Part shown: positions 1-64,000 of the stretch, one piece after another
Position numbering within the stretch: position 1 is the stretch's first letter
Layout: every line of letters begins with the position of its first letter
Assembly (NCBI RefSeq): GCF_024662215.1
Contig: NZ_CP096115.1
Location: 2,492,935-2,556,934 of the forward strand
Length of the DNA stretch: 64,000 bases
Reading direction: 5' to 3'
Origin: Methanoplanus endosymbiosus
GTDB lineage: Archaea; Halobacteriota; Methanomicrobia; Methanomicrobiales; Methanomicrobiaceae
Position numbers and translations under genes: made by a program
The notes under the pieces: model-generated
Database searches by the model: none
Seen by the model: the letters and a program-made list of their open reading frames with translations, nothing else
What the model was told of the DNA's origin: nothing

Positions 1-1288
1 CCTCAATCTTTCCGGTAACTGCCTCATATATCAGTGATTTTTTATACTCCTCAAGTTTCTCAATAAGTTTCTCCTTCCCGGACACTGTTTTATCAATCAC
101 ACTGCATTTTTTGTCAAGATATGCAGCGATTTCGGTTTGTTCTTTTATAGGAATAGCTAAAACAGGAGTTGTGGATAATTTTTCTTTTGTATAATGAGCA
201 ATGGTTGCCTTATTGCAGATTAAATCTAAGTATCCTGAATTTTTAACAGCACACATCCAATAATAAAATAATTTATTGCTTGCACTTTTATCCTTTGCAG
301 TTACTTTATGAACAGCATTCTGAATATAACAAGGACTTGCTTCTCCAAGATATTCTGATGAGACACCAATATCCCCACCTTCAGTAACGACAATATCCCC
401 TTTTGTTAATAGATAACGAGATTTTTCAGTCTCAGAAAACCACATTCGCTTTACTTCATCAATCCGTATTCCGTCCCATTTTAAGTTGGCTGCACACAGA
501 TAATTTTCCAAAGAATCAAATTCATCTGAAGGATTATTGCTAAGCATCTTCCCCAAAATTACATTGTAGAGCATTGAAACTTTTGTTACATCCCACTTTT
601 CCGGAATCTCACCAATCCATTCAACCCCGGAATCCTTCATCGGCACATCAGGATTAAGGCCCTTTGTCACAGCCTCAGTTATCACTGCCTGCCGGTATTC
701 CTTCAGCTTATCAATTGATGCCCGCTGATTTTTTATTGCAGAGTCAATCGCGGCACATTTTTTGTCAAGGAATGAGGCGATGCGGGTTTGTTCATTTAAG
801 GAGGGCAATAATATGGGTAAAAACCGAATTGTATTAGCACTGATATTTGGTTGACCTGCTCCATATGCTAAAGTCAATATATATGGTCGCATTCCAAACA
901 AAGAATAATATAAGTATAAAGGAATTAGCTCAGTGCCACATGTCATTACACAACATGCTTGGTTGGTGGTTGTAGGTGAGGTAATAATTCCCAATTTACC
1001 AATTGTTGCACCATACATTGCAATAACAACTGAGTTTTCAGGATATATTTTTAAGGCGGAATAATCTTTTACAGCAAGTTCAGATACTGTTTTTTTAATT
1101 TGAGAAATCTGTCCATCATTCAGATCACCAGTGTTTAACCAAGAAATATCCCCTTTATAGTAATCGACTTTGTTCTTAGGGGTGGTTCCACTTCCTATAC
1201 TTGTGAGTAAATGGCTTAATTTTCTTAAATTCCAATATTCCGGAATCTCACCAATCCACTCAACACCGGAATCCTTCATTGATCTCAT
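1..1288 (-). CDS. hsdS: Type I restriction-modification specificity subunit HsdS (partial, C-terminus off the left edge)
   Basis: HsdS chooses the DNA target for a type I restriction-modification complex. About 429 codons are visible. Two target-recognition halves each begin with the HsdS motif EWIGEIPE (near residues 10 and 225). Each ends in a long helical spacer: the first has LNEQTRIASFLDKKCAAID then KLKEYRQAVITEAVTKG, and the second reaches KLIEKLEEYKKSLIYEAVTG at the window edge, so only a few residues are missing. I chose the ATG at 1288 because it overlaps the stop of the upstream gene as ATGA; an in-frame ATG at 1279 is the alternative. It is the third gene of the hsdM > nuclease > hsdS operon. 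HsdR is not in the window and may lie to the left. Confidence 0.93.
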   Translation of the reverse strand, partial: MRSMKDSGVEWIGEIPEYWNLRKLSHLLTSIGSGTTPKNKVDYYKGDISWLNTGDLNDGQISQIKKTVSELAVKDYSALKIYPENSVVIAMYGATIGKLGIITSPTTTNQACCVMTCGTELIPLYLYYSLFGMRPYILTLAYGAGQPNISANTIRFLPILLPSLNEQTRIASFLDKKCAAIDSAIKNQRASIDKLKEYRQAVITEAVTKGLNPDVPMKDSGVEWIGEIPEKWDVTKVSMLYNVILGKMLSNNPSDEFDSLENYLCAANLKWDGIRIDEVKRMWFSETEKSRYLLTKGDIVVTEGGDIGVSSEYLGEASPCYIQNAVHKVTAKDKSASNKLFYYWMCAVKNSGYLDLICNKATIAHYTKEKLSTTPVLAIPIKEQTEIAAYLDKKCSVIDKTVSGKEKLIEKLEEYKKSLIYEAVTGKIE

Positions 1289-2355
1289 ACTTCATCACCG
1301 TTGTCTTCCGGATCGTCATCGTTTATTTTCCGGAAGCCATCGAGGTTCAGTTCACGCTTAAATTCTTCTTCTGTCGGGATATACTGCATGTATTTAGATG
1401 CAAAAATCTGTGAATTGTCCTCAGGCAGGGTGTATTTTACAACAGCATCGCTTTTGTCAGCGCAGAGAACAATTCCAACCGGAGGATTATCGCCTTCGTT
1501 TTTCATCTCACGGGTATAGTAGTTCACATACATCTGCATCTGACCTAAATCCTGATGAGTAAGATCACCGAGCTTCAGGTCAATCAGAACAAAGCATTTT
1601 AGAATATAATTGTAAAAAACAAGATCAATATAGAAGTTGCGACCGTCAAAGGAAATTCTCTTCTGCCTTGAAACAAATGAAAATCCTCGTCCAAGTTCAA
1701 GCAGGAAATTTTGCAGGTTTGTAATAAGTGCCTCTTCCAAATCCCTCTCGTAGAATTTCGGGTTCGCTTCAAGGTTTAAAAATTCCAGAACATAAGGGTC
1801 TTTTATTATCTGCTCATATTCCGGTTTTGGCTCAGTAGATTCAACTTCTTTTACGAGACCCTCCTTATCCTGGCTTGCAAGAAGCCGCTCATAGAAAAAT
1901 GTTGTAATCTGCCGTTCAAGCTGTCTTGAACTCCAGTTTGATTTTACACATTCGTCCATATAGAAATTACGTGCATTTGTGTCTGAAATCCGCATTAAAT
2001 GTCTGTAATGCGTCCAACTCAATTCGAGACGCAGTGCGTCTCGAATTGGAAACACTATATAAAACTGTCGCATCTTCCTGAGATTTGTAATGTCAAAACC
2101 GCGTCCAAACTCTTCTGTAAGCTTTTCAGACAGGAATTTCAGAAGATTTTTGCCGTATTCTGCACGAAAATTCTCACCACACGCCAGGCTTATCTGCTCG
2201 CCAATTTCCCAGTATGCCTGAACCATTGCAGAATTTACAGCAGTATAGACCTGTTTCTGTGCTGTAATAACACTCCTGCGGACATTCTGGTAAATGTCAT
2301 CTGATTGGAGGGAGCAATAATCAGAATCAGAATTTAAATTATCTTCAGATGTCAT
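1285..2355 (-). CDS. YhcG-like PD-(D/E)xK nuclease (DUF1016) inside the type I R-M operon
   Basis: Protein of 356 aa with the two-part architecture of the YhcG/DUF1016 family: an N-terminal helical DUF1016_N-like region (VQAYWEIGEQI near residue 45) and a C-terminal PD-(D/E)xK nuclease fold. The catalytic core is visible as FYIDLVFYN, then FVLIDLKLG and a downstream GQMQMYVNYY segment, giving a D...DLK...Q pattern. Family members often sit beside restriction-modification genes; their role there is not settled. The gene is wedged between hsdM and hsdS with 4-nt ATGA overlaps on both sides, so all three are probably translated together. It is related to the gene at 4425-5597. Confidence 0.88.
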   Translation of the reverse strand: MTSEDNLNSDSDYCSLQSDDIYQNVRRSVITAQKQVYTAVNSAMVQAYWEIGEQISLACGENFRAEYGKNLLKFLSEKLTEEFGRGFDITNLRKMRQFYIVFPIRDALRLELSWTHYRHLMRISDTNARNFYMDECVKSNWSSRQLERQITTFFYERLLASQDKEGLVKEVESTEPKPEYEQIIKDPYVLEFLNLEANPKFYERDLEEALITNLQNFLLELGRGFSFVSRQKRISFDGRNFYIDLVFYNYILKCFVLIDLKLGDLTHQDLGQMQMYVNYYTREMKNEGDNPPVGIVLCADKSDAVVKYTLPEDNSQIFASKYMQYIPTEEEFKRELNLDGFRKINDDDPEDNGDEV

Positions 2356-4073
2356 TTCCGGAAAATCTCCGTGAGGCTGCCTTCGAGTTCCTGTTCAAGT
2401 GTCAGGATTTCGTCCATGATCTCAGTGCTTGGTCTTGGTGGTGTGTACTTGTAGAAATAGCGGGTGAAGGAGATCTCGTAACCGACCTTTGTCTTCTTAT
2501 CATCAATCCATGCGTCCGGTGCGAAAGGGAGAACTTCACGTCTGAAGTATTCATTTATCTCTTCACTCAGGGGTATGTTCTCTGTATCACGCTTTGCTGA
2601 GTCGGGTTTCGGTTTTCCTTTTGAGAGGATAGGTTTATTGTTTTCGTCCAGGAGAGGGCGTTCAACCGTTATTTTGTGGTAGCCGAAATCCTCATTATTG
2701 AATATTTTGCTTACGTCATTCTCCTTAAATTCCCCGTAAATCCGGGTGATTTCAGCAATTGCTTCCGGGGAGATGTCGTTTCTCTTATTGCCAAGCGATT
2801 TCCTGCGTTTGACAAACATCTGGTTTGCATTTATTAACTGAACTTTGCCTTTCCTCATAGCCGGTTTCTTGTTGGATAACACCCAGATGTACGTTGCAAT
2901 TCCGGTATTGTAGAAGATGTCATTCGGAAGAGCGATTATAGCATCTAAAAGATCATGCTCTAAGATATATCTCCTGATCTCAGACGGCCCTGAACCCGCA
3001 TCTCCGGTAAAGAGCGGTGATCCGTTGTGAATAATTGCCACCCTTGAACCCGAATCCTTCATCTTCGAGATTGCCGTCAGCAAAAAGAGCATCTGGCTGT
3101 CGCCGATTGCAGGCGTTCCCGGACCAAACCGTCCGGCATAACCCAGTTTTGCCTCTTTATCAATCGCACTCTTCTCATTCTTCCACTCCCTGCCAAAAGG
3201 CGGATTTGAGAGGATATAATCAAACTGCATATCAGCACACTGATCGTCAGAGAGCGTGTTTCCGTTCTTAATCTGATCCGCACTTCCGCCCTTAATCAGA
3301 ATATCAGCCTTACAGATTGCAAACGTCTGATCATTAAGCTCCTGACCAAACCCGATTATGTCAGCCCCGGAATTCATCCTGTGCAGATATTCGGAGGCGA
3401 CCGAAAGCATACCGCCGGTACCGCATGCCGGATCATACAGCGTCTTTGTGATGTTCTTTCCGGACAGGACATCACTGTCATCAATAAACAGAATGTTTAC
3501 CATCAGCTCAATGACTTCACGCGGGGTGTAATGCTGTCCTGCATCCTCATTATGAGCCTCAGAAAAACGCCTGATAATCTCCTCAAAGATGTATCCCATC
3601 TCCAGATTGGAGATCTTTGACGGGTGAAGGTTGCCTTTCGGAGTTGTGTATTCCTTTAAGACATTGTACAGAATGCCTTTCTTCGCCATCGTTGTGATGT
3701 GGCCGTCAAATTTAAATTTCTCAATAATCTCCTGAACATTCGGAGAAAAACCATTGAGATAATTTTTAAAGTTCGCCTCTATGTTATCCGGATCATCGAG
3801 GAGTTTCTGAAATGTAAATCTGCTTGTATTGTAAAAGGAGTAACCGGATGCTTTCTTAAGGAAAATATCCTTCATCGCAACCGCTTTCATATCCTCATTT
3901 TTTGCAAGAACGGCATCCTTCGTGTCCGCAAGTACGCAGTCAAAGCGCCTGATGACTGTTAAGGGAAGAATAACCTCTCCGTATTCGTGTGGTTTGTATG
4001 CCCCGGTCAGTTTGTCCGCAATTGACCAGATAAGATTGGCTTTGTCACTGATATTTGAACTTAGATTTCCCAT
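2352..4073 (-). CDS. hsdM: Type I restriction-modification DNA methyltransferase subunit HsdM
   Basis: HsdM methylates N6 of adenine at the target chosen by HsdS. The 573-residue protein has the N-terminal helical HsdM_N region (IWSIADKLTGAYKPHEYG near 15-32), the SAM-binding motif I DPACGTGGM near 214-222, and the catalytic NPPF motif near 290-293 (ILSNPPFG). The length suits the family. It is the first gene of the operon; its stop overlaps the start of the YhcG-like nuclease as ATGA. The promoter must lie in 4074-4424, which is shared with the divergent second nuclease gene. Confidence 0.95.
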   Translation of the reverse strand: MGNLSSNISDKANLIWSIADKLTGAYKPHEYGEVILPLTVIRRFDCVLADTKDAVLAKNEDMKAVAMKDIFLKKASGYSFYNTSRFTFQKLLDDPDNIEANFKNYLNGFSPNVQEIIEKFKFDGHITTMAKKGILYNVLKEYTTPKGNLHPSKISNLEMGYIFEEIIRRFSEAHNEDAGQHYTPREVIELMVNILFIDDSDVLSGKNITKTLYDPACGTGGMLSVASEYLHRMNSGADIIGFGQELNDQTFAICKADILIKGGSADQIKNGNTLSDDQCADMQFDYILSNPPFGREWKNEKSAIDKEAKLGYAGRFGPGTPAIGDSQMLFLLTAISKMKDSGSRVAIIHNGSPLFTGDAGSGPSEIRRYILEHDLLDAIIALPNDIFYNTGIATYIWVLSNKKPAMRKGKVQLINANQMFVKRRKSLGNKRNDISPEAIAEITRIYGEFKENDVSKIFNNEDFGYHKITVERPLLDENNKPILSKGKPKPDSAKRDTENIPLSEEINEYFRREVLPFAPDAWIDDKKTKVGYEISFTRYFYKYTPPRPSTEIMDEILTLEQELEGSLTEIFRK

Positions 4074-4424
4074 ATTGACCCATTTACCGCTATTATTTTC
4101 TTATTTAATATATGATTTGACGATTAATAAATGGTCTCTGAATTATAGTGCACCACCTGACTTTTTGGAATAATCTATAAATATTCTGATATTTTCCGGT
4201 GAGTTTATCCTTCTCTAACATCAATTAAGAATTATTACTGAATATCTGTCATGGGAGACTGAATACTATTAAAGGGAAAAATATCACTGACATAAGGTCT
4301 GAACAGAAAATGTGGTGTGCAGCATGAGTTTTTTGTGGGAATATGGATCTATCGGAGTATAGGCATGTCATTTTGGGTTCTGGGATTTCTGAAAGATATG
4401 GCATATTGTTTTGAGGTATAGAGA
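4074..4424. other. Intergenic region between hsdM and a divergent nuclease gene
   Basis: About 350 nt with no convincing gene. A 70-codon minus-strand frame inside it has no family features and was not called. The region should contain the promoters for the divergent hsdM operon and the 4425 gene; an AT-rich stretch around 4090-4135 (tattttcttatttaatatat) is the best candidate for the hsdM promoter. A GAGGT motif at about 4412 serves as ribosome-binding site for the gene at 4425. Confidence 0.5.
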
Positions 4425-5597
4425 ATGGGGGATTTTTCATTTGAGGCTCTTGTAGGTTCAATTCGTGAACTGGACTTGCGGTTTGTTTCGTCTGCTGTTA
4501 AGGCAGTGAATGTGAATCTTACTTTTCGGAACTGGTGTATCGGTGCATATATTTCTGAATTTGAGCTTCATGGCTCAAATCGTGCCGGTTACGGGGATAA
4601 ACTGCTTTTTAATCTCTCTAAAGAGTTAAAATCTACAGGTCTGAATAATTGCGGCAAGAGGGAGCTTTCAAGATATATCCGGTTTTATATTCGTTATCCT
4701 GATGTTGGCTTACTTCTTCCTGAGGCTGTCAGGATTCAGTATCTGTCAATATGCTCACCGGCAGATGGTGGTCAAAATCATTTTATAGGAGGAATTGAGG
4801 GTACACTGTCCCCCCAATTCAGAACACCACCTGAAAAACTAATTTCCTCCTTATCATTTTCACATATTTCTGAGATTATGGAGATTGAAGATCCATTAAA
4901 ACGCCTCTTTTATGAAGTTGAATGTATCAGAGGGTGTTGGTCGGTTCGTGAGTTGAAACGGCAGATTGGGTCATTGTATTATGAGCGGTCCGGTCTATCA
5001 GAGAACAAAGAGGCATTAAGCCGTCTGGCAAACGAGGGGGCAGAGATTTCATCTCCTTTAATGCTTATTCGTGATCCGTATGTGTTTGAGTTTTTAGGTT
5101 TAAAACCGGTCGAGGTGATGGACGAGTCAGAGTTTGAGTCTGCCCTTCTTGAAAAGCTGGAACATTTTTTGCTTGAACTTGGACGTGGCTTTTGCTTTGA
5201 AGCCCGTCAGAAGCGTATTCTGATTGGAAATGAGTATTATTTTGTTGACCTTCTTTTTTATCACCGGATTTTAAAGTGCCATATACTTGTTGAGCTTAAA
5301 ACAGAGAAGATGAGCCATGAGGCAGTCGGGCAGTTGAATACATATCTTAACTGGTTTAAGGCAAATGAGATGACTGAAGGGGACAATCCCCCGGTTGGAA
5401 TTCTGCTCTGCACTGAGAAGAATGACGAGCTTGTCCGTTACGCAACGGCAGGTATAGCCAACGACCTTTTTGTATCCAAATATGAAGTGGTTCTTCCTTC
5501 AACCCTCGAACTTGAGAAATTTGTAGCGGATGAGATCGGAGCGCTGAGGAAGAAAGAGATGGGATGTCAAAGTGTGAGTAAAGATAATAGTAATTGA
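4425..5597 (+). CDS. Second YhcG-like PD-(D/E)xK nuclease (DUF1016)
   Basis: Protein of 390 aa, homologous over its length to the nuclease inside the hsd operon but clearly diverged. The C-terminal nuclease core reads YYFVDLLFY then CHILVELKTEKM and GQLNTYLNWF, giving a D...ELK...Q arrangement. The shared FLLELGRGF and DNPPVGI(V/L)LC segments also mark the family. The start at 4425 follows a GAGGT ribosome-binding motif. It is transcribed alone and away from hsdM, so it may be a separate defence-associated unit or an older duplicate. The last about 15 residues (after RKKEMG) look non-conserved. Confidence 0.85.
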   Translation: MGDFSFEALVGSIRELDLRFVSSAVKAVNVNLTFRNWCIGAYISEFELHGSNRAGYGDKLLFNLSKELKSTGLNNCGKRELSRYIRFYIRYPDVGLLLPEAVRIQYLSICSPADGGQNHFIGGIEGTLSPQFRTPPEKLISSLSFSHISEIMEIEDPLKRLFYEVECIRGCWSVRELKRQIGSLYYERSGLSENKEALSRLANEGAEISSPLMLIRDPYVFEFLGLKPVEVMDESEFESALLEKLEHFLLELGRGFCFEARQKRILIGNEYYFVDLLFYHRILKCHILVELKTEKMSHEAVGQLNTYLNWFKANEMTEGDNPPVGILLCTEKNDELVRYATAGIANDLFVSKYEVVLPSTLELEKFVADEIGALRKKEMGCQSVSKDNSN

Positions 5598-5864
5598 GGG
5601 TGTGATATGTGATATTGGTAGATATTTTGCATTGAAATGGTTCTTCCAGTTTAAATTCAAAAATACAGGCTGTGCATCCAGAGCGGTGTCTAAGAATTTA
5701 GATATTTAATCCCTTGTAAAATAAAGTTATAATCCGGCTTTATTTTTATTCTGGACTGTTATTGTTTCACATCCGGATAATTTCATTTTTCTGTAAAATC
5801 CCGGCCTAAATATAAATAATATCCTCTCCCTCTGTAGATGTAACATCAGATGGAGGTAATATTT
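5598..5864. other. Intergenic region upstream of a surface protein gene
   Basis: No gene seen. The stretch is AT-rich after 5695 and contains likely TATA-type sequence near 5810 (taaatataaataatat), about 50 nt before the TTG start of the next gene. Confidence 0.4.
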
Positions 5865-6911
5865 TTGAAAGATAAAACTGCTCCGGAGAATAAGCCCTCC
5901 GGATTAACATCAGCTATACAGGGTTCTTACGGCTTAAATCCCAATGACTTTAATCCTGATTACTCGATTCTCAGTAATTCTGATTCCGGTAATTTTAATC
6001 CCCGGAATTTTAGCGGAAAAAATCCGGAAGCTGCCATAACCGCCACTGCCACACTCGTTTTTCCTGCCGGAATTATGGCTGCTGTTGTGGCTGTTGCTAT
6101 GGTCATCGCTTTATCTGCCGGCGTGGCATCTGCCTACCCTGCACAATATATCGAATCCGGCACAGCATGGGGCTATACGCCCGGTGACATCTCCGGACTG
6201 AAAGATGAATACCCGGCAGATTTTCAGTTTTACCATATCTCATGGATAAAGATAGTCCCGGAATCAGACACTGACGAATGGGACGTTACATCGGATTACA
6301 TCTGCATTCTCAAAACCCCTTACGGCAAGGAGATCTACATCCGGCCCGGCAGGGATGTTTTTTATACACCCGGAGATGACGAAGGCGGACTCTTCGATGA
6401 CAGCGGCATGGGGTATTACTCAGTAAATATCAGCAGCCTTATAGCCGGTGCAAAAGCCGATATGATCCCGTGGAGAGGAACATGGACTGTGGATTATTTC
6501 TTCAATCAGGAAGACTCAAAAAATGCTCCGGATTATGCCTTTGTAACCAATACCACCTTTACAGTCTATGATGATTATACCCCGACAGCAACGCCGACAC
6601 CTGAGAACATAGTCCGGGAAACGGCTGCCGCAACCCCTGAAGGGTTTGTTCCGGCAGACTCCTACACACCGGAAGCCTCCGTTGCTGACTCAGAAGCAGG
6701 TAATTCCGGGAGCGGCATAGAAGCGACAGCCACAGTGTCTGCCGGATATACTGAAATGCCGGACTCTGCTGCCGGTTCAAACACCACCGGCAGTGCTGAG
6801 AATGATAACGGTATTTATATCTGGGTAATTGCGGCAGTTGTACTCATTATTGCAGTGGTGGTTATTATCAGAATTAAATCGGGCAGAAACAGGGATGACT
6901 ATTATTTATAG
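5865..6911 (+). CDS. Membrane-anchored surface protein, DUF3821-like
   Basis: The ATG at 5850 overlaps a strong GGAGGT ribosome-binding site (5852-5857), so I place the start at the TTG at 5865, 7 nt downstream; the protein is then 348 aa. About 55 polar residues come before a hydrophobic signal-like segment (AAVVAVAMVIALSAGVASA) that probably ends in a cleavage site before YPAQY. The extracellular part (YIESGTAWGYTPGDISGL, YICILKTPYGKEIYIRPGRD) resembles the methanogen surface family DUF3821. A Thr/Pro/Ala-rich stalk and a C-terminal membrane helix (YIWVIAAVVLIIAVVVII) follow, then a short basic tail. The function is unknown. The long polar N-terminus before the signal is odd. Confidence 0.75.
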   Translation: MKDKTAPENKPSGLTSAIQGSYGLNPNDFNPDYSILSNSDSGNFNPRNFSGKNPEAAITATATLVFPAGIMAAVVAVAMVIALSAGVASAYPAQYIESGTAWGYTPGDISGLKDEYPADFQFYHISWIKIVPESDTDEWDVTSDYICILKTPYGKEIYIRPGRDVFYTPGDDEGGLFDDSGMGYYSVNISSLIAGAKADMIPWRGTWTVDYFFNQEDSKNAPDYAFVTNTTFTVYDDYTPTATPTPENIVRETAAATPEGFVPADSYTPEASVADSEAGNSGSGIEATATVSAGYTEMPDSAAGSNTTGSAENDNGIYIWVIAAVVLIIAVVVIIRIKSGRNRDDYYL

Positions 6912-6974
6912 CCGGAATTCTGATATGATAAAAGCCGGCGATAGTATTATGGTGTCATCGGGACATTCTGGATT

Positions 6975-7649
6975 ATGAAGGGGGTAATTGTAATTATAGC
7001 ATTTCTGTCACTTCTTCTCTTATCTGTATGTATCAGCGGATGTTCAGATCAGGGCAGTGAAGGTACAGAAACAGTACAGCCAACAGTGGCAAAGACCACA
7101 GAAACTCCTCTGCCAACCGTGATGGCAGAAATTCCGGGTGAAGATAAAGAGGAAATGACACCCTGGACCCCGGATGGTGTCATCACTGAAGGTGAATATA
7201 AAGAAGTCTTCAGATCAGATGACGGTAAATTTGAGTTTTACTGGCGAAATGACGATGAGAAGCTGTACGCCGGAATGTCGGGCAACTCTGAAGGCTGGGT
7301 ATCTGTCGGCTTCAGTCCGACATCTGTAATGAAGGATGCGGATATAATTCTCGGCTACATTGAAGACTCTGTATTAAATATACATGATATGTATTCAATC
7401 GGAATTTACGGCCCGCATCCGGATGACACAGATATGGGTGGTGAATACAGCATTCTCTCATCCGGCGGCATGGAAAAAGACGGCAAAACCACAGTAGAGT
7501 TTTCAAGGTATCTCGATACAGGGGACAGTTATGACTCAAAACTTTCAAAAGGTACTGATGTAAAATTCCTCTGGTCAGTTGCAGAGAGAGACGATCCTGA
7601 GTTTAAACACAACGTGGCAAAGGGGAGCAGCAGTTTCAGGCTCTCCTGA
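6975..7649 (+). CDS. Secreted lipoprotein with a DOMON domain
   Basis: Protein of 224 aa. The N-terminus has a signal with a lipobox (SVCISGC, Cys at about residue 23), a Thr/Pro spacer, then a beta-rich domain beginning ITEGEYKEVF and carrying FEFYWRNDDEKLYAGM and GWVSVGFSP. This is the pattern of DOMON domains, which bind heme or sugars in extracellular redox proteins. The ligand cannot be assigned from sequence. The convergent gene 7737-7958 encodes a small membrane protein with a His pair suited to heme, which hints at a DOMON/cytochrome b561-like pairing (inference). A terminator-like hairpin follows at 7669-7716. Confidence 0.8.
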   Translation: MKGVIVIIAFLSLLLLSVCISGCSDQGSEGTETVQPTVAKTTETPLPTVMAEIPGEDKEEMTPWTPDGVITEGEYKEVFRSDDGKFEFYWRNDDEKLYAGMSGNSEGWVSVGFSPTSVMKDADIILGYIEDSVLNIHDMYSIGIYGPHPDDTDMGGEYSILSSGGMEKDGKTTVEFSRYLDTGDSYDSKLSKGTDVKFLWSVAERDDPEFKHNVAKGSSSFRLS

Positions 7650-7668
7650 ATCACTGATATTTTTTTAA

Positions 7669-7716
7669 ATTTCCGGCTGAGATGCCTCGGTAAGTCCACC
7701 GGAAATCTCTTTTTAC
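7669..7716 (+). terminator. Terminator-like hairpin behind the DOMON gene
   Basis: ATTTCCGG at 7669-7676 pairs with CCGGAAAT at 7699-7706 (8-bp stem) and is followed by CTCTTTTTA. It lies 20 nt after the DOMON stop and between two convergent genes. Confidence 0.6.
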
Positions 7717-7736
7717 CCAAAAAATCCGGCAAAAAA

Positions 7737-7958
7737 TCACAGCATATATACAAAAATACCAAAAATTCCGTGAATTATCCCAAGCGCTACTGTGATCTTT
7801 CCAAAGATGAAATGCCATTTCATTGGGATCTTATGATAGCCTCTTTTATTCAGCATAACCACAGTTCCGGTCATGAAAAGAAAAATCAGTGTTATAAGCC
7901 CTATAAGTACTATCAGGGGCATCCCTGCAATATAGTAATATGCAATCCCGTATAACAA
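7737..7958 (-). CDS. Small two-helix membrane protein with an HX13H pair, possible heme binder
   Basis: Protein of 73 aa. The TTG start at 7958 is supported by a GGAGG ribosome-binding site at 7966-7970. It has two membrane helices: residues about 10-35 (AGMPLIVLIGLITLIFLFM) and about 47-72. The second helix carries His49 and His63 with 13 residues between them, the spacing seen within heme-ligating helices of ferric reductase and cytochrome b proteins. His42 lies just outside. The protein is far shorter than those families, so two or more copies would have to assemble to coordinate heme. The neighbouring convergent gene is a DOMON lipoprotein. The heme role is inference; the gene itself is well supported. 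Confidence 0.65.
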   Translation of the reverse strand: MLYGIAYYYIAGMPLIVLIGLITLIFLFMTGTVVMLNKRGYHKIPMKWHFIFGKITVALGIIHGIFGIFVYML

Positions 7959-8201
7959 CCCACATCCTCCGGTTGATCTGTAATTGCTTCTATAATATAT
8001 AGTTTTTATCCGGTGCAGTCTGTTATTGTCCGCCGGAATTTTTTGCTGAAAAAAAGGAGGGTTGATTTCCTGTTATTTGTTGTCAAAATGCTCTCTATCA
8101 ATTCTTTCTCTTTTATAATGTGCTTGTTTTCTACCGTTCACTTTGGTTCTATTACTAAATGTTAATGTAATTTGCAGACTAATTTTAAGTGGTGAAAAAG
8201 G

Positions 8202-8831
8202 TTGGGCCTTAGAGACTGGATAATACCTCAGGATAAAGTTTTTTTTGATCTCTTTGAAGAACAGGCAGAAGTGATCAAAAAGGCATCTGTTCATTTGTGT
8301 TCAATGATTCAGAATTTCAATGATCCTATGAATGACTGCCATAAGATAAAGGCTTACGAAAATCAGGGTGATGATATCACCCATTCGATATATCTGATAT
8401 TAAATAAAACATTTATAACTCCTATTGAGCCGGAGGAGATCTCAAGACTTGCAAAGGTTCTTGATGATATTTTAGATCATATTGATGACATTGCAAGGCA
8501 GCTTTACACATACAATATCAAAGAAACCGATCATTATATGGTTGAGATGTCAAAGCTTATTCATCTTCAGGCCGAGGAACTTGTTCTTGTAACAGGTGCC
8601 TTAAGAGATCTCAAAAATCCCGATTTCATCTCAGAGAGGTGTATTGAGATAAACCGCCTCGAAAATCTGGCAGATGAGATCCTGGACCGGGCACTTAAGG
8701 AATTATTTCTTAGTGATGATGCAATAAGAATTATCAAGCTCAAGGAAATTTATGAAACTCTTGAGATTGCGACTGATCTCGGTGAAGAAGCGGCGAATGT
8801 AATCGGCGATATAGCAATTAAGCACTCGTAG
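8202..8831 (+). CDS. DUF47 (PhoU-like) phosphate transport regulator
   Basis: The 209-aa all-helical protein belongs to the DUF47/PhoU-like family (COG1392), which typically partners PiT transporters. Recognisable parts are LFEEQAEVIKKA near the N-terminus, the paired acidic helices EPEEISRLAKVLDDILDHIDDIA, and the repeat ENLADEILDRALKELF. The start codon is TTG at 8202, preceded by a GGTGA motif. The downstream PiT gene begins 16 nt after the stop, so the two form an operon. The likely role is control or gating of phosphate uptake at the membrane. Confidence 0.93.
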   Translation: MGLRDWIIPQDKVFFDLFEEQAEVIKKASVHLCSMIQNFNDPMNDCHKIKAYENQGDDITHSIYLILNKTFITPIEPEEISRLAKVLDDILDHIDDIARQLYTYNIKETDHYMVEMSKLIHLQAEELVLVTGALRDLKNPDFISERCIEINRLENLADEILDRALKELFLSDDAIRIIKLKEIYETLEIATDLGEEAANVIGDIAIKHS

Positions 8832-8847
8832 AGGTTGAAGAAGATTC

Positions 8848-10026
8848 ATGGAATTTCTGATAATCGTAGCTGGCATAATACTGGCCTATCTCTTTAATTT
8901 TGTAAACGGGCTTAATGATGCCGCAAATTCCATTGCAACAATTGTGGCTACAAAGGCACTTTCACCTTTAAAAGCCGTTTTAATGGCATCTTTTTTTAAC
9001 CTTATAGGGCCACTCGTTTTCACAACCGCAATTGCGGCTATGATTGGAAAAGGCATTGTTGATCCCTCATTTATGACCAGCCAGCTTCTTTTAGGAGCTA
9101 TGTTTGGCGCTGTGATCTGGGTATTTTCCGCGTCATACTTTGGAATTCCTGTATCAAGCAGTCATGCACTGATCGGCGGGCTTCTGGGTGCGGGTATTGC
9201 AAGCGGTGGTCTTGGTGCGATAGTTTGGCCGACTGCCGGAACTGCTGAAACCCTTCTCTTCTTTATGCTTGCCGGCGGCACACTCTTTACTCTTCTCTTC
9301 CTGGCAGTCTGCATCTATAAAAACGAGAACTGGCGCTTATATCTGATTCCGGCCTTCCTTGCCGGAATTTCATTCACTGTCCCGCTACTGATTATATTTG
9401 ATATTGTTGAGGTCAGGGGTATTTTGGCTGTTGTTGTCTTTATCATTGTATCTCCGATGCTTGGGCTTATATCTGCACTGCTTCTTGGCCTTATCATTAT
9501 GCGCCTCTTTCAGAAGTCAAATCCCAGCAAACTGAATCATGCTTTCAAACCGCTTCAGATTATTGCCGGTGCATTTCAGGCTGTCGGTCATGGTGCAAAC
9601 GATGCCCAGAATGCGATGGGAATGATCACTGCAATGCTCCTTGCCGGAGGTTTTTTAACAGAATTTGAAGTGCCGTTCTGGGTTATAATATCCTCATGCC
9701 TGATGATCTCCCTTGGTACCCTCCTTGGCGGATGGAGAGTTGTTGAGAAGATGGCGAACCGGATTACAAAGATCAGGCCATATCAGGGTTTTGCTGCATC
9801 AGCTGCCGGTGGTACTGTCCTCTCACTTATGACCTCGTTTGGTGTCCCTGTCTCAACAACCCATGCGATGTCAGGCGCGATTATGGGTGCCGGTGCATCA
9901 CGTGGATATTCGTCTGCTGTTAAGTGGGGCATTGTAAGGGAGATTGTGGCTGCATGGATTCTTACAATTCCTGCTGCTGCTTTTGTGTCAGGTATGGTTT
10001 ACCTCATCATTGCCACATATCTCTGA
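8848..10026 (+). CDS. pit: PiT-family inorganic phosphate transporter
   Basis: Low-affinity phosphate:cation symporter of 392 aa. It shows the internal duplication that defines the family: GLNDAANSIATIVATKALSP near residue 22 and GHGANDAQNAMGMITAML near residue 250. Each half also has a VPVSTTHA or IPVSSSHA loop. About ten hydrophobic helices are visible. It is encoded 16 nt behind the DUF47 gene. With PstS (19353) and a PsiE-like protein (18557), it makes three phosphate-related loci within 12 kb. Confidence 0.96.
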   Translation: MEFLIIVAGIILAYLFNFVNGLNDAANSIATIVATKALSPLKAVLMASFFNLIGPLVFTTAIAAMIGKGIVDPSFMTSQLLLGAMFGAVIWVFSASYFGIPVSSSHALIGGLLGAGIASGGLGAIVWPTAGTAETLLFFMLAGGTLFTLLFLAVCIYKNENWRLYLIPAFLAGISFTVPLLIIFDIVEVRGILAVVVFIIVSPMLGLISALLLGLIIMRLFQKSNPSKLNHAFKPLQIIAGAFQAVGHGANDAQNAMGMITAMLLAGGFLTEFEVPFWVIISSCLMISLGTLLGGWRVVEKMANRITKIRPYQGFAASAAGGTVLSLMTSFGVPVSTTHAMSGAIMGAGASRGYSSAVKWGIVREIVAAWILTIPAAAFVSGMVYLIIATYL

Positions 10027-10121
10027 AGAGAAAATAAATGGGTTTTATTATTAAATCTGTATATTTTCTGAAAATATTCATAAGTGCTCTTTTTTATACA
10101 GAATATGAATAATATATTATT

Positions 10122-11183
10122 ATGGTTAAGTCTCAGAAAAGTGGTTCTGTTGCTCTGAACAGAATGATATATTCACTTTTTTTTCTATTTGTGAGTATCT
10201 GCCTTATTTTAACAGCCGGATGCACAGGCAGTGAAAGTCCCTCTCCGGCAGCAGAGGATGAAGAGAATGCTGTTGTTATTTCTCCGGATAACAGCGTGGA
10301 TTACAGTGATTCATCCAACTGGATCTCAGTTCCGGCTATAGATAAAGAGGTTGATGTATTCTACGTCTATCCGACAGTCAGCGGCAATGAAACCGGCCTG
10401 ATGGATATAACAAATGAAGATGAAAGAGCTCTGGCAGAGGGTGTCTTTACATCACAGGGCAGTGTATTTGAGTCAAATGCAAATGTTTATGCTCCTTATT
10501 ACCGTCAGATGTCAACCGGTGCTGATATGACTCAGACTCCGGTGGCAACTGACATTAAGGAATTTAAGATAGGTGCAGCTGACGTTGAGGATGCTTTTGA
10601 TTATTACCTGAATAATTACAATGAAGGTCGTCCCTTTATCCTTGCAGGACACAGCCAGGGAACAATGGCACTTATGGAGCTTCTTAAGGATCGCTTTGGA
10701 GACGATGAGAAACTCCGCAGTCAGATGGTTGCAGCTTACCTGATTGGATATACCGTAACTGACGAAGATCTCGAAAAATACGGTCTTAAGGCAGCAGAGT
10801 CTGCAAATGATACCAGCGTTGTCATAACATACAATACCCAGTCTGCAACCTCCGAAGGCGGCCGTATGCTTCTTCCGGGTGCAATCTGTATCAATCCTTT
10901 AAACTGGAAGACAGATTCAACCTATGCCCCGGCATCTGAAAACCTCGGTGCAAGGTTTTACAATGATTCAACCGGAGAATTCCTGCGTGAAGTGGCTAAT
11001 TACACTGGTGCTGAGATCAACCCGGAGAACGGGGCACTGATAACAGAGATTCCCGAAGGTGAAGTTCTGGACCTCGGTCCTCACGGAGAAGGTGTCTATC
11101 ACCGCTATGACATCTCATTCTGGTGGAGGAATCTTGAGGAGAATGTTGGTGAGAGAATTGATGCGTATTTGATGCAAAATTAA
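10122..11183 (+). CDS. DUF3089-type alpha/beta hydrolase lipoprotein (copy 1)
   Basis: Protein of 353 aa with a lipoprotein signal (LILTAGCTGSE, lipobox Cys near 33) and a DUF3089-like alpha/beta-hydrolase body. The start of the domain reads DVFYVYPTVSGN; the nucleophile elbow is AGHSQGTMAL (Ser near 182). A late HGEGVYHRYD segment may supply the catalytic His. The substrate is unknown; the family probably contains surface esterases or amidases. The gene is a tandem duplicate of the one at 11302, about 118 nt downstream, with long identical stretches such as LNWKTDSTYAPASENLGARF. Both begin with nearly the same MVKSQK N-terminus. Confidence 0.85.
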   Translation: MVKSQKSGSVALNRMIYSLFFLFVSICLILTAGCTGSESPSPAAEDEENAVVISPDNSVDYSDSSNWISVPAIDKEVDVFYVYPTVSGNETGLMDITNEDERALAEGVFTSQGSVFESNANVYAPYYRQMSTGADMTQTPVATDIKEFKIGAADVEDAFDYYLNNYNEGRPFILAGHSQGTMALMELLKDRFGDDEKLRSQMVAAYLIGYTVTDEDLEKYGLKAAESANDTSVVITYNTQSATSEGGRMLLPGAICINPLNWKTDSTYAPASENLGARFYNDSTGEFLREVANYTGAEINPENGALITEIPEGEVLDLGPHGEGVYHRYDISFWWRNLEENVGERIDAYLMQN

Positions 11184-11218
11184 ATCTGGACGAAGATAAG
11201 AGCTGAATTGAATAAAAG

Positions 11219-11247
11219 CGGATCAGATATGTCCGTATCTTTTTTTC
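11219..11247 (+). terminator. Possible terminator between the two DUF3089 genes
   Basis: A weak hairpin (CGGA with TCCG around 11219-11236) is followed by TATCTTTTTTT. It lies 36 nt after the stop of the first copy, suggesting the duplicates are separately transcribed. The second copy has its own AT-rich upstream region. Confidence 0.35.
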
Positions 11248-11301
11248 CGGAAAAATATCCTGAAAGAAACTTCTTATAATGCTGTAAAAGTAATATACTG
11301 T

Positions 11302-12369
11302 ATGGTAAAGTCTCAGAAAAGGGATTCTGTTGCAGTAAACAGATCCGTTTTTTCTCTTATTCTGTTTGTATTTGTTGGAATCTGCCTTATTCTGACGGCC
11401 GGCTGCACAGGTGCCGACAGTCAGGTTCCGGCAGAAGAAAATGAACAGAATGCTGTTGTTATTTCTCCGGATAACAGCGTTGATTACAGTGATTCATACA
11501 ACTGGCTCTCTCTGCCGGCCGCAGAAAAGGAAGTGGATGTCTTTTATGTCTATCCGACTGTCAGCGGCAATTCATCCGGTTCAATGCTTATAACGGATGA
11601 TGTAGACCGGGCACTTGCCCAGGGTATCCTTGAGGCACAGGCAGGCGTGTATCAGTCAGATGCCAACGTCTTTGCCCCTTACTACCGGCAGATGTCAACC
11701 GGTGTTCAGATGTCGGGAGATGATATGCTTGCAACCGATACAAATGAGTTTAAGCAGGGTGCTGCCGATGTTTCAGATGCCTTTGATTATTATATCAGTA
11801 ATCTCAATGAAGGCCGGCCTTTTATCATTGCAGGTCACAGCCAGGGAACAATGGCACTTATTGAGCTTATTAAAGATCGCTTCGGTGACGATGAAGAGCT
11901 TCGCAGCCGGATGGTTGCAGCGTATCTTATCGGCTATACTGTAACAGACGATGATCTTGCAAAAGCCGGTCTTACAGCGGCCAAAGGGGCAGATGATACC
12001 GGAGTTGTTGTCACCTACAATTCCCAGTCCCCGACTTCAGTTGGCGGCCCTATGCTGATGGAGGGTGCACACTGCATAAACCCCCTGAACTGGAAGACAG
12101 ATTCAACCTATGCTCCTGCATCTGAAAATCTCGGTGCAAGGTTTTACAACGATTCAACCGGAGAATTCCTGCGTGAGGTTGGCAATTACTCCGATGCACA
12201 GATTGATATGGAAACAATGGCACTGACAACGACGATTCCGGAAGGAGAAAATCTGGACACAGGTTCATATCCGGAAGGAGTCTATCACCGCTATGACTAC
12301 GCATTCTGGTACAGAAATCTTGAAGAGAATGTCGGCGACAGGATTGATGCGTATCTGAATCAGAAATGA
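11302..12369 (+). CDS. DUF3089-type alpha/beta hydrolase lipoprotein (copy 2)
   Basis: Tandem paralog (355 aa) of the preceding gene. It keeps the lipobox (LILTAGCTGAD), the YPTVSGN region, the nucleophile motif AGHSQGTMAL and the C-terminal YHRYDYAFWYRNLEENVGDR. The two copies differ mostly in the stalk after the lipobox and in the loop around residues 90-115. That is consistent with an older duplication and selection on the enzyme core. A bidirectional-looking terminator follows at 12380-12418. Confidence 0.85.
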   Translation: MVKSQKRDSVAVNRSVFSLILFVFVGICLILTAGCTGADSQVPAEENEQNAVVISPDNSVDYSDSYNWLSLPAAEKEVDVFYVYPTVSGNSSGSMLITDDVDRALAQGILEAQAGVYQSDANVFAPYYRQMSTGVQMSGDDMLATDTNEFKQGAADVSDAFDYYISNLNEGRPFIIAGHSQGTMALIELIKDRFGDDEELRSRMVAAYLIGYTVTDDDLAKAGLTAAKGADDTGVVVTYNSQSPTSVGGPMLMEGAHCINPLNWKTDSTYAPASENLGARFYNDSTGEFLREVGNYSDAQIDMETMALTTTIPEGENLDTGSYPEGVYHRYDYAFWYRNLEENVGDRIDAYLNQK

Positions 12370-12379
12370 TAGATCAAAG

Positions 12380-12418
12380 CGGGAATTTTACATAAATATC
12401 CCGAAAAATTTATTTTTT
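12380..12418. terminator. Terminator-like hairpin between convergent genes
   Basis: CGGGA at 12380-12384 pairs with TCCCG at 12399-12403, extended by TTT/AAT inside, and is followed on the plus strand by AAAAATTTATTTTTT. It lies between the DUF3089 copy 2 stop and the nth stop, so it could serve both. Confidence 0.55.
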
Positions 12419-12424
12419 CCGGAA

Positions 12425-13084
12425 CTATTCTTTATCCGGAGAGTTATTCTCCCTGTAATACCTGCACAACTCTTTTATGCAGCATTTGTCACAGGCAGGT
12501 TTTTTTGCATCGCAGACTGATCTTCCGTGTGAGATGAGCAGGAAGTTTATCTTTCCCCAGGCTTCTTTAGGAAAGAGCGATGTGAGATCTCTCTCAATTT
12601 TGTCGGGACTGGTATTGTCTGTCATCCCAAGCCTGAAAGATACCCGTTTCACATGGGTGTCAACCGCAATTCCGGCATCTATCCCGTAGGCATGGTTCAG
12701 GACAATATTTGCCGTTTTTCTGCCGACACCCGGAAGTTTTACAAGTTCTTCCATGCTGTCCGGAACAATTCCCTCATATTCCCTGACAAGCATCTCAGAT
12801 GCGCCCCTGATATTCTTTGATTTTGCCCTGTAAAATCCGGTAGGTCTGATGATCTCCTCAATTTTAGAGATATCAGCATCTGCCATAGAAGACGGGTCGG
12901 GGTAGGCTTCAAAAAGTCTGCCCTTTACTGAATTGACTGTTCTGTCAGTGGTCTGTGCACTGAGAATGGTCATTATCAGAATCTGGAAGGGATTGTCAAA
13001 TTCAAGGAAATTAAGGTTAGTATCCTCTCTGATGTATTGATTAAAAAGAACAGAAAAGATCCTGCATGCAGTATCTTTCAACAT
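12425..13084 (-). CDS. nth: Endonuclease III (DNA glycosylase/AP lyase)
   Basis: Base-excision repair enzyme for oxidised pyrimidines. From the ATG at 13084 the protein has 219 aa, close to the usual 210-220. The helix-hairpin-helix is LPGVGRKTANIV with the catalytic Lys, the catalytic Asp is in VDTHVKRVSFRLG, and the [4Fe-4S] loop has the spacing C-X6-C-X2-C-X5-C at the C-terminus. The open frame extends upstream to 13228, but that part is the tRNA-Pro gene read in frame, so the longer start is rejected. The start codon lies only 2 nt beyond the tRNA 3' end and has no ribosome-binding site. The mRNA is therefore probably leaderless after tRNA processing. Confidence 0.94.
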   Translation of the reverse strand: MLKDTACRIFSVLFNQYIREDTNLNFLEFDNPFQILIMTILSAQTTDRTVNSVKGRLFEAYPDPSSMADADISKIEEIIRPTGFYRAKSKNIRGASEMLVREYEGIVPDSMEELVKLPGVGRKTANIVLNHAYGIDAGIAVDTHVKRVSFRLGMTDNTSPDKIERDLTSLFPKEAWGKINFLLISHGRSVCDAKKPACDKCCIKELCRYYRENNSPDKE

Positions 13085-13086
13085 TA

Positions 13087-13161
13087 TGGGGTAGGGCAGA
13101 TTCGAACTGCCGTCAAAGCGTCCCAAACGCTCTAGGATGGACCAGGCTACCCTACTACCCC
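13087..13161 (-). tRNA. tRNA-Pro (TGG)
   Basis: Cloverleaf of 75 nt read on the minus strand. The acceptor GGGGTAG pairs with CTACCCC, with discriminator A at 13087. The anticodon stem GAGCG/CGCTT encloses loop TTTGGGA with anticodon TGG at 13123-13125. G37 follows the anticodon, as expected for tRNA-Pro. The T-arm contains GTTCGAATC. CCA is not encoded and no intron is seen. The nth start codon begins 2 nt after the 3' end on the same strand. Confidence 0.95.
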
Positions 13162-13437
13162 GTGGGACAACATATATTGAACGTCTGCATATTAATGTCT
13201 GCCGATTTGGGTCTGAATTCCGGTGCAATGGGAGTTATCACGAATTTCCTGCAAATATTCATATTGTGGGCGTTTATTCGGATTTAAACAATTTATTCTG
13301 GTGTTTTTCTGAGATGGTGTAATGTTCCTGAAGATCTGCACAGGCAGAATAAAAAGAGATTTTTCCGGTATACCGGTTCCGGGAGTGCCAAAAAGCGCAG
13401 TGACTCTCAGGCAGTTCTTGCTTTAGTTATTTCCGGA

Positions 13438-14142
13438 CTACAGAAGTTTTGGCATTTTTCTGTCACTGCTGACAATTGTTCCTGTTCTCTCCCCGTTCAG
13501 AATTGCCGATTTAAACGCTGCCGGATCTCTTCCGTCTATAACAAGGAGCGGAATTTCACTTCTCTGCACAATCTTGGCTGCCACAAGGTCAATGATATTG
13601 TTTGAGCCTGCCTTCATCTTTCCGGATGAAACAATATCAACAAGTTCGTCATGTGTCAGTGAGTCGAATTTTACTGCTTCACTGTTCTTCTTTGGATCGT
13701 CAGAATATATGCCGTCTATTGATGTTACGTTCACCAAAAGATCTGCACCTGAGCGTTCTGCAAGGACAGCTGAGACAGCATCAGTGGTCTGTCCGGGAGT
13801 TATGCCGCCCATAATGACAATTCGTGAAGTCTTTGAATATAACAGTGCATCATTGTAATTCTCTGCAACTGCCGGGCTGGCATCATCTCCAAGTGCCCAC
13901 GATAGAAGCGATGCATTTATTCTTGTCACCATAATGCCGACTTCGTCACAGGTTGCCTCATCAATGGCAAGGGATCGCGCAACAGAAATGTACCTTCTGG
14001 CCTCTCCTCCACCACCTATAACGACAAAAACTTTGAATTTTTCAGAGAGCGATTTTAAAACAGAAGCGAATTCGCTAATTTTATTTGATTCAAGTGAAGG
14101 GACAATAATTGAACCTCCTACAGAAAGAACAATGGTTTTCAT
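13438..14142 (-). CDS. pyrH: UMP kinase (archaeal type)
   Basis: Phosphorylates UMP to UDP in pyrimidine biosynthesis. The protein is of the amino-acid kinase fold with the start segment MKTIVLSVGGSIIVPS, the glycine loop VVIGGGGEARRYI, the nucleotide region VIMGGITPGQTTDAV and the late SGKMKAGSNNIIDLVAAKI. The frame opens at 14172, but the ATG at 14142 gives the usual N-terminus directly before the first beta strand (234 aa), so I prefer it. The gene stands alone on the minus strand; its promoter would be in the AT-rich 14143-14200 stretch. Confidence 0.94.
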   Translation of the reverse strand: MKTIVLSVGGSIIVPSLESNKISEFASVLKSLSEKFKVFVVIGGGGEARRYISVARSLAIDEATCDEVGIMVTRINASLLSWALGDDASPAVAENYNDALLYSKTSRIVIMGGITPGQTTDAVSAVLAERSGADLLVNVTSIDGIYSDDPKKNSEAVKFDSLTHDELVDIVSSGKMKAGSNNIIDLVAAKIVQRSEIPLLVIDGRDPAAFKSAILNGERTGTIVSSDRKMPKLL

Positions 14143-14305
14143 TCTGATTCTAAATATTGTCCTCAATAGCATATATGTTTTTTAAAATGTACATATCCGG
14201 ATCTCTCTTTTTTCTCCTGTCCGGCCATTTCGATAATATCATCAAAAGATATATTGGTATTACGAGCGTATTTTCGGCACTGAAATAATTAAGGGGTGAA
14301 ACTGA

Positions 14306-15313
14306 ATGCGTGAAGCAAATCTTTATGGAAGAGAAGGAGATGGTACTGTAGTCTGCCATCTCTGCCCCCACAGGTGCAGAATCCGTGACGGAAAGTCAGG
14401 CATCTGCTCAGTGAGGGTTAACAGGGGAGGGACACTGTATGCGGAGAGTTATGCGAAAGTTGCGGCAGAGGCTGTGGACCCGGTTGAGAAAAAACCGCTC
14501 AATCATTTCCTTCCGGGTACAAAGGTGTACTCCCTTGGCGGAGTCGGCTGCAACTTCAGGTGCAGGCACTGCCAGAACTGGCAGATCTCGCAGGTCGATG
14601 TGAAAACAGCTGATTACCTCAGGGTGATTGAACCTGAAGATGGGGTTAATAAAGCGCTTGCGCATGGCTGTTCATCTATTGCATGGACATACAACGAACC
14701 TACAATCTGGCATGAATATAACCTTGATATGGGAATAATTGCCAAAAAGAAGGGCTTAAAGACCATTTATGTCACAAACGGATATATAACCGGAGAGGCC
14801 CTCACCGAACTCTCCGGCATGCTTGATGCCTTCAGGGTTGATATTAAGGCATTCACCGATGATTTCTACAAAAAGATCTGCGGTGCAAAGCTACAGCCTG
14901 TCCTTGACGCGACTATGATGGCAAAGGAGAAGGGTATGCACATTGAGGTTGTAAACCTTGTTATTCCGGGCTTAAACGATTCTGAGGCTGAGGTTAAGGC
15001 AATGATAAACTGGATATATGAAAATCTCGGTGAGGATACTCCCGTTCATTTCACACGGTTTCATCCGGATTACAACATGACTGACATTCCGCCAACACCT
15101 CTTGCAGAACTTGAGAAGATTTACCGTTATGCGAAGGAAGGCGGGCTTAGATATCCATATATCGGCAATGTTGCAGGCCATGAATATACCAATACATACT
15201 GCCACAACTGCGGGTCACTGCTCATAGAAAGGGTTGGATTTATGGACAGGTTTGTTCATCTTGATGGTGATGAGTGTGATTCATGCGGTGAAAAAATCCC
15301 GATAATAGTATAA
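14306..15313 (+). CDS. amrS: AmrS-type radical SAM enzyme (AmmeMemoRadiSam system)
   Basis: Radical SAM protein of 335 aa in the PflA-like COG1180 family. The cluster-binding motif is CNFRCRHC (CX3CX2C) near residue 82. N-terminal CHLCPHRCRI and C-terminal CHNCG...CDSCG zinc or cluster motifs flank the core, as in AmrS proteins. The usual partners (AmmeMemo proteins, AMMECR1) are not in the window, and the chemistry of the system is not well known. A GGGGTGA ribosome-binding motif precedes the ATG. The Mut7-C RNase gene follows after 15 nt, probably in the same operon. Confidence 0.9.
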   Translation: MREANLYGREGDGTVVCHLCPHRCRIRDGKSGICSVRVNRGGTLYAESYAKVAAEAVDPVEKKPLNHFLPGTKVYSLGGVGCNFRCRHCQNWQISQVDVKTADYLRVIEPEDGVNKALAHGCSSIAWTYNEPTIWHEYNLDMGIIAKKKGLKTIYVTNGYITGEALTELSGMLDAFRVDIKAFTDDFYKKICGAKLQPVLDATMMAKEKGMHIEVVNLVIPGLNDSEAEVKAMINWIYENLGEDTPVHFTRFHPDYNMTDIPPTPLAELEKIYRYAKEGGLRYPYIGNVAGHEYTNTYCHNCGSLLIERVGFMDRFVHLDGDECDSCGEKIPIIV

Positions 15314-15328
15314 TCCGGAATTTCAGCC

Positions 15329-15898
15329 ATGAATGCGAACAGTTCTACTGCGACAGGACTTTTCAGTCCGGAGAACAGTCATTGCAGCGGAGATGATTCC
15401 GGCACTAAATTCTTAACCGACAGAATGCTTGGAACACTCACAAAATATCTGCGCTTCATGGGTTATGATACACTCTCTGCCGATGTCGTCATTTCAGGTA
15501 ACAGCAGAGAGGACAGCATTCTTTTAAAAATTGCAGAGGGTGAGGGCAGAATTCTTCTGACAAGGGATCGTGAACTTGCAGAGAGAGGAGAGGGTATTTC
15601 TGCGGTACACATAACATCTGATGACGTATTCTGTCAGCTTGGTCAGATTATCGGTGAAGGCCTTATATCAGGTGACCTTAAAGTCAGGATGAAAAGGTGC
15701 ACCCTCTGCAATACTCTGCTCAGACCTGCACGCCCTGAAGAGATTGATGGTGCGGATTATGCCCCTTTTGGCAGAAGAGAGCTCAGGTTCTGCTGGTGTC
15801 CACGGTGCCGGAAATTATACTGGGCCGGCACTCACCTTTTAAACCTTGAAAAGAAGATTAAGGCAGGATTGTCCTGCACTGGGCATAATTCTGCCTGA
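15329..15898 (+). CDS. Mut7-C RNase domain protein (PIN-like fold plus zinc ribbon)
   Basis: Protein of 189 aa in the COG1656 / DUF82 family. The PIN-like part begins near residue 28 with FLTDRMLGTLTKYLRFMGYD and includes RILLTRDRELAERG with conserved acidic residues. A four-Cys zinc ribbon (CTLCNTLL...CWCPRCRKLYW) follows. The fold suggests a ribonuclease, with the target RNA unknown. The first about 27 residues are variable, so a slightly later start is possible. It lies 15 nt behind amrS. Confidence 0.88.
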   Translation: MNANSSTATGLFSPENSHCSGDDSGTKFLTDRMLGTLTKYLRFMGYDTLSADVVISGNSREDSILLKIAEGEGRILLTRDRELAERGEGISAVHITSDDVFCQLGQIIGEGLISGDLKVRMKRCTLCNTLLRPARPEEIDGADYAPFGRRELRFCWCPRCRKLYWAGTHLLNLEKKIKAGLSCTGHNSA

Positions 15899-15941
15899 AC
15901 TTCTATTTTTATGCTCTTTTTGGACAGCACAAAATTCCGGT

Positions 15942-16607
15942 TTATTCACCCTTCTTTTTCTTCAGGTATTTGTATTCGTGCTTCCATTCCTTCTTGTTTG
16001 CAGTAATGAGTTTCTCCATTCTCTCCTGCATATATTTATGAAACTCCTCCTGTTCCGGGAATTTTTCATTGTTTCTGATAGCAGATGCAAGTTTTTTACC
16101 TTCTTCGTATGCCTTATTCTCCCAGGGTTTAGCTCCTTCTTCTGCATCTGCAATATCCATTCCGATATGTCCTGTCGTGTCAGCGCCAAGCACCCGGAGT
16201 GTCTGGTTCATATATTCCGAAACTTCGTCTGCACCTGAACCTCCTGCTGTGCTGATGGAAAATCCGTATTTCCCCTCAAACATCTGGCAGTGTATGGCAT
16301 CCGCCATTCTGTCAAAGAATGTCTTCATCTGGCCGGTGACTGAGTTGATGTAATTTGGTGATGCAAATATTATGCCGTCGCTCTTCATAAGTTTTAAAAA
16401 TATTTTCTCAAAATCATCATCATGGATGCATTTTCCGGATTTGAAACATTTTAAGCATCCATTGCAGTAATTGATCTCAGATTTTGCAATATTGATGATC
16501 TCTGTCTTTGCCCCTTCATCCCCCGCACCCTTCAGTGCGGCCTCTAAGAGTGGGTAGGTATTCCCTTTCTTCCCCCTTGGACTTGCGATAACTCCTGTAA
16601 TCCTCAT
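15942..16607 (-). CDS. Iron-sulfur flavoprotein (Isf-like, NADPH-dependent FMN reductase fold)
   Basis: Protein of 221 aa. The FMN-binding start MRITGVIASPRGKKGNTY, the compact cysteine motif CNGCLKCFKSGKC (C-X2-C-X2-C-X5-C) typical of Isf [4Fe-4S] clusters, and FASPNYINSVTGQMKTFFDR are all visible. Isf proteins accept electrons from ferredoxin in methanogens and can reduce O2 or H2O2, but the partner here is not known. The start at 16607 overlaps the stop of the small lipoprotein gene upstream (ATGA), so the pair forms an operon. Confidence 0.88.
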   Translation of the reverse strand: MRITGVIASPRGKKGNTYPLLEAALKGAGDEGAKTEIINIAKSEINYCNGCLKCFKSGKCIHDDDFEKIFLKLMKSDGIIFASPNYINSVTGQMKTFFDRMADAIHCQMFEGKYGFSISTAGGSGADEVSEYMNQTLRVLGADTTGHIGMDIADAEEGAKPWENKAYEEGKKLASAIRNNEKFPEQEEFHKYMQERMEKLITANKKEWKHEYKYLKKKKGE

Positions 16608-17008
16608 TTGTCCTCCGTTTTAATGTTAACTCCTACTCCGTAGTTTTTGCCGCAGTCACCATCAAGTTCAACTGTGAATCCTTTGTTCTCACCTGCCGGA
16701 AACAGTTCATAATACTTTGTCTCTGTATCTGAAACAGTGCCTGTATCTGCCTCTTTAAGGCTGCATCTGACAACTACGTTTTTTTCATCCTTTAAGCCGT
16801 TATTTGTGATCATGATGTCAGATACCCAGTAGCATGTCCCGTCCTGTCTGTAATGCTGCTCCGGCAGTGTGATTGTGCTGCTGAATGTCTGGCTGTACAT
16901 TCCGTCATCGTTTTTGTTCTCTGTTCCTGTGGTGCAGCCCGAAGCTGCGGTCAGAAAAACCACAAAGGCAATGGTGATAATGATGATAAACCCTGATCTT
17001 TTAGGCAT
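16604..17008 (-). CDS. Small lipoprotein in an operon with an Isf-like flavoprotein
   Basis: Protein of 134 aa with a signal and lipobox (FLTAASGCTTG, Cys near residue 25). A short beta-rich domain follows with VSDIMITNNGLKDEKNVVV, which looks like an immunoglobulin-like or CARDB-like fold on a membrane anchor; it carries three further Cys residues. I do not recognise a family. Its stop overlaps the flavoprotein start by ATGA, so the two are co-translated. The ATG at 17008 is the only start that gives a proper signal peptide. Confidence 0.72.
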   Translation of the reverse strand: MPKRSGFIIIITIAFVVFLTAASGCTTGTENKNDDGMYSQTFSSTITLPEQHYRQDGTCYWVSDIMITNNGLKDEKNVVVRCSLKEADTGTVSDTETKYYELFPAGENKGFTVELDGDCGKNYGVGVNIKTEDK

Positions 17009-17127
17009 ATGGATGATAAGTTCTAAAGCATTAAATATTTATAATATTTTGCCTGCTCATCTTCTCTTGGTTTCTCCGCCGGATATCTTTTTTTATCTGT
17101 AAATACAATTTTATATAAGTTATATCC

Positions 17128-18474
17128 ATGAAATCAATTATTCTTGCCGGCGGTGTGGGCACAAGGCTGTGGCCTTTGTCAAGGGAGATGTATCCCAAGC
17201 AGTTTTTAAAGATGAACGGGCACTCGCTCTTTCAGGAGACATACTTACGTTCATTAAAGATCTCTTCTCCTGATGAGATAGTCGTTGTAACGGGGGAGCC
17301 GTATGAATATCATGTGATAAACCAGATAAAAGAGCTTGGCTACTCCATACCTTTTGAGCATGTCCTTAAAGAACCGGTGGGCAAAAACACCCTTCCGGCG
17401 GTAATGTGGGGGATGAAGGTGCTCTATGACGAATGCGGTGACTGCACTGCCGCGGTATTCCCAAGCGATCATATGCTCGATGGCGCTGCCTGTGATGTGA
17501 TTGCATCCTCTGAAGATCTGGCCGGGGACTCTCTTGTGGTATTCGGGATTAAGCCTGACAGCCCGCAGACAGGCTATGGGTATATCAAAGCCGGAATTCC
17601 GGTTAAGAACGGTTATTTTGTGGATGAGTTTAAGGAGAAGCCTGACGGGGAGACTGCACAGAAATATCTGGATGAAGGATATCTCTGGAACAGCGGGATG
17701 TTTCTGTTATCGACAAAGGTCTTCTTCGGCGAGGTTTTGAAGTTTCGTAAAGATATTTATGATGAATTCTTCTCCGGAAATCTGAATTATCACAGTATTG
17801 ACGGTATTTCGATGGATTACGGCATACTTGAAAAGTCAGATAAGGTCTCGGTTGTTCCCTTAACTCTCTCATGGAATGATCTCGGCAGTTTCAGATCCAT
17901 GTATGCTGTCAGGGATAAGGATGAGTCAGGCAACTGCGGCGATGCTCTTTTCCTAAGGTCAAAGAACAATTTTGTATCTTCAGGAGGCAGAAAGATAGCC
18001 CTCCTGGGTGTTGAAAATATTGCTGTCATCGACTCCGGGGATGCGGTTTTGGTCTGCAATCTTGATGATACTGAGTCTGTCAAGGAGCTTGTGAATATCT
18101 ATCTTGAGAAGGGTGACGATATTGCAAAGATTCACCAGACAGTATTCCGGCCCTGGGGTTCATATACAACTCTTGAGGAGAAGAATTTCTATAAAATAAA
18201 GCGGGTTACGGTCAATTCCGGAAGTGTGCTCTCCCTGCAGAAGCACCATCACAGGAGTGAGCACTGGGTTGTTGTGAGCGGGTGTGCGGAGATAACACTT
18301 GGCGAAGAGGTGCGGACTCTTACGCATGGTGAGAGTACATTTGTTCCTGCCGGATTTATGCACAGGCTCAGAAATCCCGGCATGATTCCTCTTGAAGTTA
18401 TTGAGGTTCAGATTGGGGAATATCTCGAAGAGGATGATATTGTAAGGTTTGACGATGCTTACGGCCGGCAGTGA
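17128..18474 (+). CDS. manC: Mannose-1-phosphate guanylyltransferase / mannose-6-phosphate isomerase
   Basis: Bifunctional type II PMI of 448 aa that makes GDP-mannose for surface glycans. The N-terminal nucleotidyltransferase has the signature ILAGGVGTRLWPLSREMYPK (residues about 5-24), the FKEKPD sugar-binding segment and the LWNSGMF loop. The C-terminal cupin isomerase contains FRPWGSY and HHHRSEHWVVVSG with metal-binding His residues. The gene is alone on the plus strand. AT-rich sequence (ttttatataagttatat) lies just before the start. Confidence 0.95.
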   Translation: MKSIILAGGVGTRLWPLSREMYPKQFLKMNGHSLFQETYLRSLKISSPDEIVVVTGEPYEYHVINQIKELGYSIPFEHVLKEPVGKNTLPAVMWGMKVLYDECGDCTAAVFPSDHMLDGAACDVIASSEDLAGDSLVVFGIKPDSPQTGYGYIKAGIPVKNGYFVDEFKEKPDGETAQKYLDEGYLWNSGMFLLSTKVFFGEVLKFRKDIYDEFFSGNLNYHSIDGISMDYGILEKSDKVSVVPLTLSWNDLGSFRSMYAVRDKDESGNCGDALFLRSKNNFVSSGGRKIALLGVENIAVIDSGDAVLVCNLDDTESVKELVNIYLEKGDDIAKIHQTVFRPWGSYTTLEEKNFYKIKRVTVNSGSVLSLQKHHHRSEHWVVVSGCAEITLGEEVRTLTHGESTFVPAGFMHRLRNPGMIPLEVIEVQIGEYLEEDDIVRFDDAYGRQ

Positions 18475-18556
18475 CTGTAGTTATTCTTTTAAAAAATTAT
18501 TTTTTAACTGATTACGGGTTATTATCTCTGCCCTGCCATCGGACGGAAATTATCCC

Positions 18557-18988
18557 TTATCTGCTCTCTTTACTCAGTGAATTCCCCTTCTTGATGAGAT
18601 AATATCCGGCTGTCAGCGCAAATATAATTACACCAATTGACATCAACACGAGTGGTTCTGTAATCTGAGTGTCTATGATTATTATTTTTCTTGCTATTGC
18701 AATTATTGCCAGTATTAAGACGATCTCTACCTGTATTCTCTTGGTTTCAAGGTATGCCTTTATTGTCTCCATAAGCTCAATGCCTATTAAGACGAGCAGG
18801 AAGAAGTCAAAGAAGCTTAAAATCCCTCCCGGATTTAACAGCATGAAGTCTCCTGATATCAGGCTTGCAAAGAGCATATATCCCAGTTCCAGAAGTGAAA
18901 AGATTATCACTATTGTGAGGAGAACAAGGAGACAGAGATATACTGATGTCTCAATATTGTTTATTATTCTGATAATTTTCTTTTCCAT
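18557..18988 (-). CDS. PsiE-like membrane protein
   Basis: Protein of 143 aa with four membrane helices and a charged middle segment ELMETIKAYLETKRIQVEIV, which is the hallmark of the phosphate-starvation-inducible PsiE family. The role is unknown even in bacteria. It lies next to pstS and in the general neighbourhood of the PiT operon, consistent with a phosphate-stress connection (inference from position). The basic C-terminus ends in SLSKESR. Confidence 0.8.
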   Translation of the reverse strand: MEKKIIRIINNIETSVYLCLLVLLTIVIIFSLLELGYMLFASLISGDFMLLNPGGILSFFDFFLLVLIGIELMETIKAYLETKRIQVEIVLILAIIAIARKIIIIDTQITEPLVLMSIGVIIFALTAGYYLIKKGNSLSKESR

Positions 18989-19001
18989 ATTGCCTGCCTG
19001 A

Positions 19002-19352
19002 ATATTTACTTTATTACTAATAAAGTCACCTCTTCTTTTAAATATTGTCTCCGGTCTCTTTTATGTCAGAGATTATCTCCCGGTAATAATTTATTCCGGG
19101 CAAAAAAGTCACTCATGAGCAATAGCTCAAAGATGATGGATGAAATATATAAGTTTTCATAGGAGACTTAATATGTACAATCATCCGGAAAGTTAACTTA
19201 AGTTTCCGGATGAAATCAGCCATAAATTTTGCATCCTCATCTGAGACAAATCTGGTTGCATCAGCTTTGATTCTCTGTTAGCTTAAATGAATCCGGATTT
19301 TAAGGATGATATGAAAAAATGTTTGTGGGTTTTTTTAAGTTTATTTTTTAAG
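19002..19352. other. Intergenic region between psiE-like and pstS
   Basis: About 350 nt without a gene. It contains a strong inverted repeat (19181-19213), listed separately, and the AT-rich upstream region of the PsiE-like gene near 19005-19045. A short hairpin-like AGCAATAGCT lies near 19119. Confidence 0.5.
19181..19213. repeat. Perfect 11-bp inverted repeat downstream of pstS
   Basis: TCATCCGGAAA (19181-19191) and TTTCCGGATGA (19203-19213) are exact inverted repeats around an 11-nt loop. It lies 140 nt past the pstS stop and 190 nt before the PsiE-like start. It could be a transcript-end structure for pstS or an operator. There is no T-tract directly after it on the minus strand. Confidence 0.6.
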
Positions 19353-20240
19353 TTAGTTTACGCAGACGAATCCTTCTTCTTCGATTATTGCCTGGCCGTC
19401 ACTGCTCAGGATAAAGTCGATGTAGTCTTTGGAAAGTCCGGTTGCCTCTCCGTTGGTGAACATATTAAGTGATCTTGCGATTGGGTATGAACCGTTCTGG
19501 ACGTTTTCGACTGATGGCATTATCCTGTTGCCGTCTGCATCAATCTGAACAGGTTTGATTGTATCGTCAATGTATCCGAGTCCGACATATCCGATTGCAC
19601 CGGGTGTGTTTACAATAGTCTGCTGGACTGCACCGTTTGAGTTCTTCTCCATCTGTGTTGCAACGAAGTCTTCCTTGTCCATTACTAGTTCGGAGAAAGT
19701 TTCTCTTGTTCCTGATGAACTGTCACGTCCGACTACGACAATCTCCATGTCGTCTCCGCCGACTTCATTCCAGTTTGTGACCTCACCTTTGTAGATTGAT
19801 TTGAGCTGATCAATTGTGAGGCTCTCTACCGGGTTGTCCTTGTAGATGATGACACCAATGCCGTCACGTGCGATTACGTGCTGGACAAGGCCGGGGTATT
19901 TCTCCTTCTCTGAATCTTTAAGCTCTCTTGAAGCCATGCCTATGTCAGCCGTTCCTTCACCGACTGCCTGTACTCCTACGCTTGATCCTCCGCCGCTGAC
20001 CATGATGTCAGCACTCTTGTCTTCCATCATGAAAGACTCGGCTGCTGCCTGAGCTGCCGGAAGAACTGTTGTTGATCCTGTTACTGAGATTGTTCTGATG
20101 CCAGTACTCTGTCCTGTACCGGATGATGCTGTCGGTGTGTCTGAGCTTCCAGTGCAGCCGCAGACAAGTGCAAATGCTGCGACAATTCCAAGAACTGCCA
20201 CAAGCATCATACCTCTGCTGAAGGTCTGATCTTTCTTCAT
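19353..20240 (-). CDS. pstS: PstS-type phosphate-binding lipoprotein
   Basis: Substrate-binding protein of 295 aa for high-affinity phosphate uptake. Signal with lipobox (FALVCGCTGSS), then phosphate-binding loops GSTTVLPAA, GGGSSVGVQAVGEG and GRDSSSGTRETF are visible in the usual order. No pstC, pstA or pstB gene lies in the window: the next gene downstream is PsiE-like. Either the ABC part is elsewhere or the protein works alone as a scavenger. The ATG at 20240 gives a proper signal peptide. Confidence 0.92.
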   Translation of the reverse strand: MKKDQTFSRGMMLVAVLGIVAAFALVCGCTGSSDTPTASSGTGQSTGIRTISVTGSTTVLPAAQAAAESFMMEDKSADIMVSGGGSSVGVQAVGEGTADIGMASRELKDSEKEKYPGLVQHVIARDGIGVIIYKDNPVESLTIDQLKSIYKGEVTNWNEVGGDDMEIVVVGRDSSSGTRETFSELVMDKEDFVATQMEKNSNGAVQQTIVNTPGAIGYVGLGYIDDTIKPVQIDADGNRIMPSVENVQNGSYPIARSLNMFTNGEATGLSKDYIDFILSSDGQAIIEEEGFVCVN

Positions 20241-20450
20241 CGGAATAATGTCGGCTGAGGTTAATATATTCTTTACCGAAGTAATGTATATTTTAAAATG
20301 TTTAGTACGTACTGGTATAGTTTTTACTTTCGGTATATGTATTGGGATCTGTCAATTTTATTCTGTTTTTTTATCCGGAAATTTGCCTCTTTTTCATAAC
20401 CGGTTCGGTATTGTAATGTGTGATTCTGTTCATATTATGGCAGGATTAGT

Positions 20451-20903
20451 ATGGATGTCACTGTCAGAAAAGCGATGGAGGATGATGCAGCTGTTATTTC
20501 CGGGAATAACATCCGGATGGCATACGAGACTGAAGGGCGGGTGCTTGATGCAGATACTGCTCTCAAGGGAGTATTAGGTCTTTTTGAAGATGAGAGCCGG
20601 GGATTTTACATTGTTGCGGAGTGCAAAGGTGAGATTGCCGGGCAGTGTATGATAACTTATGAGTGGAGTGACTGGAACTGCGGCAGCTACTGGTGGATTC
20701 AGAGTGTTTATGTGAGGGAGGATTTCAGGAGGAAGGGAATTTTCAGAAAGATTTATGAATTTATTGCTGAACTATCCGTTTCAGAGGGGGATGTCTGCGG
20801 GCTGAGGCTTTATGTGGATGATGATAACCTGAATGCCATTGAAGTTTACGGCAGGATGGGTTTTTCACGGTCGCATTACCTGATGTTTGAGAAGGGTTTA
20901 TAG
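20451..20903 (+). CDS. GNAT-family N-acetyltransferase
   Basis: Protein of 150 aa with the GNAT fold. The acetyl-CoA-binding loop is VREDFRRKGIFRKIYEF (R-x-x-G-x-x, near residues 87-103), followed by the C-terminal DDNLNAIEVYGRMGF motif. The substrate is unknown. Its TAG stop lies inside a 22-bp perfect palindrome (20899-20920), which probably terminates the transcript. The Trm5-like gene follows shortly. Confidence 0.88.
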   Translation: MDVTVRKAMEDDAAVISGNNIRMAYETEGRVLDADTALKGVLGLFEDESRGFYIVAECKGEIAGQCMITYEWSDWNCGSYWWIQSVYVREDFRRKGIFRKIYEFIAELSVSEGDVCGLRLYVDDDNLNAIEVYGRMGFSRSHYLMFEKGL

Positions 20904-20920
20904 CCGGAATTCCGGCTATA
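20899..20920. repeat. 22-bp perfect palindrome over the GNAT stop codon
   Basis: The sequence reads TATAGCCGGAA and then its exact reverse complement, without any loop, and includes the TAG stop at 20901-20903. In RNA a small loop would form and the hairpin would sit on the end of the coding region. There is no long T-tract after it. The role could be terminator or mRNA-end stabiliser. Confidence 0.55.
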
Positions 20921-21006
20921 AATTCCGGTTCTGAATGTTAGTTCTCCGGTGGACTCTCTCTTATCCGGGGAAATATATCAATAGATATACGGAGAATATT
21001 TTTCTG

Positions 21007-21846
21007 ATGGATTTTAAGTCCCGGCTTAAGGGCGTTATTCCGGACGGGGTGCTGGATGAAATTCCGGGCCGGTTTGATGCCATTGGAGATATTGCAGTGC
21101 TCTCACTTCCGGTATCTGCAAAAACATATTCCGGTTCTGTAGCTGAGGCTCTCTGTTGTTCCCGAAAGAGTATCAGGACTGTTCTGAATAAGCGGTCCTT
21201 ACTGTCAGGTGATTTCAGGACTTTTGATTTTGATGTTATTTATGGCGGCGGGACTGAGACGGTTCACCGTGAGTATGGTTTTTCGTATAAGGTTGATCTT
21301 AAGGATTCGTTTTTCACCGGAAAGTTGTCCTCTGAGAGGATGAGGGTTGCTTCTCTTGTTGAGGCAGGTGAGTCTGTATTTGTGCCCTTTGCAGGTGTCG
21401 GGCCGTTTGCTGTTCCGGCGGCGAAGAGGGGCGGGAATGTTATTGCTATGGAGCTGAACAGGAAGGCCTGCGGTTATATGCGGGAAAACATGAATCTTAA
21501 TTCAGTTTGTGGGAGTATGGATGTCATATGCGGTGATGTCTGTTGTTGCGGCTCTCTCTTTGGGTCTGTCACCGGCTCTCTTTCTGATTCGGGGTCTTCT
21601 TTTGGATGTCTGTTTGACAGGATAATCGCGCCGGCACCTTACGGAATGGATGATGTCATTCCTGTTCTCTCAGGAATTTTAAAGAAGGATGGGCATCTTC
21701 ACTTTTACTCTTTCAGGCCGGAGAATCAGGTGGGGGATTTTATTGATTATGCAAAGGGCTGTGGGTTTATTGTGGAGGGGTATTCAGCATGTGGTAATGT
21801 CGCCCCCGGAATCCTGAGGTGGGTCTTTGATATGAGGAAATTATGA
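21007..21846 (+). CDS. Trm5-like class I SAM methyltransferase
   Basis: The frame opens at 20935, but the ATG at 21007 (MDFKSRLKGVIPDGVLDEIP) gives the usual Trm5-like N-terminus and about 279 aa, so I prefer it. The family methylates G37 of tRNA; a Taw2-like wyosine enzyme is a less likely alternative. Visible parts are the D1-like segment GRFDAIGDIAVLSLP, GYSFKVDL-type region near 100, the SAM motif FVPFAGVGPFAVPAAKRG, and ELNRKACGYMRENM. The expected catalytic NPP-type motif is PAPYGMD here, so specificity is uncertain. A Ser/Gly/Cys-rich insertion (near residues 174-195) is unusual. Confidence 0.8.
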   Translation: MDFKSRLKGVIPDGVLDEIPGRFDAIGDIAVLSLPVSAKTYSGSVAEALCCSRKSIRTVLNKRSLLSGDFRTFDFDVIYGGGTETVHREYGFSYKVDLKDSFFTGKLSSERMRVASLVEAGESVFVPFAGVGPFAVPAAKRGGNVIAMELNRKACGYMRENMNLNSVCGSMDVICGDVCCCGSLFGSVTGSLSDSGSSFGCLFDRIIAPAPYGMDDVIPVLSGILKKDGHLHFYSFRPENQVGDFIDYAKGCGFIVEGYSACGNVAPGILRWVFDMRKL

Positions 21847-22037
21847 ACAATCTTTACTGTAGGTTTGTGCAGTAACAAAAAAAGTGCGCACTGTGCCCGG
21901 TATGATGTTATGATCTGCGTTTTTTCAGCTGAATTTTACCGGTGATGATGGTTGAGGCTAAAAAAACCGTGATTTTTCAGGATTGAAATGATAATTCTTA
22001 AATATTCGTCCGGACAATCTTTAGAGGCACAAGTATT

Positions 22038-22112
22038 GCTGATATAGTGTAGTTCGGCCAATCATGCAGGACTCTCACTCCTGCGACTGGGGTTCAAATC
22101 CCCATATCAGCA
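22038..22112 (+). tRNA. tRNA-Glu (CTC)
   Basis: 75-nt cloverleaf. Acceptor GCTGATA pairs with TATCAGC, with discriminator A at 22112. The anticodon stem CAGGA/TCCTG encloses loop CTCTCAC with anticodon CTC at 22074-22076, and the T-arm has GGTTCAAATCC. CCA is not encoded and no intron is seen. Confidence 0.95.
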
Positions 22113-22877
22113 CTATTATGCGTTTTTAGGACTTCTTTTTGTGATTTAAATCCATATTGGAGTTTATATTCTGATGTGATTTTCTGGCTATTTTAGGGTG
22201 AACTTTCTATTCTGCTTGGCGGCATTTCCTTCTTTTGCCAGTTTATTGTTCTGTTCTCCTGCCTAAGTCCTTTTAATCAATGTCATTCTCATTTGCCTTT
22301 TTTGATCTCCACAATTTCAGTGTTTTCCGGAAATCCCTATTCTAAATTACCCGCCTTTCACTTCTCCATGTAACTGATACTCCAATCCAAACAGTTTTTC
22401 TCTCCTTTTTACTGGCATAATAATGTTTTCCTCGTATATATCTCCGTTAAAACAGCTAGGGGACAAATAAGTTTTAAAAATGTGTGGCTGGCACACATTA
22501 TGTGGACTTAAAGGTGAAGATGTCATTTAAACTGAATAAGTTTTATCTCGTAGTTTTTGATTTGCCGCCGCCGTGAAGAAAGTGCAGGATCACGCGGATA
22601 TTATACTATAAGTAAGTAAACGCAGTCTTCACTGAGCATACTGGTTTTTATGTGCGGGTTCATGGGGGAAGATCGGGAAAGTACTTTTCCGGAAACTCAG
22701 ACCGGCATTGACAGAATGGATATTATTCACTGTTTTAATGTGGTTATTCAGCGGGCGGTTAATTAAATCAATATCTGTCCTGAGACAGTATACCGGAAGT
22801 TCTGTAATTCCTATTTACTGAAAGATCGACACACTGTCTGCCTGTAAATGGAAAATGCAGATTAAAATAAGAAAATA
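22113..22877. other. Gene-poor 765-nt region between tRNA-Glu and the GH18 gene
   Basis: I see no credible protein gene. The region holds an exact 8-bp hairpin (AATGTGTG / CACACATT with loop GCTGG, 22479-22499). It follows a tRNA gene, so it is a possible scar of integration, but no repeat of the tRNA 3' end was found within the window. Confidence 0.4.
22479..22499. repeat. Short perfect hairpin in a gene-free region
   Basis: AATGTGTG at 22479-22486 and CACACATT at 22492-22499 with a 5-nt loop GCTGG. The role is unknown; no ORF or T-tract is attached. Confidence 0.4.
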
Positions 22878-24506
22878 TTAAAGATTGTTAATTTTTCCCA
22901 CAAAATACCATGAGATTCTGGCAGCATCTCCTGTATCGACATCTCCGTCATTGTTAAAATCTGCGGCCATGTTCTTTGATGTCAGTCCGGCAACCATATA
23001 TGCAACTTTAGATACATCGCCAATATCAACAACTCCGTTGCCATTGAAATCGCCTTTAACCCCAAAAAAACTGATAGTTCCGTTAATGCATTCAAGATTG
23101 TATTCTGCCATATTCGTATCAGTCCATGTTGCATTAAATGTTGATATCATGGATGAATCTCCGCTGTTTCCTCTTGGGACCACTGAGATGTCAAATAAGG
23201 CATTCAGATCTGTATCTGTCATTGAATTTGTATTGACAAGAATCAGATCCGCCCGCTCTTCTGTAAGGTTAAGTGTGACTGAAGATCCAAGAAATACTGT
23301 ATTGTTTGCCTTAACTTTATTAACCGTTATGACTGAAGAATCCCATTTTAATGAACATGAGACCTCCTTTGCATTAGTTATCCCGGAGACCATAACAGGA
23401 ATTACATATGTGGAGTTTAAAGGGATGCTGATATCCGGAATCACTAGTTGTGCTGATGTAAATCCGGTCGTAAATTTTTTGAATATATCTGTGAACTCAA
23501 AGTTTTCCTGGTCCAGTTGTGACCACTGGAATATTGCAGTACCCTCACTGCCATTGTTATCTCTGTTTATTGACCACATGCCGAGCATTGTGACCCAGTC
23601 TTTTGATTCGGCCCATTCTTCAACCTGATTTGCATTATCTATGGTAAATATTTCCTGGGCAGCATCATTCTGCCCTATCATTGGTGTCATACCCAGCGTT
23701 GCAGATACATTTCGTTCTTTTAGCTGGCTATAAGCTCCTTCAGTTGCTGAAATTGCAGCATCACCCATTTTTCCATGGACAGCTGCATCATAGTAATCCA
23801 TAACCATTAGATTTACAATGTCAATTTCGACGCCGTTTTCGGTAGCATTGTCAATTACATTAAGTCCATAGGCATCAAGTCCTGTCGGAGTTACAGGGAG
23901 GCAGAATCCGATTCTAAGTCCGGGATTATTATCCTGTAATCTTTTAATAGATATACTCCTTCTTCCTATGGAAGGCCTGTCACCAACTGCTGTCCCTTCA
24001 ATATCAAAATCAATCCATGTTGGATTGTATTTGTCAATTACCTGCTGGTATTTCGATGTCAGGGTATCAACATCGGTATTGTTTAACGCAATTTCAACTC
24101 CGCTTGCCCCGCCAAAGGATATTGCAACATCACCGCCTACTGAGCGGATATAATTTATTTTATCTACAAAGTGGTCTGAATCCATTCCAAGACTGGTATA
24201 TCCCCCCCATGTCGGATTGGCATTTCCGTCACTCACAATAAATGCCAGGGTATAATATTTCTGCCCGGTAGAGAGATATGCCTTCTTCAGGTCATAGTAA
24301 CCGCCGGCACTGGTACTCCAGAGTGTTGTGTCAATATAAGGTGCAAATACTTCCTTTGGCCATCCGGATTGTTCTGAAATATAACCAGACTCTGCTGCCC
24401 CTGATACTGTCATTGTGCTGCATGATATGAATAACAACATAATGATAAAAAATCCCGTAAATGAGGATTTTCTGGAGAATATCCTCCTATCCTTTCTTTT
24501 TTCCAT
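22878..24506 (-). CDS. Secreted GH18-family (chitinase-like) protein with cohesin-like and dockerin domains
   Basis: Protein of 542 aa. A signal peptide (res about 17-37) is followed by a TIM-barrel GH18 domain (about 45-345) with the catalytic DxDxE motif as WIDFDIEG near residue 168. A cohesin-like beta domain (about 350-480, from SAQLVIPDISIPLNSTYVIP) follows, then a type I dockerin at the C-terminus with two Ca-binding loops, GDFNGNGVVDIGD and ADFNNDGDVDTGD. GH18 enzymes cut chitin or peptidoglycan-like beta-1,4 glycans, or bind them when inactive. The dockerin is very similar to that of the DUF1566 protein at 53831-55198. Both a cohesin-like and a dockerin domain in one chain would allow self-assembly (inference). 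Confidence 0.85.
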   Translation of the reverse strand: MEKRKDRRIFSRKSSFTGFFIIMLLFISCSTMTVSGAAESGYISEQSGWPKEVFAPYIDTTLWSTSAGGYYDLKKAYLSTGQKYYTLAFIVSDGNANPTWGGYTSLGMDSDHFVDKINYIRSVGGDVAISFGGASGVEIALNNTDVDTLTSKYQQVIDKYNPTWIDFDIEGTAVGDRPSIGRRSISIKRLQDNNPGLRIGFCLPVTPTGLDAYGLNVIDNATENGVEIDIVNLMVMDYYDAAVHGKMGDAAISATEGAYSQLKERNVSATLGMTPMIGQNDAAQEIFTIDNANQVEEWAESKDWVTMLGMWSINRDNNGSEGTAIFQWSQLDQENFEFTDIFKKFTTGFTSAQLVIPDISIPLNSTYVIPVMVSGITNAKEVSCSLKWDSSVITVNKVKANNTVFLGSSVTLNLTEERADLILVNTNSMTDTDLNALFDISVVPRGNSGDSSMISTFNATWTDTNMAEYNLECINGTISFFGVKGDFNGNGVVDIGDVSKVAYMVAGLTSKNMAADFNNDGDVDTGDAARISWYFVGKINNL

Positions 24507-24689
24507 TCATAATCCCTCCATCCCGAATTTTGTTTTTATTACCCTGGACCCGGTAAGCCTTATTCCCCTTTTCGTACTGATATTATTAATATATTTCCGG
24601 AAAAACCGGTTCTGGCCTCAAAATAATTAATCCGGTTTTTCAGGACTGCATGTTCAGCACACTCACACAGTCTGCCGGAGATCTGACTA

Positions 24690-24900
24690 GTGAACTACCT
24701 CTGGGCTAAAGACCCAGAGGCTTCCTGCTTCATACCCCAAACCATTGTTCGTAAGTCCACAGGCCCTTCCCCTCGTCCCAAGGGTGTAAAAATATTATAT
24801 TCCAATTAGATTCTGTCTATCTAAAGCAAATTTCCTGATATTTATCGCGGCATTGATATCCCGGTCATGATGTATCCCACAATCCGGACAAATCCAGTCT
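24690..24900 (-). ncRNA. Probable omega-RNA of the TnpB element
   Basis: TnpB proteins use a guide RNA made from the 3' end of tnpB and the transposon right end. Here the minus-strand transcript past the tnpB stop (24795) would include the hairpin CCCAGAGG/CCTCTGGG with its 7-nt loop (24698-24720), ending near 24690 with TAGTTCA. The guide would come from the flanking DNA just below 24690. The boundaries are approximate. Confidence 0.5.
24698..24720. repeat. TnpB-element right-end hairpin
   Basis: CCTCTGGG (24698-24705), loop CTAAAGA, CCCAGAGG (24713-24720). The flanking GAACTA and CTTCCTGCTTC are common at the right end of IS1341-type elements. Confidence 0.75.
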
Positions 24901-25907
24901 CTATCAGATAAAGTCAAATCCCTGTTGTAATATCCACATTCACTACAGATTTTTGTAGATGGTTCAAATTGTCCAATCCGTAAGATAGTTTTACCTTGTT
25001 TTTGTGCTTTATATTCCAATTGAGTAACAAATGAACTCCATGATGCATCAGCAATATGTTGTGCCAGTTTATGATTTTTTAACATCCCTTCAACATTCAA
25101 AGTTTCCAGTGCAATTGCTTGGTTCTCGCATACTAATCTAAAAGAGAGTTTGTGCTGGAAATCGCTTCTTTGATTGTGAATTTTTTCATGAATTTTTGCT
25201 ACTGCATTTTTTGCTTTATTTCTGTTGTTAGAACCTTTTTGTTTTCTACTCAATCGTTTTTGCAACACTTTCAGTCGGAGAAGTGACTGCTTCAAATATC
25301 GGGGATTGTCAATCTTTTCCCCATTGGAAAGTATTGCAAAATCTTTGATACCTACATCAACACCCATGGTTGTATTTACATCAAAACATTGTGCAGGAGG
25401 TTGCTCCTGTCCATCATCTATCAGAATACTAATGAAAAATTTGCCCGTTGAGGTGACTGACACTGTTGCAGTTTTTTCAACTCCTTCATATTTCCTGTGT
25501 AATTTTGTTTTAACCCATCCAATTTTAGGTAATTTAATTTTATGAGTATCAAAATTCACAATATAATGTTGTGGAACTGAAAATGACTGCACTGGATTTT
25601 TTCGGGATTTGAATTTTGGAAATCCTTTCTTTTCCCGGAAGAAACGAGTAAATGCATTCTCAAGATTTAACAATGCACTCTGTATTGATTGCGAATTAAC
25701 ATCTTTCATCCAATCATGCTCTGATTTCAAATCAGGCAGCATTTTTTGTAATGCAAATCTCGAAATTGATTTTCCATCTGTTTCATAAGTTCGGATCTTA
25801 TTTTCCAGACCCCAATTGTAGATAAACCTACAGGCACCGAAATGCTGAAAGAACATTTTCTCCTGTTCTTTGTTAGGATAGATTCGGTATTTGTAGGCTC
25901 TCAACAT
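24795..25907 (-). CDS. tnpB: TnpB RNA-guided nuclease (IS1341-type OrfB)
   Basis: TnpB of 370 aa. The N-terminal helix-turn-helix-like start MLRAYKYRIYPNKEQE and FGACRFIYNWGLE are typical. The RuvC catalytic acids are all present: Asp184 (GVDVGIKD), Glu268 (ALETLNVEGM) and Asp350 (DRDINAAINI). A four-Cys zinc finger CSECG...CPDCG lies at 321-344. Nothing looks broken, so it is probably active as an RNA-guided DNA nuclease that maintains the element. No tnpA is nearby; movement would need a transposase elsewhere. Confidence 0.94.
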   Translation of the reverse strand: MLRAYKYRIYPNKEQEKMFFQHFGACRFIYNWGLENKIRTYETDGKSISRFALQKMLPDLKSEHDWMKDVNSQSIQSALLNLENAFTRFFREKKGFPKFKSRKNPVQSFSVPQHYIVNFDTHKIKLPKIGWVKTKLHRKYEGVEKTATVSVTSTGKFFISILIDDGQEQPPAQCFDVNTTMGVDVGIKDFAILSNGEKIDNPRYLKQSLLRLKVLQKRLSRKQKGSNNRNKAKNAVAKIHEKIHNQRSDFQHKLSFRLVCENQAIALETLNVEGMLKNHKLAQHIADASWSSFVTQLEYKAQKQGKTILRIGQFEPSTKICSECGYYNRDLTLSDRDWICPDCGIHHDRDINAAINIRKFALDRQNLIGI

Positions 25908-26259
25908 ATAGATTTAGTTTAATTTCAACCCCCCATATATTTTCTGGTAAAACTACAATTACGAAATATATATATGAGAACAAAGATGATGTCGCTTACA
26001 TCCCCTTGGCTAAAGACCAAGGGGATTTACGCTAAATTTTTAAAAAAAGTCATCCATGAACCACCTGGTTCACAAATGATGATGAAACGGTGCACTTTTT
26101 TATAGGGTGATATAATCTGTTTTGATTTATCTCGTATGCAAAATATATCTGGGGTATGATCCTCACAATTTCAATGCGGGATGCCTGAGGGAAAGTAATT
26201 ATGGATCATTAAAGAGAAAATTTTGGGCTGATAACATTAAAAGGGTTGAATTATATTCA
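25908..26259. other. Left end of the TnpB element and flanking intergenic DNA
   Basis: Contains the left-end hairpin (26001-26025), an AT-rich probable tnpB promoter (atatatatat around 25970) and the unrelated spacer up to the FKBP gene. No additional gene is seen. Confidence 0.6.
26001..26025. repeat. TnpB-element left-end hairpin
   Basis: TCCCCTTGG, loop CTAAAGA, CCAAGGGGA, followed by TTTACGCTAAA. Nearly the same hairpin and flank occur at 41378-41418 without any tnpB. Confidence 0.75.
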
Positions 26260-26856
26260 TCATGCCCTTTTAATGACTGAATCAAGAGTAATTGTAAACC
26301 GGAGATCTTTTCCGACAAGCGGCCTGTTTGTGTCAACAGTCACCGAATCTTCCGTTATATTGGTAAACACATATCTCATGAATTTCCCTTCCGGAAGTTT
26401 ATATTCGATCATCGGACAGGGATAACCCGGAATGAATGATATTGTGATATTTTCCCTGTTCATTCCGTTTACTAAATCAATCGCCTCATTTAATGGAATT
26501 TTCTTTACAAGACTCTCATTTTTCTCGCCGTAAGCCTCATCCGGAGTTAGAATGACTGTTTTTGTCTCGCCCGGAACCATTTCCCTGATTGCCCTGTCAA
26601 ATCCGGAGATCATAGCTCCGCTTCCGAGTGTAAAATTAAGGGGTGTGTCATTTACATTTGATTCAAATACAGCACCTCCGGGAAAAGAGAGCGAATAATA
26701 TACACTTACCTGATCCCCGGATTTTGCAGGGGCATTTTTATCCATTGCATAGCCTCCTGCAAGCGACAGTCCGGCTATAAACAGAGCTGACAGAATTACG
26801 GCAATAACTGCCAGTGAAAAGGGAGACAGCCCTGAGAAATGAGTTTTATTTTTCAT
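26260..26856 (-). CDS. Exported FKBP-type peptidyl-prolyl isomerase
   Basis: Protein of 198 aa with an N-terminal membrane helix (LAVIAVILSALFIAGLSLAGG) and an external FKBP domain of the SlyD-like type: GDQVSVYYSLSFPGGAVFES, FTLGSGAMISGFDRAI and VPGETKTVILTPDEAYG are clear. The insert in the flap region (about 110-160) is as in SlyD-like proteins, where it gives chaperone activity. It probably folds exported proteins; the window has many secreted proteins. The gene is not in an obvious operon. Confidence 0.9.
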   Translation of the reverse strand: MKNKTHFSGLSPFSLAVIAVILSALFIAGLSLAGGYAMDKNAPAKSGDQVSVYYSLSFPGGAVFESNVNDTPLNFTLGSGAMISGFDRAIREMVPGETKTVILTPDEAYGEKNESLVKKIPLNEAIDLVNGMNRENITISFIPGYPCPMIEYKLPEGKFMRYVFTNITEDSVTVDTNRPLVGKDLRFTITLDSVIKRA

Positions 26857-27137
26857 GTATTAACAGTTGATATAAAATATTATAACAATTTCTGATATAT
26901 AGCTGTGTTTCAGCAGAGATTATACAAAAAAAAATACCATTGCCTGTAATGGATTCTCTTCTTAATGCAGGATGCGATGTTATTTTAAGTGTCGGTAAAT
27001 CGGGGGAGAACAGTATTGGAAGCAACTACCGGAAGTAACACCGAAAAATTAGATGAAGGCATTTCTCCGGCACAAAATTACCATATTTATAATATATGAG
27101 GTCCCTGAGTGACCCTGAGTAATGCAATTCCCTATTA

Positions 27138-28061
27138 TCAGCGTTTCTCTGAGATAATTCCGGCTTTAATCTCTGAATATTCCTCATCAGTAATTATACC
27201 CTTCTCTCTAAGTCCGGCGGCCCTCTCCAGCAGGTCCATCATCTGTCCTGATTTCTCTAAATAATCCTCTGAATTATCGGGTTTATCTCCGTTATTCTTC
27301 TGCCTCTCTTCGATAAACCCGGTAGCCAGAATTGCGGACGGCAGGGCAAGGAGCAGTACACCTGCAAGGGTGATAAATGACCCAAGAACCTTTCCAAGCG
27401 GAGTAATTGGGTATATGTCGCCATAACCCACCGTTGTCACCGTCATCATTGCCCACCATATTGCTGCCGGAATGCTGGAGAATTTATCCGGCTGGGCGTG
27501 GTTCTCCACCAGGTACATAATTGTTGATGAGAATAAAATAACAAAGACCAGGAAGAATATCATGATGGTGAAGATTTCCCTTTTCTTAAAGACAACCCGC
27601 TTTAGCAGGTCAAGTGATGTGGAATTCCGGGCATAACGGCCCAGCTTAAAGATTGAGATCAGTCTGAATCCACGCAAAAGGGCAAAATCACTAAGAAAGA
27701 ATACCGGAAAGATCAGCGGAACTATCGAGAGCAGATCAATTATCTGATAAAACCCGGTTGCATACCGGAGACGTTCAGAAAATCTCTTTGCAGTGGTCGG
27801 TGCACTGGTGCAGGACCATATCCTGAGAATATATTCGATGGCGAATACCAGCAGACAGAAGGTAATTATAAGGTTTAGTCCGAAAGAGAAGGATGCATCC
27901 ACTGAAGGGATTGTGAATATAATTACGGCAACCGTATTGGTAATGATCACAAGAGCAAGGAATACATGGGTAAACCGGGCAGTTCTGTCACCCGGTGCCG
28001 GTTTTTCCATGAGTGCCTGTATCCGTGCTCTGACCCTTTCTAAACGTGATGGTTCTCTCAT
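27138..28061 (-). CDS. Voltage-gated-type potassium channel with C-terminal SHOCT-like helix
   Basis: Six-helix Kv-like channel. The pore loop has the potassium filter TVTTVGYGDIYP. The S4-like helix FALLRGFRLISIFKLGRYAR carries regularly spaced Arg residues. The frame opens at 28082, but the ATG at 28061 has an AGGAGAG ribosome-binding motif just upstream, giving 307 aa. The C-terminus is a short SHOCT-like segment (LLERAAGLREKGIITDEEYS), often found as an oligomerisation tail. The likely role is membrane potential and K+ control. Confidence 0.92.
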   Translation of the reverse strand: MREPSRLERVRARIQALMEKPAPGDRTARFTHVFLALVIITNTVAVIIFTIPSVDASFSFGLNLIITFCLLVFAIEYILRIWSCTSAPTTAKRFSERLRYATGFYQIIDLLSIVPLIFPVFFLSDFALLRGFRLISIFKLGRYARNSTSLDLLKRVVFKKREIFTIMIFFLVFVILFSSTIMYLVENHAQPDKFSSIPAAIWWAMMTVTTVGYGDIYPITPLGKVLGSFITLAGVLLLALPSAILATGFIEERQKNNGDKPDNSEDYLEKSGQMMDLLERAAGLREKGIITDEEYSEIKAGIISEKR

Positions 28062-28215
28062 ATGTCTCTCCTGACCGTTCATTATTCATTTTCCGGACAG
28101 GATGGTGCACATAGTGTAATCATTATGCCGGTTTTTTTGCTGACAATTCATCTTCAGGTTTTCTTATCCGTTTATACAGTAAAAAATTCCGGATAAGAGT
28201 ATCCCGGATTTCCGG

Positions 28216-29664
28216 TCAGAAACCGGCTACAGGTTCACCGTCAGTGCTGTACCCGTTCTCCTTCTCTCTGACAAAGAGCATCAGTACAATTCCGAGAATC
28301 TCAATTCCCATCAGGAAGAGGAATGCAACATCAAATGCACCGGCAAGATCTGAGACCGGGAGGTTGTGTATGGACTCATCTGCAAGTTTAGGTCCGAGTG
28401 CTGCGGTGGCAATCAGCATGACAAGAGCAACCCCAAGTGAAGAACCAAGGTTTGTCATCATCTTTATCATGCCGGAGGTAGTCCCCCTCTCTTTTTCCGG
28501 CGATTCTCCCATTACTGCACTGTTTAGAGGTGCATATGCGATTCCTGTTCCTGCTCCAAGAAGGAAGAGATATATGACCACATGGCCTACACTGGTATTC
28601 TGGCTGATTGTTGAGAGTAGCAGGAGTGAGATGGCACAGACTACGAATCCGGCGATAATAGGTTTCTTAGTTCCCAGCACATCTGAGAATCTGCCGGCAA
28701 TCGGTGATGTGAGGATCATTCCGATTGGGAGAGCAAGAAGGACTGTTCCTGCGTTGTCAGTCGGCAGATCCTTTACCAGTTCCAGGAAGAACGGCATCAG
28801 AATCATCACTCCCGCCATTGCCATCTGTATGAGCATGACACTTATATTCTGAATGGTAAATGCCCTGTTGGAGAAGAGACCGGTATTTATCAACGGCTCT
28901 CCCGCTCTCTTTTCCCTGAACCAGAATATAATCCAGAATATTACGGATATAATCAGGGCCGGAATTCCTCCCGTTGAATCTGTTCCCTGAAGGGAGGTTA
29001 ATCCATATATAAGAGTACTTAATGCAATGAAGACAAGTGCCACTCCGGGAATGTCAATTTTACCTCCTGGCGAGACCGGATTTTGCCGGGGCAGAGTATG
29101 CAGTCCCAGCAGAATGGCGATGATTCCCACCGGAAGATTGACATAAAATATGAAGCTCCAGGAAAATGCACTTGTTAAAAATCCACCCATGACAGGACCA
29201 AGTGCCGCTCCAAGCATGGTAAACATTGCAACAATGCCGAGTGCCTGCCCACGAAGTGATGGTGCAAGGTAGCTTGTGACCATCACTGCTCCAAGTGCCG
29301 CTATTATCGCCCCTCCTGTTGCCTGAAGCATACGTGATATTATCAGAATGTCAATGGAGGAGGCAAATCCGCACAATGCAGATCCAACAGTAAATATGGC
29401 AAAACCTGCCAGGAATACTTTCCGGTATCCCTTTATGTCACCAAGACGGGCTGCGGCGAGCAGCAGGCTGACAAGGATTATCAGGTAAGCATTCAGAACC
29501 CAGGAGGCCGTCACTGTTGAGACATCAAATGCTTTTGCTATTGAGGGAAGAGCAATATTGACTATTGTGGCATCAAGTCCCGCCATAAATGATCCAAGTG
29601 AGATGACGATGACTATCATCAGCTCCTTTACGGACATCTTCTGACGGGCGGGTTGTTCGTTCAT
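28216..29664 (-). CDS. MFS drug-efflux-type transporter (DHA2/EmrB-QacA family)
   Basis: Permease of 482 aa with about 14 helices. The family signature is GSFMAGLDATIVNIALPSIA in helix 1, followed by ARLGDIKGYRKVF (motif A) and SRMLQATGGAIIAALGAVMV; motif C-like GAALGPVMGGFL is also clear. The family exports drugs or surfactants using the proton gradient; the substrate here is unknown. It is transcribed alone. No regulator gene is adjacent. Confidence 0.92.
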   Translation of the reverse strand: MNEQPARQKMSVKELMIVIVISLGSFMAGLDATIVNIALPSIAKAFDVSTVTASWVLNAYLIILVSLLLAAARLGDIKGYRKVFLAGFAIFTVGSALCGFASSIDILIISRMLQATGGAIIAALGAVMVTSYLAPSLRGQALGIVAMFTMLGAALGPVMGGFLTSAFSWSFIFYVNLPVGIIAILLGLHTLPRQNPVSPGGKIDIPGVALVFIALSTLIYGLTSLQGTDSTGGIPALIISVIFWIIFWFREKRAGEPLINTGLFSNRAFTIQNISVMLIQMAMAGVMILMPFFLELVKDLPTDNAGTVLLALPIGMILTSPIAGRFSDVLGTKKPIIAGFVVCAISLLLLSTISQNTSVGHVVIYLFLLGAGTGIAYAPLNSAVMGESPEKERGTTSGMIKMMTNLGSSLGVALVMLIATAALGPKLADESIHNLPVSDLAGAFDVAFLFLMGIEILGIVLMLFVREKENGYSTDGEPVAGF

Positions 29665-29887
29665 AATTATATAAAATCCTTCTGTCCTGATATATATTTA
29701 TTGATTTTTTTGGCAGGACACTTAAGGTTGAGGATTCAGGGCGGTAATACATTATATTTCCGGATAGCACCGGAATAATTCATATTATTGATTTACTCAC
29801 TTCAGCGGTCAGACAATAAAATGGCAGTGTCGTGAGGTAGTAACTGGTTTTTTTGGACAAATTAATGATGATGTGTCAAAAAATGGT

Positions 29888-30796
29888 TTAAAGAGAAAAC
29901 CGGCAGATGGTGCTCTTCACATTCTCATCCGTATGTTCATCCTTCTTAAGGGCAACATTCCCGCCGTTGTTTCCGGTCATCTTATCCAGTGCCAGTGCTG
30001 CTTCCTCCATTGTAAGCGGCACAGTGTCACATGTGCAGCCGTAGCAGCCCAGGATACAGAACAGTTTGCAGATCTCCGGCACCTCAAGGTTGTTCTCCTC
30101 TAAAAGTTCAATGTCAGAAAAGATCTCCTGTGAACTTCCGTCTGCAACAACAGTCCTGTTCAGCACAATGATGCGGTCAGCAACAGACGGCACAGCATTG
30201 ACATCATGCATAGCAACAATTGTTGTAATTCCCATATTCCTGTTCAGGTCATTAATTAACCTGATAAATATGGCTCTGCTCTTTGGGTCAAGATTCGCTG
30301 TAGGCTCATCAAATACCAGAATTTTGGGCTGCATCGAGAGCACAGCCGCAAGAGCAGCACGCTTCTTCTGCCCATAGCTCATATGATGAGGTACCCGGTT
30401 CTCAAAACCGGAAAGTCCGACAGTCTCAAGTGCTTCCTTTACCCGGCGGTCAGTCTCCTCCTTTGAAAGTCCCATATTTATCGGTCCGAAGGCTACATCA
30501 TCATACACAGTCGGCATAAAGAGCTGGTCATCCGGGTCCTGAAATACTACCCCTACCCTGCATATTCGCTCCTCAACCTGCATTGTCCCGATATTCTCCC
30601 CGAATATCAGCACATTCTTATCAGGACTTTTAATAGACCCGTTCAGGTGGAGAAACAGTGTCGTCTTCCCCGCCCCGTTCTGCCCGATAATTGCGATCAT
30701 CTCCCCTTCATCAACAGAGATAGAGACATTCTCAAGCGAGATGGTCCCATCGCTGTACTGATGATTCAGATTGGTAATTTCTATGGCTTTTTTCAT
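29888..30796 (-). CDS. nikO: Nickel/cobalt ECF transporter ATPase with C-terminal Cys cluster
   Basis: ATP-binding subunit of 302 aa. Walker A GQNGAGKTT is at 38-46, the signature is MSYGQKKR, Walker B is ILVFDEPTANLD, and the switch His is in AMHD. After about residue 240 there is an unusual extension with five Cys in 14 residues (243, 247, 251, 254, 256) and a further 40-residue tail. This is not typical of CbiO/NikO and may bind metal. The start overlaps the nikQ stop by ATGA. It is the last gene of the operon. The choice of nickel over cobalt rests on the NikL-type neighbour and the F430 needs of methanogens. Confidence 0.9.
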   Translation of the reverse strand: MKKAIEITNLNHQYSDGTISLENVSISVDEGEMIAIIGQNGAGKTTLFLHLNGSIKSPDKNVLIFGENIGTMQVEERICRVGVVFQDPDDQLFMPTVYDDVAFGPINMGLSKEETDRRVKEALETVGLSGFENRVPHHMSYGQKKRAALAAVLSMQPKILVFDEPTANLDPKSRAIFIRLINDLNRNMGITTIVAMHDVNAVPSVADRIIVLNRTVVADGSSQEIFSDIELLEENNLEVPEICKLFCILGCYGCTCDTVPLTMEEAALALDKMTGNNGGNVALKKDEHTDENVKSTICRFSL

Positions 30797-31557
30797 AATA
30801 ATCCCGGATTTATGATGTAAATTCCTGTAACAGCAACAATGGCAGCAGAGCAGAAGAGGTAGTCTGTGCCGGTAATTTTAAACGATGAGAAGGAGACTGG
30901 TTTTCCTGTATAGCCCTTCCCAATCATTGCCTGATACACCCGCTCTGCACGTTCATAACTCTTAATCAGGAGCATCCCTATGAGATTTCCAATCATTGAC
31001 AGGCCATGGCTGTTAAACCTGAACCTGTAACCCTTCGCCTGCATAGAGCACCAGATATTCATAAATTCATCAATCATCACATAGATGTACCGATAGGTGA
31101 AAAGAAGCATCTGAATGATAATTCCCGGTACATAAAGCATTGAAAGAGCTTTAAGTGTAGTATCAAACCTCTGAGTTCCAAGCATTGTTATTACCAGAAT
31201 GATGGCGGCAACTGATCTGACTGACACAAGGACTGCAAAGTCAAGCCCCTCCTTAGACAATATCATAAATCCAACTGTAAATATGGGAGTCCCCGGCACA
31301 GTCAGCGGCATCAGCAGAAGAATCGGCACCAGAAAGACACAGATTATCTTCACACGCCCAAGGATAAACCTGAGAGGCAGGCGTGATATAATAAGTATCA
31401 GTACTGATAAAATAAGAAAAAGGGATGCCGCCCGGATGCTGCCTGCAAATACGGCGGACACAATGAGTATTCCAAAAGATATAACCTTAATCCGTGGCTC
31501 AATGCGGTGTATGGGGGAATCCATATCCGCATATTTATCTATGTCAGGATATTTCAT
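30793..31557 (-). CDS. nikQ: ECF transporter membrane subunit NikQ/CbiQ (EcfT)
   Basis: Membrane protein of 254 aa coupling the ATPase to the substrate-specific component. It has several hydrophobic helices and the two coupling-helix motifs, IWCSMQAKGYRF and RVYQAMIGKGYTG, which match the EcfT Ala-Arg-Gly-type boxes. It lies 24 nt behind nikL and its stop overlaps the nikO start. Confidence 0.93.
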   Translation of the reverse strand: MKYPDIDKYADMDSPIHRIEPRIKVISFGILIVSAVFAGSIRAASLFLILSVLILIISRLPLRFILGRVKIICVFLVPILLLMPLTVPGTPIFTVGFMILSKEGLDFAVLVSVRSVAAIILVITMLGTQRFDTTLKALSMLYVPGIIIQMLLFTYRYIYVMIDEFMNIWCSMQAKGYRFRFNSHGLSMIGNLIGMLLIKSYERAERVYQAMIGKGYTGKPVSFSSFKITGTDYLFCSAAIVAVTGIYIINPGLL

Positions 31558-31581
31558 CTGATTTCTGCACTATGCCTTTTT

Positions 31582-32055
31582 TCACTGTCCCTTAGTCATC
31601 TTCCGTGCCGAATAGATCATTCCAAGTCCGGCAAGACCGACCAGATAACCAAATCCTGCAATAATACGTGCGAAAAGCGGCATTTCATCACCGGAATTTC
31701 CTGTAGATACGCCGCCTTCAAGATCAAGGTCCATCTTTGCACGGTGTCCTGTCTGCTCTACCTTTATTGCGTATTCGGTTACTTTGTACTCAGGTTCAAA
31801 GGTAAATAATCCCTGTTCATCGGTTGTACCCTCAAGATAAACTACCTTCTCGCCGTCTTCTATTTTGTAAATGGTTGTTTCAGCGTTTGCCATCGGGGCA
31901 CCGCCCTCATACCATGCCTTAATCTGTACCTCGTCATCTGCGTCTCCTGTCAAAAAAGCCCCTACAAATGCCTTATGTGCAGAAACGGGCGAGATAAAAA
32001 GCATTGCCATAAGCACTGCAAGTCCGATCAGGGTTAATAAGCGTAATTTCTTCAT
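31582..32055 (-). CDS. nikL: NikL-type auxiliary component of the nickel ECF transporter
   Basis: Protein of 157 aa. A signal peptide appears to end at SPVSA, which would leave a mature N-terminus starting His-Lys, a possible metal ligand. A small beta-sandwich (ANAETTIYKIEDGEKVVYLEG, TTDEQGLFTFEP) follows, then a C-terminal membrane helix (IIAGFGYLVGLAGLGMIY) and a basic tail. This is the arrangement of NikL, which replaces NikN in some nickel transporters. It lies 17 nt after nikM. Confidence 0.82.
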   Translation of the reverse strand: MKKLRLLTLIGLAVLMAMLFISPVSAHKAFVGAFLTGDADDEVQIKAWYEGGAPMANAETTIYKIEDGEKVVYLEGTTDEQGLFTFEPEYKVTEYAIKVEQTGHRAKMDLDLEGGVSTGNSGDEMPLFARIIAGFGYLVGLAGLGMIYSARKMTKGQ

Positions 32056-32072
32056 TAATATCTCCTTATAAT

Positions 32073-32723
32073 TTATTCATTGTTGTTCCGGTCACCGGAT
32101 TTTTCACCTTTAAGTGGTATGGGCAGAAGTTCGGGTTTGACCTTTGCGATATAGCCAACCACAGCACCGCCGATGAAGGCTTCAGCGATCATAATCGGGA
32201 TATGGGCAACTGCAAGCACTCCTGCAACTGCTGTGAACTGATCTCCGGATATGACAAGCACACTTACCAGACAGACCACTGTCAGGAATATTGCAAGTGC
32301 ACAGCAGATACCTCCAAGCAGTGCAAGCGGGATCTTCTTCTTATATCCTGCCATGAAGATGAAATAGCAGATAAGTCCGGGAATTCCAATATTAAGTGTG
32401 TTAATTCCGATAACTGTCAGACCTCCGTGCTGGAACAAAAGGGCCTGAAGCGTTAGTCCGATAAACATCGCAACATAGCAGAGCGGTCCGAGAAGGATAC
32501 CAAGCAGTCCGTTTAGAATCAGGTGTGCACTTGAAGGGGGAATGTCAATATGGATCAGGGATGCTACAAAAAACGCACTTGTAAGAACAGATAGTTTTGG
32601 AATTTCTTTTGCGATATCACCATTTTTTCCTGCCCACCTGAGTGTTACTGCAAGAAGGATGATGGTGATTATCCAGCCACCTGCAATGACAGGCAGGGGC
32701 AGGACTCCATCAGATATATGCAT
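32073..32723 (-). CDS. nikM: Nickel ECF transporter substrate-specific component NikM
   Basis: Protein of 216 aa of the CbiM/NikM family. The N-terminal MHISDGVLP is the metal-coordinating motif of the family (the free amine and His2 bind the ion). The second motif is HIDIPPSSAHLILNGLLG. About six to seven membrane helices are seen. Methanogens need nickel for F430, hydrogenases and CODH, so nickel is the preferred substrate. The upstream gene encodes a His-rich surface protein. Confidence 0.92.
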   Translation of the reverse strand: MHISDGVLPLPVIAGGWIITIILLAVTLRWAGKNGDIAKEIPKLSVLTSAFFVASLIHIDIPPSSAHLILNGLLGILLGPLCYVAMFIGLTLQALLFQHGGLTVIGINTLNIGIPGLICYFIFMAGYKKKIPLALLGGICCALAIFLTVVCLVSVLVISGDQFTAVAGVLAVAHIPIMIAEAFIGGAVVGYIAKVKPELLPIPLKGEKSGDRNNNE

Positions 32724-32745
32724 TTATCTCTCACTTATCCGTTAT

Positions 32746-33933
32746 TTATTTCCTTCTTACAAGACATGCAACTGTACCAAGGACTGCACATAATGCCAGA
32801 AGTGCACTGAATCCCGGAGCAGAGGTTTTTGCTGTTGCCGGTGCCAGGGTAGCCTGTGACTGTGTTGTCTGCCCTGCCGGTGTATTAAGTGCAGTTGTAA
32901 ATCCGGTCAACTGTTCACTTAAGTGATCTGCGATGTCTTCTGCACTGTGAGCATTGTCATGGACGGCATCTGCATTATCTTCACGTGATTCAGGGGCCAC
33001 GAATACAAGCTCGTGTATGTTCTCGTGCTGTTCCTGAAGCATAGCGGTATAATTTGCTGTGTTTGTCTCCATTTTAGCAATTAAAGCCTTAATTGCGGCC
33101 TCGTTTGCAGTCGGGTCTGCGGTGAGGGTCTCAAGTTCTGCTGAATCTTCCTGAAGGTCAGCGCCTATGTCCTCAAGTTTGTGGGATACAAGGTGTATTG
33201 TCTTTGCAAGGTCGCGGATCTCCTGATCTACTGTATCGTCCTTAACAATTGCCTTGGTGTCAAGGAGTATGGACTCGGCTGAGCTGAAGAGTTCATCAGA
33301 ATAACCTTTGATCTCTGTTACTTTTACAGTAACATCGCCGTTGGTAGTGCAGAGTGTTGTCTTTGCTGATGCTGTGGCAGGTTCTGCTGCAACTATTGTT
33401 TCAAGTTCTGATGTGTGTTTAATAATATGTTCAGCAACTTCGCCTGCTTCGTGGGCAGCATCATGTGTGGCATCAGCATAATCCTCGTGTGATTCCGGGA
33501 CACTGAATACAAGGTCATGTATCTCCTCATGCTTTGCTTCAACCATGGTACTGAACTCTCCACAGTGCTCCTTTATTTCGTTAACAGCCTCAGCTATCGC
33601 AACACTGTCTGCTGTTCCTGAAGCGACAATGTTCTGAAGCTCAAGGGCATGTTCGTTTATATGCTCTGCGATGGATTCAAGTTCGTGTGAACAGACATGA
33701 ATTCCTTCAGCAAGTTCACGTAGGTCCTGATCAAGGGACTTGTCATCAGCAATTTTTTCGGTCTCATCGTGAATTGTTACACAAAGGCCAATGAGTTCCT
33801 CAGAGTGTTCAACTATCTCAACTGCTACGTCATCTGCAGTTTCTTCGGCAGCGTTAACGGGTATGCACATTAATGCTGCAATAAAGAATGCCAGAAAAAT
33901 AATTGTTTTTTTAATACAAATCAAATTTATCAC
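32746..33933 (-). CDS. His-rich surface protein with PGF-CTERM anchor, first gene of the nickel operon
   Basis: Protein of about 395 aa. A signal peptide (FLAFFIAALMCIPVNA) is followed by a helical, strongly acidic body and a C-terminal PGF-CTERM signal (APGFSALLALCAVLGTVA then RRK), which points to archaeosortase processing and lipid linkage. The body is an internal duplication (about 40-190 and 215-355) and holds 21 His residues, many as H-x3-H in helices (IHVCSHELESIAEH, THDAAHEAGEVAEH, VHDNAH). That fits metal binding. It lies 22 nt before nikM, so it may capture nickel outside the cell (inference). The start is GTG at 33933, or TTG at 33924 if the GGTGAT motif is used. Confidence 0.75.
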   Translation of the reverse strand: MINLICIKKTIIFLAFFIAALMCIPVNAAEETADDVAVEIVEHSEELIGLCVTIHDETEKIADDKSLDQDLRELAEGIHVCSHELESIAEHINEHALELQNIVASGTADSVAIAEAVNEIKEHCGEFSTMVEAKHEEIHDLVFSVPESHEDYADATHDAAHEAGEVAEHIIKHTSELETIVAAEPATASAKTTLCTTNGDVTVKVTEIKGYSDELFSSAESILLDTKAIVKDDTVDQEIRDLAKTIHLVSHKLEDIGADLQEDSAELETLTADPTANEAAIKALIAKMETNTANYTAMLQEQHENIHELVFVAPESREDNADAVHDNAHSAEDIADHLSEQLTGFTTALNTPAGQTTQSQATLAPATAKTSAPGFSALLALCAVLGTVACLVRRK

Positions 33934-33941
33934 CAGATTAT

Positions 33942-33983
33942 TTGTTGTATATATATTTTTTTTGTTCTTGTGGTATATATATT
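33942..33983 (-). promoter_or_regulatory. Tandem near-identical TATA-containing elements before the nickel operon
   Basis: Two 16-nt copies, TTGTTGTATATATATT (33942-33957) and TTGTGGTATATATATT (33968-33983), differ at one base and are 26 nt apart. Read on the minus strand they are AATATATATACMACAA and lie 9-50 nt upstream of the first gene. They contain TATA-box-like sequence. They could be a promoter plus an operator, for example for a nickel regulator. Confidence 0.5.
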
Positions 33984-34466
33984 GTCATCTGTACCGGTTT
34001 TTTTAATATAACTCAACTTTTATTTACAAGAATGTTAACCAGTTATGTTTAATTTCAAAGTCATTTAATGTTCAATGCGGGAATTATGATGTAAATGGTA
34101 AGCCCTGATCTGAATGTTTCCAATCTGTAGTAAATCCCCGGAGAATTGCATTGTTATGCTACCCAAACAGCCGTTTTTGTACACTATCTGTCCTGTAAAT
34201 TCTGAATTCCAATTTAAGACTATCATTTTCCAAAGTATAGGATTTATGGGGAGAATGCTCAAAATTGCATACAGTGCACACGTATATTACACTTGAAAAT
34301 CCTTTTCCGCAGCATCTCTAATATTTTGATAAAATAGTGAGTTGACGCTGAGATTTTGAAAAGAGATCAACCCATAGTGTACATTTTTATGCTGTTTGGG
34401 TGTATTACTGCGAAAAATATCGAAGTCAACGCCAGATTAAATATGCTTTATGACTATTATTCAGGT
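33984..34466. other. Intergenic region before the serpin gene
   Basis: About 480 nt. A 65-codon minus-strand frame at 34065-34262 has no features and was rejected. AT-rich stretches occur at 34310-34340. No RNA gene or repeat is recognised. Confidence 0.4.
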
Positions 34467-35798
34467 ATGGAAAGAAAATTATTTGCGGCACTTGCAGCAG
34501 GGGTTCTGCTTATCTGTCTTGCTGTATTCGCAGGGTGCACAGGGACACCTGACGCAGGAGATGGTGCAGGTGATGGTGCCAAAGAGACGGCTAAACAGAC
34601 TCCAGTGCCACAGCCTACAACGGGCCCGGATGAGTCCGGTGCAGGAGAGTCAGAAAAGGCAGTTGCCAGTGCAGATAACATGTTTGCATTTGACCTTTAC
34701 AAGCAACTGACAGCAGGGGATAATCCGGATGAAAACATCTTCTTCTCGCCCTATTCCATCTCATCTGCCTTTGCACTTGTGTACGAGGGAGCAAAAGGTG
34801 GTACTGCGGATGAGATACAATCTGTATTCCACTTCCCTGAGGGGATTAAGGTTTTAAGAGATGGATTTCTGAGTATAAATTCCGGAATTAACGCCGGAGA
34901 TCCTGATTATGAACTGAGCGTTGCCAATGCACTCTGGGCCGAAGAGACATACTCTTTCCTGGATGATTACATCAAAACGGCGAAGGACTATTACTCGGCT
35001 GACACAACAAATCTTGACTTCATAAATCAGCCTGAAGAGTCAAGACTTACAATCAATAAGTGGGCAGAGGATGAGACCCATGATAAGATTAAGGACTTAA
35101 TCCCGCAGGGTATGATTGACCCACTTACAAGGCTTGTAATCACCAATGCAGTATATTTCAAAGGTGACTGGGTAAAGCAGTTTGATGTAAACAATACCCA
35201 TGAGGCCGCCTTCACAACCGCTTCCGGAAAGTCTGTAACGGTTGATATGATGCAGAGGACAGATGAGGACGCAGTATTTGGCTATATGGAAAACGATGAC
35301 CTTCAGATGCTTAAGATGCCGTATGACCATGATTCCGGCAGAGAACTTGCCATGTATGTAATCCTGCCAAAGGGTAATGATCTGAAAGCCGTTGAAGAGA
35401 ATCTTGATGCTGACAGACTCACAGAACTTAAAGGAGCCATTGCAGAAAAGGAAGTGAAGGTATTCTTCCCGAAGTTTAAACTCGAAACTGAGTACTCGCT
35501 CTCAAAAACCCTTGCTGCTATGGGAATGCCCGTAGCATTCTCGGATATGGCAGACTTTTCCGGTATGGACGGGACAAAGAGCCTCTCAATCAGCGATGTT
35601 ATCCATAAGGCATATGTTGACGTAAATGAGGAAGGCACCGAGGCAGCAGCTGCAACTGCGGTTGTGATGAGGCTTACAGCAGTGATGGATGAAGAACCTG
35701 TCCCGGTATTTTTAGCAGATCATCCGTTCATTTTTATGATTGAGGATACGGATGACGGCAATATTCTCTTTATGGGTAAAGTGTCAGATCCTGCCTGA
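34467..35798 (+). CDS. Serpin lipoprotein (putative serine or cysteine protease inhibitor)
   Basis: Serpin of about 443 aa on a lipoprotein signal (ERKLFAALAAGVLLICL, lipobox AVFAGC). The frame opens at 34356; I chose the ATG at 34467 because only then is the signal at the N-terminus. Serpin landmarks are NIFFSPYSISSAFALVYEGA, ITNAVYFKGDW and the C-terminal VFLADHPFIFMI. The hinge of the reactive loop, VNEEGTEAAAATAV, is of inhibitory type (small residues at P15-P9). By alignment with alpha-1-antitrypsin spacing, the P4-P1' residues are Met-Arg-Leu-Thr-Ala, so P1 would be Thr. That suggests an elastase- or subtilisin-like target rather than a trypsin-like one. It stands alone on the surface, facing outward. 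Confidence 0.9.
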   Translation: MERKLFAALAAGVLLICLAVFAGCTGTPDAGDGAGDGAKETAKQTPVPQPTTGPDESGAGESEKAVASADNMFAFDLYKQLTAGDNPDENIFFSPYSISSAFALVYEGAKGGTADEIQSVFHFPEGIKVLRDGFLSINSGINAGDPDYELSVANALWAEETYSFLDDYIKTAKDYYSADTTNLDFINQPEESRLTINKWAEDETHDKIKDLIPQGMIDPLTRLVITNAVYFKGDWVKQFDVNNTHEAAFTTASGKSVTVDMMQRTDEDAVFGYMENDDLQMLKMPYDHDSGRELAMYVILPKGNDLKAVEENLDADRLTELKGAIAEKEVKVFFPKFKLETEYSLSKTLAAMGMPVAFSDMADFSGMDGTKSLSISDVIHKAYVDVNEEGTEAAAATAVVMRLTAVMDEEPVPVFLADHPFIFMIEDTDDGNILFMGKVSDPA

Positions 35799-36121
35799 AA
35801 GAAGGAATAAATATTAATACTCTTTTTTTGTAAGTTATGTCTATTATATATTGATCTATATCCCGGGCTTGAATCACCTTCTGCATCCTAAGTCTATATT
35901 TCCGGATTTAGATTTATCTTCTGCCTTCTGAGTCAGCCTTCCCTGAATTAAGATATCATATGAGTGCGGGCATATGCAGCTATATTGTCTGAATTCTTCT
36001 GCATGTCTACAAATACTGCAAATTATATTCTCTGAAATTTTCACCTCAAAGCGGCATATTTCCGGGTGACAATACACTCATTTTTTGCCTTTAGGTGCAA
36101 ATATTATTCAGGTGAGATGGC
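35799..36121. other. Intergenic region between serpin and TPR genes
   Basis: About 320 nt. An ACTCTTTTTTT tract at 35819-35829 probably ends serpin transcription. The minus strand holds a possible small Cys-rich gene (35874-36077), listed separately. A GGTGAG ribosome-binding motif at 36111 serves the TPR gene. Confidence 0.45.
35874..36077 (-). CDS. Possible small Cys-rich (zinc-finger-like) protein
   Basis: A 67-codon frame from GTG at 36077. It has CX2C (IICSIC) and CICPH segments, plus Cys3 and Cys8, a spacing that could bind one zinc ion. An AAAGG motif lies about 12 nt upstream. No family is recognised and the frame is short, so it may be chance. Confidence 0.3.
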   Translation of the reverse strand: MYCHPEICRFEVKISENIICSICRHAEEFRQYSCICPHSYDILIQGRLTQKAEDKSKSGNIDLGCRR

Positions 36122-37381
36122 ATGGGCTTTTTAAGCAGAATTAATCCCCCGGAAGAGGCATTTGAGAAAGGAAACCGGATGTATGATTCCGGCAGGTACA
36201 AAGAGGCCTTAAAAGCATATGACTCCGTATCTGAAGATGAATATCCTGAAATACATTATTGCAGAGGCAATGCATATTACTGCCTCTCAATGTATGACAA
36301 GGCGACTGATTCATATAATAAGGCCGTTGCAATAACCCCCGGTGATGCTGATGCACATTACAACCGGGGAAATGCCCTGTATAAATTTGGCTGTCCTGAT
36401 GAAGCTATAGAGGCATATGATCTGGCAACCGGAATTGACGGCCGGCTTGCTGAAGCTTACAATAACAAAGGAAATATTCTGTTAAATTCCGGCAGGCATG
36501 AGGAGGCTCTTGTGGCATTTGAGAGTGCCATAGCCGCTGATATAAACTTTGCAGAAAGTTACAATAATAAAGGGCTTTCACTGTCTGCACTTGGACAGTA
36601 TGATGAAGCACTTTTAGCCTATAATAAAGCAATAAGCATTAAAACTGACTATTCAGAAGCATATTTTAATCGTGGAAATGCCTTTTTTGAGACCGGACGT
36701 TATGAGGATGCTCTGGATGCTTATAATAAAGCACTTGTAATTCTGCCTGATAATTCCGGATATCACAATAACAAAGCTCTCAGTCTCTTTGAGCTGGGCC
36801 GTTATGACAAAGCCCTTGCAGAATTTGATAAGGCTGCCGGTATAAGTCCGAAAGGTGCTGATCTCTGGTTTAATAAAGGATTTGCCTTAAATAAGCTGGA
36901 ACGCTACCCTGAGGCCCTTAAGGCGCTTGAGAATTCAGTCAGCCTGAGTCCGGATGATGCTGAAATACAGTATAATCTGGGATTTGCCTTACATGCACTT
37001 GGACGTTATGATGAGTCAGTTATTGCTCTGGACAGATCGGCTGCTATAGACTCCAAAAATCCGGAAGTACACTGTATAAGAGGGGTTGTTCTTACTGAAC
37101 TGGGCCGTTATGATGATGCAGTTTTGGCGTATGATATGGCAATAAGCATAAATCCGGATGATGCTTCTTTCTATTATCAGAAAGGCAATGCCATTGGAAA
37201 AACCGGCCGGTATGAAGAAGCAATTGAGATATATGATCAGGCAATTGCCTTAAAGCCTGATTATGCTGCTGCATATTCAAAGAAAGGAAAGGCCCTTGTT
37301 CACCTTGGCAGATATGACGCTGCCTCAGAGGTTTATGATATGGCAAAGAGAATTGAGCCGGATGTTGTTAAAGAGAAATAA
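36122..37381 (+). CDS. TPR-repeat protein
   Basis: Protein of 419 aa built almost wholly of about eleven to twelve 34-residue tetratricopeptide repeats. Each has the pattern ...A..YNKGN.L...GRYEEAL..YDKAI.I.P (for example NRGNALYKFGCPDEAIEAYD and YNNKGNILLNSGRHEEALVA). No signal or membrane helix is seen, so it is a cytoplasmic scaffold. Partners are unknown. A GGTGAG ribosome-binding motif precedes the ATG at 36122. Confidence 0.92.
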   Translation: MGFLSRINPPEEAFEKGNRMYDSGRYKEALKAYDSVSEDEYPEIHYCRGNAYYCLSMYDKATDSYNKAVAITPGDADAHYNRGNALYKFGCPDEAIEAYDLATGIDGRLAEAYNNKGNILLNSGRHEEALVAFESAIAADINFAESYNNKGLSLSALGQYDEALLAYNKAISIKTDYSEAYFNRGNAFFETGRYEDALDAYNKALVILPDNSGYHNNKALSLFELGRYDKALAEFDKAAGISPKGADLWFNKGFALNKLERYPEALKALENSVSLSPDDAEIQYNLGFALHALGRYDESVIALDRSAAIDSKNPEVHCIRGVVLTELGRYDDAVLAYDMAISINPDDASFYYQKGNAIGKTGRYEEAIEIYDQAIALKPDYAAAYSKKGKALVHLGRYDAASEVYDMAKRIEPDVVKEK

Positions 37382-37936
37382 CTGATTTCTGCTGATGTTT
37401 TCCGGATATGGCACAGAAGGATTTTTCAGTTGTATGAGAATATGAAACGGGCTGCCAAAGCTTAGTCAGCTGAAAAGGTAAGTGATCCAGAAGAATGGTC
37501 AGCCATCACCGGATTTTCAGACAGTGCCGCAACGGGGATGTTTGCAACATGCGGTATGTCTGCGTACAGTTTCAGGATGAAGTCTGCAAAGAGAAGAACT
37601 GATATAATCATATAAATGTTGATTTAAATGAATAATAGCCATTTTTTCTCTTTGTTTGCTGCAGAAAGAAAAAGCGGGGAAGCAGGTTATAATGAATAAC
37701 TGTTTTACCCTCTCTTCTGTGTTATCCGGGATCTGCTGCAAAATATTATTTTTGCCGGTATGAAATTCAAATACTCTTTCAGATCCAGCTTTGGCAGATT
37801 TAAACAGCTTTTTCTGATTGCAGTTCTCTGCTGAAAATACGCTGCCAACATGCTGCAAATCCGCAAATATGAACCATGATGAGATGGGTGGGAAGGGCAT
37901 AAACCGGAGGTATTTAAGAGTCATGCCATCTCCTCT
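37382..37936. other. Intergenic region before the primase-helicase 3' end
   Basis: About 555 nt. A 135-codon minus-strand frame (37517-37924) has no signal, motif or ribosome site and was not called. A short plus-strand stretch at about 37476-37615 reads like coding sequence but opens without a start; it could be decayed. No repeat or tRNA is seen. Confidence 0.4.
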
Positions 37937-40420
37937 TCAGTGATTTCTGGATATTGTATCCTGTCTGTTATTATTAATGTCCCCTCCGGAATTCCGCCCG
38001 TCACTATCAAGGGAGATATTGGGTGAAGTTATCCACTCACGGTAGGTCTGATAATTAAATGAGTACCTTCTGACCTTCTTTCGTGCAGTGCCAAATTCAC
38101 ATTCCTCAGGATATACCATCTCATCCAGTGATATGGCGGGGCACTTCTCTAAAAGCCCGGCATATTTCAGACCTCTTGCTGAATAACCATGAAATACTCT
38201 TCTGACCTGGTAATAGGAGAAGCCGAGCGCCTCCTGGATCATTCCGACTGTGACGAAGTTCCACTCCATCTTCTCCATAACTGCCAGCGTGTTGGCTTCG
38301 TTCTTTGTAAGGTTTGATGACATATCTCCGTTATCCCGGCTGATCTTTTTATAGAGTTTCAGGGCGGCATAAAAGTCCGACTCATCCGCATCAATATATT
38401 TCACATCCGGATCTTCCTTTGGGGTCTCCCTCTGCATTGAGAAGAGCAGGGCATGTGATTTTATCAGATCAAAGAGCATTGTTGGATTTCTCCGGTTGTG
38501 AACATCTGAAAATCTTATTCTCTCTGCAAATGGTATTCTGACATATACCTGCCTCTCTTTTAAGATACGCCAGATCTCCCTGCATACCGGGATGCCTTCG
38601 TGTTCGGCAGTTTCTGGTATGCCCTCAGCTTCACTTCTTTTAATGTGCTTAAGAACATCCTCATCCTGCCGGTGTGAATCGTCAATCCAGACGGTAAGCA
38701 TCCGGTTTAACACCTGATCATCACCGGCATCCTCAACTTTTGAGAGCCACCAGACACACCTCTCAGGAATTCTGCATATTTTCAGCTTTCTTTCGGTTGT
38801 GAGGGTCATATGTTCAATGCTTTCTGTGAAGTTTGAGGTGGAATTTTTAATTATCTCCTGGAAATCATCTGACAGGGCTGTGTCGTCAAACCAGAAGATG
38901 GTTCCTGCCTTTAGATTTGGGTTATAATAGAGGGCCTTGTCGCTTACAGTTCCGGAGAGTTTAAAATCCTCAGGTAAGAGTTTTAGCATTGTTTTGCAGG
39001 CATGGGTCTTGCCTTTCCCGGAATTTCCGGAGACAGATACATGAAGACCGCTTGTGTTATAAACCGACTGGGAGGCAACTGACATTGCCATACACTCGGC
39101 GACAACTCTGTCTCCTACGTGGTTCTTCTCAAAGGTGTCGAGGATGAATTTAAGCGGGTCGCCGTTTTTGAGAATTTCGATGGCGGAATTTTGGGCGGAG
39201 GTTGTGTCAATGTCATTTAATAATTTGTCATCCTGGTTGCTCTCGCTGTTTTCTTCGGGAATTATCTCCGGGAGTTTATCATTCCCGCCGGAAAGAGAGG
39301 ATATTGCTGTCTTCCGGTTGTCATTCTGCTCCTTAACCGTTTTCCTGCCGGGAGTCTTCTCTCCTTCATACATCGCCCGTAATTCCTGCCATCTCTGCCT
39401 GCCTGCACCGCAGGAATTGTGGTGGCATCCGGCAAATACTGCACCGTTTTCAAACTGAATAGCAAATGCCCCGTCCTTATGGGCTGAAGAGAACGGGCAT
39501 TCTTTGAGAATATACAGGGTTCCGCCCTGCCAGTGTTTCTCTGACCTGACTTTTATGTTATGTGCTGAAAGCCAGTCTGCAAGTGCTGTTTTTCTGCCCG
39601 GAAATTTAGCTGAATTTGTTCCATTCCCCTCCCTTATAATTTCTGAATTGCCGGCCGGCGGGATCTCCTTTTTGTTTCTGCCCGGAATTGCCTCTGCAAG
39701 TTTTATGAGAAGTTTTTTTGGGACGGTCTCCTGATTATCAGCGGCTGAAATTATGCCCGATCTCCGGTGGGGACGAATCTCTGTGCTGTCACCTTTCCGG
39801 GCGTGTGTCCCGTATAATTTCCAGATTCGTGAGGCGTTGTAATTGCCCTTATCAACAACTGCTTTTTCGTCTGAGAAGAGGGCATCAAGTGTTTCAAGGC
39901 AGTGTTTAATGAGGATAGTTGCATCACCGCTGTTTTTGAGGTCAATTCTGTACAGGAGGTGTGCACCGTTTCCGGAGTCGGCGGATATTGGTTCTGGAAA
40001 TCCCAGCTCACTTAAGAAAGCTGCAATTTTCTCTGCCATTTTAAGTGCATAGTTATGCTCATCATCTGAGGATGATACGCCTGACGGGCGGACGGGATCT
40101 ATATCCACCGGAAGAAAATGGCGTCTGATTATGTCGGCATCCGAGGTTGCTGCATCTTTTTTTGTGAGCTGCCTGATTCTGTCTGCTCTTCTTGAATATA
40201 GAACCGGGTTTACCTCGTTTAAGGTTACATAAATACCGTTTTCTCCGGATATGTCAAGTCTGAAGGCTTCGTCTGATAGCTTGTCATGGTTCTTAAAGTA
40301 GCCGCTGTATGTCTTGAAATCGGATAATGCCCTTAGTTCAACCACATCTTCCGGTAGGAAAAGAAGATTTATACTCTCCCTGATCTCCTCCTTTCTTCTC
40401 TTTGCATCCTCAAAGTTCAT
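37937..40420 (-). CDS. Primase-helicase fusion protein (AEP-type primase plus P-loop ATPase)
   Basis: Protein of 827 aa typical of plasmid, virus or integrated-element replication. The N-terminal third looks like an archaeo-eukaryotic primase: DxD motif in FLPVDIDPVRPSG (near residue 105), then SGNGAHLLYRI and WKLYGTHARKGD. A CHC2-like zinc finger follows (CPFSSAHKDGA...CHHNSCG, about 310-340). The C-terminal half has an ATPase with Walker A SGNSGKGKTHACKTML and Walker B TIFWFDDTA. A late helix-turn-helix-like region (VGMIQEALGFSYYQVRRVF) could bind DNA. A small basic ORF overlaps its start by ATGA. No integrase or other phage genes are in the window, so it may be a stranded remnant. Confidence 0.82.
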   Translation of the reverse strand: MNFEDAKRRKEEIRESINLLFLPEDVVELRALSDFKTYSGYFKNHDKLSDEAFRLDISGENGIYVTLNEVNPVLYSRRADRIRQLTKKDAATSDADIIRRHFLPVDIDPVRPSGVSSSDDEHNYALKMAEKIAAFLSELGFPEPISADSGNGAHLLYRIDLKNSGDATILIKHCLETLDALFSDEKAVVDKGNYNASRIWKLYGTHARKGDSTEIRPHRRSGIISAADNQETVPKKLLIKLAEAIPGRNKKEIPPAGNSEIIREGNGTNSAKFPGRKTALADWLSAHNIKVRSEKHWQGGTLYILKECPFSSAHKDGAFAIQFENGAVFAGCHHNSCGAGRQRWQELRAMYEGEKTPGRKTVKEQNDNRKTAISSLSGGNDKLPEIIPEENSESNQDDKLLNDIDTTSAQNSAIEILKNGDPLKFILDTFEKNHVGDRVVAECMAMSVASQSVYNTSGLHVSVSGNSGKGKTHACKTMLKLLPEDFKLSGTVSDKALYYNPNLKAGTIFWFDDTALSDDFQEIIKNSTSNFTESIEHMTLTTERKLKICRIPERCVWWLSKVEDAGDDQVLNRMLTVWIDDSHRQDEDVLKHIKRSEAEGIPETAEHEGIPVCREIWRILKERQVYVRIPFAERIRFSDVHNRRNPTMLFDLIKSHALLFSMQRETPKEDPDVKYIDADESDFYAALKLYKKISRDNGDMSSNLTKNEANTLAVMEKMEWNFVTVGMIQEALGFSYYQVRRVFHGYSARGLKYAGLLEKCPAISLDEMVYPEECEFGTARKKVRRYSFNYQTYREWITSPNISLDSDGRNSGGDINNNRQDTISRNH

Positions 40421-40707
40421 GCAGGCATCACCATTTTTTTGGAAATTGCAGCATTTTTTGGGAATTTAGCCCTGGAAATTTCTGTTGTGAAATTAGTAAT
40501 TGTTATATCAGTGTCCGGGTAATACCTGTTAGCAGTCTGGTGGAATTTCACTGTCCTAAGAGTTTTTTCCGGGCTGCTGTTTATCTTGTTAAAACCTTTT
40601 ATATTAATTCTGCATCTTCTGCTGATTTTTTTCTCCGGTTCTCTGTGTCTTTGATATTTTAATCTCATTTTATCACCGTTCTTCTGTCCGGCCTGTTTTG
40701 CCGTCAT
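40417..40707 (-). CDS. Small basic protein overlapping the primase-helicase start
   Basis: A 96-codon frame rich in Lys and Arg, without a recognised domain. Its stop overlaps the primase-helicase start as ATGA, the same coupling as elsewhere in the window, which is the main support. An internal Met14 (MRLKYQRHREPEKKISRR) is an alternative start. It may be a DNA-binding partner, but this is inference. Confidence 0.4.
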   Translation of the reverse strand: MTAKQAGQKNGDKMRLKYQRHREPEKKISRRCRINIKGFNKINSSPEKTLRTVKFHQTANRYYPDTDITITNFTTEISRAKFPKNAAISKKMVMPA

Positions 40708-40735
40708 TTTTTGGAAGTTGGGATCTGTGATTCGG

Positions 40736-40769
40736 GAATTTCCGGATTTTTAAGGATTTCCGGATTTTT
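40736..40769. repeat. Two direct repeats upstream of the primase-helicase operon
   Basis: GAATTTCCGGATTTTT (40736-40751) and GGATTTCCGGATTTTT (40754-40769) differ at one base, with an 18-nt period. They lie just upstream of the small basic ORF and primase. They could be iterons or operator sites; only two copies are seen. Confidence 0.4.
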
Positions 40770-41272
40770 TTGAGAGCCTAAGCTAATGTATTTTCAGTTG
40801 TCGTGGAAAATCTCTCTTCTCAGGTTCTCTTTATCAGATCCCGCCTGACGGTTTGGTGCCGGATTTAACAAAAAACATCTGGTATGATTATTATCAGGAG
40901 TTATCAGTTCTGTTTCCGGCAGAAGTTTTCCGCCCGGGTTTATCTTCCTTATTATGAGGTTAATAACAGGGTATATAATAACATTCGGGCGCAGGGTGAA
41001 TTAAAATCCTAAAAAATTGTATTTGGTGGATTTGTCTATTTAGCCGTTGCTTTACATTGTGACTCTCTTTGCAGGGCTGATATTTTCAGTTCCGTCTGAC
41101 TGTCCCGGTGGGCGCATGGTGGTTATAATTCCGGGCCGTTATTCTCTGTATTTATATTCGGAATATTGAGGTGCGGCAGTTTTTGTGGTGTTTTTAACAT
41201 CTGTCTGATATTTTTTCTGCTAATTATTCAGGCAGATCAAAAAAAAGGGAGGATTTTTGTTTAATGTATCGC

Positions 41273-41377
41273 TCAGCGTCTCTCATATTTTCTGTACATG
41301 TAATATACACTTCCTCCTGCAATTATCATGAGGGTTATTCCAAAAACACCAATCATTGAGCTTTCATTTATAATATG
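41273..41377 (-). pseudogene. Beheaded 3' end of a membrane-anchored protein gene
   Basis: On the minus strand a short frame reads NESSMIGVFGITLMIIAGG then SVYYMYRKYERR and stop (41273-41275). That is a typical membrane helix with a basic tail, as found at the C-terminus of surface proteins. The frame has no start and is closed by a TAG within the neighbouring palindromic element. The upstream part of the gene is absent on the other side of the element. Confidence 0.55.
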
Positions 41378-41418
41378 AGCGTAAAACCCCTTGGTCTTTA
41401 GCCAAGGGGATTTACGCT
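41378..41418. mobile_element. Palindromic mini-element related to the TnpB element left end
   Basis: A 41-nt palindrome. The outer arms are AGCGTAAA/TTTACGCT, the inner arms CCCCTTGG/CCAAGGGG, and the loop TCTTTAG. The inner arms and the ATTTACGCTAAA flank match the TnpB-element left end at 26001-26036; the loop is the reverse complement of the loop there. No tnpB or tnpA is attached. It abuts a beheaded gene. Confidence 0.65.
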
Positions 41419-41488
41419 AAAATTTTAAAATATCAGTCTTACACTGTCATCCTGTTGCACTTTTTTAATCAGGACCTTTGTGGCCCTG

Positions 41489-42037
41489 TCAGATGAGAAG
41501 TCCAAGCCCGTAAGAAACAGAATTGACAATTATGGCAATGGTCACGGCCTGATACAGCCTTATTTTAAGCATATACCAGATTATCACTGACTCCACAGCG
41601 GCAACAATAATCTCACCATTGACCGGGTACCATGACATATCAAGGTAAGGCGGCATTATAAACCAGAGATACGGCAGGGTCAGTGCCGTCATCATAATTC
41701 CGGTTGCAAAAATATCCAACCCGGAAATCCTCTCTTTCAGGTTTTCTTTAGCATTGGCATTAGCCTTAGTATTATGATTGTCCTTTCGGTCAGCTTTATT
41801 TTCATCTGTCTTCCGGTCTTTTTTTTGATTTGCATCTCCGGAGTCTGTGCAATTGTCCGCATAATCTCTGTATTCCCTGCATTCTCTCCCACTTCTCCTG
41901 TTAATTCTACTTTTTCTATTAATTATTCTCTTCAGGAGATCTGTTCTTTCTGCAATGCGGATTATAGCGTACATCAACGGGATTTCCACAATCCACGTAA
42001 AGATGAGTGATTCAAGAAACAAGGATTCGTAAGTCAT
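41489..42037 (-). CDS. Unrecognised multi-helix membrane protein with a charged central loop
   Basis: Protein of 182 aa. The N-terminal helix (LIFTWIVEIPLMYAIIRIA) is followed by a long hydrophilic stretch (about 35-105) rich in Asn, Asp, Lys and Arg, including NTKANANAKENLKERI. Three further helices follow (IFATGIMMTALTLPYLWFIM, IIVAAVESVIIWYMLKI, AVTIAIIVNSVSYGLGLLI). The helices look conserved in style, the loop low-complexity. I do not recognise a family. It lies alone before the Cys-rich array. Confidence 0.6.
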   Translation of the reverse strand: MTYESLFLESLIFTWIVEIPLMYAIIRIAERTDLLKRIINRKSRINRRSGRECREYRDYADNCTDSGDANQKKDRKTDENKADRKDNHNTKANANAKENLKERISGLDIFATGIMMTALTLPYLWFIMPPYLDMSWYPVNGEIIVAAVESVIIWYMLKIRLYQAVTIAIIVNSVSYGLGLLI

Positions 42038-42111
42038 ATGCAGACAGGTAAGTCGTTGTTAATCTGATCGTATAGATAGCCGGTTTGATTAATTCCATCT
42101 TTTGCGAAACA

Positions 42112-43062
42112 TTAGCCTGTCATGCCCAAAAATTTCAGAAAGACTGTAAAGAAACTGTCATTCGTATCATTCCGGAGATTTTGAGATGAAGCTATATTAT
42201 CAGCTGTTATATTTTTGCTATTCTCAGGTATTTTATCATTTTCTGTATCATGTTCAATTATATTGCCTTCTTCGTCTGTAGGAATGGTGTAGTGCAGGCT
42301 GCCTTCTTTTCTTATTGGCTGACCTTCCGGATTACAATAGTCTTCACATGGGACAGTTTTAAGTAAATCTGAACAGTTGAGATCAATACTGCGTACCTCC
42401 TCATTACATGCATAGTATTCTTCAGTCCGGATCATGGTTGTGTCATTCATTTCAAATGTTCTTGCACCTTCAGGATAAATCTTATTTTCATCATATTCTT
42501 CAAAATATTCTCTGCACGATTCAAATCCTTCAGATATTAGCCTTGATTGCTCTTTATTGCAGGCATCAGATTCCTCAGTCGTCATCAGGCACGGCCCGTA
42601 TTCTCCTGAATGGTAATCCCTGTAAACTTTGTATTCCAGGTAATTGCAGTCCGGATTTGGAATTTCACCTATATTTTCGATTGTAAATTCCACACCGCCG
42701 GCTTTTCCGCATAGTGTGCAGTGGTCAATTACCCTGTGATTATAGTAAAACGGCTCGTAGATGGAGTCCCCGTAATTATCTACTGTAGCTGAATATGAGA
42801 ATACTTCTGTCATATTATATGTTCCCGGTTCTCTTTTCTCATAATTTCCACTCAGATAATCTTTCCATTCCTGGGTTCTCACTTTGAGAATGTAGCCATA
42901 GCATTTTACGGTATAAGTAACTGACTCATTGTATGGTTCTCCGTCTTTCTCGAAGAAAATCTTAGTTTCGGTAGGCTGTGTTATGTCCGCAGATGCCGGT
43001 AAAGTGAGAACCGGGAGAATAAATCCCACCATCACCAGCGTTACTATTGCTTTGCTGTTCAT
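42112..43062 (-). CDS. Secreted Cys-rich array protein, copy 5
   Basis: Protein of 316 aa, last of five tandem paralogs. Signal peptide (IVTLVMVGFILPVLTLPASA) then the family core: FFEKDGEPYNESVTYTVKC, GTYNMTEVFSYSATVDNYGD and DHCTLCG. The C-terminal third has PCEDYCNPEG and GSLHYTIPTD. In this copy the late Cys of the family (CxLHYT) is replaced by Gly, and the C-terminal tail is more diverged (FFTVFLKFLGMTG). The start overlaps the previous copy's stop by ATGA. The function is unknown. The many Cys suggest a disulfide-rich exported domain. Confidence 0.8.
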   Translation of the reverse strand: MNSKAIVTLVMVGFILPVLTLPASADITQPTETKIFFEKDGEPYNESVTYTVKCYGYILKVRTQEWKDYLSGNYEKREPGTYNMTEVFSYSATVDNYGDSIYEPFYYNHRVIDHCTLCGKAGGVEFTIENIGEIPNPDCNYLEYKVYRDYHSGEYGPCLMTTEESDACNKEQSRLISEGFESCREYFEEYDENKIYPEGARTFEMNDTTMIRTEEYYACNEEVRSIDLNCSDLLKTVPCEDYCNPEGQPIRKEGSLHYTIPTDEEGNIIEHDTENDKIPENSKNITADNIASSQNLRNDTNDSFFTVFLKFLGMTG

Positions 43063-44039
43063 TTAATCAGCCCAAAAAATCTCATAATTGCTGCAAAGAA
43101 ACTGTCATCTGCATCTTTGCGGGAGTTTTGAGATGACGTATCGTTTTCAGCCGTTTCGTTTATTACACCTTTTAATGCTGTATCCGGTTCTGTTATCGTT
43201 TCAGATTTGCCGGATTTTTGTTTTGTTTCAGTTTCAATTATGTTACCATTTTCGTCCGTTGGAATGGTGTAATGCAGGTTACAGTATCTTAGAAGAGGAT
43301 TTCCGTCAGGGTCACAGTAATCACTGCATGAAACTTCATCGTAAAATACACTGCAGTTTAGATCAATGGCTTCTGCTTCTTCATGGCATTTTCTGCACTC
43401 TTCTGTGATCACCATTGTAACTCCGTCGCGGTTAAAGGTCCCGGTGTCTTTTGGGTATTTCTTTTTTTTATCAAAAACTTCAGGATATCTGTCGCATAAT
43501 TCATGCTCTTTTTCCTTTAATTCGTTCTCCTCCTCCTGACATCTGTCTGACTGACTGGTGCTGATGTAGCATACGTCTGAGCTTTTCTCCTTTGGAAAAC
43601 TGACAAATTTCTCTCTCATTTTGCAGTCCGGAACCGGGCTTACCCCGGCATTTTCTATTACAAATTTCTGCCCGTTTGTCTCTCCGCAAAGTGTGCAGTA
43701 GTCAATGATACGGTAATTTAAGTAAAACGGTTCAAATATCTCATCACCGTAATGGTCAACGGTTGCGGAGTATGAGAATACTTCAGTCTGGTTGTATGTC
43801 CCCGGTTCTCTTCTCTGGTAATTTCCACGCCAGTAATATTTGAAATTCGGGTCTGTGTCGTCCACAATGTAACCATAGCAGGTAACCGTGAAACTGACAG
43901 TGCCGTTGTAAGGCTCTCCGTTCTTTTCAAAGAAGACTTTGGTTGAGGTCGGCATTATTCTATCCGCATATGCCGGCACTGTCAGGGCCAGGAGAATAAA
44001 TCCGGCCATCACCATTGTTACTATTGTTTTGCTGTTCAT
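43059..44039 (-). CDS. Secreted Cys-rich array protein, copy 4
   Basis: Protein of 326 aa. It has the signal peptide, the common N-terminal core (KVFFEKNGEPYNGTVSFTV, YCTLCGETNGQKFVIENAG) and the CSDYCDPDGNPLLRYCNLHY segment. The middle (about 150-230) is most variable between copies, with many Glu and Cys (CQEEENELKEKEHELC). It ends in the conserved short tail FFAAIMRFFGLIK, whose last codons overlap the next start (ATGA). No membrane helix other than the signal is seen, so the protein is exported or held by the amphipathic tail. Confidence 0.82.
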   Translation of the reverse strand: MNSKTIVTMVMAGFILLALTVPAYADRIMPTSTKVFFEKNGEPYNGTVSFTVTCYGYIVDDTDPNFKYYWRGNYQRREPGTYNQTEVFSYSATVDHYGDEIFEPFYLNYRIIDYCTLCGETNGQKFVIENAGVSPVPDCKMREKFVSFPKEKSSDVCYISTSQSDRCQEEENELKEKEHELCDRYPEVFDKKKKYPKDTGTFNRDGVTMVITEECRKCHEEAEAIDLNCSVFYDEVSCSDYCDPDGNPLLRYCNLHYTIPTDENGNIIETETKQKSGKSETITEPDTALKGVINETAENDTSSQNSRKDADDSFFAAIMRFFGLIK

Positions 44040-45013
44040 TTAATCAGCCCAAAAAATCTCATAATTGCTGTAAATAAACTGTCATCTGTATCTGTGCGGG
44101 AGTTTTGAGATAAAGTCCTGTTCTTAGCAGTTTCGTTTCTGACATTCTGGGTTGCAGCACCCTTTTCTGTAATTGTCTCTGCTATGCCGCAATCCTGTCC
44201 CTTGTCAGTCTCAATAATATTGCCGTTATCATCCGTTGGAATTGTATAGTAGAGGTTGCAGTCTCTGTCAATTGGCTGACCATCAGGATTACAGTAATCC
44301 TCACAGGCAACTGTTTCATATAATTCCCGGCATTTAAGATCGATTTTGGAGATATTCTCATCGCAGGCAAAGTATTCCTCAGTCAGAATCATAGTAGTGC
44401 CGTTATCATTCACGAATGTTTTCGTATATCCTGAATACGTCTTATCTTCATCAAAGACTTCGATATAACTGTTACGGAGTATTTCTCCTTCTCTCTTTAA
44501 TTTCGCCTCTTCCTCAAAGCATGCATCCGAATGTTTGGTTTGTATCCGGCAGGTGTCAGTATCACGGTCCCTGTATGTCATAAATTCCTTCATTTTGCAG
44601 TCCGGAATCGGGCTTTCCCCGGCATTTTCTATTACAAATTTGTGCCCTTCTGTTTCTCCGCAAAGTGTACAGTGGTCAGTAACCCTGTAATTTAAATAAA
44701 ACGGCTCGTAAATGGAGTCCCCGTAATGGTCAACGGTTGCAGAGTATGAGAATACCTCTGTCTGTTCGTATGTCCCCGGCTCTCTTCTCTGGTAATTATC
44801 ACCCCAGTAGTTTTTGTAATTAGGATCTGTGTCATCCACAATGTAACCATAACAGGTAACCGTGAAACTGACGGTTCCATTGTATGGCTGACCATCTTTT
44901 TCAAAGAAAACCTTCGTATCAGTAGGTATTGCCCGGTCTGCAGATGCCGGTAAAGTCAGAGCTATAAGGATAATCCCTGCCATAATCAGAATTGTTATCG
45001 GTCTGCTGTTCAT
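44036..45013 (-). CDS. Secreted Cys-rich array protein, copy 3
   Basis: Protein of 325 aa. Signal (ITILIMAGIILIALTLPASA), core KVFFEKDGQPYNGTVSFTV, HCTLCGETEGHKFVIENAG and CEDYCNPDGQPIDRDCNLYY. The tail is LFTAIMRFFGLIK. The signal peptide is almost the same as that of copy 2, pointing to recent duplication or gene conversion. Its start and stop both overlap neighbours by 4 nt. Confidence 0.82.
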   Translation of the reverse strand: MNSRPITILIMAGIILIALTLPASADRAIPTDTKVFFEKDGQPYNGTVSFTVTCYGYIVDDTDPNYKNYWGDNYQRREPGTYEQTEVFSYSATVDHYGDSIYEPFYLNYRVTDHCTLCGETEGHKFVIENAGESPIPDCKMKEFMTYRDRDTDTCRIQTKHSDACFEEEAKLKREGEILRNSYIEVFDEDKTYSGYTKTFVNDNGTTMILTEEYFACDENISKIDLKCRELYETVACEDYCNPDGQPIDRDCNLYYTIPTDDNGNIIETDKGQDCGIAETITEKGAATQNVRNETAKNRTLSQNSRTDTDDSLFTAIMRFFGLIK

Positions 45014-46005
45014 TTAATCAGCCCTAAAAATTTCATAATCGCTGTAAAGAGATTGTCATCTGTGTCTTTCTGAAAATCTTCAGATGTCATATTATTCACA
45101 TCCGTTTCATTATTTGCGTCATTAGATTGACTTTCCGGTTCTGCAGGAGTGATTATTAAATCTTTTTTGCCGGACTTTTGTTTTGTATCTGTTTCTATTA
45201 TATTGCCATTTTTATCTGTAGGAATTGTGTAGTGGAGGTTGCAGTCTCTATAAAGGGGATTTCCGTCAGGGTCACAGTAATCACTGCATGAAACTTCATC
45301 GTCAAATACAGTGCAGTTTAAGTCAATGGAGTCTGCTTTATCAGTGCATCTCTCATATGCTTCAGTAATTATTATTGTCTTCCCGTTGCGGTCAAAAGTC
45401 CTTGTATCTTCAGGGTATAACTTATTCTTATCAAATTCTTCGAGATATTTTTCGCACTGGTCATATGCCTCTGATTTTGATTCTCTCTCATCAGCCCGGC
45501 ATTTATCCGACTGGTTATTGTTTATATAGCATACATCAGACTTAAGATTCATTGACTGATAGCCAACAATCCTCTCTCTCATTTTGCAGTCCGGAATCGG
45601 GCTTACCCCGGCATTTTCTATTACAAATTTCTGCCCGTTTGTCTCTCCGGAAAGTGTACAGTAGTCAATGACACGGTAATTTAAGTAAAACGGTTCAAAT
45701 ATCTCATCCCCGTAATGGTCAACGGTTGCAGAGTATGAGAATACTTCCGTCTGGTCATATGTCCCTGGTTCTTTTCTCTGGTATTTCCCCTTAAGCCAGT
45801 AATGTTTGGCATTCGGTTCCGTGTCATCGATAATGTATCCATGACAGGAGACTGTGAAGCTGACAGTGCCGTTGTAAGGCCCTCCGTTCTTTTCAAAGAA
45901 GACTTTTGTTGAGGTTGGAATTATTTTATCCGCAGATGCCGGCAAAGTCAGAGCTATAAGGATAATCCCTGCCATAATCAGAATTGTTATCTGTTTGCTG
46001 TTCAT
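45010..46005 (-). CDS. Secreted Cys-rich array protein, copy 2
   Basis: Protein of 331 aa with the family core. In this copy the CxxC of the middle region is changed to CTLSGE, so one Cys of the pair is missing. The late segment CSDYCDPDGNPLYRDCNLHY and tail LFTAIMKFLGLIK are intact. The variable middle again carries a Cys/Glu-rich helix (CRADERESKSEAYDQCEK). It is chained to copies 1 and 3 by ATGA. Confidence 0.82.
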   Translation of the reverse strand: MNSKQITILIMAGIILIALTLPASADKIIPTSTKVFFEKNGGPYNGTVSFTVSCHGYIIDDTEPNAKHYWLKGKYQRKEPGTYDQTEVFSYSATVDHYGDEIFEPFYLNYRVIDYCTLSGETNGQKFVIENAGVSPIPDCKMRERIVGYQSMNLKSDVCYINNNQSDKCRADERESKSEAYDQCEKYLEEFDKNKLYPEDTRTFDRNGKTIIITEAYERCTDKADSIDLNCTVFDDEVSCSDYCDPDGNPLYRDCNLHYTIPTDKNGNIIETDTKQKSGKKDLIITPAEPESQSNDANNETDVNNMTSEDFQKDTDDNLFTAIMKFLGLIK

Positions 46006-46979
46006 TTAATCAGCCCTAAAAATTTCATAATCGCTGTAAAGAGATTATTATCTGCACCTTTACCGGAGTTTAGGGATGATGTCTTGTTATCAGCCGTTTC
46101 ATTTCTTACATCCGGCAATACAGCAGTGTTCTCTGTAATTGTGTCTGATATGCCGGATTCCTGCTTTGTACCTGTTTCAATTATATTGCCGTTTTCATCA
46201 GTTGGTATTGTGTAGTGCAGGCTGCATACTCTGTCAACCGGGTGACCTTCAGGATCACAGTAATCCTCACAGGGAACCGTCTTTAAGAGATCAGTGCAGT
46301 TGAGATCAAGGCTGTATGCCTCGTCCGTGCACCTGAGGTATTCTTTTGTAAGAACCATAGTGACGCCATCGGCCTCCATGGTCCTCGTATCATCCGGATA
46401 AATCCCGTTTTCATCATAAATCTCCAGGTATTTACCGCATAGATCGGCTTTTTCACATCTCAGCCTGTCCTCCTCTTCAAAGCAGGCATCTGCACTGTCT
46501 GTTTCCATGCGGCAGACATCAGAATCATAATCCCGGATTACACGATACTCTGCTCTTTTGCAGTCCGGAATCGGACTGTCTCCAATATCATCAATAACAA
46601 ATTTTTTGCCGCTTGTCTCTCCGCAGAGTGTGCAGTGATCAATTACCCGATAGTTCAGGTAAAACGGTTCATATATCACATCGCCGTAATGTCCGGCAGT
46701 TGCGGAGTATGAAAAGACCTCAGTCATGTTGTATGTTCCCGGTTCTTTCTTTTCATAATTCCCGTTTATGTAATCCGTAAATTCCTCTGATCCCGGATAG
46801 AAGGTATAGCCGTAGCACCTTACCGTAAATTCGACAGAATCATTGTAGGGCAGGCCATCCTTTTCAAAGAAAACTTCTGTTTTGGTAGGAGTGATTATAT
46901 CTCCGGATACCGGCATGGATATGACTGCGAAAAGCAGGCATGCTGAAACAAATACAGGTAATCTTCTTTTGATTATCAT
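46002..46979 (-). CDS. Secreted Cys-rich array protein, copy 1
   Basis: Protein of 325 aa, first in the array. The signal peptide (LPVFVSACLLFAVISMPVSG) differs from the others, but the core (EVFFEKDGLPYNDSVEFTV, HCTLCGETSGKKFVIDDIG, CEDYCDPEGHPVDRVCSLHY) and tail LFTAIMKFLGLIK are conserved. About a dozen Cys are shared with the other copies. Only 10 nt separate it from the upstream lipoprotein gene, so it belongs to the same transcript. No known family is recognised. Confidence 0.82.
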   Translation of the reverse strand: MIIKRRLPVFVSACLLFAVISMPVSGDIITPTKTEVFFEKDGLPYNDSVEFTVRCYGYTFYPGSEEFTDYINGNYEKKEPGTYNMTEVFSYSATAGHYGDVIYEPFYLNYRVIDHCTLCGETSGKKFVIDDIGDSPIPDCKRAEYRVIRDYDSDVCRMETDSADACFEEEDRLRCEKADLCGKYLEIYDENGIYPDDTRTMEADGVTMVLTKEYLRCTDEAYSLDLNCTDLLKTVPCEDYCDPEGHPVDRVCSLHYTIPTDENGNIIETGTKQESGISDTITENTAVLPDVRNETADNKTSSLNSGKGADNNLFTAIMKFLGLIK

Positions 46980-46989
46980 ATTTTAAGCC

Positions 46990-47964
46990 TCATATTCCGG
47001 TTTTGAAATTCCACTCGCCGCCAACCGGACCAAAAGCGGTTATATTTACTGAGAGATTTTCATACGTTACTGCAAGCGGTTCAACTGTACAGATAAAAGT
47101 CCTCAGGTCCCCGTTCATCCCTGATAATTTGGTATTCCAGAGATATCTTTCCTTCCCACCGTCAATACTGTAAAATCCACTGATTTTATCATCCGGTGAA
47201 TAAGTATAAGTCCAGACTTCTCCTCCTTCATTGGTCATGTTATACACCGGATTTTTTGGAAGAACTGAAAATATCAGGTCTGTACCGGTGGACTTGGCAT
47301 CAAAACTCTTAAAAGTAATAATTATCTCTTCATCTTCCCTTTCGGTATCAACCGGAATGATTTCATTCAGGATTTTTCCGTCCGGTTTTACCATGACCTC
47401 AGATATTGCCTTTCCAAGTTCACCTGTAAATTTCTCTTCAGTTACTCCGTCCCAGACCATTACATCCGGCATTTCAAGGATGTATAATCCGGGAGAAATG
47501 TTTCTTCCGAATTCGTCAGTCAGATTCCATTCTATTTCATAAGTGAGATTCTCACCGGGTTTTATCTCAACGGTGTCATTCCCGCTTGAATATCTCTTTA
47601 TTATTCCAAACGGCAGGGATATATCACCGGGGTCTTTAATCAGAAATTTCGGGGGATAATTTTCTATTTTAAGGGGCAAATCCCCTTTGTCTGAAAAGGT
47701 GATCCCTATTTCAGCACTGCTTCCTTCTGTTGCCGTAAGTGATTCTGGGGACGTATGTACAGTCAGACCTTCATAATGCCCTTCTGAAAAATCAGCTTCC
47801 ATATGTGTGCCTTTGTTACCGCCTGTGCCGTTTTCTTCCGGAAGAATGATCCAGTTGCCGTTTTCGTCATAGACTTCAGTTTCTGTGCATCCGGGTATTA
47901 GTGATGCTGCAATTACAAGCGCAGACAATAATATCAGTTTTATAACTCTTTTTTTCCCCATCAT
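46990..47964 (-). CDS. Lipoprotein upstream of the Cys-rich array
   Basis: Protein of 324 aa with a signal and lipobox (IAASLIPGCTETE). The mature part is beta-rich, with one Ig-like section (TATEGSSAEIGITFSDKG, PGENLTYEIEWNLTDEFGRN). No family is recognised. It lies 51 nt behind the 48016 gene and 10 nt before copy 1 of the array, so it is likely part of the same operon. It has few Cys, unlike the array proteins. Confidence 0.75.
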   Translation of the reverse strand: MMGKKRVIKLILLSALVIAASLIPGCTETEVYDENGNWIILPEENGTGGNKGTHMEADFSEGHYEGLTVHTSPESLTATEGSSAEIGITFSDKGDLPLKIENYPPKFLIKDPGDISLPFGIIKRYSSGNDTVEIKPGENLTYEIEWNLTDEFGRNISPGLYILEMPDVMVWDGVTEEKFTGELGKAISEVMVKPDGKILNEIIPVDTEREDEEIIITFKSFDAKSTGTDLIFSVLPKNPVYNMTNEGGEVWTYTYSPDDKISGFYSIDGGKERYLWNTKLSGMNGDLRTFICTVEPLAVTYENLSVNITAFGPVGGEWNFKTGI

Positions 47965-48015
47965 ATTACCTATTCCAGTTTTTAATCTATAACAATTGCT
48001 CTTGCTTCATGGAAA

Positions 48016-49029
48016 TCATATCCCGGCAGTGTTAAGGTACCTGACTTCAGTCCTGTTAAAGATCATGACAACTTCATTGTTTTCTTTGTCAAACAGCCAC
48101 CAGTTTTCCATTCTGTCGTCATGATTTGCCGTATAACGGTGGTTCTGGTCTGAATAACTGTAAGATACATTTTCCGGGTATTCATACCGTACAAAGTCTT
48201 CTCTGTCACTGGCAGCAAATGCAAATGAGAGATCCCTGTATTCCAGGGTCAGGACAACAAGAATTCTCTTTTTGTATGCCTCATCTTCTGTCTCCACTGC
48301 AGATTCCGGTTTAAAACCGGCATTTAGCAGGGTTTTAAACCTGCTGCTGTTTATGGCTGTAGCTATAACTGCCGTAATATCAGATGTAATATTTCCTTTT
48401 ACTCTAAAATCTGCCTCTGTTATATTATTAAACTGTCCGGATAATTCAGGGCTGAGTATATCCCCTTTGCCTGTGTCGGGGAAGATGAAGTCTGTTTCAT
48501 TTAAAGCCATAATGATTTTTGTTCCGTTGAAGAAGTATGTCTCATTCCCGAAGGTGGCTTTTGAATATCCATCCTCATCCTGTGGCATGATTATTCCGTC
48601 TCCAGTCACTTTTCCGGAGGACTCATTTACACTGACGAAATATGTAAGACCGCTGTAATCTATGAGTAGCCGTGGATAGGACGAGAGGCAGAATGCCGGA
48701 TATTTGGGACATGGAGTAAAAATGAAATCAACTGAACGTATTTTTCCTCCGGCTTTAATGAGCTGTCCTGCTTTTTTCTCATTTAAAGCCACCTCTGCAA
48801 CATATGAACCATTTGTTATCAGCAATTCCTCTGCTGACTGAGGGACAAATATTTCAGAATAGTTTATCATTAAATGTTCTTTGGTCGGCAGTTGTACCGG
48901 GGCGGCAGAAATACCTGTAATGTCTGCATCTGATTTGCAGGCTGTGCAGCCGGTTATTAGAGTCACTGCAATAACAATAATTAGCATCCCTGCTAATTTA
49001 CAAATTTTAATTTCCCCAGGTCCCGCCAT
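48016..49029 (-). CDS. Secreted lipoprotein, first gene of the Cys-rich array operon
   Basis: Protein of 337 aa. Hydrophobic signal (LAGMLIIVIAVTLITGC) with lipobox. The body is rich in beta strands and in N-glycosylation-type NxS/T sites; the last 40 residues have many Tyr and Asn. No known domain is recognised. A TATA-like TTATATAAAT (49066-49075) lies about 40 nt upstream on the shared 150-nt divergent region, so the operon of seven genes probably starts here. Confidence 0.72.
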   Translation of the reverse strand: MAGPGEIKICKLAGMLIIVIAVTLITGCTACKSDADITGISAAPVQLPTKEHLMINYSEIFVPQSAEELLITNGSYVAEVALNEKKAGQLIKAGGKIRSVDFIFTPCPKYPAFCLSSYPRLLIDYSGLTYFVSVNESSGKVTGDGIIMPQDEDGYSKATFGNETYFFNGTKIIMALNETDFIFPDTGKGDILSPELSGQFNNITEADFRVKGNITSDITAVIATAINSSRFKTLLNAGFKPESAVETEDEAYKKRILVVLTLEYRDLSFAFAASDREDFVRYEYPENVSYSYSDQNHRYTANHDDRMENWWLFDKENNEVVMIFNRTEVRYLNTAGI

Positions 49030-49065
49030 GAGTTATTATCCCTGGTTAATTGATTTATTCCGGAA

Positions 49066-49075
49066 TTATATAAAT
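49066..49075 (-). promoter_or_regulatory. TATA-like box for the array operon
   Basis: TTATATAAAT, about 37-46 nt upstream of the ATG at 49029 on the minus strand. It is nearly symmetrical, so it may also serve a plus-strand transcript. Confidence 0.4.
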
Positions 49076-49227
49076 GCCTCTCACCATATCATTGAACTAT
49101 CTGTTTTTTCGTTTTGTTTGTTCGATGATTTGGCCAGAGGTATTTATGGTCTCTCAATCAGAGATTTACATTAATTATTGTGGATTTTATGACTGGCATG
49201 ATGGGTAGTAATGGGGAGAATATCAAA

Positions 49228-50229
49228 ATGGGCCGGGTGGTTATTGCACTGTTATTTGCACTGTTATTAATTATAATTCCGGTCTCAGCCGGAGAATCGG
49301 TCATGTTCTCCGAGGGGCATTCATATGACCCTTATGTCTTTGGGGATTACATTGTCTATACTGACTTTAAGGACGATCCTTATGGAAATTATCCTGAGTG
49401 GAAGAGGTATGGGATTATCCGGGGAAAACCACCCTTAAGACTTCTCTCAAGGGGGAATATATATCTGTACAACATATCCTCAGATAAGTCAGTTCCGGTT
49501 TACAAAAGCATATGCAGGAGCACTTTTCCGTGGATTGAGAATGACACCGTCTTTTGGTATGAGGACAGGGTATCCCCTGCGTACTATGATCCGGGAGATC
49601 CAAATCCCTATGAACTGTTACTCTATTCTGTACCTCTGAAGAGAATAAGCAGTGAGGCGGCAGACAACTACTCACTGCTAAATCCGGATGTCACTTCAGC
49701 ATGGGAGTTATCATACAGTTATAAAAATAACCGCAGACCGGATTTCTCTTCAAATCTGACAGAAGTAGTTCACGGAGATGCCGGAACTTCTGATCTCTAT
49801 ATGTATTACACAGACCCTGATTCCGGTAATCAAACGCTGATTGCATCCGGCCCTTATGTTGATTATGCCAGTCCTCAGGTGTTCGGCGACCGGATTTTCT
49901 GGGAGGACTGCCGGTCCGGATATTCACAGATCTATATGTATGATCTGAAGAACGGAGAGGAATATCACATATGTCCGCAGAATTTCGCCCAGTATGACTG
50001 CTCTGTGGATGGTGATATTGTGGCATGGACCACCTATGGCGGGGACCTCTATTATACAGATATTTCAGGACTGACAGGGCCGGATTTGTCCGGAAATATG
50101 ACTGATAACGGTTCTGCCGGATATGATTTCCCTGACGCTGGCAGAACGGCAGAATCAGGTATTGGTTTTATTGTGTTTCTCTCGCTGCCACCGGCAGTAT
50201 TTCTGGTTCAGAGAATTCAGAGAGTTTAG
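49228..50229 (+). CDS. Secreted beta-propeller-like surface protein
   Basis: The frame opens at 49180, but the ATG at 49228 has a GGGGAG ribosome-binding motif and puts the signal peptide (VVIALLFALLLIIIPVSAG) at the N-terminus; I prefer it (333 aa). The body has TolB/YVTN-like blade motifs (SPQVFGDRIFWEDCRSGYSQ, DGDIVAWTTYGGDLYY). A C-terminal membrane helix is present (IGFIVFLSLPPAVFLV) with a short basic tail. It probably binds ligands at the surface; no catalytic residues are seen. The lipoprotein gene begins 10 nt later, so the two form an operon. Confidence 0.75.
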   Translation: MGRVVIALLFALLLIIIPVSAGESVMFSEGHSYDPYVFGDYIVYTDFKDDPYGNYPEWKRYGIIRGKPPLRLLSRGNIYLYNISSDKSVPVYKSICRSTFPWIENDTVFWYEDRVSPAYYDPGDPNPYELLLYSVPLKRISSEAADNYSLLNPDVTSAWELSYSYKNNRRPDFSSNLTEVVHGDAGTSDLYMYYTDPDSGNQTLIASGPYVDYASPQVFGDRIFWEDCRSGYSQIYMYDLKNGEEYHICPQNFAQYDCSVDGDIVAWTTYGGDLYYTDISGLTGPDLSGNMTDNGSAGYDFPDAGRTAESGIGFIVFLSLPPAVFLVQRIQRV

Positions 50230-50238
50230 AGGAAGTAA

Positions 50239-51213
50239 ATGATGAAAGATAATCTGTTTAAAACTGTTCCGGCAGTGTTTATATTAACTGTAATCCTGAT
50301 TGTGTTTCTGATTGTGGTCTTAACTGCCGGATGCACAGATGGAACTGATAATCTCCCTGGCCGGAATTCCGGAGATGAACTGTTATCAGGCGATAACCTG
50401 AGTGAGCTGTCTGATAAAGGAATATATCCTGCAACTCCTGAGGATGTTGAAGCCTTAAATAACTACGTTCCTCCGGTTGAAAAACTCATCAGTGATCTAA
50501 AAGCACAGGGGATGGATGATGAAAATATAACCGTCATCCTTGCAGAACAGGGTTATGGCTGGTACCCAAAGACCGGTGCATGGTGGAAAGGGACAGCGCC
50601 AACTGCGGAGCAGCAGAAGGATATTGCTCTAATCCGGGGTCCGGACTACTCTCCGTTTCCGGATGAAAACAATGAAAAAATCGGACCATGCTCATATGTG
50701 TGTGACGTTCTTACGATCGACAATGTCAGTGCAGGGGGATATTCAATGATCTCTGATTACAGCAATGACAATGAGATTACAATGAACCTTGAGCTTTATG
50801 ATATTACACGCCTTTCTTTCAGTGATTCATTGTTTGAGGAAAATCCTCTTATCTACAGGGCTTTTTATAGCGAATACGGCGGTGGACATGGCAGGGCTTA
50901 TCTGACACCTGAAGAGGTAGAATATGCCAATGTGCACTACAATAACAGATATTTTGAATATAATGGCAGTTATTACACCCTGAATGTAGGAAAGGGCTCA
51001 TGTCCTGCTGATGTTTGTGTTCCGAAAGATTATCCTGATATGTACCTGACAGAGGATAAAGTAATATCACTTGCACTTGCAGACGATGGGGTTATTAATT
51101 CAATAGGTGGTCATGATTATGAAGTGTCCGGAGTCTGCATAACTGAAGATAAGGGTGAACCTTTATACAAGGTGCAGATTTGGAGATACAGGGATATACA
51201 TATGGCTCTGTAA
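50239..51213 (+). CDS. Secreted lipoprotein of unknown function
   Basis: Protein of 324 aa with signal and lipobox (LIVVLTAGCTDG, Cys near 31). The body carries four further Cys (PCSYVC, SCPADVC) and a Tyr-rich segment (FYSEYGGGHGRAYLTPEE). No known family is recognised. It is encoded 10 nt after the propeller protein. Confidence 0.7.
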   Translation: MMKDNLFKTVPAVFILTVILIVFLIVVLTAGCTDGTDNLPGRNSGDELLSGDNLSELSDKGIYPATPEDVEALNNYVPPVEKLISDLKAQGMDDENITVILAEQGYGWYPKTGAWWKGTAPTAEQQKDIALIRGPDYSPFPDENNEKIGPCSYVCDVLTIDNVSAGGYSMISDYSNDNEITMNLELYDITRLSFSDSLFEENPLIYRAFYSEYGGGHGRAYLTPEEVEYANVHYNNRYFEYNGSYYTLNVGKGSCPADVCVPKDYPDMYLTEDKVISLALADDGVINSIGGHDYEVSGVCITEDKGEPLYKVQIWRYRDIHMAL

Positions 51214-51324
51214 TCCCTTACCTCAATGCTTCAGGTGCGGTTGTGAAAGTTGGTCATACTTATCCTGCACCCATTCCGCCGGGGATAAAATAGATTAGGA
51301 TTTTACCGGAATAACGAGGAGAAA

Positions 51325-51530
51325 TTATTGCAGAGGTGAGCATCTCATGAAGATGTCTCTCTCCTCAGTTATCTCCCACAGTCCGGAACTTACAATCTTC
51401 TCCTTTGCATCCTCTACTGGCTGATGGCCACTGTCAATTATCAGGACACCGTCTGGTTTTACAACTCTGTGCAGTTCTGTTAAGAATGCCTTTGGGTCAT
51501 CAACTGCATGAAACATATCCAGAGCATAGA
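51325..51530 (-). pseudogene. C-terminal fragment of a class I SAM methyltransferase
   Basis: Only the last third of a methyltransferase is visible (ALDMFHAVDDPKAFLTELHR, VVKPDGVLIIDSGH). The SAM-binding glycine loop is absent. The frame continues upstream to 51654 but that part shows no homology and overlaps a plus-strand fragment, so the gene looks truncated. Confidence 0.65.
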
Positions 51531-51562
51531 TGAGAAGGGAAGGGTGGAAGACGGATTTTTTC

Positions 51563-51700
51563 ATGATCGTTGACGGAGTTGAGGCGATTACCGTGGGTAT
51601 GCAGTCACAGTCCCGGACAGCAACTGTGATAAGTATGCCTCCAGTATGCTTCATGATTAAAAGACTTATTGAGATGCTTGACCCGGATGTCTGTGGATGA
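51563..51700 (+). pseudogene. Possible 45-codon gene fragment facing the methyltransferase remnant
   Basis: Plus-strand frame MIVDGVEAITVGMQSQSRTA, then ISMPPVCFMIKRLIEMLD, ending in stop. Its composition reads like the end of a real protein, but no family is recognised. It is short and may be chance. Confidence 0.3.
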
Positions 51701-51770
51701 TTAGTTAAGTGTGGGAGGCTGATGCAGAACAGCGGTTATGTTCAGGAAAAAGGGTAATAATCGTTGAGAA

Positions 51771-52040
51771 TTATTTCCGGGACTTCTTCTCATTCTGCTT
51801 CATGGTCTGCGGGTCCGGGTAAATCCTTGCCTTTCCGTTAGCCTGTTTCTTTCCCTTAACTGTCCTTAGTCTGTCAAGCGCCACAAGTTCATGCGGTGCT
51901 CCATAGCAGAGTGATATTTCATCAAGGATGTCCTTTCTTGCCGGAATTGCACCCTCAAAGTTTAAGGTGAATTCTATCTCCTTTCTGTTCATATCCTCGT
52001 TTTCTTCATATTTTGTGAAGTTTATATCTATTGTGGTCAT
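51771..52040 (-). CDS. S24e-like ribosomal protein paralog
   Basis: Protein of 89 aa. The part RKEIEFTLNFEGAIPARKDI and the later VALDRLRTVKGKKQANGKAR-like region match the S24e fold (RNA-binding, archaeal/eukaryotic small subunit). The basic C-terminus (NEKKSRK) is also typical. Its context is not the usual ribosomal one, so it may be a second or relocated copy. Its ATG overlaps the stop of the 66-aa gene upstream (ATGA). Confidence 0.75.
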   Translation of the reverse strand: MTTIDINFTKYEENEDMNRKEIEFTLNFEGAIPARKDILDEISLCYGAPHELVALDRLRTVKGKKQANGKARIYPDPQTMKQNEKKSRK

Positions 52041-52237
52041 GTTTTTCTCAGGTTATTGTAATATTTTAGTGCTTCATTCCGGGATAACGGTTCATCGTCA
52101 TCAGATTCTTCCATTAACTTTGCAGGTCCGTAGTCCTCAATCATCTCTTTGGTTCTTTTATGATTCTGCAAATCCGGAATTACTCCTGCCGGCTCATTGT
52201 TATCTGACATCCCGGATTGCGGCTTAATTTTTTTCAT
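52037..52237 (-). CDS. Small acidic/basic protein coupled to the S24e-like gene
   Basis: 66-codon frame (KPQSGMSDNNEPAGVIPD, then EDYGPAKLMEESDDDEPLSR). No domain is recognised; it is hydrophilic and probably unstructured. The main support is the ATGA overlap with the S24e-like gene downstream. Confidence 0.45.
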   Translation of the reverse strand: MKKIKPQSGMSDNNEPAGVIPDLQNHKRTKEMIEDYGPAKLMEESDDDEPLSRNEALKYYNNLRKT

Positions 52238-52388
52238 GTTGCTGACCCATCAGGTTTAGTTATATCCCGTATGGTATATACAATAAATGTCTGGTGTTTA
52301 TCGGCAATCTCCACGATGTTCTAATATAACCGGCAGAATTCCGGATGACAACACATATCATCCGTCTCCTGCAATATTCCTGTCATTA

Positions 52389-52619
52389 ATGATTACAGTC
52401 TATTGTGCCGCCTGCGGGAAAAAACTATTCCGGTACCAAAAGATTGGCAAGGGCAGACTACTTCACTGCTGGCATACCCGGATATCATCTGATTATACTG
52501 TCCGGGAGGATGATGATGTTTATTGCTCCTGCGGCCAGCATATTGGAGTTATTGAGACGAAGTGGATAAATATGCACGGCGGTTCTTTTACTGTGAAGGG
52601 TTCTGCTCTTAAGAAATGA
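52389..52619 (+). CDS. Small zinc-ribbon protein
   Basis: The frame opens at 52287 but homology-like sequence begins at the ATG at 52389 (MITVYCAACGKKLFRYQKIG), giving 76 aa. Cysteine pairs CAACG and CYCSCG-like (VYCSCGQHIG) mark a zinc ribbon of the type found in small conserved archaeal proteins. The role is unknown; nucleic-acid binding is likely. It is divergent from the S24e-like operon. Confidence 0.7.
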   Translation: MITVYCAACGKKLFRYQKIGKGRLLHCWHTRISSDYTVREDDDVYCSCGQHIGVIETKWINMHGGSFTVKGSALKK

Positions 52620-52866
52620 ATGTTGTTTTTGCCTTAACATCTGAATTCTTAATAGTGTTGGAAAATCCGGCTGAATGCTTCTGTTATCAGTGATGATATC
52701 AGCAATTTCCGGTATTACTACGAAGAGGGCAAAGAGGGTTATTTTGATAGGAGCTTTTTACTTGCTGTGTTCATAATCTGCCCGTGGTAAAGTTCTGAGT
52801 TAGATTTATGTGCGCATAAAGTCATTGTACATTCATATACCATATTGGCAATATTTGGGTGATCTT
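52620..52866. other. Intergenic region before a lipoprotein hydrolase
   Basis: About 250 nt with no gene seen. A GGTGATC ribosome-binding motif lies at 52858 just before the chosen start of the hydrolase. Confidence 0.4.
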
Positions 52867-53724
52867 ATGAAAAAATTATGTTTCACAGCAACGACTTTTA
52901 TTCTGGTAGTCTGCCTCCTCTTTGCATGTGGTTGCACTGGACCTTCAGCCACACCGGAAACTGCCGTAAAACCAGCAGAATCAACTTTTCAGCCGGTCTC
53001 TTATGAGGATACACCTGTACAGTACAGCGATGTAAACGGTGTCTCCCTTGCATACCGTGAATTTGGCACCGAAAATTCTAAGCCGCTCCTTATGATCATA
53101 GGATGGGGTGGGGATATGGACGGCTGGGATACTACGTTTATAGGCCTCCTCGCAGAGAAGTACCATGTCTATATCTATGACCACCGTGATATGGGACAAA
53201 GCACAGAAACCGATGCACCACTGACTATACCCATGCTGGCAGATGATGCAGAAGGTCTCATAAAAGCACTCGGTTATGACAGCATGTATATCTATGGTAT
53301 GTCTATGGGAACAGCAGTATTACAGCAAATCCTCGTTGACCAACCGGAAATGGTACAAAAGGCTGTTCTCTCGTCAGCTTCAGTCAATGCTAACCTTCCT
53401 GAGACAGAAAAGCTCCACGGAGAACTGGAAGAGGCTCTAAAAGATCCCGACACGCCTGAAGGAGTACGAAAGGAAACTGCTGCCATCCTTGAATGGGATG
53501 GTGTCTATGACAGTCTTTCAGGTATTACCAATGACGTTATGTTCATCACCGGCACAGCAGATGATGTAACACCTCAGTCAGTCGCAGTTGATATGGCAGG
53601 CCAGATTGATGGTTCCTGGCTTGTCAGGTTTAAGGGCATCCCCCATGCAGGGTCGTCCTATGCACCGGAGGAATATGCAGGGATTGTAATAACATTCCTG
53701 GAGATGGATGAATCCCCTGCATAA
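52867..53724 (+). CDS. Alpha/beta-hydrolase lipoprotein
   Basis: The frame opens at 52810; the ATG at 52867 follows GGTGAT and gives a lipoprotein signal (FILVVCLLFACGCTGPS). The mature protein (about 285 aa in all) is a classic alpha/beta hydrolase: oxyanion region LLMIIGWGGDMDGWD, DHRDMGQSTE, nucleophile elbow GMSMGTAV (Ser), acid near FITGTADDVTPQ and His in GIPHAGSSY. The substrate is unknown. It stands alone. Confidence 0.9.
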   Translation: MKKLCFTATTFILVVCLLFACGCTGPSATPETAVKPAESTFQPVSYEDTPVQYSDVNGVSLAYREFGTENSKPLLMIIGWGGDMDGWDTTFIGLLAEKYHVYIYDHRDMGQSTETDAPLTIPMLADDAEGLIKALGYDSMYIYGMSMGTAVLQQILVDQPEMVQKAVLSSASVNANLPETEKLHGELEEALKDPDTPEGVRKETAAILEWDGVYDSLSGITNDVMFITGTADDVTPQSVAVDMAGQIDGSWLVRFKGIPHAGSSYAPEEYAGIVITFLEMDESPA

Positions 53725-53830
53725 TTCTCTTTTGTGGCCTTAAATGGCATATTCCTGCAAAAAAAGGGAAATAATTTGGTTTATATTTAAAATCTCTTTT
53801 TCTCTTCCGGAGAATACTGTCTTCTCTTAA

Positions 53831-55198
53831 TTAATCCGTATCCCGCACGCAGAGGACGTAGTTATAATAACGCTCTCCTCCTTCACCCAGTGGGCCGTCC
53901 TCAACTTTTGTATCAAACCTGACAGCACCGGCACCGTGAGAGTCAGTACCACTGTTGCCTACCGCAGTTCCGAATGCGACATACCAGGCGTAGTAATATC
54001 CGGGGTCCTGTTTGTTGAAGTATGCACTGGTGCTTGTCCAGTAGTAGCCGTAGTCAGGATCGTAGTTTGTAGTTCCTGCCGGAAGTTCGGTTACTGTAAA
54101 GAAGTCTGTGTCAATGGCAGGACCCAGGTCTGCTGCATCAGCGGCACTTGGTGAATGTGTGTAATCAACGATGCTCTGCAGTTCCTTGACGTTTGGCAGA
54201 CGCCAGTCATCATATCCGGCAAGCGTCAGGTTATTGGCATAAGTCAGAGCGTTGTCCCAGTCCATGCCACTGCCGCTGTCTGCCTGCTGCCACATAAGTC
54301 CTGTTGCACTGTCTGTGATGGTGCCGTCTCCGTTGTCTGTGAAATCATTTACTCCGTATGAATCTCCGCGGACTGCTCTGACGTAGTTACCCATCCGTCC
54401 TGAAACTTTAGCCGGATAAGCTTTGATATGTCCTGTGCCGTGATTGACACCGAAAGCTGCATCTGATTTGCCCTGTTCTGTTGTGCCAACATAAGGCTCT
54501 GTCCAGTACTGCTCGTCCTTGCTGACACTTCCTGAGTCTGCCAGGTCAAAATATTCTGTGTCAAGATATGGCCATCCTTCTGAGAAATCGCTTATTGAGA
54601 AGAGTTCTTTTGTAGTGGGCATACGCCAGTCGTCATATCCGCCGAGTTCTAAGGATTCGCAGTAATCATATGCCTCTTCATAGTTCAGACCGGTATTTTC
54701 AGGTATCTTCTGCCAGGTCAGCCCTGTAAATTCGTCATATACTGTAAGTCCGTCATCACTGACTGTGTAATCCGGCTGGTTGCCTGAGAACTGTGCGTCC
54801 TGACCATAGAATGCCTCGCCTTCAGCGGGGCAGGTGATCTCTTCTTCATTGTTGTAGCAGTTCACCTGGCCTGTGTCAACAACCGGATATGATAATGCAG
54901 TCTCCGGCATTGTCATTTTTCCGACAAATACGTATGCAATTATTGCAGCATCACCAACGTCAACATAGCCATTTCCGTTGAAATCTGCACTCATATCTTC
55001 CGGTGTATTTCCGGCTACCATATACGCGACTTTTGATACGTCTCCAATGTCAACAGCATCATTGCCGTTGAAATCTCCCTGCACGTCTGCCCCTGAGACT
55101 GTCACTGAGAGTCCGGTAATTAAAAGCAGTGAAATCAGAAAGAATCTGATTGCTGTTATGCTGTTCCCTGCTCTCCTGTAACTTTTTTCATGTGTCAT
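53831..55198 (-). CDS. Secreted dockerin protein with two DUF1566 (Lcl_C) domains
   Basis: Protein of 455 aa. Signal peptide (FFLISLLLITGLSVTVSGA) then a type I dockerin with two Ca-binding loops (GDFNGNDAVDIGD and ADFNGNGYVDVGD). Two DUF1566/Lcl_C repeats follow; marks are TGLTWQK, GGYDDWRMPTTKELFSI and, in the second, TGLMWQQ, AGYDDWRLPNVKELQSIVDY. The body after residue 100 is nearly the same as that of 55231-56454, which has a lipoprotein anchor instead. The fold is C-type-lectin-like, so ligand binding rather than catalysis is likely. Confidence 0.85.
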   Translation of the reverse strand: MTHEKSYRRAGNSITAIRFFLISLLLITGLSVTVSGADVQGDFNGNDAVDIGDVSKVAYMVAGNTPEDMSADFNGNGYVDVGDAAIIAYVFVGKMTMPETALSYPVVDTGQVNCYNNEEEITCPAEGEAFYGQDAQFSGNQPDYTVSDDGLTVYDEFTGLTWQKIPENTGLNYEEAYDYCESLELGGYDDWRMPTTKELFSISDFSEGWPYLDTEYFDLADSGSVSKDEQYWTEPYVGTTEQGKSDAAFGVNHGTGHIKAYPAKVSGRMGNYVRAVRGDSYGVNDFTDNGDGTITDSATGLMWQQADSGSGMDWDNALTYANNLTLAGYDDWRLPNVKELQSIVDYTHSPSAADAADLGPAIDTDFFTVTELPAGTTNYDPDYGYYWTSTSAYFNKQDPGYYYAWYVAFGTAVGNSGTDSHGAGAVRFDTKVEDGPLGEGGERYYNYVLCVRDTD

Positions 55199-55230
55199 GT
55201 TTCACACCCCCACACGTATTATCTACCCGT

Positions 55231-56454
55231 TTAGGTGTCTCTTACGCAGAGGACGTAATTGTAATAACGTTCTCCGCCCTCGCCCAGTGGGCCGTCCTCA
55301 ACTTTTGTATCAAACCTGACAGCTCCTGCACCGTGGAAGTCATCTCCTTCCCCGCCAACCGCAGTTCCGATTGCCACATACCAGGCGTAGTAATATCCAG
55401 GGTCCTGTTTGTTGAAGTATGCACTGGTGCCTGTCCAGTAGTAGCCGTAGTCAGGATCGTAGTTTGTAGTTCCTGCCGGAAGTTCGGTTACTGTAAAGAG
55501 GTCTGTATCAATGGCAGGACCCAGGTCTGCTGCATCAGCGGCACTTGGTGATTTGGTATAATCAACAATGCTCTGTAGCTCTTTAACATTGGGCAGGCGC
55601 CAGTCATCATATCCGGCAAGCGTCAGATCTTCTGCATAGACCAGTGCATTGTCCCAGTCCATGCCACTGCCGTTGTCGGCCTGCTGCCACATAAGTCCGG
55701 TTGCACTGTCTGTGACTGTGCCGTCTCCGTTGTCTGTGAAGTCATTTACACCATATAAATCTCCGCGGACTGCTCTGATGTGGTTGCCCATGTGACCGGA
55801 GACCTTAGCCGGATATGCCTTTATATGTCCTGTACCGTGATTGACACCGAAAGCTGCATCTGTGCCGCCCTCTACTGTCGTGCCAACGTATGGTTCTGTC
55901 CAGTACTGCTCATCCTTGCTGACACTTCCTGTATCTGCCAGGTCAAAATATTCTGTATCAAGATAGGGCCATCCTTCAGAGAAGTCGCTTATGGAGAAGA
56001 GTTCTTTTGTAGTGGGCATACGCCAGTCGTCATATCCTCCAAGCTCAAGTGATTCACAGTAATCATATGCCTCTTCATAGTTCAGACCGGTATTTTCAGG
56101 CGTTCTCTGCCATGTCAGTCCTGTTACTTCGTCATATACTGTAAGGCCATCGTCGCTTACTGTGTATGCCGGCTGATTGTCTGAGAACTGTGCGTCCTGA
56201 CCATAGAATGCCTCGCCTTCAGCGGGGCAGTCTATCTCTTCTTCATTGTTGTAGCAGTTCACCTGGGCAGTGTCAACAACCGGATATGACAGTCCTGTTG
56301 CTGTGGCCGGTGTGGCTGTGCTCTCTGTAACCGGTGTGGGTGTCTCCTCTCCGGAAACTGCACCTGTATTATCTGTCTGAGATACGCATCCGGCAAAGAG
56401 GGCCATTATGGCCATTGCCGCAATGAGTGCAATTATTCCTTTATGATATTTCAT
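55231..56454 (-). CDS. DUF1566 (Lcl_C) lipoprotein, copy A
   Basis: Protein of 407 aa. Lipoprotein signal (MKYHKGIIALIAAMAIMALF with lipobox AGC), a Thr/Glu/Pro-rich stalk and two DUF1566 repeats (TGLTWQR, GGYDDWRMPTTKEL; TGLMWQQ, AGYDDWRLPNVKEL). The start is shared with three other copies almost to the base. A ribosome-binding AAGGAGCTG precedes the ATG. Confidence 0.88.
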   Translation of the reverse strand: MKYHKGIIALIAAMAIMALFAGCVSQTDNTGAVSGEETPTPVTESTATPATATGLSYPVVDTAQVNCYNNEEEIDCPAEGEAFYGQDAQFSDNQPAYTVSDDGLTVYDEVTGLTWQRTPENTGLNYEEAYDYCESLELGGYDDWRMPTTKELFSISDFSEGWPYLDTEYFDLADTGSVSKDEQYWTEPYVGTTVEGGTDAAFGVNHGTGHIKAYPAKVSGHMGNHIRAVRGDLYGVNDFTDNGDGTVTDSATGLMWQQADNGSGMDWDNALVYAEDLTLAGYDDWRLPNVKELQSIVDYTKSPSAADAADLGPAIDTDLFTVTELPAGTTNYDPDYGYYWTGTSAYFNKQDPGYYYAWYVAIGTAVGGEGDDFHGAGAVRFDTKVEDGPLGEGGERYYNYVLCVRDT

Positions 56455-56514
56455 AATTTTCAGCTCCTTATGGCTGTTATATAGCTAATTCTTTCATCAG
56501 AAGGGTGTAGAGAG

Positions 56515-56536
56515 TACCCGGAAGGGTTTCCGGGTA
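56515..56536. repeat. Hairpin between DUF1566 copies A and B
   Basis: TACCCGGAA (56515-56523) and TTCCGGGTA (56528-56536) form a 9-bp stem with a 4-nt loop, in the gap between two tandem genes. On the plus strand it is followed by TTTTCTCTTTT; on the minus strand no T-tract follows. It is probably a transcript-end structure. Confidence 0.45.
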
Positions 56537-56563
56537 TTTTCTCTTTTATTTCATCTGATAATT

Positions 56564-58129
56564 CTATCTCTGCTCCTCTTTTGCGGAGTTTTCCAGTGCG
56601 TCTGTCAGTTCTGCCTCAGTTATGCCAAGCGTAACAGCTACGGTGGCAAAATCCGGGGAACTCTGGCCGGGTTCTCCCATTGCGGCCTTCAGTTCTTCTT
56701 CTGTTATGCCTAATTCTGTGGCTGCGGCTGTGAGATCAGGCATTTCATGTTCTTCTCCGGAATCAGATGAACCCTGCTCTCCTCCGGGGCTACCGCCTCT
56801 GTTTCCCATACCTGTGTCGCCGTCTTCAAATACAACAACCCGGTCATTATCTATGGTGGCTGGATCTCCATTTGGTGTTTCTGTCACATCGCCACCGCGG
56901 ACAAGGCGCACCATAAACTCAACCGAGTTTTCGACACCGGCATTCTCTTCCGATTTGGCACCAAAGCAGACTGAGCCTGCACCATGGAGGTCGTAGCCGC
57001 TTGGGAGTGTGTTATATCCGGAAGAGAAGAACCATGCAGTTGAGCTGCCGCCTTCGACATAAACTTCGCCACCCTCTTCTGTATATTCTTCAATATGGAG
57101 AGAGGATGTGCCCGACCAGTAGAACGGGTAATTGACCTGAGTATCTATCTGATTCCCGTCCGAATCATAAATTACATTCGTGACTTCTGTAAGACTGAAC
57201 ACGCCTGTATCCATGGCCGGGATCTCTTCTGCTGAGTAATCCGCAATACTCTGTAATTCCTTGATATTGGGCAGACGCCAGTCATCGTATCCGGATATGG
57301 TGGCGCTTTCAGCATAGGCCAGAGCCTCTTCCCAGTATAACATTTCGCCGTTGTCGTCCTGCGACCACATTAATCCGGTGGCCTTATCAGTAACCGTACC
57401 ATCGCCGTTGTCAACAAAGTCGTTGATGCCGTATGTTGTATCACCACGTATAGCACGTACGAATCTTTTGCCGCTCATCGCTTTGATATGTCCGGTCCAG
57501 TCGTTGACAATCCATGCGGGGTCGCCTATCACCTGCTCGTTCTGATATTCGCTTTCTATCAGGTAGAGATTACTTGTCCATGAATGGTGCTGGGCAAGAT
57601 CTGAACCGTCACCAACCAGGTAGAAGTAGTCGGTATCTACCCATGGATGACCCTGCGAAAAGTCCCTTATTGACCACAGTTCTTTCACAGTAGGCAGCCG
57701 CCAGTCGTCATAGCCCGCCAGTACCAGGTCTTCACAGTATGCCCCTGCATCTTTCCAGCTCATGGCTGAGTCTGTGAGATCCTGTGCCCAGATAAGACCG
57801 GTCACTTCGTCAGTGACAGTGCCGTCTCCGTTGTCGGTGTAGCTGGGAGTAATTCCTGTGTATTGTGCATCCTGCCCGTAAAACGCTTCACCTTTGGCAG
57901 GACAGCTTATGATTTCGCTGTTGTCAAAGCACAGGCCCTGATTTGTATCAACAATCGGGTATGTCAGTCCTGTTGCTGTGGCCGGTGTGGCTGTGCTCTC
58001 TGTAACCGTTGCGGGTGTTTCCTCTCCGGAAACTGCACCTGAATTGTCTGTCTGAGATACGCATCCGGCAAAGAGGGCCGCAATGGCCATTGCCGCAATC
58101 AGTGCAATAATTCCTTTGTGATATTTCAT
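56564..58129 (-). CDS. DUF1566 (Lcl_C) lipoprotein, copy B with helical C-terminal extension
   Basis: Protein of 521 aa. The signal and lipobox match copy A. The repeats show TGLIWAQ, AGYDDWRLPTVKELWSIRDF and TGLMWSQ, SGYDDWRLPNIKELQSIADY. It alone has a Gly/Ser/Glu-rich linker and two short helix repeats at the C-terminus (AAATELGITEEELKAAMGEP and VAVTLGITEAELTDALENSA). The ends of the loops differ most from the other copies, as expected if they form the ligand surface. Confidence 0.86.
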   Translation of the reverse strand: MKYHKGIIALIAAMAIAALFAGCVSQTDNSGAVSGEETPATVTESTATPATATGLTYPIVDTNQGLCFDNSEIISCPAKGEAFYGQDAQYTGITPSYTDNGDGTVTDEVTGLIWAQDLTDSAMSWKDAGAYCEDLVLAGYDDWRLPTVKELWSIRDFSQGHPWVDTDYFYLVGDGSDLAQHHSWTSNLYLIESEYQNEQVIGDPAWIVNDWTGHIKAMSGKRFVRAIRGDTTYGINDFVDNGDGTVTDKATGLMWSQDDNGEMLYWEEALAYAESATISGYDDWRLPNIKELQSIADYSAEEIPAMDTGVFSLTEVTNVIYDSDGNQIDTQVNYPFYWSGTSSLHIEEYTEEGGEVYVEGGSSTAWFFSSGYNTLPSGYDLHGAGSVCFGAKSEENAGVENSVEFMVRLVRGGDVTETPNGDPATIDNDRVVVFEDGDTGMGNRGGSPGGEQGSSDSGEEHEMPDLTAAATELGITEEELKAAMGEPGQSSPDFATVAVTLGITEAELTDALENSAKEEQR

Positions 58130-58207
58130 CTGTTTCTCCTCTGTTTTGAGTTGTAGACTGCAGTGTGAATTAGTAAATTTTGGGGATATTTATCATTTCG
58201 ATGCCGG

Positions 58208-58275
58208 TTATCCGGGGCTGATTCTGATGAGAATTATCAGTGTCACTGATGAAAAAGAGATCAGGGATGATCTCT
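58208..58275 (-). pseudogene. Relic of the four-helix membrane protein C-terminus
   Basis: Minus-strand sequence read with one frame change gives IPDL... and LIILIRISPG-stop, matching the end of the intact protein at 61978-62454 (LIILIRISLE-stop). It lies right behind a DUF1566 gene, as the intact one does, so it marks an old duplication unit. Confidence 0.6.
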
Positions 58276-58287
58276 CTGTTCTCCTTA

Positions 58288-59592
58288 TCACCGGACGAGG
58301 CGGACATAGTTATCAATCCTGACGGCATCTCCCTGCGGGCCGCTGCCTTCGGGATAATCTGATGCGTCACCCGATTTTGGATCGCTCTTCTGTGCTCCTG
58401 CACCGTGTACGTCCTGCCATCTTCCGTCCATATATCCCATCGACCTGCCAAAGGCGACATAGGATGCAGCGGTGCCAACTCCGTTTGATGATGCATGTGT
58501 TGTTGAGGACCAGAAGTATGGGTAGTCTGTCTCCCCTTCTTCGTTTGTTATCTCTGTGCATTCAAATACCGGGTCGATTGCAGCAGAGTCTGAGGTGTCG
58601 GGTGAGCGTGAGTAGTCAACGATGCTCTGGAGTTCCTTTACGTTTGGAAGACGCCAGTCGCTGTATCCAAGGTAATTTTCAGTATTTTTGGTCTGAACCC
58701 ATGCGAGTGCGTCTTCCCAGTTCATGCCTGAGCCGCTGTCTGACTGTGACCACATAAGGCCGGTTGCACTGTCGGTTACAGTTCCGTCACCGTTGTCTGA
58801 GAAATCGTTTATACCATAATCCGTATTGCCCCTGACACAGGTGACAAAGAACGTCTTATCTTTATTGAACAATGTCAGGCCATAGCCTTTGATTCTGCCG
58901 TCGGCAAAATTCACACCGAAGAGTAAGCTGTTCTCATATACATACAGTGTATCTGATGCATACTGGGAGTCAATGATACGCTCGCCTGCATCTGTATCAC
59001 CATATGCGAAACTGAAATAATCTGTGTTTATAAATGGATTCAGGTCTGATACTTCAACTCCTTCGCTGGGATCAGTCCCGTAAAACATTATCAGTGAATA
59101 CTGTTCCTTGATTGTCGGGAGCCGCCAGTCACTGTATCCACCGTAATTTTCTGCATTGAGTTTGTCCGGAAGTTCCTGGGCTTCGGAGAATGTGAGTTTG
59201 TCCTCCGCAAGGATTTCACCGTCACCGTTGGTATCCAGAGATCTCTGCCAGGTCAGTCCTGTAACTTCGTCATATACGGTGAGATCATCATCGCTGGCTG
59301 TATATGATGGCTGGTTGCCTGAGAACTGTGCGTCCTGCCCATAAAATTCCTCACCCTCTGCGGGGCAGGTCATCTCTTCTTCGTTGTTGTAGCAGTTCAC
59401 CTGGCCGGTGTCAACGACCGGATATGACAGTCCTGTTGTTGTAGCCGGTGTAACTGTGCTCTCTGTAACCGGTGTGGGTGTTTCCTCTCCGGAAACTGCA
59501 CCAGTATTGTCTGTCTGCGATACGCATCCGGCAAAGAGGGCCGCAATGGCCATTGCCGCAATCAGTGCAATAATTCCTTTGTGATATTTCAT
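58288..59592 (-). CDS. DUF1566 (Lcl_C) lipoprotein, copy C
   Basis: Protein of 434 aa with the common lipoprotein N-terminus. Two DUF1566 repeats (TGLTWQRS, GGYSDWRLPTIKEQYSLIMF; TGLMWSQ, LGYSDWRLPNVKELQSIVDY). It is most like 62487-63857; the two share FFGTD/DPVFECTEITNE-type segments and the same C-terminus (IRIDNYVRLVR). A relic of the four-helix protein follows. Confidence 0.88.
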   Translation of the reverse strand: MKYHKGIIALIAAMAIAALFAGCVSQTDNTGAVSGEETPTPVTESTVTPATTTGLSYPVVDTGQVNCYNNEEEMTCPAEGEEFYGQDAQFSGNQPSYTASDDDLTVYDEVTGLTWQRSLDTNGDGEILAEDKLTFSEAQELPDKLNAENYGGYSDWRLPTIKEQYSLIMFYGTDPSEGVEVSDLNPFINTDYFSFAYGDTDAGERIIDSQYASDTLYVYENSLLFGVNFADGRIKGYGLTLFNKDKTFFVTCVRGNTDYGINDFSDNGDGTVTDSATGLMWSQSDSGSGMNWEDALAWVQTKNTENYLGYSDWRLPNVKELQSIVDYSRSPDTSDSAAIDPVFECTEITNEEGETDYPYFWSSTTHASSNGVGTAASYVAFGRSMGYMDGRWQDVHGAGAQKSDPKSGDASDYPEGSGPQGDAVRIDNYVRLVR

Positions 59593-59854
59593 CTTTTTTA
59601 TCTCCCCGCAGAGTTGCTGTAAAGGTAATCTTCTGTAATTTTATGGGACTTTAAATGTTTTGCTGCGGTGCCTGAAAGATACGGCATTTCTGATCTCCAT
59701 GGCATGCAGCACCACACCTGCCTTTGACTGCCGCAGAGGGCAGTTGTGCTTCTGAAATTTTTCAGTTCGTCAGGGGGTAATCCCTTCAGACCGTTCATGT
59801 TCCGGCAGGATACTGCAAAAAGGGTTGTGGGATGTCTTCTTGTGAAGACCTCCC
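59593..59854. other. Intergenic region between CotH and DUF1566 copy C
   Basis: No gene. It contains a terminator-like hairpin for cotH (59829-59854), listed separately. A 66-codon minus-strand frame has no features. Confidence 0.4.
59829..59854 (-). terminator. Terminator-like hairpin directly behind the CotH gene
   Basis: On the minus strand GGGAGGTCTTC (59854-59844) pairs with GAAGACATCCC (59839-59829) around ACAA, followed by ACAACCCTTTTTG. It begins right after the cotH stop. Confidence 0.6.
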
Positions 59855-61729
59855 TTACTGTGTGGATAGATATGTCATCACTGCATCATACCGGTCATAT
59901 GTATGTTCGATAAGCTCACTTAGTGAGGCATCAAACTCCGCCGTGCTCTTCAGATTGGTATGCCCTTCTGTTTCTCCATCTGCACCGGTGACATAGGGAG
60001 TGATAAGCTCATGGTTAAACTGGTATTTCTCTTCCATTGCTTCCGGTTCAAAGGCGGTTGTGACGACTTCCTCAATGTCATTCAGGTACATCGCATGATA
60101 CACCGGGTCGTCCATCAGGTAACGGATAAGCGGCCAGGAATCGCCAACCTCATCAAGGCCAAGCGAGAGCGGTGATCCCTTACCTCCGCCACCTGCGTTC
60201 TGCATCATCATGCCTTCATCTCCTGCGTCATCTAAAGGCATTTCCATCATCCTCTGGCCACCTGCGTTCTGCATCATCATCTCCTCATTCGCTGTTGCTT
60301 CCATTGGCGGGGCCATCTGCTGACCGCCCATGGTTCTGCCTCCTCCTGCGGGAGGCATAGTCTCTCCACCTTCAATCAATTCAGGCGGCTGCATATCTCC
60401 TCCGAAGCCCGGGATTCCGGTGTTTGTCTGCCCGTCATCCGGCTGTTCCATCGCTTGTCTGCCGCCGGTACCTGCATTCTTTCCCGCAGAGATTGCCTCG
60501 TTGTTGTCCCAGGGGATCCAGGTAATTGCCCCGTCTGATGGATCGGTGTAGAGATAGAAGTTCTTGCACGAGGTTCCATAGGAGTCCCAGTTCTGGATAA
60601 CCGTATTCACTGCGAGCCATTTGACAAATCCTTCAGCATCGAATACTGCTTCAAGATTTTCTCTCCATTCTTCGGGGTCTGTTGTCCGTGTGTCATCGTT
60701 GAGAATGGTATACAATGCTTCAACATCACTCCAGTCCTCCTCATCTTCGTTTGTCTTCTTCTCGAAAGATTCAGCGTCAAAGGTACCTTCTGCAAATGTG
60801 GCTCCTGTTCCCTCAGGTTTGTACACATTTCCGGAATCATCGGTAAATGCAGTCTCAATGAGGGTATCTTCAACACTCTCGATCATCGTGTACAGGCCAA
60901 AGTATACAGGTCCTTCTCCGTAATCGACATATACGCGGTAAAACGCTGTATCCGGGGCAGCAACTCCTGCATCATTGAATATTTCGGGGGCAATCTTATC
61001 CCTCATCAGTGAGCTGTCACCAAATGCGCTCTTCAGGTTAAGTTCGTCAAATCCATAGAACCGCTGGTTTTTGATGTCAGGATTTTCATCTTCGAATTTA
61101 TCAAAATTCAGTTTCAGTGAGATCTTGTATGAGCCGCTTGTCCATGTATTTCCAAGGGTCGACTGACCTTTAAACCGTATGCCGACATCAGTCCATTCTT
61201 TATCGTCAAAGGTGATGCCTGCCGGAACAGTGACCGGATCAAAATCAAAGCTTTCTTCCCGGTTTCCTCCTGCTCCTCCTCCCATTGCTCTGTCGTTAAG
61301 GGCGATATCTGCCGGAGCGGTTGCCTGATTAAAGTCCGGGTTTTCTATCTGGTTTCCTCCGCCACCCATTGCTCTGGTCTGGTCTGTTGTTGATCCTCCG
61401 AATTCCCCGAATTCTGCTGCCATGTCATCAAGCATGGTCTGCCAGTTTTCCGGCGACAGGGTAATGGTTATTTCATTTACCTTGTCATCGGGAAATACAA
61501 CGGAATAGTTTGGTTCTGCGTCGTTTCCGTGCGTTTCTTCTGTCCAGTCTGCTGACCGGGTCGTTCCGGTGTCAACCGCGGATGTTTCATCGGTGTCCCC
61601 GACAGCTGTGCATCCGCATGCAAGCAGGCATAACACCATGCAGGTGCAAGCCGCCAAAACGGCTAATAACGGTTTTTTCCTGCCGTTTTTATCCTTTGAT
61701 CTGTTGTTTTTCAGTATTGGTATCTTCAT
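59855..61729 (-). CDS. CotH-kinase-family lipoprotein with Met/Gly-rich insert
   Basis: Protein of 624 aa. Signal and lipobox (VLCLLACGCTAVG) then a CotH-like domain (from about 75: YSVVFPDDKVNEITITLSPE, KISLKLNFDKF, GFDELNLKSAFGDSSLMRDK, ITWIPWDNNEAIS). CotH proteins phosphorylate secreted proteins in bacteria. Two unusual parts are seen: a duplicated about 35-residue Gly-rich segment (AMGGGGNQIENPDFNQ; AMGGGAGGNREESFDF), and a Met/Gln/Gly-rich insert with MMMQNAGG repeated (about 470-515). Whether it is active is unknown. Confidence 0.82.
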   Translation of the reverse strand: MKIPILKNNRSKDKNGRKKPLLAVLAACTCMVLCLLACGCTAVGDTDETSAVDTGTTRSADWTEETHGNDAEPNYSVVFPDDKVNEITITLSPENWQTMLDDMAAEFGEFGGSTTDQTRAMGGGGNQIENPDFNQATAPADIALNDRAMGGGAGGNREESFDFDPVTVPAGITFDDKEWTDVGIRFKGQSTLGNTWTSGSYKISLKLNFDKFEDENPDIKNQRFYGFDELNLKSAFGDSSLMRDKIAPEIFNDAGVAAPDTAFYRVYVDYGEGPVYFGLYTMIESVEDTLIETAFTDDSGNVYKPEGTGATFAEGTFDAESFEKKTNEDEEDWSDVEALYTILNDDTRTTDPEEWRENLEAVFDAEGFVKWLAVNTVIQNWDSYGTSCKNFYLYTDPSDGAITWIPWDNNEAISAGKNAGTGGRQAMEQPDDGQTNTGIPGFGGDMQPPELIEGGETMPPAGGGRTMGGQQMAPPMEATANEEMMMQNAGGQRMMEMPLDDAGDEGMMMQNAGGGGKGSPLSLGLDEVGDSWPLIRYLMDDPVYHAMYLNDIEEVVTTAFEPEAMEEKYQFNHELITPYVTGADGETEGHTNLKSTAEFDASLSELIEHTYDRYDAVMTYLSTQ

Positions 61730-61743
61730 TGTGTATTCCTCTG

Positions 61744-61899
61744 TTATTCCGTCATCAATGTTCCGGCGGTAACCGGTTCAGGAGTTATCTCCTCTCTGAA
61801 AACAGCACCTGATTTATCTGTCTGCGATACAGATCCGGCAAAGAGGGCCATGATGACCATCGGCGCAATCAGTGCAATAATTCCTTTATGATATTTCAT
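61744..61899 (-). pseudogene. Beheaded copy of the DUF1566 lipoprotein (N-terminus only)
   Basis: A 51-codon frame starting MKYHKGIIALIAPMVIMALF, matching the other copies up to the stalk (GAVFREEITPEPVT), then stop TAA at 61744. The lipobox Cys is changed to Ser (FAGSVSQT), so it cannot be lipidated, and no DUF1566 domain remains. It lies between cotH and the four-helix gene. Confidence 0.75.
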
Positions 61900-61977
61900 C
61901 TGTTTCATCTCCGTATAGATCTGTTATATTGTCAATGTTTCAGTAATTTTCGTGGACATTAATTGATTTAGTTGCCT

Positions 61978-62454
61978 TTATTCAAGACTTATTCTGATTA
62001 GGATAATCAGTGCTGCTGTGGCACAGAGGTCAGGGACAATCTGGAAAATTCCGATGTAACCCGGAAATCCTCCAAAGAGAGTTATTATTGCCGGGTTTGA
62101 GGTTATGGCATACATGCCAAGAGCAAAGATAACAGCCATAAGTCCCAGGGTAAAGGAACTTTTTACCTTCCTGTATATTCCGGCGTAGATCATGAAAAGC
62201 GGGAATGTCAGTCCGAGATTCAGGGCTGAAACAAAGGTCTTCAGGTAGATATACATCCCATCTCCCTTCTTATTCATCTCCTCACCTGGATGGTTTTCAC
62301 CCGGAATTATGGGCATATTACTGTCCATGTTTTCAGGATTTGCAATCCCGGAAATAATGGGCATGCCAGCACTTCCGGCCAGGATTATGACCTCTGAAAT
62401 GAGGATGATTAAAATAATTATGCTGTTATTTTTCATCCTTTCATCCTTCTGCAA
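61978..62454 (-). CDS. Small four-helix membrane protein of the DUF1566 cluster
   Basis: Protein of 158 aa. An N-terminal helix (IIILIILISEVIILAGS), an external loop of about 45 residues (NPENMDSNMPIIPGENHPGE), then three helices (LKTFVSALNLGLTFPLFMIY, FTLGLMAVIFALGMYAI, VPDLCATAALIILIRI). No family is recognised. It lies 32 nt behind a DUF1566 gene, and a relic of the same protein lies behind DUF1566 copy C, so the two go together. Confidence 0.7.
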   Translation of the reverse strand: MQKDERMKNNSIIILIILISEVIILAGSAGMPIISGIANPENMDSNMPIIPGENHPGEEMNKKGDGMYIYLKTFVSALNLGLTFPLFMIYAGIYRKVKSSFTLGLMAVIFALGMYAITSNPAIITLFGGFPGYIGIFQIVPDLCATAALIILIRISLE

Positions 62455-62486
62455 CTAACTGTACCACTATTTTCCGGGCTGATCTT

Positions 62487-63857
62487 TCATCTGACAAGGC
62501 GGACGTAGTTGTCAATTCTTATCGCATCGCCCTGTGGGCCGTGGCCCTCCGGATATTCTGATGCGTCGCCCGTCTTTGGATCACTCCTCTGAGCTCCTGC
62601 ACCATGCACATCCTGCCACTTACCGTCCAGATATCCCATTGCTCTGCCGAATGAGACATATGACGCATATCCACCTTTTCCATTCGATGTTTCATGGGTT
62701 GTTGAGGACCAGAAGTACGGGTAGTCCGTCTCTCCTGCCTCGTTTGTAATCTCTGTGCATTCAAATACCGGGTCGATTGCAGCAGAGTCTGTTGTGTCGG
62801 GTGAGCGTGAGTAGTCCACTATGCTCTGGAGCTCTTTTATATCCGGAAGCCTCCAGTCGCTGTATCCGAGATAGTTCTCAGCGTTTTTGGTCTGGACCCA
62901 TGCAAGTGCCTCTTCCCAGTTCATGCCTGTGCCACTGTCTGACTGTGACCATGTAAGGCCGGTTGCACTGTCGGTTATGGTGCCGTTGCTATTGTCCGAG
63001 AAGTTATTAATTCCGTAATCGGGGTTGCCCCTTACACAGGTTACAAAGAATGTCTTTGCATTTCTGCCTGATGACACACAGGATGGTCCCGGCATAGTAA
63101 GGCCATAACCCTTTATTCTGCCATCAGCGAAATTGACCCCGAAGAGAAGGCTGTCTTCATATACATACAGTGTATCTGATGCGTACTGGGAGTCAATGAT
63201 ACGCTCACCTGCATCTGTATCTCCGTATGTGAAACTGAAGTAATCTGTATCAATAAATGGTGTCAGTTCTGAGGTGTCCGTTCCTTCAACTCCGCTGGGG
63301 TCAGTTCCGCTGAAGTCTATCAGTGAGTACTGCTCTTTGATTGTCGGAAGTCGCCAGTCGCTGTATCCTCCATAGCTTACCTGATTCAGTTCATCAGGAT
63401 AGGTTTTTGCTTCTTCAAGTGTGAGCTTGTCGTCCGCTGTTATGGAGCCGTCAACATTGTTGTCAGGAGATCTCTGCCATGTCAGTCCTGTATTTAAGTC
63501 ATAGACTGTAAGGCCGTCACTGCTGGTCTCGTAAGCCGGCTGATTGCCTGGATACTGAGAATCCTGGCCGTAGAATGCCTCTCCTTCAGCCGGACAGGTG
63601 ATCTCTTCAATGTTATTGAAGCATTTTGTCTGCCCTGTATCAGCTACAGTGTATGTGGTACTGCCTGTTGCAGCAGTGGTTTTTGTAACTGTGCTCTCAG
63701 AAGCAGAGTCTGATGTTTTTTCATCTCCGGAATCAGCCTCTTCTGCTGATGGTGATTCTGTCTGTCCTGAATCTGTCTGCGATATACATCCGGCAAAGAG
63801 AGCCATTATGGCCATTGCTACTATGATGAGTGCAATAATTCCCTTATGATATTTCAT
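62487..63857 (-). CDS. DUF1566 (Lcl_C) lipoprotein, copy D
   Basis: Protein of 456 aa with the family lipoprotein N-terminus (lipobox CISQTDSGQ). The stalk is longer than in the other copies (TESPSAEEADSGDEKTSDSA). Two DUF1566 repeats: TGLTWQRS, GGYSDWRLPTIKEQYSLIDF; TGLTWSQ, LGYSDWRLPDIKELQSIVDY. It is closest to copy C. It is the first gene of the cluster on the minus strand, with its promoter in 63858-64000. Confidence 0.88.
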   Translation of the reverse strand: MKYHKGIIALIIVAMAIMALFAGCISQTDSGQTESPSAEEADSGDEKTSDSASESTVTKTTAATGSTTYTVADTGQTKCFNNIEEITCPAEGEAFYGQDSQYPGNQPAYETSSDGLTVYDLNTGLTWQRSPDNNVDGSITADDKLTLEEAKTYPDELNQVSYGGYSDWRLPTIKEQYSLIDFSGTDPSGVEGTDTSELTPFIDTDYFSFTYGDTDAGERIIDSQYASDTLYVYEDSLLFGVNFADGRIKGYGLTMPGPSCVSSGRNAKTFFVTCVRGNPDYGINNFSDNSNGTITDSATGLTWSQSDSGTGMNWEEALAWVQTKNAENYLGYSDWRLPDIKELQSIVDYSRSPDTTDSAAIDPVFECTEITNEAGETDYPYFWSSTTHETSNGKGGYASYVSFGRAMGYLDGKWQDVHGAGAQRSDPKTGDASEYPEGHGPQGDAIRIDNYVRLVR

Positions 63858-64000
63858 CTCTCTCTCCCCTCTGCATAGAGTTGTACTTTGGAGTAGTGAT
63901 AAGGAAATGCCGGAATCACTTCCTGATTATACCCAAATTATACCCAAATCTCCGTATGGGGTGATAAAAAAGAACGGCAAAAAAAGGATTATTCAAGGCT
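63858..64000. other. Upstream region of DUF1566 copy D
   Basis: Contains a direct repeat ATTATACCCAAA (about 63925-63949) and an AT-rich stretch; no gene within the window. It could hold the promoter of the cluster. Confidence 0.4.

Follow-up and report, generated by a model that had tools for sequence, protein, structure and literature searches.

A tRNA-Pro gene immediately upstream of nth is conserved across an archaeal order and may yield a near-leaderless mRNA through tRNA 3′ processing

The start codon of nth, which codes for endonuclease III, is located only 2 nt past the 3′ end of a tRNA-Pro gene in the archaeal genome examined here, and the same pairing of genes is present throughout the order to which this organism belongs, probably Methanomicrobiales. 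Given the arrangement of sequence features at these loci, the two genes are likely to form one transcription unit, from which cleavage by tRNase Z would free an nth mRNA with little or no leader. The genome assembly consists of a single 3.16-Mb contig. The organism is a methanogen, as shown by the presence of a gene for McrA (967 bits). All coordinates given below without a genome label refer to the window, meaning the whole stretch of 64,000 nucleotides that was analyzed.

The tRNA-Pro gene occupies positions 13087..13161 on the minus strand. It carries the anticodon TGG, folds into an intact cloverleaf according to ARAGORN, and scores 55.1 bits against the Rfam model RF00005, for which the cut-off is 29, which rules out the possibility that it is a pseudogene. 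All of its arms are intact, the acceptor stem reads GGGGTAG/CTACCCC, and the discriminator base next to it is A, at 13087, with no CCA encoded in the gene. Among the 55 tRNAs scanned in the genome, this is the single copy of a TGG tRNA-Pro. Next comes a gap composed of the two nucleotides TA (13085..13086, minus strand), which would be both the 3′ trailer of the tRNA and the entire 5′ leader of the nth mRNA if tRNase Z cuts at its predicted site between 13087 and 13086 on this strand. The ATG of nth begins at 13084, again on the same strand, and thus the close spacing described in the first-pass annotation of this DNA was confirmed. In the predicted RNA fold, the acceptor stem forms and the AUG is positioned just outside it.

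The nth gene itself (12425..13084, minus strand) extends from the ATG at 13084-13082 to the end of the open reading frame (ORF) at 12425 and encodes a protein of 219 amino acids. This product scores 234.5 bits against TIGR01083, the NCBIfam model for endonuclease III (cut-off 211.7), and matches to Pfam domains HhH-GPD (PF00730) and HHH (PF00633) likewise exceed their cut-offs. The catalytic Lys/Asp pair and the Cys4 iron-sulfur loop, which we take to be the characteristic motifs of Nth proteins, are both readable in the sequence as LPGVGRKTA...VDTHV and C-x6-C-x2-C-x5-C. The ATG at 13084 is supported as the start codon because the N-terminus of the protein, which has the form M-x(4)-A-C-x-I, aligns from this codon across the order. 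In L074, from the third genome of the clade, the identical 2-nt TA gap is followed by the sole in-frame ATG past the tRNA. A mis-called start at 13084 is ruled out by these two observations. The next codon is TTG here and ATG in L073, and a start one codon downstream, which would give a leader of 5 nt, is retained as a second candidate.

Conservation of this arrangement was evaluated with two sets of loci from the order. The first is an unselected set of 60 related genomes, from which 57 nth loci were read. Two of these loci (L088 and L113) start at a contig end, leaving 55 that are usable, and all 55 carry the linkage. The gap between tRNA and nth has a median of 6 nt in these loci and lies between 2 and 19 nt for all but two of the 55, which have gaps of 96 and 446 nt. 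Archaeal mRNAs have been defined as leaderless when the leader is at most 8 nt in length (PMC4247193), and 40 of the 55 gaps fall within this limit. The second set derives from a strict search pattern, in which the tRNA-Pro 3′ end must be followed by ATG within 20 nt; this pattern, which by itself does not establish that the ATG belongs to nth, is matched in 153 of 199 genomes of the order, and the reversed control gave four hits in all. Of the 46 genomes that fail the pattern, 34 were searched for nth and 23 gave a match. In every one of these 23 loci, nth is again found behind tRNA-Pro, with gaps of 19 nt or less in 13 and of 27-64 nt in 10, proportions that reflect a set picked for failing the pattern and hence enriched for long gaps. 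Alignment indicates that nth starts with GTG, 2-3 nt past the tRNA, in three of the 13 short-gap loci of this set. Sequence irregularities were also encountered, such as a tRNA that reads mostly as N with its 3′ part alone visible (L279) and a variant tRNA 3′ end (L278).

Overall, tRNA-Pro(TGG) is situated directly 5′ of nth on the same strand in 78 of the 78 order loci whose contig reaches upstream, and so the synteny that had been put forward as a check on the original observation proves to be order-wide. Gene order and spacing are retained across six family groups, and the gap sequences have diverged. Of 76 loci, 68 have T and eight have C as the first base past the discriminator. A rule by which the gap must always be very short was considered and dropped, given gaps of 27-446 nt in 10 of the 23 pattern-failing loci and two of the 55 unselected ones. 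Gaps are thus 19 nt or less in 66 of the 78 loci, and an exact spacing of 2 nt is not obligatory because 12 of 78 have widened to 27-446 nt. Two of the wide gaps have recognizable features. Approximately 446 nt have been inserted between tRNA-Pro and nth in L106 (genome G044), which represents a naturally occurring departure from the short-gap arrangement, and genome G179 has a tRNA-Pro 3′ flank identical to that of L106. The gap of L084 (G024) has been widened to 96 nt by AATGAAATCAA-type repeats, and its congener L083 retains 7 nt. Separately, contigs C204 and C258 of the draft genome G005 carry two additional junctions between tRNA-Pro and ATG that differ in sequence type from its own, possibly as a result of contamination.

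A different outcome was obtained outside the order. Of the 119 genomes in a phylum-wide sample, 97 had nth-like matches, including 74 outside the order. No tRNA was observed near nth in any of the 47 of these 74 loci that were inspected, seven with flanks of 1.5 kb and 40 with up to 1 kb of upstream sequence (L216 being shorter). Among 71 more distant nth loci, a tRNA is present in three, each time on the strand opposite to nth. Chance adjacency of the two genes is ruled out by the comparison of 78/78 loci within the order with 0/47 outside it. A rapidly built tree of 82 nth proteins separates the 76 sequences of the order from six outgroup rows with a support of 95, and the long-gap label needs five changes on this tree, which was produced by a short search and includes 18 weak forks. 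These patterns fit a linkage that arose once, with a short gap, and in which the gap was later widened several times.

A restricted distribution of this kind is also what might be expected from an ancestral compaction accident that became frozen and has been hitch-hiking with an essential tRNA, with low read-through into nth and no functional link between the genes. The limitation of the linkage to one order, which may reflect one ancestral event, and the tolerance of wide gaps in 12 of 78 loci both speak for such a history, which we consider possible though less likely than not. Retention of order and spacing across the six family groups, despite diverged gap sequences, argues against it. Moreover, a frozen accident concerns the adaptive value of the arrangement and is compatible with the processing mechanism proposed here.

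The pair is also unusual within its own genome, for which 57 tRNA matches were obtained with Rfam and 55 distinct tRNAs with ARAGORN on the fetched loci. Only two of the 55 tRNAs are followed within 20 nt by the start of a same-strand ORF of at least 100 amino acids, and nth is the sole example that begins with ATG. The other is a TTG-started frame 8 nt behind tRNA-Asp, whose match to a Condensation domain is below the Pfam cut-off. In genome G055, three of 47 tRNAs have such a close ORF, and tRNA-Pro-nth is the only pair common to both genomes. The sequence TTTT occurs within 25 nt downstream of 38 of the 55 tRNAs and is missing downstream of the tRNA-Pro of nth, where the gap is TA. A scan of the genome for GTTCRANYC followed by ATG gave 18 hits, only two of which overlap Rfam tRNAs, and cannot serve as evidence on its own because the reversed control gave 17.

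Several other arrangements were noted during this survey. An ORF of 149 amino acids follows tRNA-Ser(GCT) at 32 nt in L253 (G000) and at 33 nt in L316 (G055), and in G000 it encodes ribosomal protein S13 (PF00416). The order may share another such unit here, in which a protein gene with a leader of ordinary length follows a tRNA. In L239 (G000:C1:2639410-2640782), a phage integrase family ORF (PF00589) is located 63 nt behind tRNA-Glu and likely belongs to an integrated element that uses this tRNA as its attachment site. The genes for tRNA Gly TCC and Val CAC are 2 nt apart on the same strand in G055 (G055:C1:2242351-2242497), and one cut may nearly mature both tRNAs. Finally, the window includes tandem paralogous ORFs for secreted or lipoprotein-like proteins of 353 and 355 amino acids (10122-11183 and 11302-12369, plus strand) that are closely similar at both ends.

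Signals that might direct transcription were found upstream of the tRNA. A TATA-like box, ATTAATAT, is present at 13189..13196 on the minus strand, which corresponds to -35..-28 of the tRNA, and is a candidate promoter of the tRNA-Pro-nth unit. A second A/T element, AATATATG, is present at 13171..13178 on the same strand (-17..-10 of the tRNA). It lies downstream of the ATTAATAT box by roughly the spacing between a TATA box and a start site and is a candidate initiation region. Peaks of A/T content are conserved at -38..-32 and -16..-10 upstream of the tRNA in 74 aligned order loci, and an A/T run of six or more occurs upstream of the tRNA in 53 of 63 loci. The distance from TATA box to start in archaea has been given as about 23 bp (PMC4247193), and the two conserved A/T boxes match a TATA box and start region at this usual distance. 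A scan for sigma-70 promoters is uninformative for an archaeon.

Alternatively, the tRNA might be transcribed separately, with a promoter located within its gene directing a primary leaderless nth transcript that starts at or beside the ATG. Primary transcripts of this leaderless kind are common among archaeal mRNAs (PMC4247193). The TATA box for such a transcript should be located in a zone at about -42..-19 of nth, which is the GC-rich body of the tRNA. The longest A/T run in this zone is four or fewer in 64 of 64 short-gap loci, whereas about 49% of random 24-mers from the window contain a run of five or more, and we consider a separate nth promoter very unlikely. Likewise, a Shine-Dalgarno match of at least 5 nt is found in the gap of none of 63 short-gap loci, and a 4-nt match in three of 63. 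The earlier assertion that there is no space for a promoter or ribosome site between tRNA-Pro and nth is thus supported. The absent Shine-Dalgarno sequence is only modest evidence when taken alone, because use of this signal is weak genome-wide, as judged by matches of at least 4 nt near the candidate ATG in 32 of 49 ORFs in the window versus 21.7 in shuffled sequences.

The proposed mechanism for the tRNA-Pro(UGG)-nth unit can be described as follows. A TATA-type promoter upstream of the tRNA would drive both genes, with RNA polymerase continuing through tRNA-Pro into nth. RNase P would process the tRNA at its 5′ end and tRNase Z at its 3′ end, directly past the discriminator base. The tRNase Z cut alone would thereby define the tRNA 3′ end and also produce an nth mRNA that begins with a 2-nt leader. 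The CCA enzyme would then add CCA to the tRNA, and ribosomes would start on the mRNA through the leaderless route used in archaea. Co-transcription, the position of the cut, and translation without a leader are each inferred. Genes for two of the enzymes are present in the genome, namely a tRNase Z (300.1 bits, just above the model cut-off) and an archaeal CCA-adding enzyme (475.3 bits). tRNase Z has been described as the endonuclease of tRNA 3′ processing in archaea, bacteria, and eukaryotes, and the enzyme of H. volcanii also cleaves 5S rRNA precursors (PMC3296008). Release of an almost leaderless nth mRNA by RNase Z, as envisioned in the first-pass annotation, is thus upheld in so far as the enzyme is encoded and the predicted cut leaves a 2-nt leader, with the release itself standing as a prediction.

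Read-through from the tRNA into nth need not be complete. Some of the short gaps are T-rich, with up to TTTTTTT before the ATG, and such sequences could terminate transcription in archaea, which would count against a read-through model. Alternatively, the T-rich gaps in several relatives could act as partial terminators, with only a fraction of transcripts reaching nth. The first-pass annotation went further in proposing that tRNA processing sets nth expression, but the level might instead depend on how often polymerase reads past the tRNA, on the tRNA promoter, or on decay of the mRNA.

The genes might also be co-transcribed with ribosomes translating nth on the intact transcript or on one processed in another way, in which case tRNase Z would not create the 5′ end of the mRNA. 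A different endonuclease might act instead, or 5′-3′ trimming might halt at the AUG, and archaea do possess 5′-3′ exonucleases. Even so, tRNase Z is normally used for 3′ maturation of a tRNA that lacks an encoded CCA, and an intact tRNA so close to the AUG, only 2 nt away, would lie in the path by which ribosomes enter and probably impede them. We regard this route as quite unlikely, and release of the nth mRNA by tRNase Z is preferred. A tRNA can nevertheless reside inside the 5′-UTR of an archaeal mRNA, as reported for TK0306 of T. kodakarensis (PMC4247193).

This T. kodakarensis locus is a close archaeal parallel, since a tRNA is located upstream of a protein gene and is co-transcribed with it, as is inferred for tRNA-Pro-nth. 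The gene encodes a DEAD-box helicase, and its tRNA-Lys resides within a leader of 159 nt; neither release of a leaderless mRNA nor lineage-wide conservation is claimed in the available portions of that report (PMC4247193). Like nth, archaeal leaderless mRNAs in general lack a Shine-Dalgarno sequence, and the nth leader would be 2 nt if the RNA is cut past the discriminator. The ends of the known examples are set by transcription start sites, whereas the nth 5′ end would arise by RNA cleavage. In bacteria, the operons thrU-tyrU-glyT-thrT-tufB and metY-nusA also carry tRNAs upstream of a co-transcribed protein gene, as proposed for the unit described here, and these have ordinary leaders with ribosome sites.

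A further resemblance is to tRNA punctuation in mitochondria, where RNase P and RNase Z excise tRNAs and thereby release mRNAs. In that system, as here, the tRNA abuts the ORF. Mitochondrial leaders range from zero to a few nucleotides and the mRNA 5′ end coincides with the tRNA 3′ end (PMC8437803, PMC9881170), both of which are predicted for nth. The present case involves one gene pair on an archaeal chromosome rather than a whole genome. Mitochondrial ORFs have tRNAs on both sides and nth has one on its 5′ side only, with no tRNA detected downstream of nth within the window by ARAGORN. For lack of flanking tRNAs on both sides, and because cleavage is predicted only, tRNA-Pro-nth is not classed as punctuation of the mitochondrial type. 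Under the explanation that we favor, it would be an archaeal counterpart of that system by analogy. No published account of a tRNA-Pro-nth unit was found in a search of the open-access literature.

If the favored explanation is correct, a single endonuclease cut in a free-living archaeon would define where a tRNA ends and where a leaderless mRNA begins, and would do so order-wide, connecting the tRNA punctuation of mitochondria with the chromosomes of cells. The unit would also offer a defined substrate for learning how ribosomes start on leaderless mRNAs with a 5′ monophosphate, and any dependence of DNA-repair output on tRNA production would become testable. A stronger proposal, which we consider rather doubtful, is that maturation of the sole TGG tRNA-Pro obligatorily makes the translatable mRNA of this base-excision repair enzyme, such that repair capacity depends, at the post-transcriptional level, on the synthesis of tRNA and the activity of tRNase Z. 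Such obligatory coupling, if true, would mean that chromosomal tRNA punctuation serves as regulation in archaea.

Follow-up and report, generated by a model that had tools for sequence, protein, structure and literature searches.

Two tandem Lcl_C surface proteins of Methanoplanus endosymbiosus with a shared body and a probable exchange of N-terminal address modules

Introduction

Two neighboring genes in the archaeon Methanoplanus endosymbiosus raise the question of how one protein body came to stand behind two unrelated N-termini, and where each protein would then reside. D1 (53831-55198) is a predicted secreted dockerin and Lcl_C protein of 455 residues, while L2 (55231-56454) is a predicted lipoprotein paralog of 407 residues with the same body. 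Both are intact open reading frames, supported by Pfam and, for L2, by alignment with D1. They lie in the window, the 64,000-nucleotide stretch of contig NZ_CP096115.1 (positions 2,492,935 to 2,556,934) that was analyzed here; the genes of the array around them and the chitinase gene at 22878-24506 are on its minus strand. A preliminary description, made from the sequence, read the pair as a domain swap that sends one body to the membrane and the other to a cohesin-based complex.

The Lcl_C Gene Array

Lcl_C domains (PF07603, DUF1566) are encoded by an array of five genes in the order L6, L4, L3, L2, and D1, and the 3.16-Mb genome has no Lcl_C domain beyond the ten in these five proteins. Between L6 and L4 come a gene for a small membrane protein and then a CotH-family gene. 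Four of the five proteins are lipoproteins with an MKYHK...FAGC front, and D1 is the sole non-lipoprotein. L6 (62487-63857) and L4 (58288-59592) are Lcl_C lipoproteins by Pfam and module comparison: L6 has the front type that the sister genome joins to a D1/L2 body, and L4 combines an L2/D1-like front with an L6-like body. L3 (56564-58129), identified by Pfam, is a lipoprotein of 521 residues with a C-terminal extension. The CotH-kinase-family lipoprotein within the array (59855-61729; CotH E 5e-65) has the lipobox LLACGC.

Directly upstream of the CotH gene, sequence comparison identifies a remnant of the start of a sixth Lcl_C lipoprotein (61767-61919), which has lost its lipobox Cys and whose frame stops early. 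The L4 and L6 bodies contain an EF-hand-like insert (DTNGDGEILAED, DNNVDGSITADD) that is missing from D1, L2, and L3. A 15-bp stem-loop at 56509-56542, between L3 and L2, is a possible transcript border.

One Body and a Sharp Joint

The D1 body (53834-54892) and the L2 body (55234-56289) each contain two Lcl_C domains, delimited by Pfam matches together with the joint at 54892 in D1 and module comparison in L2. Lcl_C scores 168.5 bits in D1 (E 7.8e-50, two stretches) and 164 bits in L2, against a cut-off of 34.9. From SYPVVDT to the last codons the two bodies can be aligned gap-free, at 88.4% DNA identity over 350 codons. Their description as almost the same still leaves room for 122 base differences, which speak against a very recent copy. 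With 85 of these differences in third codon positions, the duplication is not very recent and both copies are constrained. The corresponding rates are dN 0.053, dS 0.462, and dN/dS 0.115, and the substitution pattern shows both bodies to be under strong purifying selection.

At the level of an abstract, the literature ties DUF1566 to diversity-generating retroelements, whose targets would differ non-synonymously with an adenine bias and lie near a reverse transcriptase. This candidate was rejected for the D1/L2 pair on the third-position excess and on the lack of an RVT_1 match within the window.

The N-termini are unrelated. As the preliminary description had stated, D1 has a signal peptide and dockerin, and L2 has the common lipobox front; its lipobox is ALFAGC. 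DNA alignment places the putative crossover precisely, with a 20-bp identical block starting at 54892 in D1 and 56289 in L2. Only 9 of 30 bases match upstream of this joint, and a forced alignment of the N-terminal regions gives about 41% identity, which is background. The dockerin lies within the same reading frame as the body rather than on a different transcript, and the edge of similarity is abrupt rather than gradual. L2 lies upstream of D1 across a gap of 32 bp, which makes a shared transcript, and thus co-transcription of the two genes, likely. No leftover lipobox DNA was found inside D1, and no repeats were found at its joint apart from the two dockerin loops.

The Two Address Modules

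The putative D1 signal peptide (residues 1-36; 55091-55198), read from the sequence, consists of a basic n-region and the h-region RFFLISLLLITGLSVTVSG and contains no lipobox Cys. It is followed by a type I dockerin (residues 38-95; 54914-55087), recognized by homology and loop positions, with the two calcium-binding loops DFNGNDAVDIGD and DFNGNGYVDVGD. The sequence at the joint shows a linker, TMPETAL (54893-54913), that leads from the dockerin to the body. The corresponding part of L2 is a lipobox N-terminus and linker (residues 1-55; 56290-56454), whose signal peptide with its lipobox Cys, MKYHKGIIALIAAMAIMALFAGC, was likewise read from the sequence.

About 20 other dockerins of the genome match that of D1 at 56-77% identity (best E 8e-25). 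In isolation the D1 module scores 20.1 bits, just below the Pfam Dockerin_1 cut-off of 22.9, and 17 bits in the genome scan; its pairwise homology to members that pass the cut-off is clear and weighs more than this shortfall. Its calcium loops are complete in both repeats, with ligands at positions 1, 3, 5, 9, and 12. Loop positions 10 and 11 are where the specificity of clostridial dockerins is set. In the class to which D1 is compared, these positions are IG in loop 1 in 20 of 20 cases and VG, IG, or TG in loop 2. D1 has IG and VG, and these shared positions place its dockerin in the main class of the genome.

The D1 dockerin is N-terminal, whereas the other dockerins of the genome are C-terminal, save one internal case near 2305415. 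A donor of the signal peptide and dockerin piece was not found in the genome, where the best DNA match reaches about 79% over 146 bases and none of the dockerin DNA matches has a signal peptide like that of D1. A small signal-plus-dockerin donor in the sister genome was considered and rejected, as the short open reading frames there resemble C-terminal fragments.

Mosaic History of the Array

Further mosaics are found within the same gene family, in line with the recombination that the preliminary description had proposed to look for. When the genes are split by L2 residues into address (1-55), front module (56-116), and body (117-407), the best partner differs between the three parts. L2, L3, and L4 have 91-94% DNA identity in their addresses and bodies that are 50-57% identical. 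The N-terminus of D1 is at background relative to L2 and its body is 88% identical. The L4 front module is 85-86% like those of L2 and D1, and the L4 body is 80% like that of L6. These module comparisons show that address, 60-residue front module, and main body have, as far as sequence can tell, separate histories.

The locus is also present in the sister genome (G024), where its flanks are 87-95% identical, but it holds a single Lcl_C gene (L090 7349-8587). This gene is L6-type up to TGLTWQR and D1/L2-type from there to its end, followed by a few bases of the D1 downstream flank, as expected of the product of a crossover deletion that joined L6 to L2 or D1. Its fusion of an L6-type front to a D1/L2-type body indicates that crossing over within the Lcl_C family is recurrent. 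In the body, sites matching D1 and sites matching L2 are clustered, forming fewer runs than expected (36 against 52, p 0.0006), and the gene agrees with D1 at 74 sites and with L2 at 39. The whole array is collapsed in this genome to one gene with an L6 front and a D1 body, and the CotH and other genes are lost.

The Methanogenium marinum locus contains a CotH gene and three Lcl_C lipoproteins, of types L3, L4, and D1/L2. The D1/L2-type gene carries another lipobox front. Its body shows no clustering of D1-like and L2-like sites, and it is equidistant from the two genes, agreeing with D1 at 51 sites and with L2 at 50.

Lcl_C proteins are uncommon among related archaea: 4 of 232 class genomes contain the domain, as do 13 of 393 sampled from the phylum. 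At the inspected loci, most full two-domain archaeal Lcl_C proteins have a lipobox, and some have a signal peptide or membrane segment; no dockerin was found on these proteins when their sequences were checked for the calcium-loop pattern. The dockerin form was found in one genome only, and none of the papers searched names DUF1566 together with dockerin.

Cohesin-Like Modules in the Genome

The protein encoded at 22878-24506 is a secreted chitinase with a cohesin-like module (23061-23456) and a C-terminal type I dockerin (22911-23057; Pfam E 3.2e-6 and genome scan), and it is a candidate docking partner of D1. A cohesin had been suspected in this protein, and the suspicion is borne out by its predicted cohesin fold. 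The AlphaFold2 model of its tail has a mean pLDDT of 84; the 50 best Foldseek matches to this model are all cohesins or cohesin complexes, and the Archaeoglobus cohesin 2xdh matches it with a TM-score of 0.83 by target length. Pfam Cohesin gives no match in the protein at E<10, hence the term cohesin-like. The remainder of the protein is a chitinase related to 2dsk (E 6e-39).

About 20 dockerins of the D1 class are present in the genome, and nine of them, all on exported proteins, directly follow a cohesin-like module of about 130 residues. The PDB matches of a profile of the nine modules (A2) are nearly all cohesins, with a best E of 0.0005. Pfam Cohesin matches three of the nine related modules, and the class was assigned by profile and predicted fold. 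The D1 dockerin thus has at least nine candidate cohesin partners in the genome, all equally good. Up to about three cohesin matches occur per protein; in a cellulosome, a set of cellulases accompanies a scaffoldin that bears many cohesins. On the evidence of sequence and modeled fold, a cohesin docking network is plausible.

Several other proteins of this kind were observed. Chitinase, cohesin-like module, and dockerin are combined in two proteins, 22878-24506 and G000:C1:603241-604878; a methanogen is not expected to live on chitin. A 289-residue protein with a PGF-CTERM-like tail (L037 1879-2748) contains a cohesin-like module, and the neighboring 1957-residue protein (L037 3119-8992) contains several, along with a second, different type of dockerin (SISDAQRIAQYMVD). 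A giant repeat protein, a 9331-residue open frame down to G000:C1 1093966, has a C-terminal membrane segment with two cohesin-like modules close to it and is a possible anchoring scaffold. An IS605 OrfB/TnpB-family transposase gene (24795-25907) adjoins the chitinase gene at 22878-24506.

Fold of the Lcl_C Body

The AlphaFold2 model of D1 has a mean pLDDT of 65, with values above 90 in the blocks of residues 141-200, and is confident for much of the first Lcl_C domain; the dockerin, which lacks alignment depth, is left unfolded. The best structural match of the body is the C-terminal domain of the Legionella protein Lcl (8q4e; Z 10.8, rmsd 3.2 over 118 residues, 24% identity, first domain only), and the model also matches other C-type-lectin-like folds. 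With the Lcl_C alignment as query, a PDB search by sequence alone gave no match, and NCBIfam gives weak matches to surface adhesins, far below cut-off. The D1/L2 body is probably a carbohydrate-binding, C-type-lectin-like adhesin, and a role in binding glycans or surfaces is a reasonable inference from the model.

Legionella Lcl is a trimer that binds sulphated glycosaminoglycans (PMC11162425). Its C-terminal domain (DUF1566/PF07603) shares the Pfam family and C-type-lectin-like fold with D1 and L2, and Lcl is a carbohydrate binder displayed at the surface. Unlike Lcl, D1 and L2 have two Lcl_C domains, lack a collagen-like stalk, and would be attached by lipobox or dockerin.

Discussion

D1 and L2 are probably tandem duplicates of one surface-protein gene whose 5′ address module was exchanged, so that D1 has a signal peptide and full dockerin where its paralogs carry a lipobox. 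The domain swap proposed in the preliminary description is supported by the sharp boundary, the single fused reading frame, and the other mosaics of the family. Since the donor of the D1 front was not found, the swap could have been an insertion or have taken several steps instead of one crossover. L2, like L3, L4, and L6, would be held by a lipid anchor to the outside of the membrane. D1 would be secreted, and its N-terminal dockerin would tether it to the cohesins of exported partners, for example the chitinase at 22878-24506. The Lcl_C body would probably bind glycans or another surface, and the same binding head would be offered both at the membrane and on an extracellular network.

The D1 dockerin might instead be vestigial or a calcium domain that does not bind cohesin, in which case D1 would simply be secreted, or retained through its body, and the only change made by the swap would be between membrane anchoring and release. 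Such a dockerin would suit the score just short of the Pfam cut-off and the unusual N-terminal site, but it is unlikely: both D1 loops keep all calcium-ligand and class-specific positions, many C-terminal dockerins, nine of which adjoin cohesin modules, match this one at 71-77% identity, and N-terminal dockerins are mentioned in parts of the literature on other systems. That no swap occurred is highly improbable. In that case gene conversion alone would keep the bodies alike while the N-termini diverged gradually over a long time; the sister gene does have conversion-like runs. However, similarity breaks off within a few bases, and the D1 front is homologous to an unrelated family, the dockerins, and two fronts from unrelated families largely refute gradual divergence.

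Which of the two genes is derived is a separate matter. A D1-type body may have been copied onto an L3/L4 lipobox front, making L2 the derived gene and the D1 front the older one. The close identity of the L2 front, though not its body, with L3 and L4 favors this order, as does the better agreement of the sister gene with D1. It is still somewhat unlikely, given that D1 and L2 are equally distant from M. marinum and that its D1/L2-type gene, the sister gene, and the Methanosarcina-type relatives all have lipoboxes and no dockerin. From these same lipoboxes, the dockerin is most simply read as a gain on the side of the window once the M. marinum gene had split off. The sister genome is uninformative on the age of the dockerin, as its deletion would have removed the dockerin form. 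Replacement of both N-termini may reconcile the two orders of events.

As it has no cohesin, D1 would be an end unit of any cohesin network. A bolder proposal, which is quite unlikely as it stands, is that exported proteins with both cohesin and dockerin chain head to tail, that D1 caps these chains with its lectin-like head, and that L2 is the membrane twin with the same ligand. The chain ends and the cell surface would then bind the same ligand.

Archaeal cohesin-dockerin linkage is already known: Archaeoglobus fulgidus and ANME archaea (PMC9012536) have, as here, exported type I-like cohesin and dockerin proteins outside cellulose degradation. In ANME archaea, a passage of PMC9012536 places dockerins on exported substrate-binding proteins of ABC transporters; this cargo differs from D1, and the passage describes no adjacent lipoprotein twin. 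In D1, unlike these non-cellulosomal systems, the dockerin replaces the lipobox of a paralog and is N-terminal on an Lcl_C protein. The Lcl_C lipoproteins of M. marinum and Methanosarcina-type archaea (L091, L101, L153) share the two-domain body at no more than 86% protein identity and, unlike D1, all have a lipobox and no dockerin. The component domains, and modular re-addressing as a kind, are rated as known, and the variant seen in D1 and L2 as new; it is a variant rather than a new kind because archaeal cohesin-dockerin linkage has precedent, as do the N-terminal dockerins noted in partial accounts of other systems.

D1 and L2 form a clean natural pair, one selected body behind two different addresses, and so offer a way to test what archaeal cohesin-dockerin linkage does where cellulose is not being degraded. 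Both this genome and its sister show methanogen arrays of tandem surface-protein genes recombining at the borders of modules, and such reshuffling would alter the expected destination of a protein, here through predicted docking.

The pairing of Lcl_C and dockerin also occurs elsewhere, in a different order. In the planctomycete CA13 (L106 2797-8834), two overlapping reading frames encode CotH, PKD, and Lcl_C, then Lcl_C, PKD, and Dockerin_1, and may be one frame-broken gene. In contrast to D1, this locus is bacterial and encodes large multidomain proteins with the dockerin C-terminal to Lcl_C. Its combination of CotH and Lcl_C echoes the CotH/Lcl_C neighborhood of the window.
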